Origin: an uncultured Methanomicrobiales archaeon | GTDB taxonomy: Archaea; Halobacteriota; Methanomicrobia; Methanomicrobiales; Methanospirillaceae | DNA: 43,344 bases | Direction of reading: 5' to 3' | Assembly (NCBI GenBank): GCA_903828975.1 | Contig: CAIKOD010000098.1 | Span: 1 to 43,344 of the forward strand | In this document: positions 1 to 43,344 of the stretch, piece by piece | Numbering within the stretch: position 1 is the stretch's first letter | How the letters are laid out: the number at the start of each line of letters is the position of its first letter | The notes under the pieces: generated by a model | What the model was told of the DNA's origin: nothing | The model's input: the letters and a program-made list of their open reading frames with translations, nothing else | Databases searched by the model: none | Translations under genes and position numbers: made by a program

Positions 1-260
1 GAAACAACATATTTCTTCTTCATTTTATTTTTATAGTACGTACTTAGATAAAGTACTATTGGATAATATTTATATATAATATTAATTGACCGCAAACACT
101 AGGTTTGGAATATTAGCTTTACTATATATCTTAGCTCAGAGAATCTATTTTCTAACGATGGCAGACCTCGATGGAGTAATAGAAATCCCCCTCGGAAATT
201 GGGATTTTTTTTTTTAAAAAAACATATGCAGGGTTTCAGCAAAGCCGATAATCGTAATGA
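1..260. other. AT-rich intergenic region with promoter-like and terminator-like signals
   Basis: No coding region is evident. A TATA-like AT stretch lies at about 67-80 on the plus strand. Near 183-207 there is a 7-bp inverted repeat (AAATCCC...GGGATTT) followed directly by a plus-strand T run to about 215. On the minus strand a shorter T tract at about 217-225 lies just beyond the stop of the PEGA-protein gene and could end its transcript. The plus-strand pair of signals could delimit a short RNA of roughly 110 nt, which is inference only. Confidence 0.4.
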
Positions 261-1697
261 CTAAATCTCGCCTTTTTTACCGCCACCACCACTTCCATGT
301 CCTTTGCTATTGCTGTGTGAAGACCGGGTTTTAGGTTTTCTCCTTACAACCAGCAGTATCACGAGAATCACAATAATAATAACAGCTATGATCAGGCCTG
401 CAGTCAGGAAAATACCAATGTTCAGGTCTTTTTCCATAGAGAGCGTAACGGTTGCCGAGGTGTTCCGGGGATCGATCACGGAAAGCATGGTGGCCGGTTT
501 GTAGCCTTTCATCGTTGCCGAAATATTATACTCGGTACTTACCTTGACCTTTGTTGAAAGTGCCCCATTGTCATCAGTAATCCCTGTATTCCTGCCATTC
601 AGGGAGATCGACACCCCGGGTATCACACGGTAGCCTTCATCTTCAACAAATATGGTAAGGTCCGCCTGCTGGAACGGCAGTTCCACGGTGATATCCTTCC
701 CGAGATCATCCTCCCCGATTTCTCTTCTCAGGGATGAAAATCCGGGATGTTTTACTTCGAGCACATACTGGCCGGAGGCAAGGTCATGGAATGTGTACTT
801 CCCGTACTGGCTTGTATTGCCAAGTACCTTCCCGTCAATTATTACGGACGCACCCTGGACGGGCGCCTTCGTTTCGTCGAATACATATATTGAGGCCTGG
901 TACGGGGCTACCGCCATCGAAGCGGTGACAACAGCCTCACTATCGCTGATCATCTTCTTTTCAAAATAATCCGTGAAACCGGGCCTGGTGATTTTTATAT
1001 TGTACACTTTATTCCGCGGAATTTCAAGAGACAGGATCCCCTTCCCGTCAGTTTTTCCCTTGGATACGCCGTCGATGAATACTTCCGCATTTGCAATCGG
1101 GGACTGGTCAGCGGCACTTTTTGCAAGTATTGAGAACCTGTCACCCCGGATAAGAAGGTACTGGATATTTTTTCCTTCCATGCCCATTTCGACAACTTCA
1201 TTCCGGTTCTGGTAGTTGGTTGCCGTGATCTGGAGATTGTAGATACTTGCTGCCTGCGCTGGGAACGTGACTGACCCGTCCTTATCAGTCATTTTCAAAG
1301 ATTCAGTAATATTCGGCCCCATCACCCGTACCTGTGAATTGGCAATAGGGAGGGCGCTGTCGGCATCAAAAATATCTATTTTCAGCACCAGTTCCTTTTT
1401 CCTGAGCTGCACGAGAATTGAGGATTCGGCCATGCCGACATCATCTTCCCAGGAATCATACCCGGGCTTCATCACCTTGACTGTTATTGGACTCGTACCA
1501 GGGTGTGTAAATGTGAAGATCCCATCTGTACCGGTTTTCCCGGCGAGGGCGCCGTTTACAAAGACCGATGCATAGGGTATTGCGGTAACGTTGGTTGTCT
1601 TTTCAAATACATTCACGTAGAGGGTAGCAGCCTGTGCACCACCGGCGAGGAGGAGGAGACAGAGGACCAGGAATATCAGACGGCGGGTAACTTTCAT
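261..1697 (-). CDS. PEGA / carboxypeptidase-regulatory-like repeat surface protein with C-terminal membrane anchor
   Basis: A 478-residue secreted protein. The N-terminus is a signal peptide: basic MKVTRR, a Leu-rich core, then GGAQA before the mature part. About five tandem beta-sandwich repeats of roughly 80 residues follow. Each has a conserved centre like V-x-V/I-N/D-G followed by G-x-T-x-x-x-G and ends with a K-x-G-Y/F motif, as in PEGA or CarboxypepD_reg-like domains. Near residues 425-450 a hydrophobic Ile/Val/Leu helix is followed by a basic, Ser/Gly/Lys-rich tail, so the repeats should face outward with the tail in the cytoplasm. The start is backed by GAGGG about 10 nt upstream and a TATA box further up. 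The ligand is unknown. A role in cell-envelope structure or adhesion is inferred from repeats and topology, and the S-layer gene lies nearby. Confidence 0.75.
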   Translation of the reverse strand: MKVTRRLIFLVLCLLLLAGGAQAATLYVNVFEKTTNVTAIPYASVFVNGALAGKTGTDGIFTFTHPGTSPITVKVMKPGYDSWEDDVGMAESSILVQLRKKELVLKIDIFDADSALPIANSQVRVMGPNITESLKMTDKDGSVTFPAQAASIYNLQITATNYQNRNEVVEMGMEGKNIQYLLIRGDRFSILAKSAADQSPIANAEVFIDGVSKGKTDGKGILSLEIPRNKVYNIKITRPGFTDYFEKKMISDSEAVVTASMAVAPYQASIYVFDETKAPVQGASVIIDGKVLGNTSQYGKYTFHDLASGQYVLEVKHPGFSSLRREIGEDDLGKDITVELPFQQADLTIFVEDEGYRVIPGVSISLNGRNTGITDDNGALSTKVKVSTEYNISATMKGYKPATMLSVIDPRNTSATVTLSMEKDLNIGIFLTAGLIIAVIIIVILVILLVVRRKPKTRSSHSNSKGHGSGGGGKKGEI

Positions 1698-1735
1698 ACG
1701 AACAAATCCCTCGGATTATATTTTTGAGCACATGA

Positions 1736-1750
1736 TTTATATTTTATCTG
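1736..1750 (-). promoter_or_regulatory. TATA-type promoter of the PEGA-protein gene
   Basis: On the minus strand an AAATATAAAT-type TATA element sits about 40-50 nt upstream of the ATG at 1697. That predicts a short leader containing GAGGG as ribosome binding site. This is read from sequence pattern only. Confidence 0.4.
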
Positions 1751-1800
1751 ATTCCCGACCACAAAATAAGTTTGATCTGTCCCATTCGCATGTATAACGG

Positions 1801-3327
1801 TTACTGCCATTTATTATCACCAGGCACCCGGTCAATGAGCATTCCCTCGATCACCACGGGCATCAGCCTCCTCCCTTCCTCAATCGCCTTGTCAAGTTGC
1901 CATTTTCGTTCTGCGTAAATGGTAAAAATCGGTTCACCGGCCTGCACCTTGTTACCTTTCTTCGCATGGAGAAGGACCCCTGCACCGGCATTCTGCGGGG
2001 CACCAGCCAGGCGGGCAATGGTAATCAAAGACTTGTTGTTGAAATCGGTAACGTACCCGGCTGCCGGGGACTTGACGACAAACTCATGTTTCCCGGGTGA
2101 GATATCAGATGATGTCACCTTGGGGTCGCCTCCCTGGATTTCGATTATCTGGCGTAATTTTTCCAGTGCCTTACCACTTCGCAACAGCTCGCCTGCAACA
2201 TTAAACCCGGTACCGGCAGCTGCTTTACCCGACATTTCCAGGGCAATCCCTGCAATTGCCAGGCTTTTTTGGATCAGCGAACCTGGTTCCTCGTTTCCTT
2301 CAAGCGCTTTTAAGGCCTCTATCACTTCAAGGTTCGGACCAATGGCCCGGCCAACAGGGGACCCCCCATAGGTAACGGCGCATTCCACGCGGATATTGAG
2401 CCTGTCACCGATTTCAATAAATTCACGGGCCAGTTTCCGCCCTTCCACAAGGTTCGCAACTTTGGTATTCGGTCCGACCGGGATATCAATGACGACCAGG
2501 TCTGCACCGATGGCCAGTTTTTTCGCCATTACACTGGCGAGCATCTGGCCTCGTGCATCTATCTTGAACGGGTACTCCTGGACAATGATCTTATCATCAG
2601 CCGGGGCTATATTCGTGGCGCCACCCCAGACAATCGTCCCGCCGACCTTCAAGGTCATCCTCTGGACTTCCGTAGCTGAGAACGCCACGGGGGCGAGGAC
2701 CTCCATAAGGTCTGCTGTGCCCCCGGCACCGGTAATCGCCCTTGAACTGGTCTTCGGGATCTTCAACCCGCTTGCTGCAATTATCGGGACAATAATTAAG
2801 GATATTTTATTCCCGGGGACACCTCCGATTGAATGTTTGTCAACAATCGGATGGGTATGGAAGTTTAAGTGTTCTCCCGTGTCCACCATGGCCCTGGTCA
2901 GGTGCTCAACTTCATCCATATCAAGAGAGTTGATGTAACTTGCCGTGATGTATGCGGTAAGTTCGGCGGCACTGAGGTCATCGGAGACGACATCCCTGAT
3001 TATTGCATATGTCTCCTCCTTCGACAGCCGTTCACCATTCATTTTTTTAGTTATAAATTCAAGGGACTGGGGCCGTGCTGCTTCCCTGACTTCGAGTGGG
3101 ACGCCATCCATGACACAAAGACGCTCGTTACAGATCCTGTAGATACCGATGGTCCCCTGGGGGACAAGTGTCGCTGTAATGTCAACACCGGCCGCCGCTG
3201 ATATACCGGATACTTCATTAAGGACCTGTACCCGGTCCCCGTGGAGGACACCGAGATTCCTTGCATCGGCCGTATTAAGAAGAACCCCCCTGTCAGCAAT
3301 GTCAAGTAACCGTGCTGATAATTTCAT
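1801..3327 (-). CDS. deoA: AMP phosphorylase (archaeal nucleoside phosphorylase family)
   Basis: 508 residues, the usual length of archaeal AMP phosphorylases. Members convert AMP or CMP plus phosphate to the free base and ribose-1,5-bisphosphate. An approximately 80-residue archaeal N-terminal domain precedes the thymidine-phosphorylase-like fold. The phosphate-binding signature [13 protein letters not shown] is near residues 163-175, and Lys/Ser-rich substrate motifs ([11 protein letters not shown]) follow at about 190. The C-terminal third has the alpha/beta domain ending in a biotinyl-like fold ([15 protein letters not shown]). In other archaea the product is fed through ribose-1,5-bisphosphate isomerase to type III RuBisCO. 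Neither partner is in this window, so the wider pathway is not shown here. The gene stands alone with its own promoter. Confidence 0.93.
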
Positions 3328-3384
3328 TACCCTATCCCTGCCAAGATCTCAGAAGCAATGCTAATCATCGTTATGTAATCTTTG

Positions 3385-3400
3385 GGTTTTTATACCTCAT
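3385..3400 (-). promoter_or_regulatory. TATA box of AMP phosphorylase
   Basis: On the minus strand the sequence GAGGTATAAAAACCC gives a well-formed TATA box. Initiation about 25 nt downstream would leave a leader of roughly 35-40 nt ending in GGCAGGGATAGGGTA directly before the ATG, which contains an AGGG ribosome-binding element. Confidence 0.5.
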
Positions 3401-3638
3401 AAAAGAGACGAGCCCGATATCAAGCATTCTTCCTGTTTATTGCATCGTGCGGGAGCTGTTGTTAAAGGGATCTCAATTGCCCGGACATACCTGCCAGGAA
3501 CGGTTCCGGTTGAATAAGCCACAAACCTGGCCAGTTTTTGTGGTACATCTTACTACTGAAAAGTAACATGTCAGCCACAGGAGAAATCTATTAAAACTGT
3601 GTCAGACAGCCAGGATCCTGGCTCAAAGGTGATGGTTT

Positions 3639-3646
3639 AAAAAAAA
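3639..3646 (-). terminator. Poly-T terminator of the S-layer gene
   Basis: Eight consecutive T residues on the minus strand lie about 14 nt beyond the S-layer stop codon, the usual form of an archaeal intrinsic terminator. Confidence 0.5.
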
Positions 3647-3659
3647 TTAGGTGATTAGG

Positions 3660-6224
3660 TTAGTGCTTGCGCACTACAAGGAATGCTACGGCTCCGAGAC
3701 CGATCAGTGCAATCAGTGCACCAAATCCAGGCTGAGTTGTCGGCTTGGCGGTTGGGACTGTTGTCTTTGGCACTACTACCACAACGGTGACGTTGGGCGC
3801 TGGTGTAGTGGTTATCACTGGGGTCGGAACGGGTGTTGGTTTGAACTCAACGACGTTGAACAGAGTTGATGCCTGTGCTCCTGATACAGTGATGCTCTGT
3901 GCCTGAACGATGTACTCGTCGGGCTTGAATGATGATGCATCTACTGGGAAGGACCACTTGTTCACGCCATCGGTTGCTTTCTGGACCTTTACGGTTCCAG
4001 TTGCTCCACTGAATTCACCGCTCTGGGTCTTTGTGGTTGGCTTGAAGGACGAGGAGGTCACCTCAACGAGGAGCTCGTCATCGACTGCAAGGTTGGTGGT
4101 TCCCGCGATGGTGAACTTGTCGCCGACCTGCTTCTCGCCTACCGGGAGAACAGTGACTTTTGGTACTTCAACGAGGAACTGGAGCTTCGCGTAGGTATCA
4201 TCAACGCTTGGGTTGTTGAGTGCCTGGACGAGTGCTTCTGCTGCGTCGGATCCCTGGAGGCTGCCTGGGCCCTGTAACTTGAACAGGGTGTTTCCTGCGA
4301 CTGGGTAGCTGCCTAATACAAGCTCCCTGTTTGACGATGGATATACATCGTAAATTTCGTTGTACATCGGGTGCTGTGCGACCACGAAGTACTGACCTGC
4401 TGCCATGTCTGCTGTTGTGCCCTGGGAGACTTCATACTCGAAGGTACCGTCAGCGTTGACACTGGTTGTGGAGTAGATGACTTTGTTCTTACCCATGATC
4501 CAGACTGCGACACCCTGTGTAGGCTGTCCTGCAGCGGTTCCACGGACGAACAGTTTGTCACCAGCTGCTACTACAGACTGTGAGGCCTGTGCGCTGATGA
4601 ATGGCTTCCTTATGATGACTGATACGGTTGCATACTGTGCGTTGGAGAGACCGTTCTTGTCAACCGGAGTTGCAACTGCGTAAACGGTGTAAGTACCTGC
4701 ATCAATGTTCAGGTTTGCGGTCTGCCACTTGTATTCCCAGGTGTTGTCTTCAAGGACATCTGATGGATTGAAGGTTGATGTAACGCCTGAAACTACTGGC
4801 TCACGCGGGTTGGTCATCTGTCCGCCATTTGATGGAAGGTTCGGACCGGTGATGAACATGTAGGTGTAGTCAGTCTCTGAGTTTGTCCCGGTGAACTTGA
4901 CCTCTTCTCCGAGGAAGTAGTTCTGGGTACCGGCTGCCACGACTGTGACTGCGCCCTTCTCAATCTTAACGTCGACTTCATCGCTCTTGAACTGCCTGTC
5001 TGTGCCAGTGTTTGAGATTGGCGGGTTGTATGGCTCAGGCCGCTCTACACGGATGGTGTACTTCTTGTCCTTGGTGTCCTTCGTGGTCGAGAACCCTACT
5101 GTGCGGGTACCGGAGTTGGACAGAGTGACTGAAGCATAGTAGGCTGTACCGTTCACATTGGTTACACCGTAGTACTTGGCTACATCCTGCTGGATGGTCG
5201 TGGTTGAACCCTGGAATACGTACGCACCAATTGTGAATGGGCCGAGGGGGTTGTCCCTTGCCACATTGTCCTGTGCGTAAACAATGCTGGGTGGCTGGTC
5301 AAGGGTTGAACCTGTCATTGAGCTGGTGCCCTTAACCCAGAGGTAGTATGCACTGTTTGGTTTACCGGTGATGGTAACTGCGAATGGGTTGCCGCGTACG
5401 ACTGAGTCCTTGCTGGCCTCGATCTTTACGGTGTCAGATGCAATGGTAACGGTTTTAACTGCAGAGACGGTCTTCCCGGTGTAGTCGTTACCGGATGCGT
5501 CCTTGTAGTTGTCTTTCATTCCATTGAGGTTGCAGTCGGTCCAGAATGTGTAGCCGCCGGACTTGTAAACCCGGTTACCTTCAGCTCCCATGATCCCGGT
5601 TGCCCACCCTTGTTTGCTGCCAATCACGAGGGGAATGCTGTTCCACATGTATGGCATTGCATTCGGTGACTGACCTGTCAGGGGCTGCACAACGGTAGCG
5701 TTCTGTAAGAGGCTGGTGTAGACCGTACCGTCTGATGTCTTGACCTTGATGGTCATGAATCCTGCAGTTGTCTGACGTTCTGTCGGGATGATGTTCATGT
5801 TGGTTTCAATACGGAATACAAGGAAATCTCCTGCTGGGATGCTCTTCCCAGTAACATCCTTACCGGACTGCTGGTCGTACACCGAGATAGTCGATATGGG
5901 GTCGTTTGCAACAACTGCTACAACGTTGGATGTTCCAGCATACCAGTTTCCGGTGCGTCCGACGAAATCAGCTGGTGCTACATAGAAACTCGCTGCGTTT
6001 CCGACGTTAACTGTTGCTGCCGGGGCACTTACGCCCGGGGTCTGGGTACCTGTATAATAGGCAATGGTTGTCCCTGAGGCTACCCCAGTTAAATTAAGGC
6101 CCTGCTCACCGACGAATACATTGCCGCCGAGTGGGACACTGTTTAAGCTACCTGCAAGTGCCGGCACTACCAGAATTGCAAGTGCCACGCACATTATCAG
6201 TGCTATGCTTAATCGCTTAGTCAT
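3660..6224 (-). CDS. Major S-layer-type surface protein with PGF-CTERM anchor
   Basis: An 854-residue exported protein. It opens with a signal peptide (MTKRLSIALIMC then LAVLVVP-like core, cleaved near PALAG). The N-terminal region (N-x-V-P-x-G-x-x-V-F-V-G-E-x-G-L-N-L) matches the start of Methanomicrobiales surface proteins of the DUF3821 type. The middle is a series of beta-rich Ig-like domains. At the C-terminus a Thr/Pro-rich linker (about 805-830) leads to QPGFGALIALIGLGA and a short basic end (VVRKH). This is the PGF-CTERM signal cleaved and lipidated by archaeosortase A. Codon choice is notably uniform, as expected of a highly expressed gene. The start has a perfect AAGGAGG ribosome binding site. 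Assignment as the major S-layer protein is inferred from family, length and expression signals. Confidence 0.85.
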   Translation of the reverse strand: MTKRLSIALIMCVALAILVVPALAGSLNSVPLGGNVFVGEQGLNLTGVASGTTIAYYTGTQTPGVSAPAATVNVGNAASFYVAPADFVGRTGNWYAGTSNVVAVVANDPISTISVYDQQSGKDVTGKSIPAGDFLVFRIETNMNIIPTERQTTAGFMTIKVKTSDGTVYTSLLQNATVVQPLTGQSPNAMPYMWNSIPLVIGSKQGWATGIMGAEGNRVYKSGGYTFWTDCNLNGMKDNYKDASGNDYTGKTVSAVKTVTIASDTVKIEASKDSVVRGNPFAVTITGKPNSAYYLWVKGTSSMTGSTLDQPPSIVYAQDNVARDNPLGPFTIGAYVFQGSTTTIQQDVAKYYGVTNVNGTAYYASVTLSNSGTRTVGFSTTKDTKDKKYTIRVERPEPYNPPISNTGTDRQFKSDEVDVKIEKGAVTVVAAGTQNYFLGEEVKFTGTNSETDYTYMFITGPNLPSNGGQMTNPREPVVSGVTSTFNPSDVLEDNTWEYKWQTANLNIDAGTYTVYAVATPVDKNGLSNAQYATVSVIIRKPFISAQASQSVVAAGDKLFVRGTAAGQPTQGVAVWIMGKNKVIYSTTSVNADGTFEYEVSQGTTADMAAGQYFVVAQHPMYNEIYDVYPSSNRELVLGSYPVAGNTLFKLQGPGSLQGSDAAEALVQALNNPSVDDTYAKLQFLVEVPKVTVLPVGEKQVGDKFTIAGTTNLAVDDELLVEVTSSSFKPTTKTQSGEFSGATGTVKVQKATDGVNKWSFPVDASSFKPDEYIVQAQSITVSGAQASTLFNVVEFKPTPVPTPVITTTPAPNVTVVVVVPKTTVPTAKPTTQPGFGALIALIGLGAVAFLVVRKH

Positions 6225-6370
6225 ATATTTTCCTCCTTACTCAATTGTCCATAGTTCTGTACGTTCAATCCAATGCACCCAAACCGGATCAGGTTCGACA
6301 CCTGTCGATTAACGGTTCACAGTGCTCCATACTCCGAATCACGGAATATGAATCAATATTAGTGAAACAC

Positions 6371-6386
6371 TTAATATATCCTTTTT
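6371..6386 (-). promoter_or_regulatory. Promoter and long 5' leader of the S-layer gene
   Basis: The minus strand carries AAAAAGGATATATTAAG, a purine-rich BRE-like element plus TATA box. Transcription about 25 nt downstream would give a leader of about 120 nt. That leader includes a near-perfect hairpin (TCGACA-GG-TGTCGA at 6295-6308) and ends with AAGGAGG about 7 nt before the ATG. Confidence 0.5.
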
Positions 6387-6621
6387 GGTTGATCGCAGGG
6401 ATTATTATGCGGATGTACGGGGTGCTGGGACAAATCAGGGGTTACTCCACCCCTGTTTCCATCTTCCCGGGGAACCGGCACTCTCTCCGGAGTAATCCCG
6501 ATGTACCCGAATACCGTTTCTATTACGCGCACCTTTCCATACACGCTTAAAGAATTAGTATCTCCGGAAATCGCCTGTAATAATAAGGGCAACCCCGGCA
6601 TTATTACTGACTGATCGTACC

Positions 6622-6631
6622 CTATATATAA
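6622..6631 (+). promoter_or_regulatory. TATA box of thymidylate synthase, likely leaderless transcript
   Basis: CTATATATAA lies about 21-30 nt ahead of the ATG at 6652, the spacing expected between TATA box and transcription start. No ribosome binding site is seen, so the mRNA is probably leaderless or nearly so. Confidence 0.55.
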
Positions 6632-6651
6632 CAAGATCCAACATCTGAAGC

Positions 6652-7371
6652 ATGAGAATTATCAGGGCACCAAGTATCTCCCGTGCTCACGAGCTCGTGA
6701 TAAAAATGATACTTGAGAAAGGGTTCCCCCTCGTCACCGAGGAGAATGAGGCAACAATCGAATTCGAGGAGGTCGCAATGAAAGTTGATAACCCCCTTGC
6801 CAGACCATTGGTGAGCCCTGCATCAAGATTCCAGCAGCGATTCATGGAGAAATACGCACACGACCTGATCGATGGATCTGATTCTGTATTCGAGTATGAT
6901 TACCATGGCCGGCTTTTTCACTGGGGGGAGCCGTTGTCATCCGGGGGGTCGCCCGTCGAGGTAGACCAGGTCTCATATATAATTAGTAAACTTTCTTCCT
7001 CTTCCCAAAGCCGGAGGGCTATTGCAATCACATGGAACCCGGTTTCCGATGAGAAACTTGCGAATTGCCCCTGCCTGCAGCTGGTCCAGTGTATCATCCG
7101 GGACAACAAACTCCAGATGAAAGTTGTGTTCCGTAGTAACGATATGCTGACCGCAGCAGGGGCGAATATGTTTGCCCTTGCCCGCCTCCAGGAGTACATT
7201 GCAAAGCAGGTCGGGGTAATACCCGGGTCCTACACTCATATCGCGCTCGTCCCCCACATCTATTATAAACGGGACATCAATGACATTGAGCTGTTCTGCC
7301 GCAGGGGAGAGCATATCCACCCGATACGTGAGGTCTGTGACGCATGCGGAAAATGCCCGGGATCGCGGTAG
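6652..7371 (+). CDS. thyA: Thymidylate synthase, methanogen type
   Basis: 239 residues, the short archaeal form of ThyA. It methylates dUMP to dTMP, probably with a tetrahydromethanopterin-type C1 donor in methanogens. Visible motifs are the active-site segment NCPCLQLVQ (catalytic Cys at about 143-145), the dUMP-binding RSNDMLTAAGANMFAL stretch after it, and YTHIALVPHIYY near 200-210. The C-terminus has a Cys-rich tail (CDACGKCPG) that I do not recognise as part of the catalytic core. The gene is monocistronic and followed by tRNA-Gln. Confidence 0.88.
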   Translation: MRIIRAPSISRAHELVIKMILEKGFPLVTEENEATIEFEEVAMKVDNPLARPLVSPASRFQQRFMEKYAHDLIDGSDSVFEYDYHGRLFHWGEPLSSGGSPVEVDQVSYIISKLSSSSQSRRAIAITWNPVSDEKLANCPCLQLVQCIIRDNKLQMKVVFRSNDMLTAAGANMFALARLQEYIAKQVGVIPGSYTHIALVPHIYYKRDINDIELFCRRGEHIHPIREVCDACGKCPGSR

Positions 7372-7430
7372 CTGATGAGATAAATCAGTCAGGTTAATTA
7401 GTCTTGGGCGGCAACAAAATAGGAGAACAC

Positions 7431-7503
7431 AGCCCGGTAGTGTAGCGGTCAATCATCCGAGACTCTGGATCTCGGGACAGCAGTTCGAATCTGCTCCGGG
7501 CTA
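7431..7503 (+). tRNA. tRNA-Gln (anticodon CTG)
   Basis: A 73-nt cloverleaf with acceptor AGCCCGG paired to CCGGGCT and A as discriminator. The anticodon stem CGAGA/TCTCG encloses CTCTGGA, giving anticodon CTG for CAG codons. The T arm contains GTTCGAATC. CCA is not encoded. A T run follows immediately and probably terminates transcription. Confidence 0.93.
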
Positions 7504-7592
7504 CTCTTTTTCGCAGGACAACTTCTTTTCAGCCCGGGGCATGTGGTACAACCGCTCCGGAGGCCGACCTGTCAGTCCGTCTGTTTTTTTCA

Positions 7593-7690
7593 GGCTCTGT
7601 TGAAACACACATGAACGGGAAGTTCACACCCACACCATGAAAATGCCCTTTCAAAAATCTCTTCATATTGGGGTTCGTTCATGCATTTAC
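7593..7690 (+). repeat. Repeat part A, copy 1
   Basis: It begins GGCTCTGTTGAAACACACAT and matches 20681-20779 in the same orientation. The first 39 bases differ at one position, and the next 40 or so remain clearly alignable up to CTTCATATTG. The start resembles a transposon terminal inverted repeat, but no transposase is nearby. It may be an insertion-sequence end remnant or a non-autonomous element. Confidence 0.7.
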
Positions 7691-7800
7691 AGGGGAAATC
7701 ATCAGTATTATAAAAAGAGGTAATAAGGCAGCTTAGACAGGAGGGGGTTTCCCCCACCCTGTCCAATCCCCATTAAGCTATTCATTGGGCAGGGTTTGCT

Positions 7801-7915
7801 GAAATCATTTGAATAATAAGAGATTCAAGTCCAGTCCCTATCCCAACCAGGGTGCCACAGCGGCGTGGCGAAGCCCCGGGGGCGTGGAAAAATTTCAGAA
7901 TAATCAGGATTCTGG
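7801..7915 (+). repeat. Repeat part B, copy 1
   Basis: The core TATCCCAACCAGGGT then GCCACAGCGGC and GAAGCCCCGGGGGCGTG matches the reverse complement of about 20884-20980. Weaker similarity extends on both sides (AGAGATT upstream, AAATTT.AGAAT downstream). Relative to part A, this piece is inverted compared with copy 2. Confidence 0.6.
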
Positions 7916-8000
7916 ATGCATATTCTAGCTCTTCAACAAGGCCGTTTTCCAGGAAAATGAATGATGAAACACCTGTGCCTGGTACCGGAACCTTACATTG

Positions 8001-8609
8001 TTAGTCCCAGACAGGTGAGCATAACATCGCGGCGTGGTCCCGGTGATACGGGTGGAGCCATTTTGTGTCCAGCACGGTGATCCGGGCTGCTTCAAATGCA
8101 ACCACCGAATGTTCAAGTACCACACCCGGGTCCTCAGCAGTATCAATGCTCCTTGTTTTGAGCATTACCAGCATCCTGCCACCTTCCCTGAGGAACATAC
8201 TGTTCCGTATTGCAATAGTGACCTGTTCCGGCTGGGCGATATCCTGGTAGATGAGGTCTGCAACCTCGAGAAGCGGGGCATACCGTTCCGGTAGGGCTGC
8301 ATCTGCCATCAAAGGGACCACGTTGTACCTCCGGCGGGCAACCGCGACCAGGTCCTGCATCGGCCGTGGTGCAAATTCGATAGCATATACAGTCCCTGCA
8401 TAATCTGCAACATGGGATACGGTTGTACCATTTGCAGCACCAAGGTACAAAACGACAAGGTCCGGTGTGAGTTCAAACTCCCCACCCAGATAGTAATATG
8501 CCGCGAGTTTACTCCGGTAAGGGTCCCAGACACGGAATTCCTTTAGCATCCGCTCACCATACACGCCACCTTCTCCCGATGATACCAGCACATTTTCAAC
8601 CCAGATCAT
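8001..8609 (-). CDS. flpA: Fibrillarin-like rRNA/tRNA 2'-O-methyltransferase
   Basis: 202 residues. This is the catalytic subunit of archaeal C/D-box sRNPs, using S-adenosylmethionine to methylate ribose 2'-OH at sites chosen by guide RNAs. The SAM-binding motif LYLGAANGTTVSHVADY is near residues 55-71, followed by VYAIEFAPR (motif II). DLIYQDIAQPEQ near 133-144 carries the conserved Asp of the active site, and the catalytic Lys is in the MLKTRSID segment. Its start codon overlaps the stop of the upstream Nop5 gene by ATGA, so the two are translated as a unit. A tRNA gene is downstream on the other strand. Confidence 0.93.
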   Translation of the reverse strand: MIWVENVLVSSGEGGVYGERMLKEFRVWDPYRSKLAAYYYLGGEFELTPDLVVLYLGAANGTTVSHVADYAGTVYAIEFAPRPMQDLVAVARRRYNVVPLMADAALPERYAPLLEVADLIYQDIAQPEQVTIAIRNSMFLREGGRMLVMLKTRSIDTAEDPGVVLEHSVVAFEAARITVLDTKWLHPYHRDHAAMLCSPVWD

Positions 8610-9463
8610 GTAACCCTCCCGGCATTGTCAACCGCGGCCTGTGCAGCCTCAATGAACTCCGGCGCCAGCTCCTGCCGGTACAGGTCAAGACGTGCGGCAA
8701 TTGCGAGTTTTGCTGCTAGCACCCGTGCCACCTTCCCCCTGACTTCCTTCGGCGCGTTATGGACCCTCCGGTGCTGAAAGATAATCCCGTGTTTCGGTGG
8801 CGGGGTACCACCCCTCATATGCGAGAATAGGGCCGTGCGTGCCCCAAGGACCTGTATTGAACTTCCCGGAAGTCTTGAAAGAGTTGCAAGGCTCCCTGCC
8901 TGGGAAACCAGGCGTGCAGCAACGAGTCCACCGAGAAGGGCGCTGCAATTAGGCACTACCTCATCCGCACGCCGTGATACTTCCTTCATGAGAGCGGTAC
9001 GTGCAGCCGCGAGGTTTTCAATTTCGTTAATAATCTGGCGGAATGCCGGGCTCCCGCCCCGTTTCATCATCGGAAGCAGTTTCTGCTTCGGAAGGTGCAA
9101 GTATTTCCTTGAAAAACCCGGGTTGGTTATCCGGTGCCACTCGAGTGCCCGCTCGGTCAGTACATTTGAGACCTCATCCAGCTGGTCAAGTGTCCGCACC
9201 ATCTGCAGCGGCTCTGCATCCCGGCTTTCGTACTGCCGGGTAATCCCCGCTTCAGAAAGATAAAAGCAGAGCTCCCGTAATTTCCTTATATACTCCCCAC
9301 GATCGCGGGTGAAACTGCAGCTCCCTGCATTTCTCCAGTCAAACGGGATGAACCGGTCAGGAGAGATTTTGATGGTTTCAAGCCGTTTTGCCAGGGCCTC
9401 AGGCCCACCCCGGTATGGTGTACACCCAGTTTCATCTATATCGCCAAACCAGTACGACTGCAT
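8606..9463 (-). CDS. nop5: Nop5 (Nop56/58-family) C/D-box sRNP core protein
   Basis: Scaffold protein of the C/D sRNP; it bridges fibrillarin, L7Ae and the guide RNA. The N-terminal domain binds fibrillarin, a long coiled coil follows (about 110-165), and the NOP domain has the signature GSLATLSRLPGSSIQVLGA near 205-225. The Lys/Glu-rich tail of longer homologues is absent, so it ends soon after the NOP domain. An in-frame start at 9487 exists. I chose 9463 because a TATA-like element on the minus strand at about 9490-9500 is too close for the earlier start but well placed for this one. It is the first gene of the nop5-flpA operon. Confidence 0.9.
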   Translation of the reverse strand: MQSYWFGDIDETGCTPYRGGPEALAKRLETIKISPDRFIPFDWRNAGSCSFTRDRGEYIRKLRELCFYLSEAGITRQYESRDAEPLQMVRTLDQLDEVSNVLTERALEWHRITNPGFSRKYLHLPKQKLLPMMKRGGSPAFRQIINEIENLAAARTALMKEVSRRADEVVPNCSALLGGLVAARLVSQAGSLATLSRLPGSSIQVLGARTALFSHMRGGTPPPKHGIIFQHRRVHNAPKEVRGKVARVLAAKLAIAARLDLYRQELAPEFIEAAQAAVDNAGRVT

Positions 9464-9551
9464 GGAAATAACTTGGGTTATTCCCAACTATTATACTAGT
9501 GTACAGGATCACCCCGGGATCAGGATCAGGAGTTCCCTCTGGTGTTACCCA

Positions 9552-10763
9552 TCAAAAAGCACCAATTCCAAATGAATAGAGAATTACCGGCACCATTATC
9601 GCCCCCATGCAGAACACCCGGGAAATATTGACCATACGGGGAATAAAACCCACAAGGATCGCAAGGACAAGGATGAAGAGGCCGAATGGTCCGGCAATAA
9701 GGAAACTAATCAGGACAATCAACCCGATTGCAGTATAATTCAGCACCTTTCCGTCTATCCCGTTCAGGCGATCGGCATACCCTGACAACCATATGGTCAC
9801 CGGGTATGCCAGGCAGGCGGCAAGCGCACCTGATACCAGCAGGGATGCCATTGAGGGTGCCCCGACCGATGAAATGGCAACCATAACGCCGTTCCGCTCT
9901 CTGCCGATTGCAAACAGGGCTGCAAGCCCGATAATTGCATTTGCCGTGTTTGCTGCACTCGTGGAGAATATGTACGACCTCCTGTCCCGCCTGTAGTCCG
10001 TCTTCGAACAGATTACCGCGTTCGCGGTCGCATTCGAGAGCCCCGGAAGCCAGCCTACAATGGTTCCGGCAATGGTCCCGATAACGGTCCCTTTCCCGAT
10101 CTCACTCCGTGTCATCCTTATCCCGCTGAACCGCTGCTCCGGAACGGGCCCACGCGATGAGAACAGGAGTACTGATATCCCGAACAATCCGGTCAGCAGG
10201 GGCATCAGCACCCCTGATACACCCAGCGTATGCCACCCGAGATAGGCGTACCGGAACGTGAATATCCCGAGAAGGCCGGATATCCCGAAGATCATCACCG
10301 CCCATGCCGGGGACTCACACTCTATTATAAGGTACCCGACAACAGCAACCAGTATGATACCCACCCACCAGTCAATGTAGGGCTGGAGCGGGGGGAGGAT
10401 GAAAAACAGGAGAATTGACAGGGGTATCGCCAGTATGACTGCGCAGGCACTGCCGAGGGCCGCAATCCTGACGGCCTCCTGTCCTTTGCCTTCAAGGCAG
10501 AGCATATGGGAGGGGAGGACGGAAAGTGCGGTATCAGCATCAGGGATGCCAAGAAAGGTGCTGGGTATGCTGTCAAGGAACGTATGAGTGATCAACGCGG
10601 CAAACATTGTCGCAGCCAGCGCTTCAATACCAATAACAGGAAGGAGGACGGCCTGCATCCCGAGCAGGGTGGCCGCAAGCGTATTTGAGTGGACACCGGG
10701 AAAAAGCCCGCTGATTATCCCAAGGAACACCCCTGCCAGCGTACCGGCGATGATCCCAATCAC
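9552..10763 (-). CDS. TctA/DUF112-family integral membrane protein, putative transporter
   Basis: About 403 residues with roughly 10-12 hydrophobic segments. GIIAGTLAGVFLGIISGLFPGVHSN at the N-terminus (shortened here: GVFLGIISGLFPGVH) and GTIAGTIVGWLPGLSNA in the middle form the twin glycine-rich repeats typical of the TctA permease family. In bacteria these work with a binding protein and a small TctB subunit. Neither is found here, as is usual for archaeal members, so substrate and mechanism are unknown. The open frame extends to 10841, but that start lies upstream of the shared divergent TATA element at 10811-10820, so I place the start at the GTG at 10763. Confidence 0.7.
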   Translation of the reverse strand: MIGIIAGTLAGVFLGIISGLFPGVHSNTLAATLLGMQAVLLPVIGIEALAATMFAALITHTFLDSIPSTFLGIPDADTALSVLPSHMLCLEGKGQEAVRIAALGSACAVILAIPLSILLFFILPPLQPYIDWWVGIILVAVVGYLIIECESPAWAVMIFGISGLLGIFTFRYAYLGWHTLGVSGVLMPLLTGLFGISVLLFSSRGPVPEQRFSGIRMTRSEIGKGTVIGTIAGTIVGWLPGLSNATANAVICSKTDYRRDRRSYIFSTSAANTANAIIGLAALFAIGRERNGVMVAISSVGAPSMASLLVSGALAACLAYPVTIWLSGYADRLNGIDGKVLNYTAIGLIVLISFLIAGPFGLFILVLAILVGFIPRMVNISRVFCMGAIMVPVILYSFGIGAF

Positions 10764-10810
10764 AGGGTACGCTTGGGAAGGCCGGGGATAAAGGAATCGA
10801 AATACATACT

Positions 10811-10821
10811 GTGATATATAA
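10811..10821. promoter_or_regulatory. Shared divergent TATA element between TctA-like gene and hemD
   Basis: GTGATATATAAG is nearly symmetric and can serve both directions. Toward the plus strand it lies about 20 nt before the hemD ATG. Toward the minus strand it predicts initiation near 10790, just ahead of the TctA-like GTG. Confidence 0.4.
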
Positions 10822-10834
10822 GGGGGGTGATGAT

Positions 10835-11524
10835 ATGGCAATGAAGATCGCGATCACACGGCTGAAGGGTAAAGAGGAGAAGGATACGGAGTATTGTGCC
10901 AATTATGGTCACGACTGCTTCATCGTCTCCCCACTGACCGCCAAGGTCCACAGTGACCGGGTTGCTTCTTTTGTAAAGGCTGTTGAACGGGAGGATTTCG
11001 ATTGCATTTTCTTCACGAGCGCACTGCCGGCACATATTATCGCACCACTCATCACCCGGCGGCCACGGGTGATTGCAATCGGCCCACAGACAACACGGAT
11101 CCTGAAATCACACGGCGTTGATTGCGAAACGCTCCCGACATATTATTCCAGGGATTTCGTCCCCTACCTCGGGACCTGGATTAAAGGGAAGAGAATTGGC
11201 ATTCCAAGGGCTGATGTCCCTAATCCCGACCTTCTCGAGGCGGTTGCAAAGGCAGGGGGAATTGCCACGGAGATCAGGTGTTACTCGCTTGTGCCGACAG
11301 GACAGGTACTGGAACTTAAAGATGCAGACGCAATACTTTTTACCAGCGCAATGTCATTTAAACAGGCTAAATGGAAACGGAGCCCTGATCTGCTGATTAT
11401 TGCAATTGGTGATGTGACAGCGTCAGTGATGGTGGCTGACGGTATACGCCCCGATGTGGTTGGCGATGGATCACTTGAAGGGACACTCCAGAAGCTGAAT
11501 GAATACCAGAAACAGGCAGGATAA
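10835..11524 (+). CDS. hemD: Uroporphyrinogen-III synthase
   Basis: 229 residues. It cyclises and inverts ring D of hydroxymethylbilane to give uroporphyrinogen III, precursor of the nickel tetrapyrrole F430, cobamides and siroheme in methanogens. Two alpha/beta lobes are seen. Family landmarks are ITRLKG at the N-terminus, DCIFFTSALPA and VIAIGPQTTRIL in lobe two, ILFTSAMSFKQ, and IIAIGDVTASVM near the end, with the conserved S/T-rich loops. The frame is open from 10811, but ATG at 10835 follows GGGGTGAT at the right spacing and gives the normal family start. It is closely followed by the pseudouridine synthase gene. Confidence 0.88.
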   Translation: MAMKIAITRLKGKEEKDTEYCANYGHDCFIVSPLTAKVHSDRVASFVKAVEREDFDCIFFTSALPAHIIAPLITRRPRVIAIGPQTTRILKSHGVDCETLPTYYSRDFVPYLGTWIKGKRIGIPRADVPNPDLLEAVAKAGGIATEIRCYSLVPTGQVLELKDADAILFTSAMSFKQAKWKRSPDLLIIAIGDVTASVMVADGIRPDVVGDGSLEGTLQKLNEYQKQAG

Positions 11525-11539
11525 CAGAAGGTCGGGAAA

Positions 11540-12502
11540 TTGCAGGAAGAATGTACAAATGGGCCCGGAATGAACAGGCCGGACCCGGATGTGGCGGTAC
11601 CGGAAGGAGCAGTGCCCTCGGGGATCCTTGTTATCGATAAGCCCCGGGGCCCCTCAAGTCACCAGGTGACTGCATGGGTGGGGAAAATACTTGGAGTCCA
11701 TGTGGGTCACGCCGGGACCCTTGACCCCCAGGTTTCCGGGGTCCTGCTTGTCATGCTCGGCCGGGCAGTACGGCTCGCACCCCTCCTTCTCCAGCACCAG
11801 AAAGAATATGTCTGCCTGATGAGACTCCACGGGGATACATCACGGCAGCGCCTGGATGAAGTAATGGAGGAATTCACCGGGAGAATATACCAGAGGCCCC
11901 CACGGAGAAGTGCCGTTGCAAGGAACCTGAGGATCCGGGCCATCCACTCCCTTACTATCCTTGATATCGAGGAGCGGCTCGTCCTGTTCAGGGTCACGTG
12001 CGACGCAGGGACCTATATCCGTTCCCTCTGCCACCATATCGGTCTCTCCCTTGGGACCGGGGCACATATGCAGGAACTCAGGAGGACGAAGTCGGGTGCA
12101 TTCGGTGAAAGCGACGCGTACACCCTCCATGACCTGTCAGACGCCATATCATCCTTAAAGAAAGGGGACGGTTCATTGCTCGGGCAGATGATTCAGCCAA
12201 TTGAAGCAGGGGTAGGTGACCACCCGGGTATTACGATCCGGGGGTCTGCAGTCGATGCTGTTGTGAGGGGGGCAGCATTGGCCGGAGTGGGGGTGATCAG
12301 GTCTGACCAGTTTAAGAAAAAGGAATTAATCGCAATTAACACGGAAGCAGGGGAGTTTGTGGGTATCGGAGAAGCCCTGCTTGATTCAGCCAAAATTGTC
12401 CCGGGGAAGCCGGGGCTTGTGGTCGCCCCGAGAATTGTATTCATGATGCCGGGGACCTATGCAAAAGGGTGGAAAACGCACAAGCCCGCAGTCAGGCCTT
12501 AA
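11540..12502 (+). CDS. truB: Archaeal Cbf5-type RNA pseudouridine synthase with PUA domain
   Basis: 320 residues from a TTG start; an ATG at 11570 is an equally plausible start and would remove ten residues. The catalytic loop HAGTLDPQVSGVL contains the nucleophilic Asp. GILVIDKPRGPSSHQV, the K-E-Y-V segment and TCDAGTYIRSLCHHIG are all typical TruB/Cbf5 motifs. The C-terminal 80 residues form a PUA RNA-binding domain (VDAVVRGAALAGVGV). In archaea Cbf5 works with Nop10, Gar1 and L7Ae on H/ACA guide RNAs and also modifies tRNA position 55 alone. The gap to hemD is 15 bp, suggesting co-transcription. Confidence 0.92.
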   Translation: MQEECTNGPGMNRPDPDVAVPEGAVPSGILVIDKPRGPSSHQVTAWVGKILGVHVGHAGTLDPQVSGVLLVMLGRAVRLAPLLLQHQKEYVCLMRLHGDTSRQRLDEVMEEFTGRIYQRPPRRSAVARNLRIRAIHSLTILDIEERLVLFRVTCDAGTYIRSLCHHIGLSLGTGAHMQELRRTKSGAFGESDAYTLHDLSDAISSLKKGDGSLLGQMIQPIEAGVGDHPGITIRGSAVDAVVRGAALAGVGVIRSDQFKKKELIAINTEAGEFVGIGEALLDSAKIVPGKPGLVVAPRIVFMMPGTYAKGWKTHKPAVRP

Positions 12503-12657
12503 TGTTCGCGGATCCCATTATCAGTGAACGTTGCTGACTTCCCTGGTGGGCGCGAACATCCGTGCACCATGGGTAACCGTTGTAATCCCGGCCCCACATA
12601 GAGGTCCGGTGAGATAGCATTAAAAAAATACCGATGTAATACTAGGGATACACTTTT

Positions 12658-12744
12658 GCTGAGGTTGTCTAGTCCGGTAAGGCGCAGGCCTGGAAAGCCT
12701 GTGGGGCGTCCAGCCCCTCGGGAGTTCAAATCTCCCCCTCAGCG
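12658..12744 (+). tRNA. tRNA-Ser (anticodon GGA)
   Basis: An 87-nt class II tRNA. Acceptor GCTGAGG pairs with CCTCAGC, discriminator G. The anticodon stem CAGGC/GCCTG encloses CTGGAAA, giving GGA for UCC/UCU codons. The long variable arm GGGGCGTCCAGCCCC-type hairpin and discriminator G are serine identity features. The T loop contains GTTCAAATC. CCA is not encoded. An A-rich TATA-like sequence lies about 30 nt upstream. Confidence 0.93.
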
Positions 12745-12815
12745 TTTCATTTTTGGGGCATTTTACCCGACAGGGTATACCAGGTACCATGGGGGTCTCC
12801 ATGATCCTTTAGCCA

Positions 12816-13562
12816 TCATCCGTTCCCCGTGTACGAATTCCACACCGTTCCGGAGAGTCGTTCATTTGCAAACGACAGGTAGTCCTCTACAACTTCAAAC
12901 CCGATAAAATGCCGCCCCATCTCCTTTGCGGTGACAGCAACAGTCCCTGAGCCAAGGAACGGGTCGAGGACGATATCCCCGGGGTTACTGGAAAACCGAA
13001 GAATTTTCCGGACGATCTCGGATGGCAGCTTTGTAGGGGTTTTTTTCCTTCCTTTCCAGTATTCACGCTTTATGTCCCAGACATCCTCCGGATAATGCTC
13101 CACTTTATTGAACGTGTACCGCTTCGGGTCTTTCACCACAAACAGGACATGATAATGGCTTGTGACATACTTTTTCTTCGTAAAAACACCGAACTGGTAC
13201 TTCCAGATAAGGTGGTTCTGGGTAGTAAAACCCACTCCGTCAAGACCGCCGAGGATATCTTTTAAGTGGTTCCAGCCGGAGAACACATACATACTACCTG
13301 ACGGGGACAGGACACGATAAGCCTCAGACATCCATTCGCGGGTAAATGATTCATATTCATCGCCCGCTATCTCCTGGTACCCCTCGAGGACATTGGACCC
13401 GGTCCGGTTGTAGTTCAGGCGCTGAGCACGGAAATCGATGGCAAAGGGGGGGTCAGTGACAAGGAGGTCGATAGCCGAGTCAGGGAGGTCCCGAATCAGC
13501 CGGGTTGCATCCCCCTGATATACCCGGTCCTCCTGGTACGGTCCGAGATTCCTGTCATTCAC
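12816..13562 (-). CDS. Orphan DNA methyltransferase (DPPF type, N4-C or N6-A)
   Basis: 248 residues. Motif IV LLVTDPPFAIDF is near residues 33-44 and motif I DIVLDPFLGSGTVAVTA near 200-216. This order (catalytic motif before SAM motif) and the DPPF sequence place it in the beta-class of amino-methyltransferases. Between them is the likely target-recognition region, rich in Lys and aromatic residues. No restriction endonuclease, specificity subunit or mismatch endonuclease gene is adjacent, so it looks like a solitary methylase that marks the chromosome or protects against foreign restriction. The target site cannot be read from sequence. Confidence 0.85.
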   Translation of the reverse strand: MNDRNLGPYQEDRVYQGDATRLIRDLPDSAIDLLVTDPPFAIDFRAQRLNYNRTGSNVLEGYQEIAGDEYESFTREWMSEAYRVLSPSGSMYVFSGWNHLKDILGGLDGVGFTTQNHLIWKYQFGVFTKKKYVTSHYHVLFVVKDPKRYTFNKVEHYPEDVWDIKREYWKGRKKTPTKLPSEIVRKILRFSSNPGDIVLDPFLGSGTVAVTAKEMGRHFIGFEVVEDYLSFANERLSGTVWNSYTGNG

Positions 13563-13580
13563 AACGATCCCAGACCCCGC

Positions 13581-14165
13581 TCAACAGGAACTGCCTGCCT
13601 TTCTTCCCAGTTCGAATGCCTTTCGGTTGGTCTCCAGTGTTTTAGGTGGTACGAGACGGCTGAATGACTGGACAAGTGATTCCTGTTTCAGAGGGAGGAA
13701 GTGTGATGCAGCCCCCATCATAACAATATTCTGGGTAAGCGGGCTGCCCGCCTCCTTCGCGAGACCTTCTGCATCGATTACGCAGAGTTCATGGTCCGAA
13801 AAGCATCCCAGTATCTCCCGATCAGTCGGGACCGGGAGGCCCTGCATGAATACAGAAGTCGGGACAACCAGGCGGCTGTTGGTGATAATTTTCCCACCGG
13901 GCCGAAGGAAATACGAATACCGGAATGCCTCAAGTAGATCGAACGCGATAATAAGATCCGCCGTGCCTGGTGCAATAAGCGGGCCAAAACGCCCGTCTAT
14001 CCGTATATGGCTCTCAACGGAACCACCCCGTTGTGCCATGCCATGAGTTTCGGCACCTTTCACCGACCGGTTTTCGATCATGCAGGCTTCACCAAGGATA
14101 TTTGATGCGAGGATCGTACCCTGTCCGCCGATCCCGACTACCAGAATATCATAACTCTCCTTCAT
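13581..14165 (-). CDS. iorB: Indolepyruvate:ferredoxin oxidoreductase, beta subunit
   Basis: About 194 residues. This gamma-type subunit pairs with IorA to oxidise aryl pyruvates to aryl-acetyl-CoA with ferredoxin, or the reverse to assimilate aryl acids. The N-terminal VVGIGGQGTILASNILGEA and KGAETHGMAQRGGSVESHIR are hallmarks of the 2-oxoacid:ferredoxin oxidoreductase gamma domain. The longer open frame begins at 14231, but the ATG at 14165 overlaps the iorA stop by ATGA, and the preceding residues have no family counterpart. It is the distal gene of the iorA-iorB operon. Confidence 0.9.
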   Translation of the reverse strand: MKESYDILVVGIGGQGTILASNILGEACMIENRSVKGAETHGMAQRGGSVESHIRIDGRFGPLIAPGTADLIIAFDLLEAFRYSYFLRPGGKIITNSRLVVPTSVFMQGLPVPTDREILGCFSDHELCVIDAEGLAKEAGSPLTQNIVMMGAASHFLPLKQESLVQSFSRLVPPKTLETNRKAFELGRKAGSSC

Positions 14166-15931
14166 TTCCTTCCCCCCGGCGTGATGGCCCCTGTCGGACA
14201 GATTTGTGCACAAAGTGAGCACCCGCTGCATCCGCTCGTGATTACTGCGTTTTCACCTGCCACTTCAATAGCCGGACATCCGAACCTGATGCAGGTACCG
14301 CAGGCGGTACATTTCTCACTATCGACCTCATAGGGCCGTCTCGATATCCCGGCCCGCCTTGCAGAGATCACGCAGGGGTGCCGGGCGATCACAACTTTCA
14401 CACCAGGCCGTTCTTTTGCTTCTTTTAACGCATTTACCATGAGGGTCAGGTTATACGGGTCGACCGTCTCAACAAATGACACACCGCAGGAACGGCAGAT
14501 CGATTCAAGTGAAACAGGTGGGATCGGGACCCCGCAGGCGGTAATCCCGGTCGAGGGGTTCGGCTGGTGTCCGGTCATTGCTGTAATCCGGTTATCAAGG
14601 ATCACCACCGTCATGGTTGCATTATTATACACGGCATTCATGAGGCCCTGGATCCCGGTATGGAGAAATGTTGAGTCCCCGATCGTGCAGACAACATCTC
14701 TTTTCTCACCAGAATGAGCAATGCCGCTCGCCACGGTAATGGATGCACCCATGCATATGGTGGTATCAACTCCTCCCAGCTGAAGACCAAGGGTATAGCA
14801 CCCGATATCACTAGGAAATATACCCTCCCGGAATACTTTTTTGATCGCGTAAAATGCAGCCCTGTGCATGCACCCGGCACAGAGGATTGGGGGACGGGGG
14901 GGGACATCCTGCGGAGGATCTGCCACCGGAAAGTCCATATTCGTCGCGAATCCTGCGGATTTCATAATCCGGCCCACGGCAGCCGGGGAAAGTTCTCCTT
15001 CGTACGGTGCATTTCCGCTTTTCTTCCCGAATACCGGGATCGTCCCGGCAACCTGTAATACTTCTTCCTCCACGAACGGGGACAATTCCTCAATAACGAG
15101 CACCCGTTCATGGCGGCTGACGAACTCCTTCAGCCACGTTTCATCAATGGGGTATGCCCCTATCTTTGCAAAGGAGGTCGTGGAGGGAATGATTTCAGAG
15201 ACATAGGAAACAGCGATACCGCTTGCGATTACAGCATCCCTACCCCGCACTTCGGCCTTGTTATAGCCAAGTTCAACAAGGCGCTTTTTAATAGTCGCCT
15301 GTTTTTCATTCAGTTTTTTATGCAGGACACGGGTATGGGCAGGTATTACTACATACTGCCTCGGGTCCCTGTTGAATTGCCCTGTGCGCCCTGATTCCTG
15401 TACATCCCCGAGGGTAACATCCCCTTTTGAGTGACAAATCCTTGTAGTGGGACGGAATAATACGGGAAGGCCGGTCTCCTCGGAGAAACCAAAGGCATCC
15501 CTGACCATATCGTGGGCCTCCTGTATACTGCACGGGTCAAAGCAGGGGACTTTTGCGAACTTTGCATACATCCGGCTGTCCTGTTCGTTCTGGGAACTGT
15601 GCGCGAACGGGTCATCCGCACTCATGATCACAAGTCCGCCAGTCACACCGGTATAACTGCTTGTCATTAGCGGGTCTGCGGCCACGTTCAGCCCGACATG
15701 TTTCATCGTGCACAACGCACGGATACCGCACCACGCCGCTCCAAGGGCGTTTTCGAGGGCCACTTTTTCGTTCACGGACCACTCGATATAGTAATGGCGT
15801 TCCGGTTGTCCCCTCAGGATATCCACGACCTCCGATGAAGGGGTCCCGGGATATCCGCAGATAAAATCCACGGGGGATTCAAGACAGGCATGAGCTATTG
15901 CCTCGTTTCCTAGAAGATAACGTCGTTCCAT
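14162..15931 (-). CDS. iorA: Indolepyruvate:ferredoxin oxidoreductase, alpha subunit
   Basis: 589 residues, full family length. It contains the pyrimidine-binding domain (GNEAIAHACLES, YPGTPSSE) and the thiamine pyrophosphate domain (CTIGDSTFLHTGIQGLMNA then LDNRITAMTGHQPNPS). The C-terminus has two ferredoxin clusters: CTACGTCIRFGCP and CSGCSLCAQICPTGAI. The first has CxxCxxCxxxCP spacing. The enzyme links aromatic amino-acid metabolism to the ferredoxin pool, the same pool served by the two hydrogenases in this window. A TATA-like element on the minus strand lies at about 15974-15985. Confidence 0.94.
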   Translation of the reverse strand: MERRYLLGNEAIAHACLESPVDFICGYPGTPSSEVVDILRGQPERHYYIEWSVNEKVALENALGAAWCGIRALCTMKHVGLNVAADPLMTSSYTGVTGGLVIMSADDPFAHSSQNEQDSRMYAKFAKVPCFDPCSIQEAHDMVRDAFGFSEETGLPVLFRPTTRICHSKGDVTLGDVQESGRTGQFNRDPRQYVVIPAHTRVLHKKLNEKQATIKKRLVELGYNKAEVRGRDAVIASGIAVSYVSEIIPSTTSFAKIGAYPIDETWLKEFVSRHERVLVIEELSPFVEEEVLQVAGTIPVFGKKSGNAPYEGELSPAAVGRIMKSAGFATNMDFPVADPPQDVPPRPPILCAGCMHRAAFYAIKKVFREGIFPSDIGCYTLGLQLGGVDTTICMGASITVASGIAHSGEKRDVVCTIGDSTFLHTGIQGLMNAVYNNATMTVVILDNRITAMTGHQPNPSTGITACGVPIPPVSLESICRSCGVSFVETVDPYNLTLMVNALKEAKERPGVKVVIARHPCVISARRAGISRRPYEVDSEKCTACGTCIRFGCPAIEVAGENAVITSGCSGCSLCAQICPTGAITPGGRK

Positions 15932-16052
15932 GATCCCATTTCCGCTTGTTCTTTCAAGAGTACCACTATCATGGGGTTTTAATGTACCGTTTTCACCCCC
16001 GATTCACAACCTATAAAAACTCCCTTACACTAAATTAATAGTCAACTCTTGT

Positions 16053-16126
16053 GGGCCCGTAGCATAGCCCGGTGGTGCGCCCGGCTGATAACCGGGAGGT
16101 CATGTGTTCGAATCACATCGGGCCCA
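16053..16126 (+). tRNA. tRNA-Ile (anticodon GAT)
   Basis: A 74-nt cloverleaf. Acceptor GGGCCCG pairs with CGGGCCC, discriminator A. The anticodon stem CCCGG/CCGGG encloses CTGATAA, giving GAT for AUC/AUU. The T arm is TGTGTTCGAATCACA. A TATA box (CTATAAAAAC) is at 16011-16020. CCA is not encoded. Confidence 0.94.
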
Positions 16127-16155
16127 TTCATTACAAACCGGATTTTTGATCTTTA

Positions 16156-16614
16156 ATGAAACGTAACCAGATCGCAATCATCGTGGCAGGACTGATTATC
16201 AGCGCCCTGCTGTCAGTAATCAGCATATACCTGACCGGTATTGCAGTTATCCTCGTAATTACCCTCGCGATGTCTTTCCAGATCTTCCAGGACTCAGAAA
16301 GGCTTACCGACCTGGCAGTAGTCCTGTCTGAAAACGCAAAAGTCGTTACCGTAATAAACAGGGGGAACACGCCGATACGGAATATCATCGTATCTCTCGT
16401 CCCCCTCGACATGGAATTCAAAGTCCCTGAGCTTGCCGTGGACGGAACATTCGCCTATGAACTCCCGCAGATGATAAATGAGGCGAGAGCTATCGTGGAA
16501 TTTGAAGATATAAACGGCAAACAATACAATAAGTCGTTTCATATCTCTGCACTTTACAGCGATGATGACCTGCTTAAACCAATGTTTCCAACATTTGACT
16601 GGAAAAAAGAATAG
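16156..16614 (+). CDS. Unrecognised small membrane protein with soluble C-terminal domain
   Basis: 152 residues; I do not recognise the family. The first 45 residues form two closely spaced hydrophobic segments (IAIIVAGLIISALLSVISIY and GIAVILVITLAMSF). A soluble domain of about 100 residues follows, rich in beta-type segments (KVVTVINRGNTPIRNIIVSLVP) that resemble CARDB/Ig-like folds. The gene starts 30 bp after tRNA-Ile and may share its transcript. A methanogen envelope or scaffold role would be a guess. Confidence 0.6.
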   Translation: MKRNQIAIIVAGLIISALLSVISIYLTGIAVILVITLAMSFQIFQDSERLTDLAVVLSENAKVVTVINRGNTPIRNIIVSLVPLDMEFKVPELAVDGTFAYELPQMINEARAIVEFEDINGKQYNKSFHISALYSDDDLLKPMFPTFDWKKE

Positions 16615-16678
16615 TCATTCTGGGTTCAGATGACCCCGGGCACAATTGTCATTGACAAAAAAAGATGGGATCAAATAA

Positions 16679-17209
16679 TTATTCTTCTTGTGCAAAAATA
16701 AAATTAATCGTCTTTTCAAGGGCCTCAAGAAGTGCGTCCTGGTTTTTCAGATAGTCATGCAGTGCACGGTAGAGCATAAACATGATTTCGTACCCGTAGA
16801 GGTCCAGCACTTCGCGCGTGGTAAGCGGGTGAAGGTAGGAGTCGACCAGGAACCCATCGGAACTGTACATGATCTCATAAAATTTCCCATCTTCTGAAAG
16901 GAGGCAGAACTGGTCATCCACTTTTTTACTGATATCATCAAGCCTGAATTTGACCGGGTCGGTTTTCCCGAGGACAATCATCTTCTGCTGGTAAAATGAG
17001 GTATCATATAATTCACCGTTTCCCTCCTGTTTCCCTTTTTCCAGCATGTTAATACCGATAGACCGGATGACAGGCAGCGCCATTCCTGCCATTTTCTCTA
17101 TCAGGAGAGCGTCATTTTCTTTAATTTCCTTTGCTGCAGCGTCCGTACTTTTCGTCATCCCGTCGATTTTTTCAGTTAGTTTTGTAAATCCAGCCTCAAT
17201 TTCGTCCAT
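16679..17209 (-). CDS. Unrecognised cytoplasmic protein with N-terminal coiled coil
   Basis: 176 residues, no signal peptide or membrane segment. Residues 1-45 have heptad-like hydrophobic spacing with many Lys/Glu, suggesting a coiled coil. The remainder is mixed alpha/beta and ends with a long amphipathic helix (LKNQDALLEALEKTINFIF). The family is not recognised and no catalytic motif is visible. It is transcribed convergently with 16156-16614. A T tract on the minus strand at about 16656-16662 lies just past its stop. Confidence 0.55.
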   Translation of the reverse strand: MDEIEAGFTKLTEKIDGMTKSTDAAAKEIKENDALLIEKMAGMALPVIRSIGINMLEKGKQEGNGELYDTSFYQQKMIVLGKTDPVKFRLDDISKKVDDQFCLLSEDGKFYEIMYSSDGFLVDSYLHPLTTREVLDLYGYEIMFMLYRALHDYLKNQDALLEALEKTINFIFAQEE

Positions 17210-17492
17210 GGTAGTATCCTCATTGGTCCTGTTAATCGTTCCAATCTCATTTGGCGAAGACAGATGATGAAAATATAGGTTCCTAAAAATCCTCCTGAAT
17301 TAACACATTCCCATCAATAAATCATATGATGCAATATGATACCATGGCCCTGTCATCAGTACCAGCAGGGTGCCCTCTGCAACGCAATTGTCAGGATAGT
17401 GGCAAGCCTGAAGGATATGTTGTATGCCAGGGGCCGCAGAATTATGGATCTTACCTAAGGGTGCATGAATATTTCCCGGGCGGTAAAGGAGC

Positions 17493-18755
17493 TCAAACCC
17501 TTGAGCCGATAAAATAGTACATTCTCTCTTCGGTAAGAATGGCATTGCCTGTCGTGCCCAGGGGCAGGTCTTCCTGAAGGACTACCCCCAGGTATGACGG
17601 GGTCCGGGCAACCACAGAGCCTTCCCGGATTTTCTCGGTGACTATGAAGGGTACGGTTTTGCCAGTCCATGAGGCATTAATGGCATGATACACCTCTTCG
17701 GAACAGGTACTCATCATTCTCGAACGCTTTTTCTTGATATAATCGGTAAAATCATGTACCCCTGACATGTCAGTGCCCTGTCGTTTTGAAAAACGGGTAA
17801 TATTAACTTTGTTCGGCCGGATGTTCCTGACAAGCTCGAGCGACTGCAAAAAATCATCCTCCGATTCCCCGGGAAACCCGACAATCATGTCAGTCAGGAT
17901 AGTGATATCCGGGTACCGCTCCCTTAAGGTATCAATGAGCGCACGACAATCCGCAGCGGAGTACCCCCTCCGCATCCGTTTGAGTACCGCATCCGAACCT
18001 GACTGGATCGGCATGTGAATGAACTGAAATATCTTTTCACCTTCGAAGGCCTGCAAGAGGTCCGGCATTATCCGCTGAAGCGTCACCGGGTTCATCATAC
18101 CAATGCGGACCCGGAATTCCCCCTCGAGCAGGGAGATAGTCTTGAGAAGGCGGGGCAGTGATTCCCCTGTATCATACCCCCATGCGCTGATGTCCTGTGC
18201 GGTAAGCTGGATCTCCACTGCACCGAGATCGATGTGCTGCCTGACCTGGCCGATAATTTCATCACCGGGAAAACTTACCAGTGGCCCCCGGGCATTCCTC
18301 GTAATGCAATAGGAGCAGTCCCCAAGGCACCCCTGGGCAACCTGGACAATCCCGGGCGTGGATTTTTGTATGACCGGATGTAACCGGTAGGCCTCCTGGA
18401 TACACCCCGGGGGAATAAAGACAGGGGTGCAGATCGCGAGAATTCTGTCCGCTTCCACGGCAGGCATGCAACCCGTAATGTAAAGCCGTGAATCACTGAA
18501 TGCCCCTATCGTACGGAGTACCTTTCGCGCAGTGCTCTCCACAACGGTGCAACTATTAATGATAATGGCATCCGCACCATCGGGAGACCCAGATATCACG
18601 CACCCCTGGTTCCTGAGGACCTCGATAAGTTTCCTGGTATCCCCGTGGTTATAAGTACATCCGAATGTTCTGATATAGACCCGGGCATTTCTGATCCCCC
18701 TGAGGGCCTCGCACCCACCCGTAATACCTTCATGGATGGAGACGTTGTGATGCAA
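17493..18755 (-). CDS. Radical SAM tRNA methylthiotransferase, MiaB/MtaB family (archaeal t6A37 type)
   Basis: 420 residues. The three MiaB-family parts are present: an N-terminal UPF0004 domain with cluster cysteines (RTFGCTYNHGD, SCTVVEST, TGCMPAVEAD), a radical SAM core with the 4Fe-4S motif CLGDCSYC, and a C-terminal TRAM-like domain (GKTVPFIVTEKIREGSVVART). Archaeal members add a methylthio group to threonylcarbamoyladenosine at tRNA position 37. The start is a TTG preceded by GGAGGGTA, a strong ribosome binding site about 8-10 nt away; there is no ATG start that would keep the first cysteine domain whole. Confidence 0.88.
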   Translation of the reverse strand: MHHNVSIHEGITGGCEALRGIRNARVYIRTFGCTYNHGDTRKLIEVLRNQGCVISGSPDGADAIIINSCTVVESTARKVLRTIGAFSDSRLYITGCMPAVEADRILAICTPVFIPPGCIQEAYRLHPVIQKSTPGIVQVAQGCLGDCSYCITRNARGPLVSFPGDEIIGQVRQHIDLGAVEIQLTAQDISAWGYDTGESLPRLLKTISLLEGEFRVRIGMMNPVTLQRIMPDLLQAFEGEKIFQFIHMPIQSGSDAVLKRMRRGYSAADCRALIDTLRERYPDITILTDMIVGFPGESEDDFLQSLELVRNIRPNKVNITRFSKRQGTDMSGVHDFTDYIKKKRSRMMSTCSEEVYHAINASWTGKTVPFIVTEKIREGSVVARTPSYLGVVLQEDLPLGTTGNAILTEERMYYFIGSRV

Positions 18756-18999
18756 AGCCAGGTACCCTCCGCTCGCTCATTTCCTGTACTAGATTCCCTT
18801 CCGGGAAGTTATGGGTTCTCACGTTACCCATGAAGGAAATAGTCCGGCTGGTTCTTCCCCTTCTATACCCGGTCATAACATTTCAGGCAGGAAATGAGGC
18901 CGGTTCAAAGGTCATTCCCACGAAGGAATAGAATTATAAATTGATTCGCCCGATTTCAATCAAAATAATTAACCGATCGAAATCCACTATGTGTGTACA

Positions 19000-19758
19000 A
19001 TGATCAGGATCGGGTTAATCGGCTGTGGAAATATCGGACATATTATTGCAAAATACCAGGATAAGTTTGAGATCCTTGCTTTATTCGATATTGTCCCCGA
19101 AAAATCCAGGGAGCTGGCCGAGATCTCCGGGGGGGTCGCCTACGATGATTTCGGGGCATTTATCTCCAGCGAGTTCGATATTGTCGTGGAAGCGGCATCC
19201 ATAAAGGCAGTCCGTCTCTTTGGAGAGCTGGTCCTGGAGCACAACAAAGACCTTGTGATCATGAGCGTGGGCGCACTGTCAGATAAAGCATTTCTCGCAT
19301 TGCTTACCGAAACAGCGAGGAAAAACCAGAGGAAGATCTTTATCCCGAGCGGTGCGATAATGGGCCTTGATAACATTAAGGCCGGGCAGATCTCAGGGAT
19401 TGACCGGTTACTGCTCCGGACAACAAAGAGCCCGGAATCACTTGGTTTGGAGGCTACTGAAAGAAAACTCCTGTTCTCAGGAAAATCTAATGAGTGTATA
19501 AAAGAATTTCCAAAGAATGTCAACGTCTCGGTGGCCCTTGGCCTCGCCGCGGGGACCGATGCAGATGTTGAACTATGGGTAGACCCTGGAGTTGACCGCA
19601 ATATCCATGAGATTTTTATTGAGGGAAAATTCGGGGATGCCTATATTAAAGTCAGGAATGTACCGAGCCCGGACAATGCGGCAACCAGCTATCTTGCTGC
19701 CCTGTCCATCCTGACACTGCTCCGGAACCTGGAAAACCCGCTTGTTATCGGGACCTGA
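19000..19758 (+). CDS. nadX: L-aspartate dehydrogenase (NAD biosynthesis)
   Basis: About 252 residues. It oxidises L-aspartate to iminoaspartate, the first step of NAD synthesis, with NAD(P). The Rossmann motif GLIGCGNIGHII opens the protein. FIPSGAIMGLDNIKA carries the substrate pocket, and the catalytic His lies in VDRNIHEIFIEG. The frame begins with GTG at 18991. ATG at 19000 gives the standard family start (MIRIGLIGCG) and suits a leaderless transcript from the A/T-rich element near 18960-18972. It is followed after 28 bp by nadC. The intervening enzyme, quinolinate synthase NadA, is not in the window. Confidence 0.92.
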   Translation: MIRIGLIGCGNIGHIIAKYQDKFEILALFDIVPEKSRELAEISGGVAYDDFGAFISSEFDIVVEAASIKAVRLFGELVLEHNKDLVIMSVGALSDKAFLALLTETARKNQRKIFIPSGAIMGLDNIKAGQISGIDRLLLRTTKSPESLGLEATERKLLFSGKSNECIKEFPKNVNVSVALGLAAGTDADVELWVDPGVDRNIHEIFIEGKFGDAYIKVRNVPSPDNAATSYLAALSILTLLRNLENPLVIGT

Positions 19759-19786
19759 CCTTGACGAAATATGAACGAATAGTACC

Positions 19787-20629
19787 ATGACCGAAGTAAC
19801 CCTGGAATACCTCCTATCCTTTGTTGAAGAAGACGCCCCATCCGGCGATATCACTACTGATGCGATAATCCCGCCGGATACTCGTTGTACTGCCATGATC
19901 ACCGCAAAGGAAGATGGAATTATTTGTGGTCTTTTTGAGGCGGGGCGCCTGTTTACCCATTTTGGTGTCCAGGTCACACAAGCGTGTCCCGATGGGGCCC
20001 AGGTAAAACGGGGCGAAGTCGTCCTCTCGCTTGAGGGGAACGCCTCCCGTATCCTTCTCCTTGAAAGGACCACGTTAAATATCATAGGCAGGATGAGCGG
20101 CATAGCAACAAAAACAAAATCCTGCATGGATCAACTCCGGTCTGCGGGCAGTACCTGCCGCGTGGCGGCGACCAGGAAAACATCCCCGGGAATGAGGGTC
20201 CTTGATAAGAAAGCAGTTATGCTCGGCGGCGGAGACCCCCACCGGTATTCCCTTTCAGACGGGGTGCTTATCAAAGATAACCACCTTGCCCTGGTACCGC
20301 TCGCTGCTGCAATTGCATCCGCGAGAGCCCGGTCACTCTACAGAAAAATTGAGGTAGAGGTAGAGGACCCGGATTCGGCCGTCATAGCAGCGGAGGCAGG
20401 CGCGGATATTATCATGCTGGATAACATGACACCGGAAATGGTTGGACACACCCTGAAGGAGTTGAATTCCAGAAACCTGCGTTTTGGCAGGGTTATAGAG
20501 GTTTCGGGGACAATTAGCGAGGATTCAATCCGGAATTACGCAGTCCCGGGTGTTGATGTGATCAGCATAGGCGCCCTCACACATTCAGTCCGGAATTTTG
20601 ATGTCAGCCTCGAGATCAGAAGCCCCTGA
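19787..20629 (+). CDS. nadC: Nicotinate-nucleotide pyrophosphorylase (quinolinate phosphoribosyltransferase)
   Basis: 280 residues, normal length. It converts quinolinate and PRPP to nicotinate mononucleotide with loss of CO2. Landmarks are SGDITTDAI at the N-terminus, RTTLNIIGRMSGIAT, ATRKTSPGMR and KKAVMLGGGDPHRYSLSDG with the conserved Lys and Arg residues that bind PRPP, then IKDNHLAL and VEVEDPDSAV. It forms an operon with nadX, linking two non-consecutive steps of the same pathway. Confidence 0.95.
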   Translation: MTEVTLEYLLSFVEEDAPSGDITTDAIIPPDTRCTAMITAKEDGIICGLFEAGRLFTHFGVQVTQACPDGAQVKRGEVVLSLEGNASRILLLERTTLNIIGRMSGIATKTKSCMDQLRSAGSTCRVAATRKTSPGMRVLDKKAVMLGGGDPHRYSLSDGVLIKDNHLALVPLAAAIASARARSLYRKIEVEVEDPDSAVIAAEAGADIIMLDNMTPEMVGHTLKELNSRNLRFGRVIEVSGTISEDSIRNYAVPGVDVISIGALTHSVRNFDVSLEIRSP

Positions 20630-20680
20630 AGCCAGATAACTGCGAAATTACACCAGGTTACCTGGTTTTTTCATGAAAAT

Positions 20681-20779
20681 GGCTTTGTTGAAACACACAT
20701 GAACGGGAAGTTCACACCCGAACGATTGAAAATGCCACGTTCAAAATCTCTTCATATTGCTGCCAGTTCAGGCATTTAA
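20681..20779 (+). repeat. Repeat part A, copy 2
   Basis: It begins GGCTTTGTTGAAACACACAT and aligns with 7593-7690. It is flanked by CATGAAAATGGC just before and GGCATTTTCAT about 20 bp after its end, a short inverted pair that could be part of the element boundary. Confidence 0.7.
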
Positions 20780-20883
20780 TATGAAAATCCCCCCTGGCAT
20801 TTTCATTTTGTATCCTTGTGGCCTTTTGGTATCATGTCTGTTTTCATGGGAAACCTGCTTAAATCTATCTAGCAGATTCGGTA

Positions 20884-20980
20884 ATTCTAAAATTTAGTCA
20901 CGCTCCCGGGGCTCAGCCCTGCCGCTGTGGCGACCCCGGTTGGGATAATGAATGATCTCTTTAATCTCTGAAATTTCCTT
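20884..20980 (-). repeat. Repeat part B, copy 2 (inverted)
   Basis: Read on the minus strand it gives TATCCCAACCGGGGTCGCC, ACAGCGGC and GAGCCCCGGGAGCGTG, matching 7838-7897 on the plus strand. Confidence 0.6.
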
Positions 20981-20996
20981 GAATATCCCGAAGTTT

Positions 20997-22178
20997 TCAT
21001 GGTTTCCGGCTGACTACCGGCTGGCAGGGGTGTTCACTGGGGTTAAGAGGTGTTATCCTTTCGGTGCCGATCCCCGGAATACCGGCATCCACGTTCAATA
21101 ACACGGCGTTGTCGAGCCCCCAGAGCGAAACCGCTGCAAGGGCACCGATTACGCCACGTCCGCCATGGAGGGTGACGTCGTTATTACTGGCAACATGGTC
21201 AGCAAGTTCACGAGATACTACCCCGGAGCGCACCAGTCTGCCGTACTCCCTGAGTTCCGGGGGTATACGGAACCCGGTCCTGATAGCGACGCCCCATTCG
21301 TGAGAAAGGGCCTCGTCACTGACAAATTTATACACCCTGTCTTTAATCTGGTCTATCACCCCGGGTTCGGCAGCAACATCAATGAAACTACACGAATTAC
21401 CTGCCGTCTTACCGGGAAGTGCGGGGTACAACATCGCAACATGGTGCCCGATGGGAATAAGCCCCTCCATTCCCGCGATATGCTGGAGGAGGGCAAGTGC
21501 AAGTGCAAAGGTTGCACCCCCTTCCGGGCTGTCAGTATCGTCGATCCCGATGATAACGTGGGTCAGTGCCCGCGTATAGACTTCGCCTTCAACCACACCT
21601 CCTTTTTTTCGGACTTTCACACGGGCGACGCCTTTTGCACCGGACATCATATCAGTCAGGGAATAGGCAGGGCCACCGATACAACGGATCTCCTGCACCA
21701 CCATCTCGCCCTCCCGGCGTACCCCGGTAACCCCGACAGCTGGAGATGGGTAGGCCCCGATGGATATCTCCCCACGACAAAGCTTTGCGCATTCCCGGAG
21801 TAATGTACCGTCCCTCTGGACATGGTTGAGCGCTCCTCCTGCCATCCGGTGATGATACCCGCAAAAAGCGGCACAGGCACCACTCATGCATTCATGGTAG
21901 ATCTCTACCCATTCGCCGTCCACCGTGGTAAAAATTCTCCGGCATGCAGAGGAGGGTACCGCGCTGACTGCTGCGTACCGGGCAGGGATACGGCCCTGCT
22001 TCCGTTCCTTCACCACCACACACCCTTCAGAAACAAGGCGGTTGACCCAGTCCTGGGCCGTGCTCCTCGGCACTTCTGCCGCTTCCTGTATATTGGTTAC
22101 CGTAAAGTAGCCCTGTTCGAGGGTGACCTGCCGCATCAGGTGCAGGTACTGCCTGCGTCGTTCAATTACACCGTACAT
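20997..22178 (-). CDS. DTDS-motif protein with N-terminal winged helix (TiaS-related or methanogenesis marker 11-like)
   Basis: 393 residues. Residues 1-65 form a winged helix-turn-helix (VTNIQEAAEVPRSTAQDWVNRL then a wing KERKQGRIPARY). A central part has spaced cysteines (CMSGACAAFCGYHH, CAKLC). From about 210 the motif IGIDDTDSPEGGATFALALAL appears (positions about 211-231), resembling the DTDS ATP-binding motif of TiaS and the sequence of methanogenesis marker protein 11. The domain mix suggests a DNA-binding or RNA-modifying enzyme. It overlaps the end of homoserine dehydrogenase by 17 bp and is the last gene of that operon. Function is not established, and the marker-11 link is from memory of the family. 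Confidence 0.6.
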   Translation of the reverse strand: MYGVIERRRQYLHLMRQVTLEQGYFTVTNIQEAAEVPRSTAQDWVNRLVSEGCVVVKERKQGRIPARYAAVSAVPSSACRRIFTTVDGEWVEIYHECMSGACAAFCGYHHRMAGGALNHVQRDGTLLRECAKLCRGEISIGAYPSPAVGVTGVRREGEMVVQEIRCIGGPAYSLTDMMSGAKGVARVKVRKKGGVVEGEVYTRALTHVIIGIDDTDSPEGGATFALALALLQHIAGMEGLIPIGHHVAMLYPALPGKTAGNSCSFIDVAAEPGVIDQIKDRVYKFVSDEALSHEWGVAIRTGFRIPPELREYGRLVRSGVVSRELADHVASNNDVTLHGGRGVIGALAAVSLWGLDNAVLLNVDAGIPGIGTERITPLNPSEHPCQPVVSRKP

Positions 22179-23148
22179 GGGACGAAATAAACAGGATATC
22201 GCCTATTATAGCGCTAGCGGTCTCTATAGACCCGGCCCCTTTCCCGATCAGGGTGATCTCCCCCGCCATATCAGTCTCAAGGGTGATGGCGTTTAAGGTA
22301 CCTTCGAACACAAGAGGGTGGTCCTTCCTGATGATCCGTGGTGAAACACGGAGTACTCCTCTTTCGGGAAACGCCTCTGCAATCAGCCGTATCGTGCAGT
22401 CTTTCTCTTCCGCAAGCCGCAGTGCATCGTTGGTGAGACGATCAATCCCGGTGATATCCACGCGGTCAAGAGATGCACCGTTATTCCATATGGTATTCGC
22501 AAGAATTACCAGCTTGATTGCTGCATCGATCCCTTTCACATCATACGTGGGGTCGGCCTCTGCATAACCAAGCTCCCGTGCCTCGGCAAGTGCCTGGTCA
22601 TAGGTAAGCCCTTCTGCGGCCATCCGTGTAAGAATATAGTTGCAGGTGCCGTTCAATACGCCATACAACGCCACGAACTTGTTTCCGGCAAGTCCGTTGC
22701 CAAGCGTATGCATGATCGGTATAGCTCCTCCTACGGTTGCCTCGTAACGGACAAGTACACCTTTCTCATTCGCGAGGTCCTTCAACTCTTTAAGGTGCAG
22801 GGATATTGGCCCTTTATTGGAGGTGACGATATGCTTGCCCCTCTCTATTGCCATTTTCATGTACGAGTGGGCTGGTTCCCCGCTCCCGGCATCAGTAGGG
22901 GTGACCTCAACAAGGACGTCGTAATCTGCACGCGAGACCACCTCGTTTGCAGATATGGACGTATCCCCGCAACGACCCGTCTTTTTTGCCGTAAGCACTG
23001 CATCAATATCCAGGCCTGACGGATCAATCAGCCCGCTTTTCGAGTCTGCTACCCCGGTCACGATAATATCCAGGTCCTTTCTGGCGATCATCTCGAGGAC
23101 ACCTTTTCCTACCGAGCCAAGACCGAGGACTGCGACCTTTACCGTCAT
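22162..23148 (-). CDS. hom: Homoserine dehydrogenase
   Basis: 328 residues, the short form without a C-terminal ACT domain. It reduces aspartate semialdehyde to homoserine for threonine and methionine synthesis. The Rossmann motif VLGLGSVGKGVLEMI opens the protein. Family motifs follow: TSNKGPISLH, YEATVGGAIPI, LNGTCNYILTRM, and AEADPTYDVKGIDAAIKL with the catalytic Lys/Asp. Its ATG overlaps the stop of the separate ACT protein gene by ATGA, so the regulatory domain is encoded just upstream as a separate polypeptide. Confidence 0.95.
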   Translation of the reverse strand: MTVKVAVLGLGSVGKGVLEMIARKDLDIIVTGVADSKSGLIDPSGLDIDAVLTAKKTGRCGDTSISANEVVSRADYDVLVEVTPTDAGSGEPAHSYMKMAIERGKHIVTSNKGPISLHLKELKDLANEKGVLVRYEATVGGAIPIMHTLGNGLAGNKFVALYGVLNGTCNYILTRMAAEGLTYDQALAEARELGYAEADPTYDVKGIDAAIKLVILANTIWNNGASLDRVDITGIDRLTNDALRLAEEKDCTIRLIAEAFPERGVLRVSPRIIRKDHPLVFEGTLNAITLETDMAGEITLIGKGAGSIETASAIIGDILFISSHVRCN

Positions 23149-23651
23149 ACAAGTTCCCCCTCAAGAGGCTCAATAATCAGCAGTTTTTTTGTTTTCGCAA
23201 CATCACGAAGGATATCGAGTGCAGCGTCCATATCCTTTTTCGAGACTGACTTGATTGTCAGGCGGGCAGAAGAGGGTTCATTAATCGCTGGCATCGCAAG
23301 GTCAAGGGCTGTAACTTCGGCAAACCCGGTGCAGTCTATACGGTCAACGGTATCTGACAGGTCGGTATGCATGAGGTGACCGATCATAATCACCGTCTGT
23401 TTGTACAGGAGGCGGTCCTTCCCGATCCGGAGGATATTCACACCCCGCTCTTTTATCATCGAGACCAGGTCAGTAAGCCGGGATTCGGCGATCTCCAGTA
23501 CAATCTGCACCCCAAGCGTATCTTCGCGGGATGAGAGGTCACGCTGGTGGATGACCGCTATGATATTTCCTCCTACCTCAGAAATGGGCTGCAGGGCCGA
23601 GACGAGCTGTCCCGGCGAGTCCTTCATCTCAAGCTTCATCGATACCTGCAC
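23145..23651 (-). CDS. ACT-domain regulatory protein adjacent to homoserine dehydrogenase
   Basis: About 168 residues. The N-terminal ACT fold is clear: VSMKLEMKDSPGQLVSAL, then EVGGNIIAVIHQ, the helix-loop-strand arrangement that binds amino acids. The C-terminal half may hold a second, diverged ACT-like unit. The frame is open from a TTG at 23684, but GTG at 23651, preceded by AGGTG, or ATG at 23639 fits the family. Being the first gene of the ACT-hom operon, it likely provides feedback sensing of threonine or another aspartate-family amino acid for homoserine dehydrogenase. That is inference from adjacency. Confidence 0.75.
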   Translation of the reverse strand: MQVSMKLEMKDSPGQLVSALQPISEVGGNIIAVIHQRDLSSREDTLGVQIVLEIAESRLTDLVSMIKERGVNILRIGKDRLLYKQTVIMIGHLMHTDLSDTVDRIDCTGFAEVTALDLAMPAINEPSSARLTIKSVSKKDMDAALDILRDVAKTKKLLIIEPLEGELV

Positions 23652-23836
23652 TAAAGCACCTGATGATACGTAGAACGGCACCAAAGATAAGTCTTTTACA
23701 TGTGATTCGCGGAGCAGGGGAAGATCGGGGTTTCAATCAGCGTGAGATCCCGGAAGGTTCGCATTTTACAGTATAAAAATCTAAGCCCGGTTAATTTCCG
23801 GTTTTTCATGGGCACCCTTGTGTCATGGAGAACGCA

Positions 23837-24460
23837 TCATCCACCGCCATTCCCGGGGAGTCCTTTACCTGCGTCTGGCTCGTTTCCGGCAGTATGTTCA
23901 CCGGTTCCGTCCGGCAGACCTGCATCGGCGGGGTTTGCGATCACGTAATGCTCAATAAAGAACCGAAATGACTTGTTCTTTTCGACAGCGACGCTCAGTG
24001 AGAAATGTTTCAGGACTTCGATCATGAATGCAATTTTTGACGGGTAATAACGCGGGATCCACCCGATAAAGTGCTCCTTCGTGACAAAGTCAGTACGCGC
24101 AGGGGCATGGATCCCGAGTGCTTTCGCCCCGGTATCATTAATACCGGCGAGGTACCAGCTCTCAATCTCCTGGATTATCACCATTATATGCTGGTAATCA
24201 GCCTCGGAAAACCTGGAAAGAATTATATTTTTTTTGGCAGGAACACTCTTTTCAAAGTCAATGTCGGTCACAATGATGTAACTATGTTGCATGGCGTTGA
24301 TGCCTCGGATAAACCGGTCTACCTTGACCGATTTTGTGCAGGCGAAGGTGATCAACTCAACCGACTCAAATATATGCTCAAACCGGGGTTTTATGATGGT
24401 TTCGAAGAAACGCACGTCATCACTTCCCTCAACAAAAATAAACAGGCGTCTTGCTGCCAT
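23837..24460 (-). CDS. TOPRIM-like nuclease-type protein paired with AAA ATPase
   Basis: 207 residues. The N-terminus has LFIFVEGSDDVRFF with Glu11 and an acidic pair, and IIVTDIDFE carries Asp66-x-Asp68. This E...DxD layout fits a TOPRIM metal site, as in DUF4435, RloB and OLD-type nucleases. QEIESWYLAG near 97-106 matches the conserved helix of RloB/DUF4276-like proteins. The last 30 residues are a low-complexity Gly/Pro/Asp tail. GAGGT sits just ahead of the ATG. It follows the AAA ATPase gene by 7 bp, so the pair is one operon. Assignment to a precise family would need profile searches. Confidence 0.6.
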   Translation of the reverse strand: MAARRLFIFVEGSDDVRFFETIIKPRFEHIFESVELITFACTKSVKVDRFIRGINAMQHSYIIVTDIDFEKSVPAKKNIILSRFSEADYQHIMVIIQEIESWYLAGINDTGAKALGIHAPARTDFVTKEHFIGWIPRYYPSKIAFMIEVLKHFSLSVAVEKNKSFRFFIEHYVIANPADAGLPDGTGEHTAGNEPDAGKGLPGNGGG

Positions 24461-24467
24461 CGCAACC

Positions 24468-25718
24468 TCATTCGAGACCCAGAAGGTCCTGGATAAAGAG
24501 TTCGTCGATACCTATCTCGTGCTCAAGGAATGTCCTGACCTCCTGCTTGTCAACCGGCCTCGAAAGATGGGAAAATCCCTCCCGGTCTCTCGTGATGAGG
24601 GTAATGTCTTCGATATTGACGTGTTTTACCATCTCAGGGTTATGCGTGGTCACGATAATCTGCTTCCTTTGTGAGGCATCCTTGAGCATGGCAACGAGTT
24701 TTGCAATAAGGGCCGGGTGAATGTTTCTTTCTGGTTCCTCAATAATTGTCACAGGCCTCTCTTCAAAGAAAAGCGCAACAATCAGCGCTGCAATGTTAAT
24801 TGTTCCATCCGAGATCATCGAGGCCGGAATATACTTGTTCCCGCTGTATACTTCCCGGACCTTCATAAATAGTGACATGTCGAGAAACTTTTCAACCGCG
24901 ATATCATCTACAAATGGCAGCATGTCCCGTACGAGATTAAGGAATGCCATTTTTCGACCAGGGTCTTCACAAATACCCTTGACAACGATGGCAAGGTTAC
25001 TCCCGTCCTTCTCGAGCTCGGTTTTACCGAGCATCGGGGCCGCTTTCTTGAGAAGCCGGGGATCGAAGTCATATATTTTGATCCCACGGAAGATCCATTC
25101 AAGGGGGGGTATACCCGGGACATTCATGGGAATATTGGCAATCAGGCGGGTGAAGGGGTTTTCCTGCTTCTGGAAGAGGTGTGGAAACAGGTCTTCATCA
25201 TGGACGACAAATCCCGGAGGGGGGATGAGTTCATACCGGATCTCTCCATCCATGAGGAATAATTTCATACACCCAGGCCCGATCTTCTGCCCCGGGATTG
25301 CCGGCCCGAAAAAATCCCCATTGATTTCAAGCTGGTCCTTCGGGATTTCGTATCCCGTCTGGGTATCCGTGAACCGGATGGAGAACTCGTACACCAGGTG
25401 GCGGGGTTCAAAATATATCGGAGCGTGTTCTCTTACCCCGATTACCTCCTTTTTCCTCTCCTCAAGCGTGTATTCGATCTTAAATGATAGCTCCTCTGCA
25501 GGGCCGATAACCGTGTTTCGCAGGTAATCAACACCCCCCTGGAGCGAGATGGCATTACCGATGCCGTATTTTGCAATATCCCGGAGGAAAATAAATACCT
25601 GGATCAGGTTTGATTTTCCCGAGGCATTTGAACCGATGAGAATGGTAAACGAATCCGGATGGAACGACATCTCGCGGAAACTCTTAAAGTTGGTTACCGA
25701 GATGCAGGTGATAGGCAT
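24468..25718 (-). CDS. SMC/RecF-like AAA ATPase (AAA_15/AAA_21 type), partner of the TOPRIM protein
   Basis: 416 residues from ATG at 25718. The longer open frame to 25817 has no recognisable extra domain. It starts with ITCISVTNFKSF, the usual first strand of RecF/OLD-like ATPases. Walker A GSNASGKSNL is at about 29-38, the signature-like SDGTINIAAL near 300, Walker B VTIIEEPERNIHP near 323-335, and the H-loop VTTHNPEM near 356. The insert between is short, without a long coiled coil. OLD, PARIS (AriA), Gabija and Septu systems all use such ATPases as sensors. Here the neighbour is a TOPRIM-like protein rather than UvrD or HNH, so it is closest in layout to PARIS. Confidence 0.75.
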   Translation of the reverse strand: MPITCISVTNFKSFREMSFHPDSFTILIGSNASGKSNLIQVFIFLRDIAKYGIGNAISLQGGVDYLRNTVIGPAEELSFKIEYTLEERKKEVIGVREHAPIYFEPRHLVYEFSIRFTDTQTGYEIPKDQLEINGDFFGPAIPGQKIGPGCMKLFLMDGEIRYELIPPPGFVVHDEDLFPHLFQKQENPFTRLIANIPMNVPGIPPLEWIFRGIKIYDFDPRLLKKAAPMLGKTELEKDGSNLAIVVKGICEDPGRKMAFLNLVRDMLPFVDDIAVEKFLDMSLFMKVREVYSGNKYIPASMISDGTINIAALIVALFFEERPVTIIEEPERNIHPALIAKLVAMLKDASQRKQIIVTTHNPEMVKHVNIEDITLITRDREGFSHLSRPVDKQEVRTFLEHEIGIDELFIQDLLGLE

Positions 25719-25848
25719 ACGACAACGTCTTATGCCGTGGTAGATAAGGACTTCGTTTGTGTATCCCCACACCCTGCGATAGTGGGGAGAGGAACACTCC
25801 GTCTTCCCGGCATACATAGATAATGATTAGGAGAGCTACTGTTCTAGT

Positions 25849-26403
25849 ATGACGACATGGCCCGTCCCCGGGAGTGAGTCCGAAGAGGTCCCCGGGGGGG
25901 GTAAACCCGGTTCTTTCTGGGAAGACAGGGGCGACCGGTTCCATTGTGGCGTTGACATTTACGCGCCCGCAATGAGCGAGGTACTTGCATGCGAAACCGC
26001 GGAGGTGATTGACCTGGGTATCGCAACGTCACCGGAAGAGGTAAGTTATTGGGACACCACGCGGTATGTCCTTGTTAAAACCCGGTCCAACCTTTATTGT
26101 CGGTACGCAGAGTTTGCGGATGTTTTGGTACATATCGGTGACCGGGTCCTCGAGGGGCAGGTAATCGGGCACGTCGGGACCGTGATCAGGCCACACCTCG
26201 TGGACGGTTGTTCACCACTCTATATCCAGCGTCTTAAACTGGACGGCCACCTGTCAATGCTGCATTTTGAAGTGTACCGGTTGAGACCCGGATATATGCG
26301 GGCCTATAGTGGTGGTAACTGGTTTGGTAGCGGGCGTCCGGAAGGACTTCTTGATCCTGGACCATACCTGCGGAATGCAGTCCACGGCATTGAAAATTAC
26401 TAA
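25849..26403 (+). CDS. M23/LytM-fold protein lacking both catalytic histidines
   Basis: 184 residues with no signal peptide or membrane segment. The LytM fold is visible: FHCGVDIYAP (zinc ligands His32 and Asp36), YVLVKTRSNLYCRYAEF, HIGDRVLEGQVIGHVG and SMLHFEVYR (zinc ligand His139). In active peptidases the third strand reads YxHL and the last motif HxH. Here these are YCRY (Arg85 in place of His) and MLH (Met137 in place of His). The metal site is thus kept but the catalytic pair is gone. Methanomicrobiales have no murein, so a binding or structural role is more likely than hydrolysis. It is divergent from the ATPase gene. Confidence 0.65.
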   Translation: MTTWPVPGSESEEVPGGGKPGSFWEDRGDRFHCGVDIYAPAMSEVLACETAEVIDLGIATSPEEVSYWDTTRYVLVKTRSNLYCRYAEFADVLVHIGDRVLEGQVIGHVGTVIRPHLVDGCSPLYIQRLKLDGHLSMLHFEVYRLRPGYMRAYSGGNWFGSGRPEGLLDPGPYLRNAVHGIENY

Positions 26404-26632
26404 TCAATAACGATTAGCACGGAAAAACAATAACCCCATGTATCACTATCATCAGGGTGGTTTTTTAAAACAAGTCCGTTTGAGAGTGACGCATAGTGAG
26501 GGGCCTCCAACCGGGGCGGGACCGTTAATAATAATGGTGCAGCGTCTGAATAGATCATTTTTTGCTGGTTGTCAGGCGACAAAATGATCCCGCAGAGCAA
26601 TAAAGAAAAATGGGCCTTTTTAATGATTTTTT

Positions 26633-27064
26633 TTAATTATCGTGGTCGGGTGCTTTCGTGATGATCGTATTTCCCTTCTTTATCAGGTAATAGGCGATAC
26701 CAAGGCCGACTACTATGACCCCCATCCCGGCCATTAATCCCCCGTCAGATGTTGCGGGGTCGAGAATTATCACTTTCCTGGCGATTGCAATGACCGCAAC
26801 AAGGATGACAATCTCCACGTGAATTACATTTTCACGGAGATACGCCTTTAAGGTATCGAGAATTTCTATGCCAATGACGACAAGCAGGAAGAACCCGAAT
26901 ATATTGAGTAATTCTTTATTTTCAAGGCGGTACACCGATGTAAGAAACAGACCCTCATAGAGGATCCATACAAGCTCGGCAATCGAAAAGATGACTACCC
27001 CGCCGAGAAGGATAATCAGGGCGATGTACATTATTTTCTCGAATTTCCTGATGTAATCGAGCAT
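26633..27064 (-). CDS. PsiE-like membrane protein
   Basis: About 143 residues with four hydrophobic segments. The pattern YLRENVIHVEIVILVAVIA followed by ARKVIIL between helices three and four is typical of the phosphate-starvation-inducible PsiE family, whose molecular function is unknown. An in-frame ATG lies at 27100. I chose the ATG at 27064 because AGGAA sits about 7 nt before it, while the earlier start has no such site. It is separated by about 245 bp from the hydrogenase operon and probably independent of it. Confidence 0.65.
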   Translation of the reverse strand: MLDYIRKFEKIMYIALIILLGGVVIFSIAELVWILYEGLFLTSVYRLENKELLNIFGFFLLVVIGIEILDTLKAYLRENVIHVEIVILVAVIAIARKVIILDPATSDGGLMAGMGVIVVGLGIAYYLIKKGNTIITKAPDHDN

Positions 27065-27309
27065 GGTAAATTTCCTGATCAATACTATTTCGTTGATCAT
27101 AAGAGCGTATCGCTTCCTGCATCATTCCCGGCAGGAAAGGGGCACCCTGTGAGAAAGGGTCCCGGGGTTGCCACACGTATAGTACTCCCTGAGTACCCGA
27201 ACGTTCACAAAAGGTACAGGATATTGCCCGCATGATGATACGTTCCGGAATTGAATTCTGGTGAAATTACAATTAAACCGGGTATTTTCAGGCAAGATAA
27301 AAATTACCG

Positions 27310-27807
27310 TCATGACCGTAGGATATCCGAAAGGGCCAAGAGGTTGCGGTGAAGAAACTCCTGTTCCGGTCCAGATAACCCCCGGTCCGGTCGAGTGATA
27401 TCCGGTTGAATCCCGAGCAGCGTAACCCTGCTTCCGGTATCCTTTTCAATGTATTCCATTACGACGATAAGAGGCAGGACATGCGAAGAAACCAGGTTGG
27501 CCTCGGTACTCTCAGGTTCTATCACCTGGACGCTGCCGGGAGGCACCCCCATATCCGCGGCGTCAAGAAAGATAACATGGTCAGGCTGGTATTCCCGCAG
27601 AGTCCCGGTAATGCTCTCCGGAACGGTACCCGCCAGGAAGACCTTTACATTGGCAAGGTGCAATTTTTCAATTTCTTCTGCAGCATACATCCCTAACCTG
27701 TCAAAGGGAGACGACATATCACCGACTCCAACAATAGCAATGCATTCAGATTTCATTAGCCTGCGACTTAAAACGGCCTCGAATGGGAGCGGTACGCTGA
27801 ACCTCAT
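27310..27807 (-). CDS. hycI: Hydrogenase maturation protease, HycI family
   Basis: 165 residues. The enzyme clips the C-terminal extension of [NiFe]-hydrogenase large subunits after nickel insertion. The nickel-sensing residues are kept: Asp in GVGDMSSPFDRLG (in the position of E. coli HybD Glu16), Asp in FLDAADMGVPPGSVQVIEP, and His in SSHVLPLIV. LLGIQPDI is the HycI-type signature that separates this group from HyaD/HybD. An ATG at 27756 would remove a 17-residue extension, but the start at 27807 overlaps the ferredoxin gene's stop by ATGA. It is the last gene of the Mbh-like operon and its substrate should be the large subunit at 29131-30312. Confidence 0.88.
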   Translation of the reverse strand: MRFSVPLPFEAVLSRRLMKSECIAIVGVGDMSSPFDRLGMYAAEEIEKLHLANVKVFLAGTVPESITGTLREYQPDHVIFLDAADMGVPPGSVQVIEPESTEANLVSSHVLPLIVVMEYIEKDTGSRVTLLGIQPDITRPDRGLSGPEQEFLHRNLLALSDILRS

Positions 27808-28163
27808 ATCACGACAACTTCCCGATCGGTACCTGAATCAGATAGCTCATTTTTCAGGTATATCGCACCAGTCGGGCAGTGACGTTCACAGAGGCCGCAA
27901 CGGATGCATCTGAAAAGTTTTAACTGAGGTTTTTTCTTACGCATGAGTATTTTATCCTTAAACTCTATCTCCTTCGGACTGTCGACCATCGATATACACT
28001 GGACAGAACATACCACCGAACACTTGGAGCACCCTATACATTTTTCATCCCTGATGGCAACCCTGCCACGGAACCTGTCCGGGATCGGGACAGGCTCTTT
28101 TGGATAGAGAATGGTAAAGGGCTTCGATAAGAGGTTCCGGAACATTTCTTTCAGGACACTCAT
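27804..28163 (-). CDS. Mbh-like hydrogenase, polyferredoxin subunit (NuoI/MbhN-like)
   Basis: 119 residues from the ATG at 28163, which overlaps the NuoH-like gene's stop by ATGA. The open frame continues far upstream without homology. Two [4Fe-4S] motifs are present: CIGCSKCSVVCS (the usual Pro after the fourth Cys is Ser) and CIRCGLCERHCPTGAI. It relays electrons between ferredoxin and the small subunit at the cytoplasmic face of the complex. Confidence 0.88.
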   Translation of the reverse strand: MSVLKEMFRNLLSKPFTILYPKEPVPIPDRFRGRVAIRDEKCIGCSKCSVVCSVQCISMVDSPKEIEFKDKILMRKKKPQLKLFRCIRCGLCERHCPTGAIYLKNELSDSGTDREVVVI

Positions 28164-29134
28164 GTACTCACCCAGCGGTAATTGATGATGAGCACGATTG
28201 CGACCTGCAATAACGATGCACTGGCGATATATTTCCAGCCGATTGTGTTCAGCTGATCGATACGTATGCGGCCTGTCGCAACCTTGATTGAGGACAGGAC
28301 CAGCAGCAACGCAAGCGTTTTTACAACGAAGATGCAGAAACCTGCGATTATACCAAGCCATGCAGGTGTAACTGCCCATGGCAGGACCGGCCCGCCGAGG
28401 AATAGTGCGGTGATCAATGCACACCCTGTCACCAGGGAGACATCTTTTACCAGGTGCATCAGGGCGAGCCTTCTGCCGGTCAACTCAGTCCAGGGGCCCG
28501 CAACAATCTCGGTCTCAGCTTCAGGGATATCAAAGGGCGGCCGTTCCAGCTTGGCCTGCAGGCCGATTAATGCTACAATAAATCCAATCGGCTGGAGGAT
28601 CATGAACCACATGTTCTGCTGTTGCCATAGCATAATTTCAGAAATTGACCATGTTCCTGCCATAAGGGCCGGGGTTAACAGTGCGAGAAAAAACGGGACC
28701 TCGTAAATGAACATCTGGGTGATAACACGCACCCCTCCGATTGATGAAAAAATGTTCCGGCTCAGCCAGCCCATAATGAAAAGAACAACCGTCGGGATTG
28801 TAAGGAGATAGAGGACAAGGACAAGGTCCCCCTGGAACCCGAACGGGCTGACACCTAGAACCGGCACGTATAGGAAGGCCGTCATAACCGCAGCCAGGGC
28901 AACAACAGGGGCTGCATCAAATATCTTCCGGTCAACGCCGTCAACATCAATGACTTCCTTTCCAAGCATCTTTATAAAATCTGCAAATGGCTGGACAATG
29001 GGTGGACCGACCCGGTTCTGCATCCGGGCAGTGATTTTACGGTCCAGGGATTCAAAGAACAGGGCGTACATCACCAGGAATATAAACCCGGGGAACAGGA
29101 AAACATAGACCAGTCCGGGTAACAGGCCCGTCAT
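28160..29134 (-). CDS. Mbh-like hydrogenase, membrane anchor subunit (NuoH/MbhM-like)
   Basis: 324 residues with about eight membrane helices. The quinone-site-like motifs shared by complex I subunit H are seen: RKITARMQNRVGPPIVQP near the first loop and FDIPEAETEIVAGPWTE in a later cytoplasmic loop (Glu residues of the E-channel). It anchors the hydrogenase module and links electron transfer to ion pumping. An upstream TTG at 29155 is possible, but ATG at 29134 overlaps the large-subunit stop by ATGA. Confidence 0.9.
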   Translation of the reverse strand: MTGLLPGLVYVFLFPGFIFLVMYALFFESLDRKITARMQNRVGPPIVQPFADFIKMLGKEVIDVDGVDRKIFDAAPVVALAAVMTAFLYVPVLGVSPFGFQGDLVLVLYLLTIPTVVLFIMGWLSRNIFSSIGGVRVITQMFIYEVPFFLALLTPALMAGTWSISEIMLWQQQNMWFMILQPIGFIVALIGLQAKLERPPFDIPEAETEIVAGPWTELTGRRLALMHLVKDVSLVTGCALITALFLGGPVLPWAVTPAWLGIIAGFCIFVVKTLALLLVLSSIKVATGRIRIDQLNTIGWKYIASASLLQVAIVLIINYRWVST

Positions 29135-30312
29135 GGTGGCCCTTGCTCCTGACAATACGTCTGGCCGCGTTTCCGGAGTTCGTCAAATGTTACGATCCCT
29201 GGTTTTCCACCCGGGGTATTGATCAGGGTAATTCTTGATGTACACGAGAGGCACGGGTCTATTGCTGCCACAATCACGGGTATATCGGCCAGGTTCTGGT
29301 CGACGAGGCACATCGCAACCGAGGTCCAGTTTGCAAGGGTCGGCGTGCGGATATCGACCCTTTCAACCTTATTCGTGCCGTTTGTACGGATGAAATGCGC
29401 GAGCTCTCCCCGCGGGGCTTCGTACCGTGAGAAGATTTCCCCCTCTGGCGCGATTTTCGGCGCGTTGACACGTACCGGGCCTTTGGGAAGGTTTTCAAGG
29501 CAATAACGGACGATATTGGCACTTTCGCGGAGTTCCCCGATACGGACACACGTCCGGCCGTATACATCTCCGTTCGTATCGGTCACAACGTTCCAGGGGA
29601 CCTCTGTATATACAAAGTAAGGGTCGTCTCTTCGGGCATCATAATCCACGCCACTTGCACGTGCTGTCGGTCCTACCGCACCATATTTCAGCACTTCCTC
29701 CCGGGTAAGTTTACCGACCCCTTTAAAACGGAGAAGCAGGGTCTGCTGGTCATTCACCATGTCAACATACTGATATATCCGCTCTTCAAGGAACGGCAGG
29801 CGTTCCAGTGCGGTACTCACCTGGTGCGGTGTCAGGTCGCAACGGACTCCACCCACTTCATTCATACCATAGTGAACCCTGTTGCCGCTCATCTCTTCGA
29901 GAGTGTCCTGTACCAGTTCGCGGTCACGCCATGTCCACATAAAAAGCGTATTAAAACCGATCTCGTGCGCAGCGACACCGAGCCAGAGGAGGTGGCTGTG
30001 CATCCGTTCCAGCTCTGCAATAATAGTCCTGATATACTGTGCCCGTGGTGGAATCTCAATCTGCATAATCTCCTCGATACCCTTGGCGAAGGCTGATGAG
30101 TGCGAATGGGAACATATCCCGCAGACACGTTCCAGCAGGGGAAGGACGCGGATAAAATCACGTTGCTCAGCGGCCTTTTCAATGCCACGATGATTGTAGG
30201 AGAGATCAAGTTCGAGGCGCACAATTTTCTCACCATCAGCAATTACCCTGAAATTAACCGGCTCTTTCAGGGCAGGGTGATGGGGGCCGATGGGCACAAT
30301 TACTTCTGGCAT
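29131..30312 (-). CDS. Mbh-like [NiFe] hydrogenase large subunit (NuoD/MbhL-like)
   Basis: 393 residues. The nickel-binding cysteines are intact: RVCGICSHSH (Cys64, Cys67) and DPCLSCTSR (Cys354, Cys357). This marks a true hydrogenase rather than a complex I-type NuoD. After Arg360 there is a 33-residue C-terminal extension beginning ITLINTPGG and ending QEQGPP, similar in placement to the HycE extension that is removed by HycI. The adjacent hycI-type gene supplies the protease. Reversible H2/proton chemistry with ferredoxin at the cytoplasmic side is expected. Confidence 0.92.
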   Translation of the reverse strand: MPEVIVPIGPHHPALKEPVNFRVIADGEKIVRLELDLSYNHRGIEKAAEQRDFIRVLPLLERVCGICSHSHSSAFAKGIEEIMQIEIPPRAQYIRTIIAELERMHSHLLWLGVAAHEIGFNTLFMWTWRDRELVQDTLEEMSGNRVHYGMNEVGGVRCDLTPHQVSTALERLPFLEERIYQYVDMVNDQQTLLLRFKGVGKLTREEVLKYGAVGPTARASGVDYDARRDDPYFVYTEVPWNVVTDTNGDVYGRTCVRIGELRESANIVRYCLENLPKGPVRVNAPKIAPEGEIFSRYEAPRGELAHFIRTNGTNKVERVDIRTPTLANWTSVAMCLVDQNLADIPVIVAAIDPCLSCTSRITLINTPGGKPGIVTFDELRKRGQTYCQEQGPP

Positions 30313-30314
30313 TG

Positions 30315-30794
30315 TTAGGTCCTCTCCACTTTTATCCCCCCGTAATAGGTATCGGGGTTTTTTTTCCAGTCTTTTCGAAGAGGGAATTCATCGGCAGGCC
30401 AGTCTTCATTCAAAATAATTTTCTTTAAGCCCGGATGTCCCCGGAACATAATCCCAAACAGGTCATGGATCTGCCGCTCGTAGATCCCTGCAGGGGACAG
30501 AATTCCGGACATGGATATGACCTCGGGCTGATCACGCGGGATTTCTATCGCGATTGATACCACGGTACGGTGGGGGCCGATTAAGTGGTAGAACAGTTCG
30601 AACGTCGTGCCATTGTCTGCCGTACTGATCGTTATCAGCCTGTCACACCCAAGAGATTCCAGAGCTTTTTGAATCGCATTACTGACCCTTTCGGGCGTTG
30701 TACGAATCCGTATACGGTTAGAGCGGACTTGTTCTGCAGTCCCGTACTCCTTCATTTTTTCGGCCACATAATCAAGGGTTAATAGAGCGGTCAT
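30315..30794 (-). CDS. Mbh-like hydrogenase, 30-kDa-type subunit (NuoC/MbhK-like)
   Basis: 159 residues. The C-terminal half has the family motif SPAGIYERQIHDLFGIMFRG (complex I 30-kDa signature: E-R-E/Q-x-x-D-x-x-G-I) and the conserved NEDWPADEFPLRKDW end. It packs on the large subunit and has no cofactor. It is a separate protein, not fused to the large subunit as in formate hydrogenlyase HycE. Confidence 0.88.
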   Translation of the reverse strand: MTALLTLDYVAEKMKEYGTAEQVRSNRIRIRTTPERVSNAIQKALESLGCDRLITISTADNGTTFELFYHLIGPHRTVVSIAIEIPRDQPEVISMSGILSPAGIYERQIHDLFGIMFRGHPGLKKIILNEDWPADEFPLRKDWKKNPDTYYGGIKVERT

Positions 30795-30798
30795 AACC

Positions 30799-31326
30799 TT
30801 ACATCTCTACCTTTCGTTCTATCGGTTTCATCATTTCATCAGACTTGTTCTGTCGCCATTCTTTTCCGCCATGTACCTGGTCTTCCTTCAGGAGATTAAG
30901 GCATGTAACGACAGCATTAATAATTTCATCCGGTCGCGGGGGACACCCGGCTGTATACACATCTACAGGAATAACATCCTCCACGCGTTCCATGATATGA
31001 TAAAGACCATGAAATGCACCCGCCGATGCACCGCACGCACCCATTGCTATCACATATTTGGGTTCCGAGATCTGTTCCCATACCCGGCGAAGCCGGGATG
31101 CCTGTTTCAGGGTTACATGCCCGGTTACAATCAGGATATCGGCATGGCGCGGGGACCCCTTTGCCAGGATACCAAAGCGTTCAATATCGAAGCGGGGCAT
31201 CAGGCACGCAATTACCTCTATATCACATGCATTGCATGCACCACTATTGAACAATGTAATCCATGGCGATTTTATCCGGGCCCAGTTTACAAGGCGCTGG
31301 CTTATGCTCTCCGGCAGGGCAGCCAT
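30799..31326 (-). CDS. Mbh-like hydrogenase small subunit (NuoB/MbhJ-like)
   Basis: 175 residues. It carries the proximal [4Fe-4S] cluster: CNACDIE (Cys31, Cys34), AMGACGASAGAF and TAGCPPRPDEI. The spacing matches group 4 hydrogenases and complex I subunit B. The ATG overlaps the stop codon of a 28-codon upstream ORF as TAATG, which suggests translational coupling. Confidence 0.92.
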   Translation of the reverse strand: MAALPESISQRLVNWARIKSPWITLFNSGACNACDIEVIACLMPRFDIERFGILAKGSPRHADILIVTGHVTLKQASRLRRVWEQISEPKYVIAMGACGASAGAFHGLYHIMERVEDVIPVDVYTAGCPPRPDEIINAVVTCLNLLKEDQVHGGKEWRQNKSDEMMKPIERKVEM

Positions 31327-31412
31327 TATATCGTATCACCCCGGCCAGGGTTTATTAAATCATTGATCGGAACACAGTTATGGCATGGCGCCCCAGACAG
31401 GATTTCAACCAT
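31326..31412 (-). CDS. Candidate 28-residue small protein with CxxC, inside the hydrogenase operon
   Basis: ATG at 31412 is preceded by GAGGAG at about 7-8 nt, a strong ribosome binding site. The product is 28 residues, contains CHNC (Cys10, Cys13) and has no membrane segment. Its stop codon TAA overlaps the ATG of the small-subunit gene (TAATG). The gap it fills, 31327-31456, is the largest inside an otherwise tightly packed operon. It could be a real subunit or chaperone, or only a leader ORF for coupling. I know no family for it. Confidence 0.45.
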   Translation of the reverse strand: MVEILSGAPCHNCVPINDLINPGRGDTI

Positions 31413-31456
31413 TATTACTCTCCTCAACAGGATTGAACCGTTATATATCATAGCTT

Positions 31457-31786
31457 TCACTGTTCCCACCTCAACGCCGTAATGGCCACCGCCACGATAC
31501 CGAGGTACCCGAGAGTCGCCCACAGTGGAGCTCCTGGTGGTGCAATGGCGATGAATAGTGCTGCCACATGGACGACCGTGAAAAAAAGGGCCACGTAAAA
31601 GAACTGGTACCCGGGAAGGAAGGTCTGGGCTTCCATCGCCTCTCCCCCGACGTATGGCATTGTTTTATTTGCCGACCGTTTAAATACCGGTGCAATCGTA
31701 AGGGACCAGGCATAAATCAGGTACCCCGTCACGAGAGCGAACCCGAAGATCGTTACCGGCGATGTAACGAGATCCCATGATACCAT
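31457..31786 (-). CDS. Mbh-like hydrogenase, small membrane subunit (NuoA-like / MbhI-like)
   Basis: 109 residues with three hydrophobic segments. The segment MPYVGGEAMEAQTFLPGYQF (about 43-62) recalls the YxxGE motif of complex I subunit A and its first conserved cytoplasmic loop. The same pattern is found near the C-terminus of EchA (PYMGGRTMESE). It likely links the pump arm with the membrane anchor. Confidence 0.75.
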   Translation of the reverse strand: MVSWDLVTSPVTIFGFALVTGYLIYAWSLTIAPVFKRSANKTMPYVGGEAMEAQTFLPGYQFFYVALFFTVVHVAALFIAIAPPGAPLWATLGYLGIVAVAITALRWEQ

Positions 31787-31788
31787 GG

Positions 31789-33261
31789 TTACATACCCCT
31801 CCAGGTGAACAGCTGGTTTGCTGCATGGGAAATCCAGTCAAACGATTCGGGGAAGAGACCGAGGTATATCGTTATTATTGCAAGACAAACCACGGCGGAT
31901 ACAATGCTGACCGGGATCTTTTTTGTTGTTTCTTCTGTCAGGGGGGGTGTACCGGGTCCTTTACCCCTGAATAACAGTGTTGATAGTACGGGGACATAAT
32001 ATCCGAGGGATATTGCACTGTTCAGCGCGAGTACCAATGCAAGGATAACCCCGCTCATCATTGAAGTGACCATGCCCGCCTCTTCAAGGAGCATTTTACC
32101 ATTAAACCCACAGGTGAAGGGTACTCCAATCAATCCCATCACAAAAATCAGAAACGCAATTCCGAGGACCGGGTTCCGTGCACCGAGACCCTGCATCTTT
32201 GCTACCGTGAAGGACCCGGCATTCCGGGCAAATGCATCTGCAGTTAAGAAAGCACCACTTTTCATGATACTATAGGCAATCGCATAATAAAGGCCGGCGA
32301 TAAATCCAAGGGGCAGGTTATAGACCAGGCCTATACCAAATCCGAGGAGGATATACCCCATCTGGGCAATACTCGAGTAGGAGAGGATGTACCTGAGGTC
32401 CGTCTGGTTGAGGGCGAGGAGATTCCCTGCAGTCATTGTAATCACCGCAAAAAATGTGATAATGATCCCAAGATATCCGGGGACAACAACGCTGACCGGG
32501 AGCGCTGAAAGGGAGAGGAAAAGGGCAATTAGTACCCCTGCCTTGGTCGCGCCAACCATAGTGGCCGTGACACCCACAGGAGCCTTTGCATAGGCATCCG
32601 GAAGCCAGGTATGCAAGGGGAAAATCCCCAGTTTCACCCCGTACCCGAGAACGAGTAGTATTACAGCCACCAGGATCAGTGCCGGGTTTGCACCTGCTAA
32701 AGCCTGTGGTAATTCTGACAGGGTAAGTGTGTGGCCGACCAGGTACAGGATTGCTACACCGAGGAGAGCACTGATGGTCCCTACCACACCCTGGAGCAGG
32801 TATTTGATGGCTGCAGGGAGGGCTGACGGATCATCCCTGTACTGGTACGCACAGAGTGCATAAACCGGAATTGCCGAAAGTTCAACCATAACAAAGATCG
32901 TGAAGAGATCGGTCGCAAACCCTACCGCGACCGCCCCCGCAATGGCAAAAAGTAACAGCGGGTAATAAAGATGGAGCGGCCCATTTTCATCAAGACTCCC
33001 CTGTGATGCCCATGCGGCGACTGCACCGATTCCCGTGATCAGCAGGCCCCCGGTCAGACCAATAAACGAAAGACTAAAGGAGACCGAATGCTCCGAAATC
33101 ATCGAAAAGAACAGATAGAAAGCCACCAGCAGCCACAGGGCCGTGATCAGGCCTATCCATTTCCGAAGTGCAGAAGGGAGGCCTTTTCCAATGAAATACA
33201 CCGCAATCCCCCCGACTGCGATGAACAGGGGTACGGTAAACTGGCTATCGACCGGTGTCAC
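31789..33261 (-). CDS. Mbh-like hydrogenase, antiporter-like subunit (NuoN/MbhH-like)
   Basis: 490 residues, about 14 membrane helices. The key ion-pathway residues of the family are present: Glu127 in FVMVELSAIPV (TM5-type), Lys210 in GYGVKLGIFPLHTWLPDAY (TM7-type) and Lys in GATKAG of the following helix. It is one of three antiporter-like modules in this complex. The downstream gene follows after 2 bp and the upstream gene overlaps by ATGA. Confidence 0.9.
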   Translation of the reverse strand: MTPVDSQFTVPLFIAVGGIAVYFIGKGLPSALRKWIGLITALWLLVAFYLFFSMISEHSVSFSLSFIGLTGGLLITGIGAVAAWASQGSLDENGPLHLYYPLLLFAIAGAVAVGFATDLFTIFVMVELSAIPVYALCAYQYRDDPSALPAAIKYLLQGVVGTISALLGVAILYLVGHTLTLSELPQALAGANPALILVAVILLVLGYGVKLGIFPLHTWLPDAYAKAPVGVTATMVGATKAGVLIALFLSLSALPVSVVVPGYLGIIITFFAVITMTAGNLLALNQTDLRYILSYSSIAQMGYILLGFGIGLVYNLPLGFIAGLYYAIAYSIMKSGAFLTADAFARNAGSFTVAKMQGLGARNPVLGIAFLIFVMGLIGVPFTCGFNGKMLLEEAGMVTSMMSGVILALVLALNSAISLGYYVPVLSTLLFRGKGPGTPPLTEETTKKIPVSIVSAVVCLAIITIYLGLFPESFDWISHAANQLFTWRGM

Positions 33262-36200
33262 AGCCCCACCCCGAGCAGGATAATGACCAGAAACCCTACC
33301 AGCACGCTTGTAAAGATTGCAATGTTCCAGTTTATGTCACGACCTTCCCCAGCCTGGGCGTAGGTACCTGCCGTGAAAAGCATGTGGGTAGCGTTGGTTG
33401 CATAGTCATATGTTTTCCGGAACAGTCCCTGTAACCCTCCAGCGAACACGGTTACACCACGGCCTGCTGCCACGTAGAGTATGTCGAAATCCTTCAGTTG
33501 CGTGTCATGGGGTTCGAGGTATTTTCGCCCGATGGTAAAGAAAAACGCCGCCGCAGCACCCAGAATAAACAAGGTCCCCACCACCCGGAGAGGATCATAG
33601 GCAAAGTAGGTCGTCGGGTATGGCAGGATGGCGTACAGTAATGAGGGGAATATTCCAATCAGGATACATAATGCAGCAGCCCCAAGCATGGCTGCCTGCA
33701 TGAGGAAGGGAGGATCGGTGGCCTTTGTATCACCCGGCCTTAGGAATGCAAAATATCCCAGCTTCAGGAACGATACAAATGTCCCAAAGGACGCGATCTC
33801 AAGAAGCACCCAGAGCCATATACTGGTATGTTCTGCGGCCATAAGCACCATACCCTTCGACACAAACCCGTTGAAGAGGGGCACACCTGATATGGAAAAT
33901 GCCGCAACCCAGAAAGCAAATGCCGTAATGGGCATCTTTTTCTGGAGCCCGCCGATGCGGCTTAACGCATTTTCACCGGTTTTCCAGATGATAACTCCGA
34001 TGACCATGAAGAGGAGTGCCTTGTAAAGGATGTGGTTGAAGACATGGGCCATACCACCGTCGAATCCCAGTTGCCCGATTTCATTGGCGGTTCCAAGCCA
34101 GCCTAAAATCCCCACACCGGCAACCATGAAACCTACCTGGGAGATAATGTGGTACGATAGCAGGCGACGCATGTCATTCTGGAAAACGGCAAAGAACACA
34201 CCATAAACGGCCATTAATGCACCCATGAAGGCGATAATTTCAGTCCCCGGCTGAACACGCGCAAGAAGGTAGACCGCCGCCTTCGTGGTGAACACGCAAA
34301 GGAATACCCCGGCAACAAAATTGGCCCTGGGGTACGAGTCCGGAAGCCAGGTATGGAATGGTATGAAGGCAATATTGACCCCGATACCGAGTACGATCAA
34401 CACCGACGCCCAGAACTGGTAGGTGACATCCGGTATTGCACCAACCGGACCAATAACAGGGGAGCCACCACCTAACAGCAGCAGGGCTATCCCTGCAGCA
34501 AGGAGGGTACCCCCCAGGCCATGGAACAGGAGATACCGGTACCCTGCGCCTGTTGCCTCCCTCCGTTCCTGCCAGATCAGGAATGTCGAGGTGATCGCCA
34601 TGACCTCCCAGAAGATAAGAAGCGTGATCCAGTCCCCTGCAAAGACGACTCCCATGGCAGCCCCTGCATAGAGGAGGGCATAAAGCTGGAGCCGTGGAGC
34701 TGCGATCACTGCCACGTAGAGGATGGCAAGGAATGTAATGATTGCAAAAATCAGCCCGACCATGTAGGAAAGGCTGTCAACCCGGAGAAGGACAAGCGTG
34801 TAACTAATGAAGGGGATGTTCCATTGCATCAAACCGGTCGCAGCAGATTGAGAAAAATATCCCCCGGGGAGAAGGATTGCGTTAAAGAGGGCAAGCCCTC
34901 CAAGGGTGATAAGACCGATCTGGCGGAGCTTTCCCTTCAGCAATAATACGAGTGGTGCACCCACAAGGAAGATCAGGAATGGCGGGACCGCAGTACCGGC
35001 TGAAAAAGTCCCTGAAACCTGGACAGCGGTGTGTGTCACATTTGCCGCTACCTGCTCACACAGTGCAAACGGGCTGAAAGGTGCTACAGTCCAGATCCCA
35101 AGGAGCAGTGCTCCGACTGCAGTGACCACTACCGGGACGCGGAGTGTCCAGCGTACCTCTGTTATTTTACCATCGGATGGTCGGAAATAGGCACGGATGA
35201 TAACAGGCAGGAAATACGCGAGATTCAGCACGCTTGATCCAACAAGGACCAGGAGGATCCACCAGTCAGTGGCAGTCCCAGCTCCAACCCCGAGAGTCAG
35301 ATACCATTTGGCTATGAACCCTGCCGTCAGTGGCAGGCCTGCCATACTGAGTAGCGCAATGGTAAAGGCCCCAAATTCCCAGGGCATTTTCTTTCCCATC
35401 CCGTCAAGCTGTGAAATTTTTGTTTTCCCTGTTTCCACCGCAACCGTTCCTGCAACAAAAAACATGGCCAGTTTGCCGAGTGCATGGGCAGTAAATGCAT
35501 ACGTAGCCCCGATTATTGCTGCAGCCCTTGCCGTTTCTGAAACCCCGGGGATTCCAGTGGGCAGGAGTACGGCGGCGCCAAGCACCATGTAACTGAGCTG
35601 ACTTACCGTGGAATACGCGAGCCGGAGTTTGAAATCATCCTGGAGAAGGGCGAGGAGAGACCCGACAATAATCGTAATAACCGCAATTACAATTACAACA
35701 TTCTGGAGCCCCAGCGCGACCATCTGGTCGGGGCCGTAAATGTAGAGTATAAGTCGTAGAAGACCAAAGACCCCGGTATTTACTACGGCGACCGCGTGGA
35801 GAAGTCCACTTACGGGGGTAGGGGCAATCATCGCACTTGGGAGCCAGCCGTGGAGGGGAACGAGTGCTGCTTTTACTCCGAACCCTGCCATAAGCAGGAT
35901 AAATGCAAACCTGGCGAAATCAGGTGCAATAGTGGCAACTGCCGGGTTACCACCTGCTACAAAGTCAAGGGTATTACCCATTGCAAGGAGTGCCATGATG
36001 CCGGCAAGGATGGCAACTCCACCGCTTTGTGTGTAAATCAGGTATTTCTTCCCTGCAGCAAGTGCCACCCTCGTTTCATTATGAACAACGAGCGGATAGG
36101 CGGCAACAGCCAGTATTTCATAAAAAACAAACAAAACGAAGAGGTTGGAGGCGAAGGCAACTCCCATAACAGACCCGATACAAATTGCGAAACAGGCATA

Positions 36201-36545
36201 GTACCGGGTCTGGGAATGTTCTTTCAGCCCACGCATGTAGCCGATACTGAATATCGTGGTGATGATCCAGAGGCAGGACGCAATACTTGCAAATAGGAGG
36301 CCAAGGGCATCTGCCGTGAATTGAATGTTTAGTCCCGGAAGTACAACGAGGGACTGGGTTGACACAGCTTGTGTAGCAAAGGCAGAAGGGAGAGAAAAGA
36401 TACACAGGATAAACGTCAGGATTGCCGCCACAAGCGAAGCTGCCTCACGTGCATTTTGCCGGTTATTAAGGAGTATAATTGCAATTGACCCAATAAAAGG
36501 GATTAAAACGATAGCAACAATCATCCATGGTTGTACCTCGGTCAT
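33258..36545 (-). CDS. Fused double antiporter-like subunit (two NuoL/M-type modules in one protein)
   Basis: 1095 residues, twice the normal length. The first module (about 1-510) has Glu143 in LFVFYEILAV, Lys225 in GFGVKAALVPLHGWLP, His250 in SGLLHAVAV and Lys413. The second (about 520-1010) repeats the plan: Glu647 in LLIFWEVMAI, Asn724 in GIGVNIAFIPFHTWLP where the family has Lys, Lys755 in FTTKAAVYL, Lys842 and Lys897. A C-terminal part (1010-1095) holds an amphipathic stretch and one more helix (NIAIFTSVLVGFLVIILL). The frame is continuous with no sign of a sequencing join. Family members normally are separate proteins. With the NuoN-like protein, the complex would have three pump modules as complex I does. 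Confidence 0.9.
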   Translation of the reverse strand: MTEVQPWMIVAIVLIPFIGSIAIILLNNRQNAREAASLVAAILTFILCIFSLPSAFATQAVSTQSLVVLPGLNIQFTADALGLLFASIASCLWIITTIFSIGYMRGLKEHSQTRYYACFAICIGSVMGVAFASNLFVLFVFYEILAVAAYPLVVHNETRVALAAGKKYLIYTQSGGVAILAGIMALLAMGNTLDFVAGGNPAVATIAPDFARFAFILLMAGFGVKAALVPLHGWLPSAMIAPTPVSGLLHAVAVVNTGVFGLLRLILYIYGPDQMVALGLQNVVIVIAVITIIVGSLLALLQDDFKLRLAYSTVSQLSYMVLGAAVLLPTGIPGVSETARAAAIIGATYAFTAHALGKLAMFFVAGTVAVETGKTKISQLDGMGKKMPWEFGAFTIALLSMAGLPLTAGFIAKWYLTLGVGAGTATDWWILLVLVGSSVLNLAYFLPVIIRAYFRPSDGKITEVRWTLRVPVVVTAVGALLLGIWTVAPFSPFALCEQVAANVTHTAVQVSGTFSAGTAVPPFLIFLVGAPLVLLLKGKLRQIGLITLGGLALFNAILLPGGYFSQSAATGLMQWNIPFISYTLVLLRVDSLSYMVGLIFAIITFLAILYVAVIAAPRLQLYALLYAGAAMGVVFAGDWITLLIFWEVMAITSTFLIWQERREATGAGYRYLLFHGLGGTLLAAGIALLLLGGGSPVIGPVGAIPDVTYQFWASVLIVLGIGVNIAFIPFHTWLPDSYPRANFVAGVFLCVFTTKAAVYLLARVQPGTEIIAFMGALMAVYGVFFAVFQNDMRRLLSYHIISQVGFMVAGVGILGWLGTANEIGQLGFDGGMAHVFNHILYKALLFMVIGVIIWKTGENALSRIGGLQKKMPITAFAFWVAAFSISGVPLFNGFVSKGMVLMAAEHTSIWLWVLLEIASFGTFVSFLKLGYFAFLRPGDTKATDPPFLMQAAMLGAAALCILIGIFPSLLYAILPYPTTYFAYDPLRVVGTLFILGAAAAFFFTIGRKYLEPHDTQLKDFDILYVAAGRGVTVFAGGLQGLFRKTYDYATNATHMLFTAGTYAQAGEGRDINWNIAIFTSVLVGFLVIILLGVGL

Positions 36546-36865
36546 TGGTCACCACCACGGATAATCCGGAAAATAATTTCACTATCAAAAGTTTTCCAGG
36601 CTCGCTTTAACAGGATCACAAGGGCCAGGGCAACACCGGCAATAACTGCCTCGATGGCAATAAGCGTGAATACCACTGCCTGGGAGACTCCGGTCTCACC
36701 ACTCATATATCCCCCGAGAATGAAAAGCAGGCAAACCGCTTTACCGAGAAATTCCAACCCCATCACCATTTTAATCAGGTCGTTCCGGGCGATCAGACCT
36801 GCAAGTCCAATCGCAAAGAGCCCCGCGGAAACAATGATCACCACGGGCAGCCCGGATAGTGTCAT
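36542..36865 (-). CDS. Mbh-like hydrogenase, NuoK/MnhC-like subunit
   Basis: 107 residues, three helices. It has the NuoK pattern: AIGLAGLIARNDLIKMVMGLE with the conserved Glu, then FTLIAIEAVIAGVALALVI with the second membrane Glu. These two glutamates form part of the proton pathway in complex I. It overlaps both neighbours by ATGA. Confidence 0.88.
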   Translation of the reverse strand: MTLSGLPVVIIVSAGLFAIGLAGLIARNDLIKMVMGLEFLGKAVCLLFILGGYMSGETGVSQAVVFTLIAIEAVIAGVALALVILLKRAWKTFDSEIIFRIIRGGDQ

Positions 36866-37104
36866 GGTGGCCTCCTCCCCGCGGTATCGGAGCGGACAAG
36901 CAGGAGAATTGAGATGACACCGGCAAGGAGGATAAAACCCTGAAATACCGTCTCAACCGTCCGTCCTCCCCAAATCACTGCCCCTGCAGGGATCCCACCG
37001 GGTGTTACAGCGGGCCACGGAGTATAATACGGTACCCATAGGGAAACAAAGAGGAGGAAAAAAACAATCCCAAGGACCGATGCAACAATGCTCTTTGCAT
37101 TCAT
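36862..37104 (-). CDS. Mbh-like hydrogenase, MbhE-like small membrane subunit
   Basis: 80 residues with two helices. The region GGRTVETVFQGFILLAGV resembles the R-x-x-D/E-T segment of MbhE and MrpB proteins, followed by a Leu/Val-rich helix. The C-terminus is short and basic. Together with the upstream MbhD-like gene it gives the first pair of the Mrp-type module. MrpE, F and G homologues are not seen. Confidence 0.65.
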   Translation of the reverse strand: MNAKSIVASVLGIVFFLLFVSLWVPYYTPWPAVTPGGIPAGAVIWGGRTVETVFQGFILLAGVISILLLVRSDTAGRRPP

Positions 37105-37364
37105 GCAGGCACCTCTTCCTCCTCCCCGCCCCCAAGAATGAGAGCCACGAGAAACAGCACGGATACAAGTCCCGCACCGACCGTCAGTTCAAGAGCTCCC
37201 GCGAAGGGGGATGCAAGGTAAAAAAATAACATCGCGAGACATATACTACAGATTGCATAGGCAGCAATTGCACGAATCAGATTTTTCTGTATGATGGCAA
37301 TGACCGCCATTACAATTGTTACCAGCCCCAGCGCAGATAGGATAAAAAAATCAGCGTCAGCCAT
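37101..37364 (-). CDS. Mbh-like hydrogenase, MbhD-like (DUF4040) small membrane subunit
   Basis: 87 residues with three helices and a Glu-rich C-terminus (GGGEEEEVPA). ALELTVGAGLVSVLFLVALI is the typical MbhD segment with conserved E-x-x-x-G. It is the first gene of the operon. GGAGAA lies before its ATG, and a TATA-like sequence (CTATATTCAA on the minus strand, about 37446-37456) lies about 90 nt upstream. Confidence 0.75.
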   Translation of the reverse strand: MADADFFILSALGLVTIVMAVIAIIQKNLIRAIAAYAICSICLAMLFFYLASPFAGALELTVGAGLVSVLFLVALILGGGEEEEVPA

Positions 37365-38075
37365 CTGAATTTTCTCCGTTGGTCAACCAGTTGTCATTGG
37401 GCGCAGATAAACCGGTAACCAGGCGCTGAGCGGCAAAGAAGGACATTGAATATAGCGCTTCCGATATCGCCTTTGCACGGACGGAACAGGGAGGGTTTAT
37501 CATCGCAGTCTTTCCGGGTTAACGAAATTAATCCACCAGACGAATAGACATTTCTCTGGAGAGAATTCGATTTTTAGCCTTTTTGTACTACATACAGATG
37601 AATTCTATCATTTTCGATTAGTTTCATCATATCACGAAAGACACGATAAATCTTTGGTCAGATAACATTCTGGCTCACAAGCTCCGCAGAAACAGAATAA
37701 CAGATTGAAAAGAGGATGTATAATTCTTCAATGAACCAGAAAACGGATTATCTGCCTGATTATAATTCGGGTCGACCTCTTCATTAACTGGAGATTCATA
37801 CGAATAGATACCCTGGCCCAATCAGGAGACTGATAAGCGATGTTATTCATTGAGTATTCTTATGCGCATCAAAAAATCCGGAGTAATCGGCAGTACGTGT
37901 TTCAGGAGCGAAAAGTCCATCCTAATCTCGGAAACATTGGAACCCCAGACATTCCGGGATCCTCCGAAATTTGTGGCAACGAGGAATTTCAATCATTTAA
38001 AACCAGGATCGTCCAGGGTCCGATGCCAGCGTCCGTGCATCAGTAATCAATGCGGAATACCACCGGGAAAAAAGG
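37365..38075. other. 711-bp gap between the two hydrogenase operons
   Basis: The gap probably holds the promoter and leader of the Mbh-like operon on the minus strand. No reliable gene is seen. A 16-codon ORF (37902-37952, minus) has a good ribosome binding site but is too short to claim. Its A/T-rich stretch near 37545-37700 has poly-T-poor sequence and no clear repeat. Confidence 0.4.
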
Positions 38076-38459
38076 TTAACCCTGGATTTCGCCCTTATCG
38101 GCAGCTTTCACAGGTTTTACATACGTAATCGTAACGATTTCTACACCACGGGTTACAGTCGGCGCTGTGTATTGGGTGTCCATAAAGAGGCATTTTACAG
38201 GGCAGGTATCAACGCATGAATTGCAGACAACACAGCGGAGCCTGTCCATCTGCCAGGTCTTTTCCTCTTTATTCAACAAAATTGCCTGGGCAGGGCATTT
38301 CCTCTGGCAGGTACCGCAGGATATGCACCTGCTCTCATCAATGGTCACATGGCCCCTCGTCAGGAGAGTTTTTTTCGCGGGTTCTGCCGGGTACCGGATC
38401 GTTGCCGGCCGTGAAAGGACCGTCCTTAATGCCGTTTTTACCATCTCAAAGAATGCCAT
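38076..38459 (-). CDS. echF: Ech hydrogenase subunit F (polyferredoxin)
   Basis: 127 residues with two [4Fe-4S] motifs, CISCGTCQRKCPAQAI and CVVCNSCVDTCPVKCLFM. It is the electron entry subunit for ferredoxin. An 8-bp gap separates it from echE. It is the last gene of the six-gene operon. Confidence 0.92.
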   Translation of the reverse strand: MAFFEMVKTALRTVLSRPATIRYPAEPAKKTLLTRGHVTIDESRCISCGTCQRKCPAQAILLNKEEKTWQMDRLRCVVCNSCVDTCPVKCLFMDTQYTAPTVTRGVEIVTITYVKPVKAADKGEIQG

Positions 38460-38467
38460 TGGTCAAA

Positions 38468-39547
38468 TCACCTCTCCGTACAGCTGATGCAGGGATCGAT
38501 AGACAATACAATAACAGGGACATCTGCAAGTTCACATCCCTGCAACATCTTGACCAGTGGGGGGATGTTCGTCAGAGTCGGGGTCCTGATCCTGGATCGT
38601 ACAAGGAATTTTGTTCCATTACCCTTGAGATAATGGACCAGCTCCCCTCTCGGTTGCTCGGAGCGGGTAAAATATTCCCCATCCGGGGTCCCTGTGACCT
38701 TCACATCTGTAGGCCCGTCAGGGATTTTCCTGACTGCCTGCTGAATGAGGTCGATTGACGTGAAGAGTTCCCTGCACCTCACCACGCAGCGTGCATAGCA
38801 GTCACCATCATTTTCAGCGACTGTTTCCAGGTTGAGCTTCCCGTACGCTGCATACCCCGTCTTCCTCATATCGAGCGATACACCGCTTCCACGAGCGGTG
38901 GGACCGACAGCACCAAGGGAATACGCATCATCCCTGGATAAGACCCCTACATTTTTCAGTCGGTGCTTGATCGACGCATCCCTGAGGAACACGTTCGTTA
39001 ATTCCTCAAGCTCCTGTCCGATACTGTCGAGGTCTTTGCTCATCTGACCGAGTTTTTCACCACTGATATCCCTTCTTACACCGCCGATCTTGCAGGAACC
39101 CTGGATAACCCTTCCTCCGGTTGTCTGCTCCATTACATCAAGGATCCGTTCCCTTATTCTCCATGCATTCATGAAGAGGTTCTCAAATCCGAATGAGTCA
39201 GCAAAGAGGCCCAGCCACAGGAGGTGGGAGTGGAGCCTCGAATACTCGGACCAGATCGTGCGGAGGAAGAGGGCCCGCTCGGGCACCTCAACCTGCATAA
39301 TCTCTTCGATCCCCTGGCAATAGGTGAGACCGTGGATGAAACTGCAGATCCCGCACGTCCTCTCTGCGACATAGACATATTCAGTAAATTCCCGTTTTTC
39401 CACGAGCTTTTCGAAGCCACGGTGGATGTACCCGATAGAGGGGATTGCCTCAACAACCATCTCATCTTCAAGGACCAGGTCGAGATGGATCGGTTCAGGG
39501 AGGACGGGGTGTTGTGGCCCGAATGGGATGATGATCTGCTTGGTCAT
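38468..39547 (-). CDS. echE: Ech hydrogenase subunit E ([NiFe] large subunit)
   Basis: 359 residues. Nickel ligands are Cys65 and Cys68 (RTCGICSFIHG) and Cys353 and Cys356 (DPCISCTER). The protein ends exactly at CTER with no C-terminal extension, as known for Ech, so it needs no maturation protease. SYRLGAVGPTARGSGVS-type central motif (DDAYSLGAVGPTARGSG) is conserved. H2 oxidation or proton reduction with ferredoxin occurs here. Confidence 0.95.
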   Translation of the reverse strand: MTKQIIIPFGPQHPVLPEPIHLDLVLEDEMVVEAIPSIGYIHRGFEKLVEKREFTEYVYVAERTCGICSFIHGLTYCQGIEEIMQVEVPERALFLRTIWSEYSRLHSHLLWLGLFADSFGFENLFMNAWRIRERILDVMEQTTGGRVIQGSCKIGGVRRDISGEKLGQMSKDLDSIGQELEELTNVFLRDASIKHRLKNVGVLSRDDAYSLGAVGPTARGSGVSLDMRKTGYAAYGKLNLETVAENDGDCYARCVVRCRELFTSIDLIQQAVRKIPDGPTDVKVTGTPDGEYFTRSEQPRGELVHYLKGNGTKFLVRSRIRTPTLTNIPPLVKMLQGCELADVPVIVLSIDPCISCTER

Positions 39548-39912
39548 GGTTGTTCTCCTTTGGGAATAGCAGCCCCAAACGGGAACTTTATTGATGTCCT
39601 GATGAAATTCCCCTTGAAATCAATATTCATACCCCTGACCTGGATACCAAAAAGATCGTGCATCTCGTTCTCGTAAACGAACGCACCCCAGTACATCCCT
39701 GAAATACTTGGTACTTCTGTATCTCCGGTCACCGTAATCCGGAGGTTCCGGAAGACAAAATCCTTGTCAAACGAGTAGTTAATCTCGTAGACCTCCCCGA
39801 TTTTTGTGCAGCCAATCTGGACGAGCCTGTAGCCTCCTTGTTTATATTGTTCGACCCTGCCAATCAGTTGCCCAACTTCAATAGGCATTGTCAATTGCTC
39901 TTCAGTTGTCAT
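39544..39912 (-). CDS. echD: Ech hydrogenase subunit D (NuoC-like)
   Basis: 122 residues, matching EchD. Its C-terminal half has YWGAFVYENEMHDLFGIQVRG, the complex I 30-kDa-type motif. It overlaps echC and echE by ATGA on both sides. Confidence 0.88.
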   Translation of the reverse strand: MTTEEQLTMPIEVGQLIGRVEQYKQGGYRLVQIGCTKIGEVYEINYSFDKDFVFRNLRITVTGDTEVPSISGMYWGAFVYENEMHDLFGIQVRGMNIDFKGNFIRTSIKFPFGAAIPKGEQP

Positions 39913-40376
39913 ACTGCACTCCCGGATTTATCCATCGTTTCATTTCCTTTTTCTTTCATTGCCAGTCTCTTCGTTTCAAGGATACCAAGCGCCGTGACAA
40001 CCCCGTCAATGATCGACTCAGGCCGGGCTGCACACCCGGTGACAAACACGTCTACAGGTATTACCTTGTCGACACCACCAAGTACATTGTAGCATTCACG
40101 GAATATCCCACCGGATGCGGCACAGATACCTATTGCCACGACTACCTTTGGTTCCGGGATCTGCTCGTAAATGTTTTTTACTACTTCCTTGTTCTGTTCA
40201 TTGACACTTCCTGTGACAAGGAAAATATCCGCATGTTTCGGGTTGCCTGTATTGATAATCCCAAACCGCTCCACGTCATAAACAGGAGTCAGGGCCGCCA
40301 GCACTTCTATGTCGCACCCATTACAGGATGACGCATCATAATGAATTACCCAGGGCGATTTTTTCAGGTACGTCAT
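39909..40376 (-). CDS. echC: Ech hydrogenase subunit C (small subunit)
   Basis: 155 residues from the ATG at 40376, which overlaps the echB stop by ATGA; a longer frame to 40472 exists but has no homology. Cluster cysteines are Cys18 and Cys21 (SCNGCDIEV), the Cys in AIGICAASGG and the Cys in TGCAARPE. The last motif has Ala-Ala where the family normally has Pro-Pro. Confidence 0.93.
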   Translation of the reverse strand: MTYLKKSPWVIHYDASSCNGCDIEVLAALTPVYDVERFGIINTGNPKHADIFLVTGSVNEQNKEVVKNIYEQIPEPKVVVAIGICAASGGIFRECYNVLGGVDKVIPVDVFVTGCAARPESIIDGVVTALGILETKRLAMKEKGNETMDKSGSAV

Positions 40377-41254
40377 GGCATGATCACTCCTTTTAGATAA
40401 TACAGCACCCCGAGATTCACGATACCAAGTGTACCGGCAATAAGCCACGCACTTCTGAGGGTCAGCTGCCATTTGACACGGGATATCGTGTTATCTATTA
40501 GTATCTCAAGGAAATAAGCGATGATTATAGCGGCAACGGCAATAACAGGGCTGAACCCGAAAAACAGGTAGACAACACCGAGCAGGAATACATACTCATA
40601 CCAGTGAGCAATTTCAATTTTACCAAGGTTGGAACCTGAGAAATCAGTCGTTACACCCTTGACAATTTCCTGGTGCGCATGGTGCGAAGTGGAGAGGTCA
40701 AACGGAGATTTCCGGAGCTTAATCGTCAGGACAATCAGGTACCCGATGAAGACGCCGGGGAGGTATAGGATGATTGGTATCCCTGAATTTACAATTGCAC
40801 TTACGTTGAAGCTCTGTGTGACCATGTACATCCCGACTGCAGTGAATATGATCATCGGTTCGTAGGCGATGATCTGGATGAGTTCACGTTCCGCACCGAT
40901 ATGACTGTAGGGAGAGTAGGATGCATATGCCCCGAGAACAAGGAAGATATGTGAGAGCGTGAATGCAAAAATCACGAGCAGCATGTCTCCACCGGAGAAA
41001 AACAATGCCCCTGCTACTATCATGAAGACCAGGTAACTCAGCACATAAAAATGCTGGGTAACCGTAACCACCATGTTCTCTTTCTCGAAGAGTTTCCCTA
41101 CGTCATAAAATGGCTGAAGTACTGGTGGTCCGACCCTGCCCTGCATCCTTGCAGTGACCTTCCTGTCGATACCCGCGATAAGTCCTCCTGCAAGAGGGGC
41201 AAGCAGGATAAAGAGGACTGCATTTACGAGCGATATCACCGGTTCAGTTATCAT
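40373..41254 (-). CDS. echB: Ech hydrogenase subunit B (membrane anchor, NuoH-like)
   Basis: 293 residues with about eight helices. RKVTARMQGRVGPPVLQP near residue 32 and the later SPFDLSTSHHAHQEIVKG loop are the EchB/NuoH landmarks. It joins the hydrogenase module to EchA. Confidence 0.93.
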   Translation of the reverse strand: MITEPVISLVNAVLFILLAPLAGGLIAGIDRKVTARMQGRVGPPVLQPFYDVGKLFEKENMVVTVTQHFYVLSYLVFMIVAGALFFSGGDMLLVIFAFTLSHIFLVLGAYASYSPYSHIGAERELIQIIAYEPMIIFTAVGMYMVTQSFNVSAIVNSGIPIILYLPGVFIGYLIVLTIKLRKSPFDLSTSHHAHQEIVKGVTTDFSGSNLGKIEIAHWYEYVFLLGVVYLFFGFSPVIAVAAIIIAYFLEILIDNTISRVKWQLTLRSAWLIAGTLGIVNLGVLYYLKGVIMP

Positions 41255-43152
41255 AGGACCACCCCCGCAAGAATAATACCCGCAATCAGCAGCAAGCCCC
41301 AGCAGAGCAATGTACCGATGTAAAAGACCTTATCCTCGCCAAAATATTTTTCCATGTAATAATTTGAAAGGGATAGTTCACGCATTGTTCCGAAGGTCCC
41401 CGAAAATCTCATTTCGCTTTCCATGGTCCTGCCACCCATATACGGGGAGACATGTTTTGATCCGGTCCTGTAGAACAACATGGAGAATGGCATTATCAAT
41501 AACAGACATATCATCATGATCATAATGGCGAAGTTGGCCTGGGAAAGCCTTGTCGTGACCCCGTAAATATTCATGATAAACGGCTCGATAAGATAGGTGG
41601 AAATCAGGGGGAAGGCAAGGCAGACGCCGACAACAAGTCCGGTAAGAATATACAGGACTGCCCATTTTTCTTTTTTCACCGTATCCTCGACAACTTCCTG
41701 GTGGCGCATCACAGATATGATCTTCCCCATCCATTTGCTCCAGTAGAATACAGTAAATGAACCACCGAACGCCAGAATCGCAATAAAGATCAGGCCAAAC
41801 GGTGCGGTAATAAAAGCCTCGATTGCTGCCCATTTGGAGATCACCATACCAAAGGGTGCAAGGAACATGCCCGCCATGCCAATAAACATCATCATGGCGA
41901 TCTTTGGCATCCGCACGATCAGTCCCCCCATGTCCTCGATATTTTTACTCCCGATCCTGTTTTCTACAGTACCGACACACAAGAACAGGAGGGACTTGGC
42001 TATTGCATGGAATATTATCAGCAGTATTGCCACCCACATGAGATTGTAGGTACCAACGCCAGCACACGCCACGATCAGGCCGAGGTTCGCAATTGTAGAA
42101 TAGGCAAGCACTTTCTTAGCGTTACTCTGCGAGATCGCGATTCCTGAGGCGAGGAGGAATGTTACGGCACCCACCATGGCAATGATGAATCCCTCCGTGG
42201 TTAGTGCCAGAACAGGGGCAAACCGGACAATAATATAGACCCCGGCCTTGACCATGGTACTTGAATGTAGCAAGGCTGACACCGGGGTTGGAGCAACCAT
42301 TGCACCAACAAGCCATGAGGAAAAGGGCATCAGGGCCGCCTTGGTGATCCCGGCAAAACAGATCAAAACAGCCGGTACGATAGCAAGGGCGTACCCGGAG
42401 CTGATGAGCGAATCGAGCCCGAACAACTTTCCTGACGGGTCCATAATAGCGATGTAAATCAGAGCTGCAATAAACGCAACACCACCAAGAAGATTCATGG
42501 AAAGTGCGAGGAAGGCATTATTGGTCGCTTCGGGGGTCCTGGAATACCCTATCAGGACAAAGGAACATATTGTCGTGATCTCCCAGAAGAAGAAAACCCA
42601 TATGAGATTATTCGAAAAGACTATGCCAAACATCGCTGAAAGGAAGATAAATAAAATAAAAAAGAACAATTTCCTTCGGTCTTTAATGTCGGCATGGCGA
42701 TTGTGATAGGTCTCCATATAACCAAGCGCATATACGCAAATCAGGCTCCCGATAATACCGATTATCATTGCCATAATGATGGAGAGCTGGTCAATGAACA
42801 GGTTATTTACCGGCTCTATTCCGGGTATCAGGCCCATCTCGAGGAACAAGAGCAACCCGGCCTGCAGCAGTATCAGGGCAACGGTGAAGTACTTTTTAAA
42901 TGTAATTCCAAGGTACAGGATATAGACCGCCAGGAGTATCTCGATAATAAACATAATTTTACTGGTAGGTTCAAACGGTATATCGAAAAAGACAGTATTC
43001 TTATTGAAATAGATGATAAGAAGATAGAGTGACGCAATACCCAGGGCAATTGCTGATATAATTACAATATAATTCCTAATTTTATCCTTTACAAGCAGCA
43101 TTAAAAGGGCAACTATCACAGGAAATCCTATCAGAAATACAAGGTCATTCAT
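41251..43152 (-). CDS. echA: Ech hydrogenase subunit A (antiporter-like, NuoL-like)
   Basis: 633 residues, about 16 membrane helices. Pump residues are Glu191 (VFFFWEITTIC), Lys271 (GITKAALMPFSSWL), His296 (LLHSSTM) and Lys302. The C-terminal section (about 565-633) contains SPYMGGRTMESE and a last helix, and has sequence similarity to the separate 109-residue subunit of the Mbh-like operon. It is the first gene of the ech operon; a TATA-like A/T sequence lies about 25-45 nt before its ATG. Confidence 0.93.
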   Translation of the reverse strand: MNDLVFLIGFPVIVALLMLLVKDKIRNYIVIISAIALGIASLYLLIIYFNKNTVFFDIPFEPTSKIMFIIEILLAVYILYLGITFKKYFTVALILLQAGLLLFLEMGLIPGIEPVNNLFIDQLSIIMAMIIGIIGSLICVYALGYMETYHNRHADIKDRRKLFFFILFIFLSAMFGIVFSNNLIWVFFFWEITTICSFVLIGYSRTPEATNNAFLALSMNLLGGVAFIAALIYIAIMDPSGKLFGLDSLISSGYALAIVPAVLICFAGITKAALMPFSSWLVGAMVAPTPVSALLHSSTMVKAGVYIIVRFAPVLALTTEGFIIAMVGAVTFLLASGIAISQSNAKKVLAYSTIANLGLIVACAGVGTYNLMWVAILLIIFHAIAKSLLFLCVGTVENRIGSKNIEDMGGLIVRMPKIAMMMFIGMAGMFLAPFGMVISKWAAIEAFITAPFGLIFIAILAFGGSFTVFYWSKWMGKIISVMRHQEVVEDTVKKEKWAVLYILTGLVVGVCLAFPLISTYLIEPFIMNIYGVTTRLSQANFAIMIMMICLLLIMPFSMLFYRTGSKHVSPYMGGRTMESEMRFSGTFGTMRELSLSNYYMEKYFGEDKVFYIGTLLCWGLLLIAGIILAGVVL

Positions 43153-43227
43153 TCATCCATCCTCAGGATCGTTTGAGGTTTATCATTATTAATCATTTTT
43201 AATTTAGGAGTTACGCAGAACCCTCTG

Positions 43228-43235
43228 AAAAAAAA
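43228..43235 (-). terminator. Poly-T terminator of the partial upstream gene
   Basis: Eight T residues on the minus strand follow directly after the stop codon at 43236-43238. They separate the truncated gene at the edge from the ech operon. Confidence 0.5.
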
Positions 43236-43343
43236 TTAGAGCGCATATTTTGGATGTTCTAAATATTCAGAAATAGCCGATTTAACGATCTGCCATTTTG
43301 CATCATAGATTGTGATCCTATCAATTTGGTTGGCGACCTGTAA
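43236..43343 (-). CDS. C-terminal end of a gene running off the window edge
   Basis: An open minus-strand frame gives 35 residues, including KWQIVKSAISEYLEHPKY, ending in a TAA followed by poly-T. The reading is continuous and helix-like, and I take it as the 3' end of a real gene whose start lies beyond the window. The product cannot be named from this fragment. Confidence 0.45.
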   Translation of the reverse strand, partial: LQVANQIDRITIYDAKWQIVKSAISEYLEHPKYAL

Positions 43344-43344
43344 C

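Follow-up and report, generated by a model that had tools for sequence, protein, structure and literature searches.

OLD-type nucleases are known chiefly from antiviral systems of patchy distribution, and the question raised by the two genes considered here is whether a methanogen carrying an OLD-like pair thereby carries a defence system or a pair that does housekeeping work. The genes lie on the reverse strand of the window, the whole stretch of 43,344 nucleotides from an uncultured Methanomicrobiales archaeon that was analysed, and a preliminary description of that stretch had put them forward as a candidate antiviral module, possibly a new archaeal variant of the PARIS or OLD type. By analogy with related systems an antiviral role is plausible.

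The pair is laid out as had been described, with the ATPase gene (24468..25718, reverse strand, 416 aa) first and a gene for a TOPRIM-fold, nuclease-like protein (23837..24460, reverse strand, 207 aa, assigned from its predicted fold and weak profile matches) second, the two being separated by an intergenic gap of 7 bp (24461..24467). The ATPase reading frame is extendable upstream to 25817, and its start was put at 25718 because the homologues (n = 52) are nearly invariant at M1. The commonest spacing of the two genes was a 4-bp overlap, found in 23 of the 51 pairs measured, and the 7-bp gap of the window's pair is ordinary for the family. In 53 of 101 related genomes the two genes stood side by side in this order, which is far beyond chance.

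Judged by sequence and model, the larger protein is a complete OLD/SMC-type ABC ATPase with intact Walker A and Walker B motifs, signature and H-loop. A profile search of Pfam matched it to AAA_21 (7.5e-29) and also to AAA_15 and SMC_N, in keeping with the SMC/RecF-like ATPase first proposed, and its AlphaFold (AF2) model (pLDDT 86) gave structural matches to PtuA, SMC heads, GajA, RecN and Rad50; taken together, profile and model match PtuA, GajA, OLD, AriA and SMC/Rad50. Among 52 homologues (all counts of residue conservation refer to 52 relatives of the window's pair) G29, N31, A32, G34, K35 and N37 are invariant at the Walker A motif GSNASGKSN (residues 29-37, 25608..25634, reverse strand, as for all features of the pair below), as are S303, G305 and T306 at the ABC signature SDGT (residues 303-306, 24801..24812), E327, E328 and P329 at the Walker B region (residues 322-328, 24735..24755) and T358 beside the nearly invariant switch histidine of the H-loop, H359 (24642..24644).

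The smaller protein is assigned a TOPRIM fold with an invariant glutamate and DxD, and its nuclease activity is putative. The TOPRIM-type Glu and DxD that had been picked out from the sequence alone proved invariant: E11, G12, D14 and D15 of the motif E11-G-S-D14-D15 (ExxxD, E11-D15, 24416..24430) and D66 and D68 of D66-I-D68 (24257..24265) occur in 52/52 relatives. The same is true of E98, E100, W102 and Y103 in a third motif, EIESWYLAG (residues 98-106, 24143..24169), and of K128-E129 (24074..24079), a candidate catalytic or structural pair, and R17, N162 and S164 are also invariant. Pfam matches were below threshold, comprising OLD-like_TOPRIM (0.0016) and DUF4435 (6.6e-5, 23.2 bits against a curated cut-off of 27, profile positions 1-67 of 238), and comparison of a profile of the protein with PDB sequences gave chance matches alone. 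The AF2 model has a pLDDT of 88 and is confident over residues 1-170 (block means 89-98), and the top five PDB matches found by Foldseek were all OLD TOPRIM domains, including 6nk8, 6njx, 6njw and 6njv, with scores that were modest (E 4e-3 to 1.7e-2, none below 1e-3, probability 0.92-0.97). An OLD-TOPRIM-like fold is thus predicted for the protein, and the proposed architecture, a TOPRIM-fold protein paired with an OLD/RecF-like ABC ATPase, is borne out.

The shortness of this protein and its low-complexity tail had been singled out as distinguishing features. The Gly/Pro/Asp tail is present (residues 176-207, 23840..23935) and is lineage-specific, but it is no family feature, since the length of the TOPRIM protein ranges from 172 to 233 aa and a core of 172-180 aa is the norm. 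A function for the tail was considered and ruled out by its poor conservation and low pLDDT (48-67).

An important consideration in establishing what the pair does is where it is found. Of 101 Methanomicrobiales genomes, 54 yielded the TOPRIM protein and 53 the ATPase, each as a single copy, and broken copies aside the family profile matches in the order were either 1e-42 or better or absent altogether, so that the family is a discrete one. In the 54th TOPRIM genome (G006) the gene has degraded to a fragment, and the search with the ATPase brought up no partner for it; this remnant, in two pieces and without an ATPase (L098, G006:C1:604027-604325), was recorded as a loss. The pair is missing from 48 of the 101 relatives, including near-complete genomes of pair-bearing genera in which the flanking genes are intact, and homoserine dehydrogenase was found in 100 of the 101. 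Outside the order the pair is sparse but widely spread, occurring in bins labelled Bacteroidota/Ignavibacteria/Kapabacteria, Syntrophales, Planctomycetota, Dehalococcoidia, Clostridia, Thermoplasmata and Methanosarcinales, many of these carriers being metagenome bins, whose label may mislead for an individual contig. In each non-Methanomicrobiales locus that was read, the ATPase gene lay just upstream of the TOPRIM gene.

The pair had been placed in the only accessory-looking stretch of the window, a view that comparison with relatives did not bear out. In seven genera (g1, g3, g8, g9, g11, g14 and g16, that is the window's genus and six others) it lies upstream of a gene for an ACT-domain protein, on the same strand and at a distance of 0.1-6.3 kb, and in nearly all of these homoserine dehydrogenase and a TiaS-domain gene follow downstream; this holds wherever the contig extends far enough. 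In the window, where the pair is flanked by the ACT and an M23 peptidase gene, these downstream neighbours, which belong to the context and not to the module, are the ACT-domain protein (23145..23684, position conserved), homoserine dehydrogenase (22162..23148, named from its sequence and its operon with the ACT protein) and a TrmB-HTH plus TiaS TCKD-domain protein (20997..22178, order conserved), all on the reverse strand. In one relative (L135) the 1.8 kb downstream, up to the contig end, lack the ACT neighbourhood. In genera g5 and g12 the pair occupies a different site, and pair-less relatives keep the flanking gene order. In the seven-genera clade, then, the pair keeps a fixed address, passed on with the chromosome, and does not form an accessory island.

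Three further observations concern the surroundings. The TrmB-type HTH plus TiaS TCKD protein (20997-22178) directly follows homoserine dehydrogenase in several genera and is possibly an unusual regulator. In a near relative (G003) homoserine dehydrogenase is split into two reading frames (L061:12042-12934), possibly through an assembly or sequencing error. The window also contains a DNA methyltransferase-like ORF at 12816-13562, with a DPPF motif recognised by eye and no obvious restriction partner adjoining it.

Inheritance and selection point the same way as position. Pairwise identities of the ATPase rose and fell with those of homoserine dehydrogenase (r 0.83, p 0.001 in a Mantel test), and genera clustered in the ATPase tree, the exception being g5, which was mixed with a bin labelled Thermoplasmata and with unplaced Methanomicrobiales bins; deep nodes of the tree were poorly supported. 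Within the genus the ATPase had a dN/dS of 0.055-0.085, the TOPRIM protein one of 0.087-0.139 and homoserine dehydrogenase one of 0.046-0.067. The pair is under strong purifying selection, and the ATPase is constrained almost as tightly as homoserine dehydrogenase.

A search for mobile copies yielded little. No plasmid match was obtained with the TOPRIM protein, and a search of phage records with the ATPase returned a single remote match of 24%. However, a divergent pair (35% and 32% identity), with overlapping genes, was present at 4730-6522 of an IMG/VR contig (L211, IMGVR_UViG_3300011829_000020), between a phage SSB gene and genes for a radical-SAM protein, a resolvase and a terminase, a context indicating that at least one phage carries the pair; the TOPRIM protein of this contig had no match among phage records. 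When 134 genes around 23 diverse loci, the loci to which the scan was confined, were compared with PADLOC models, few strong matches were obtained, and hence there is no visible defence-island signal. Many of the defence-model matches near the loci were methyltransferase or type IIG models on single proteins, a DndA match probably represents a cysteine desulfurase, and among the mad3 matches is an ABC transporter ATPase.

We lean towards a reading, drawn from sequence and structural models, in which it would be an ATP-gated TOPRIM nuclease serving as a resident antiviral guard. The ABC ATPase, as a dimer or higher assembly, would bind ATP and have the small TOPRIM protein attached to it as nuclease subunit; on sensing a trigger, an ATP-dependent change would allow the TOPRIM protein to cut nucleic acid, with its ExxxD and DxD coordinating Mg2+. 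The target might be DNA, nicked as by OLD and GajA, or tRNA as for AriB, and the antiviral or abortive-infection guard would have become resident in the Methanomicrobiales as a fixed chromosomal locus. This reading is favoured because conflict systems make up most of the class and because the module can be dispensed with, is found in different phyla and occurs in a phage; its wide but sparse spread and its absence with flanks intact fit a dispensable conflict module. TOPRIM plus OLD-ABC pairs have, as a class, already been described as conflict systems (PMC12839542, PMC10568477), and the nearest named families of the pair are defence ones, namely HEC-01A, MADS3, AriB and HEC-01B. Against it, inheritance congruent with homoserine dehydrogenase, a fixed position and a low ATPase dN/dS are unusual for a defence gene, and the lack of a defence-island signal, the absence of plasmid matches and the single phage contig also count on that side. 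Orthologues confined to housekeeping contexts had been named as evidence against an antiviral module, and within the clade this is largely what was found; the single copy in a phage speaks for a part in conflict.

The same observations lend substance to a housekeeping role, as a chromosome-maintenance or cell-cycle nuclease, the chief alternative, based on analogy, which we regard as rather unlikely. The congruent inheritance, the fixed spot by the ACT, homoserine dehydrogenase and TiaS-like genes in seven genera, the single copy, the selection on the ATPase near the level of a biosynthetic neighbour and the absence of plasmid and near absence of phage copies all speak for such a role, and there is a precedent in Cran1 of Saccharolobus islandicus (Sulfolobales), an OLD-family ATPase/nickase reported to be essential for progression of the cell cycle and apparently not antiviral (PMC12796447). 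Cran1 is, like the present pair, an archaeal OLD-type ATPase/nuclease without defence-island context, but its ATPase and nuclease share a single polypeptide and it resisted deletion, whereas here the two are split and missing from half of the genomes. Absence from 48 of 101 relatives with flanks intact, together with the decay in G006, means that the pair is not essential, and its sparseness across phyla and the phage copy also tell against housekeeping. A tentative form of this idea, likewise rather unlikely, is that the Methanomicrobiales have domesticated a split OLD-type TOPRIM nuclease, which would serve there as a vertically inherited chromosomal function in genome surveillance or in cell-cycle or DNA maintenance.

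It may also be asked whether the pair is simply a known system, PARIS (AriA/AriB) or HEC-01 (PADLOC Hma-embedded candidate 1), which the scores make improbable. Both share its architecture. In HEC-01 too the ATPase gene comes first and a small TOPRIM-like gene second, the window's ATPase matches HEC-01A at 3.2e-48 over nearly its full length (residues 3-408, profile 9-375 of 399), and the TOPRIM protein matches HEC-01B weakly (8.3e-6) over 61 residues (profile 50-107 of 192). A true HEC-01 pair in one relative (G035, L254:1435-3283) nevertheless scores far higher over its full length (HEC-01A 1.7e-174, HEC-01B 4.4e-62) and coexists with the present pair at a separate locus; its HEC-01B protein has EEMESWF, resembling the EIExWY motif of the present family, but the embedding in Hma/defence loci is replaced here by housekeeping contexts. 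PARIS, the proposed Class 4 OLD, which is set off by anti-restriction proteins of phages and cleaves tRNA, likewise splits ABC ATPase and TOPRIM into two genes and differs in that the present pair sits at a fixed chromosomal locus. The TOPRIM protein matches AriB/DUF4435 weakly (AriB 3.3e-5; DUF4435 under its curated cut-off) and through its N-terminal TOPRIM half alone, the C-terminal half being unmatched, and the AriB profile has 236 positions against a core of 172-180 aa here. Among proteins of the order that are AriB-like, scores run up to 69.8 bits (4.4e-19, positions 2-223 of 236), whereas the best member of the present family reaches 29.7 bits (5.5e-7, positions 1-89). The ATPase matches the AriA model at 3.5e-28, although OLD-ABC ATPases match many models. 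The conserved basic residues 43 and 46 of the TOPRIM protein are similar, by spacing alone, to the tRNA-gripping K60/K64 of AriB and may serve as a lead.

Other relatives are more distant. With Class 1 OLD, Class 2 (Gabija GajA) and Class 3 (retron Eco8) the pair shares the OLD-type ABC ATPase and the ExxxD and DxD, but it consists of two polypeptides and has no helicase or reverse transcriptase partner; neither the UvrD-like helicase of Gabija nor the reverse transcriptase of the retron is among the genes either side of it in the window. Similarity to MADS is weak, the ATPase scoring 136 bits against MAD3, for which the curated cut-off is 420, and the TOPRIM protein matching mad4 weakly. Because its scores fall far below those of true PARIS and HEC-01 members in related genomes, the pair looks like a family of its own within the known split-OLD/TOPRIM class, distinct from both. 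The new variant of the preliminary description holds good in this sense, but not the epithet archaeal, as bins labelled Bacteroidota, Syntrophales, Planctomycetota and Clostridia carry the pair. That it is an addiction module akin to toxin-antitoxin pairs and lacking any dedicated antiviral role is very improbable, for although the two genes are tightly coupled and AAA_21 bears the description 'putative AbiEii toxin, Type IV TA system', that label is generic, there is no plasmid or mobile context, and close relatives without the pair keep its flanks.

What the pair offers is a minimal two-gene version of an OLD-type system, held at one chromosomal address in seven methanogen genera under selection approaching that on a biosynthetic enzyme. 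Its 172-aa TOPRIM core is a small target for structural work and biochemistry. Were the domestication idea to prove true, it would be a second, independent archaeal OLD-type nuclease outside antiviral defence, besides Cran1; in either event the pair makes it testable whether OLD-type nucleases turn into resident immunity or into housekeeping genes.
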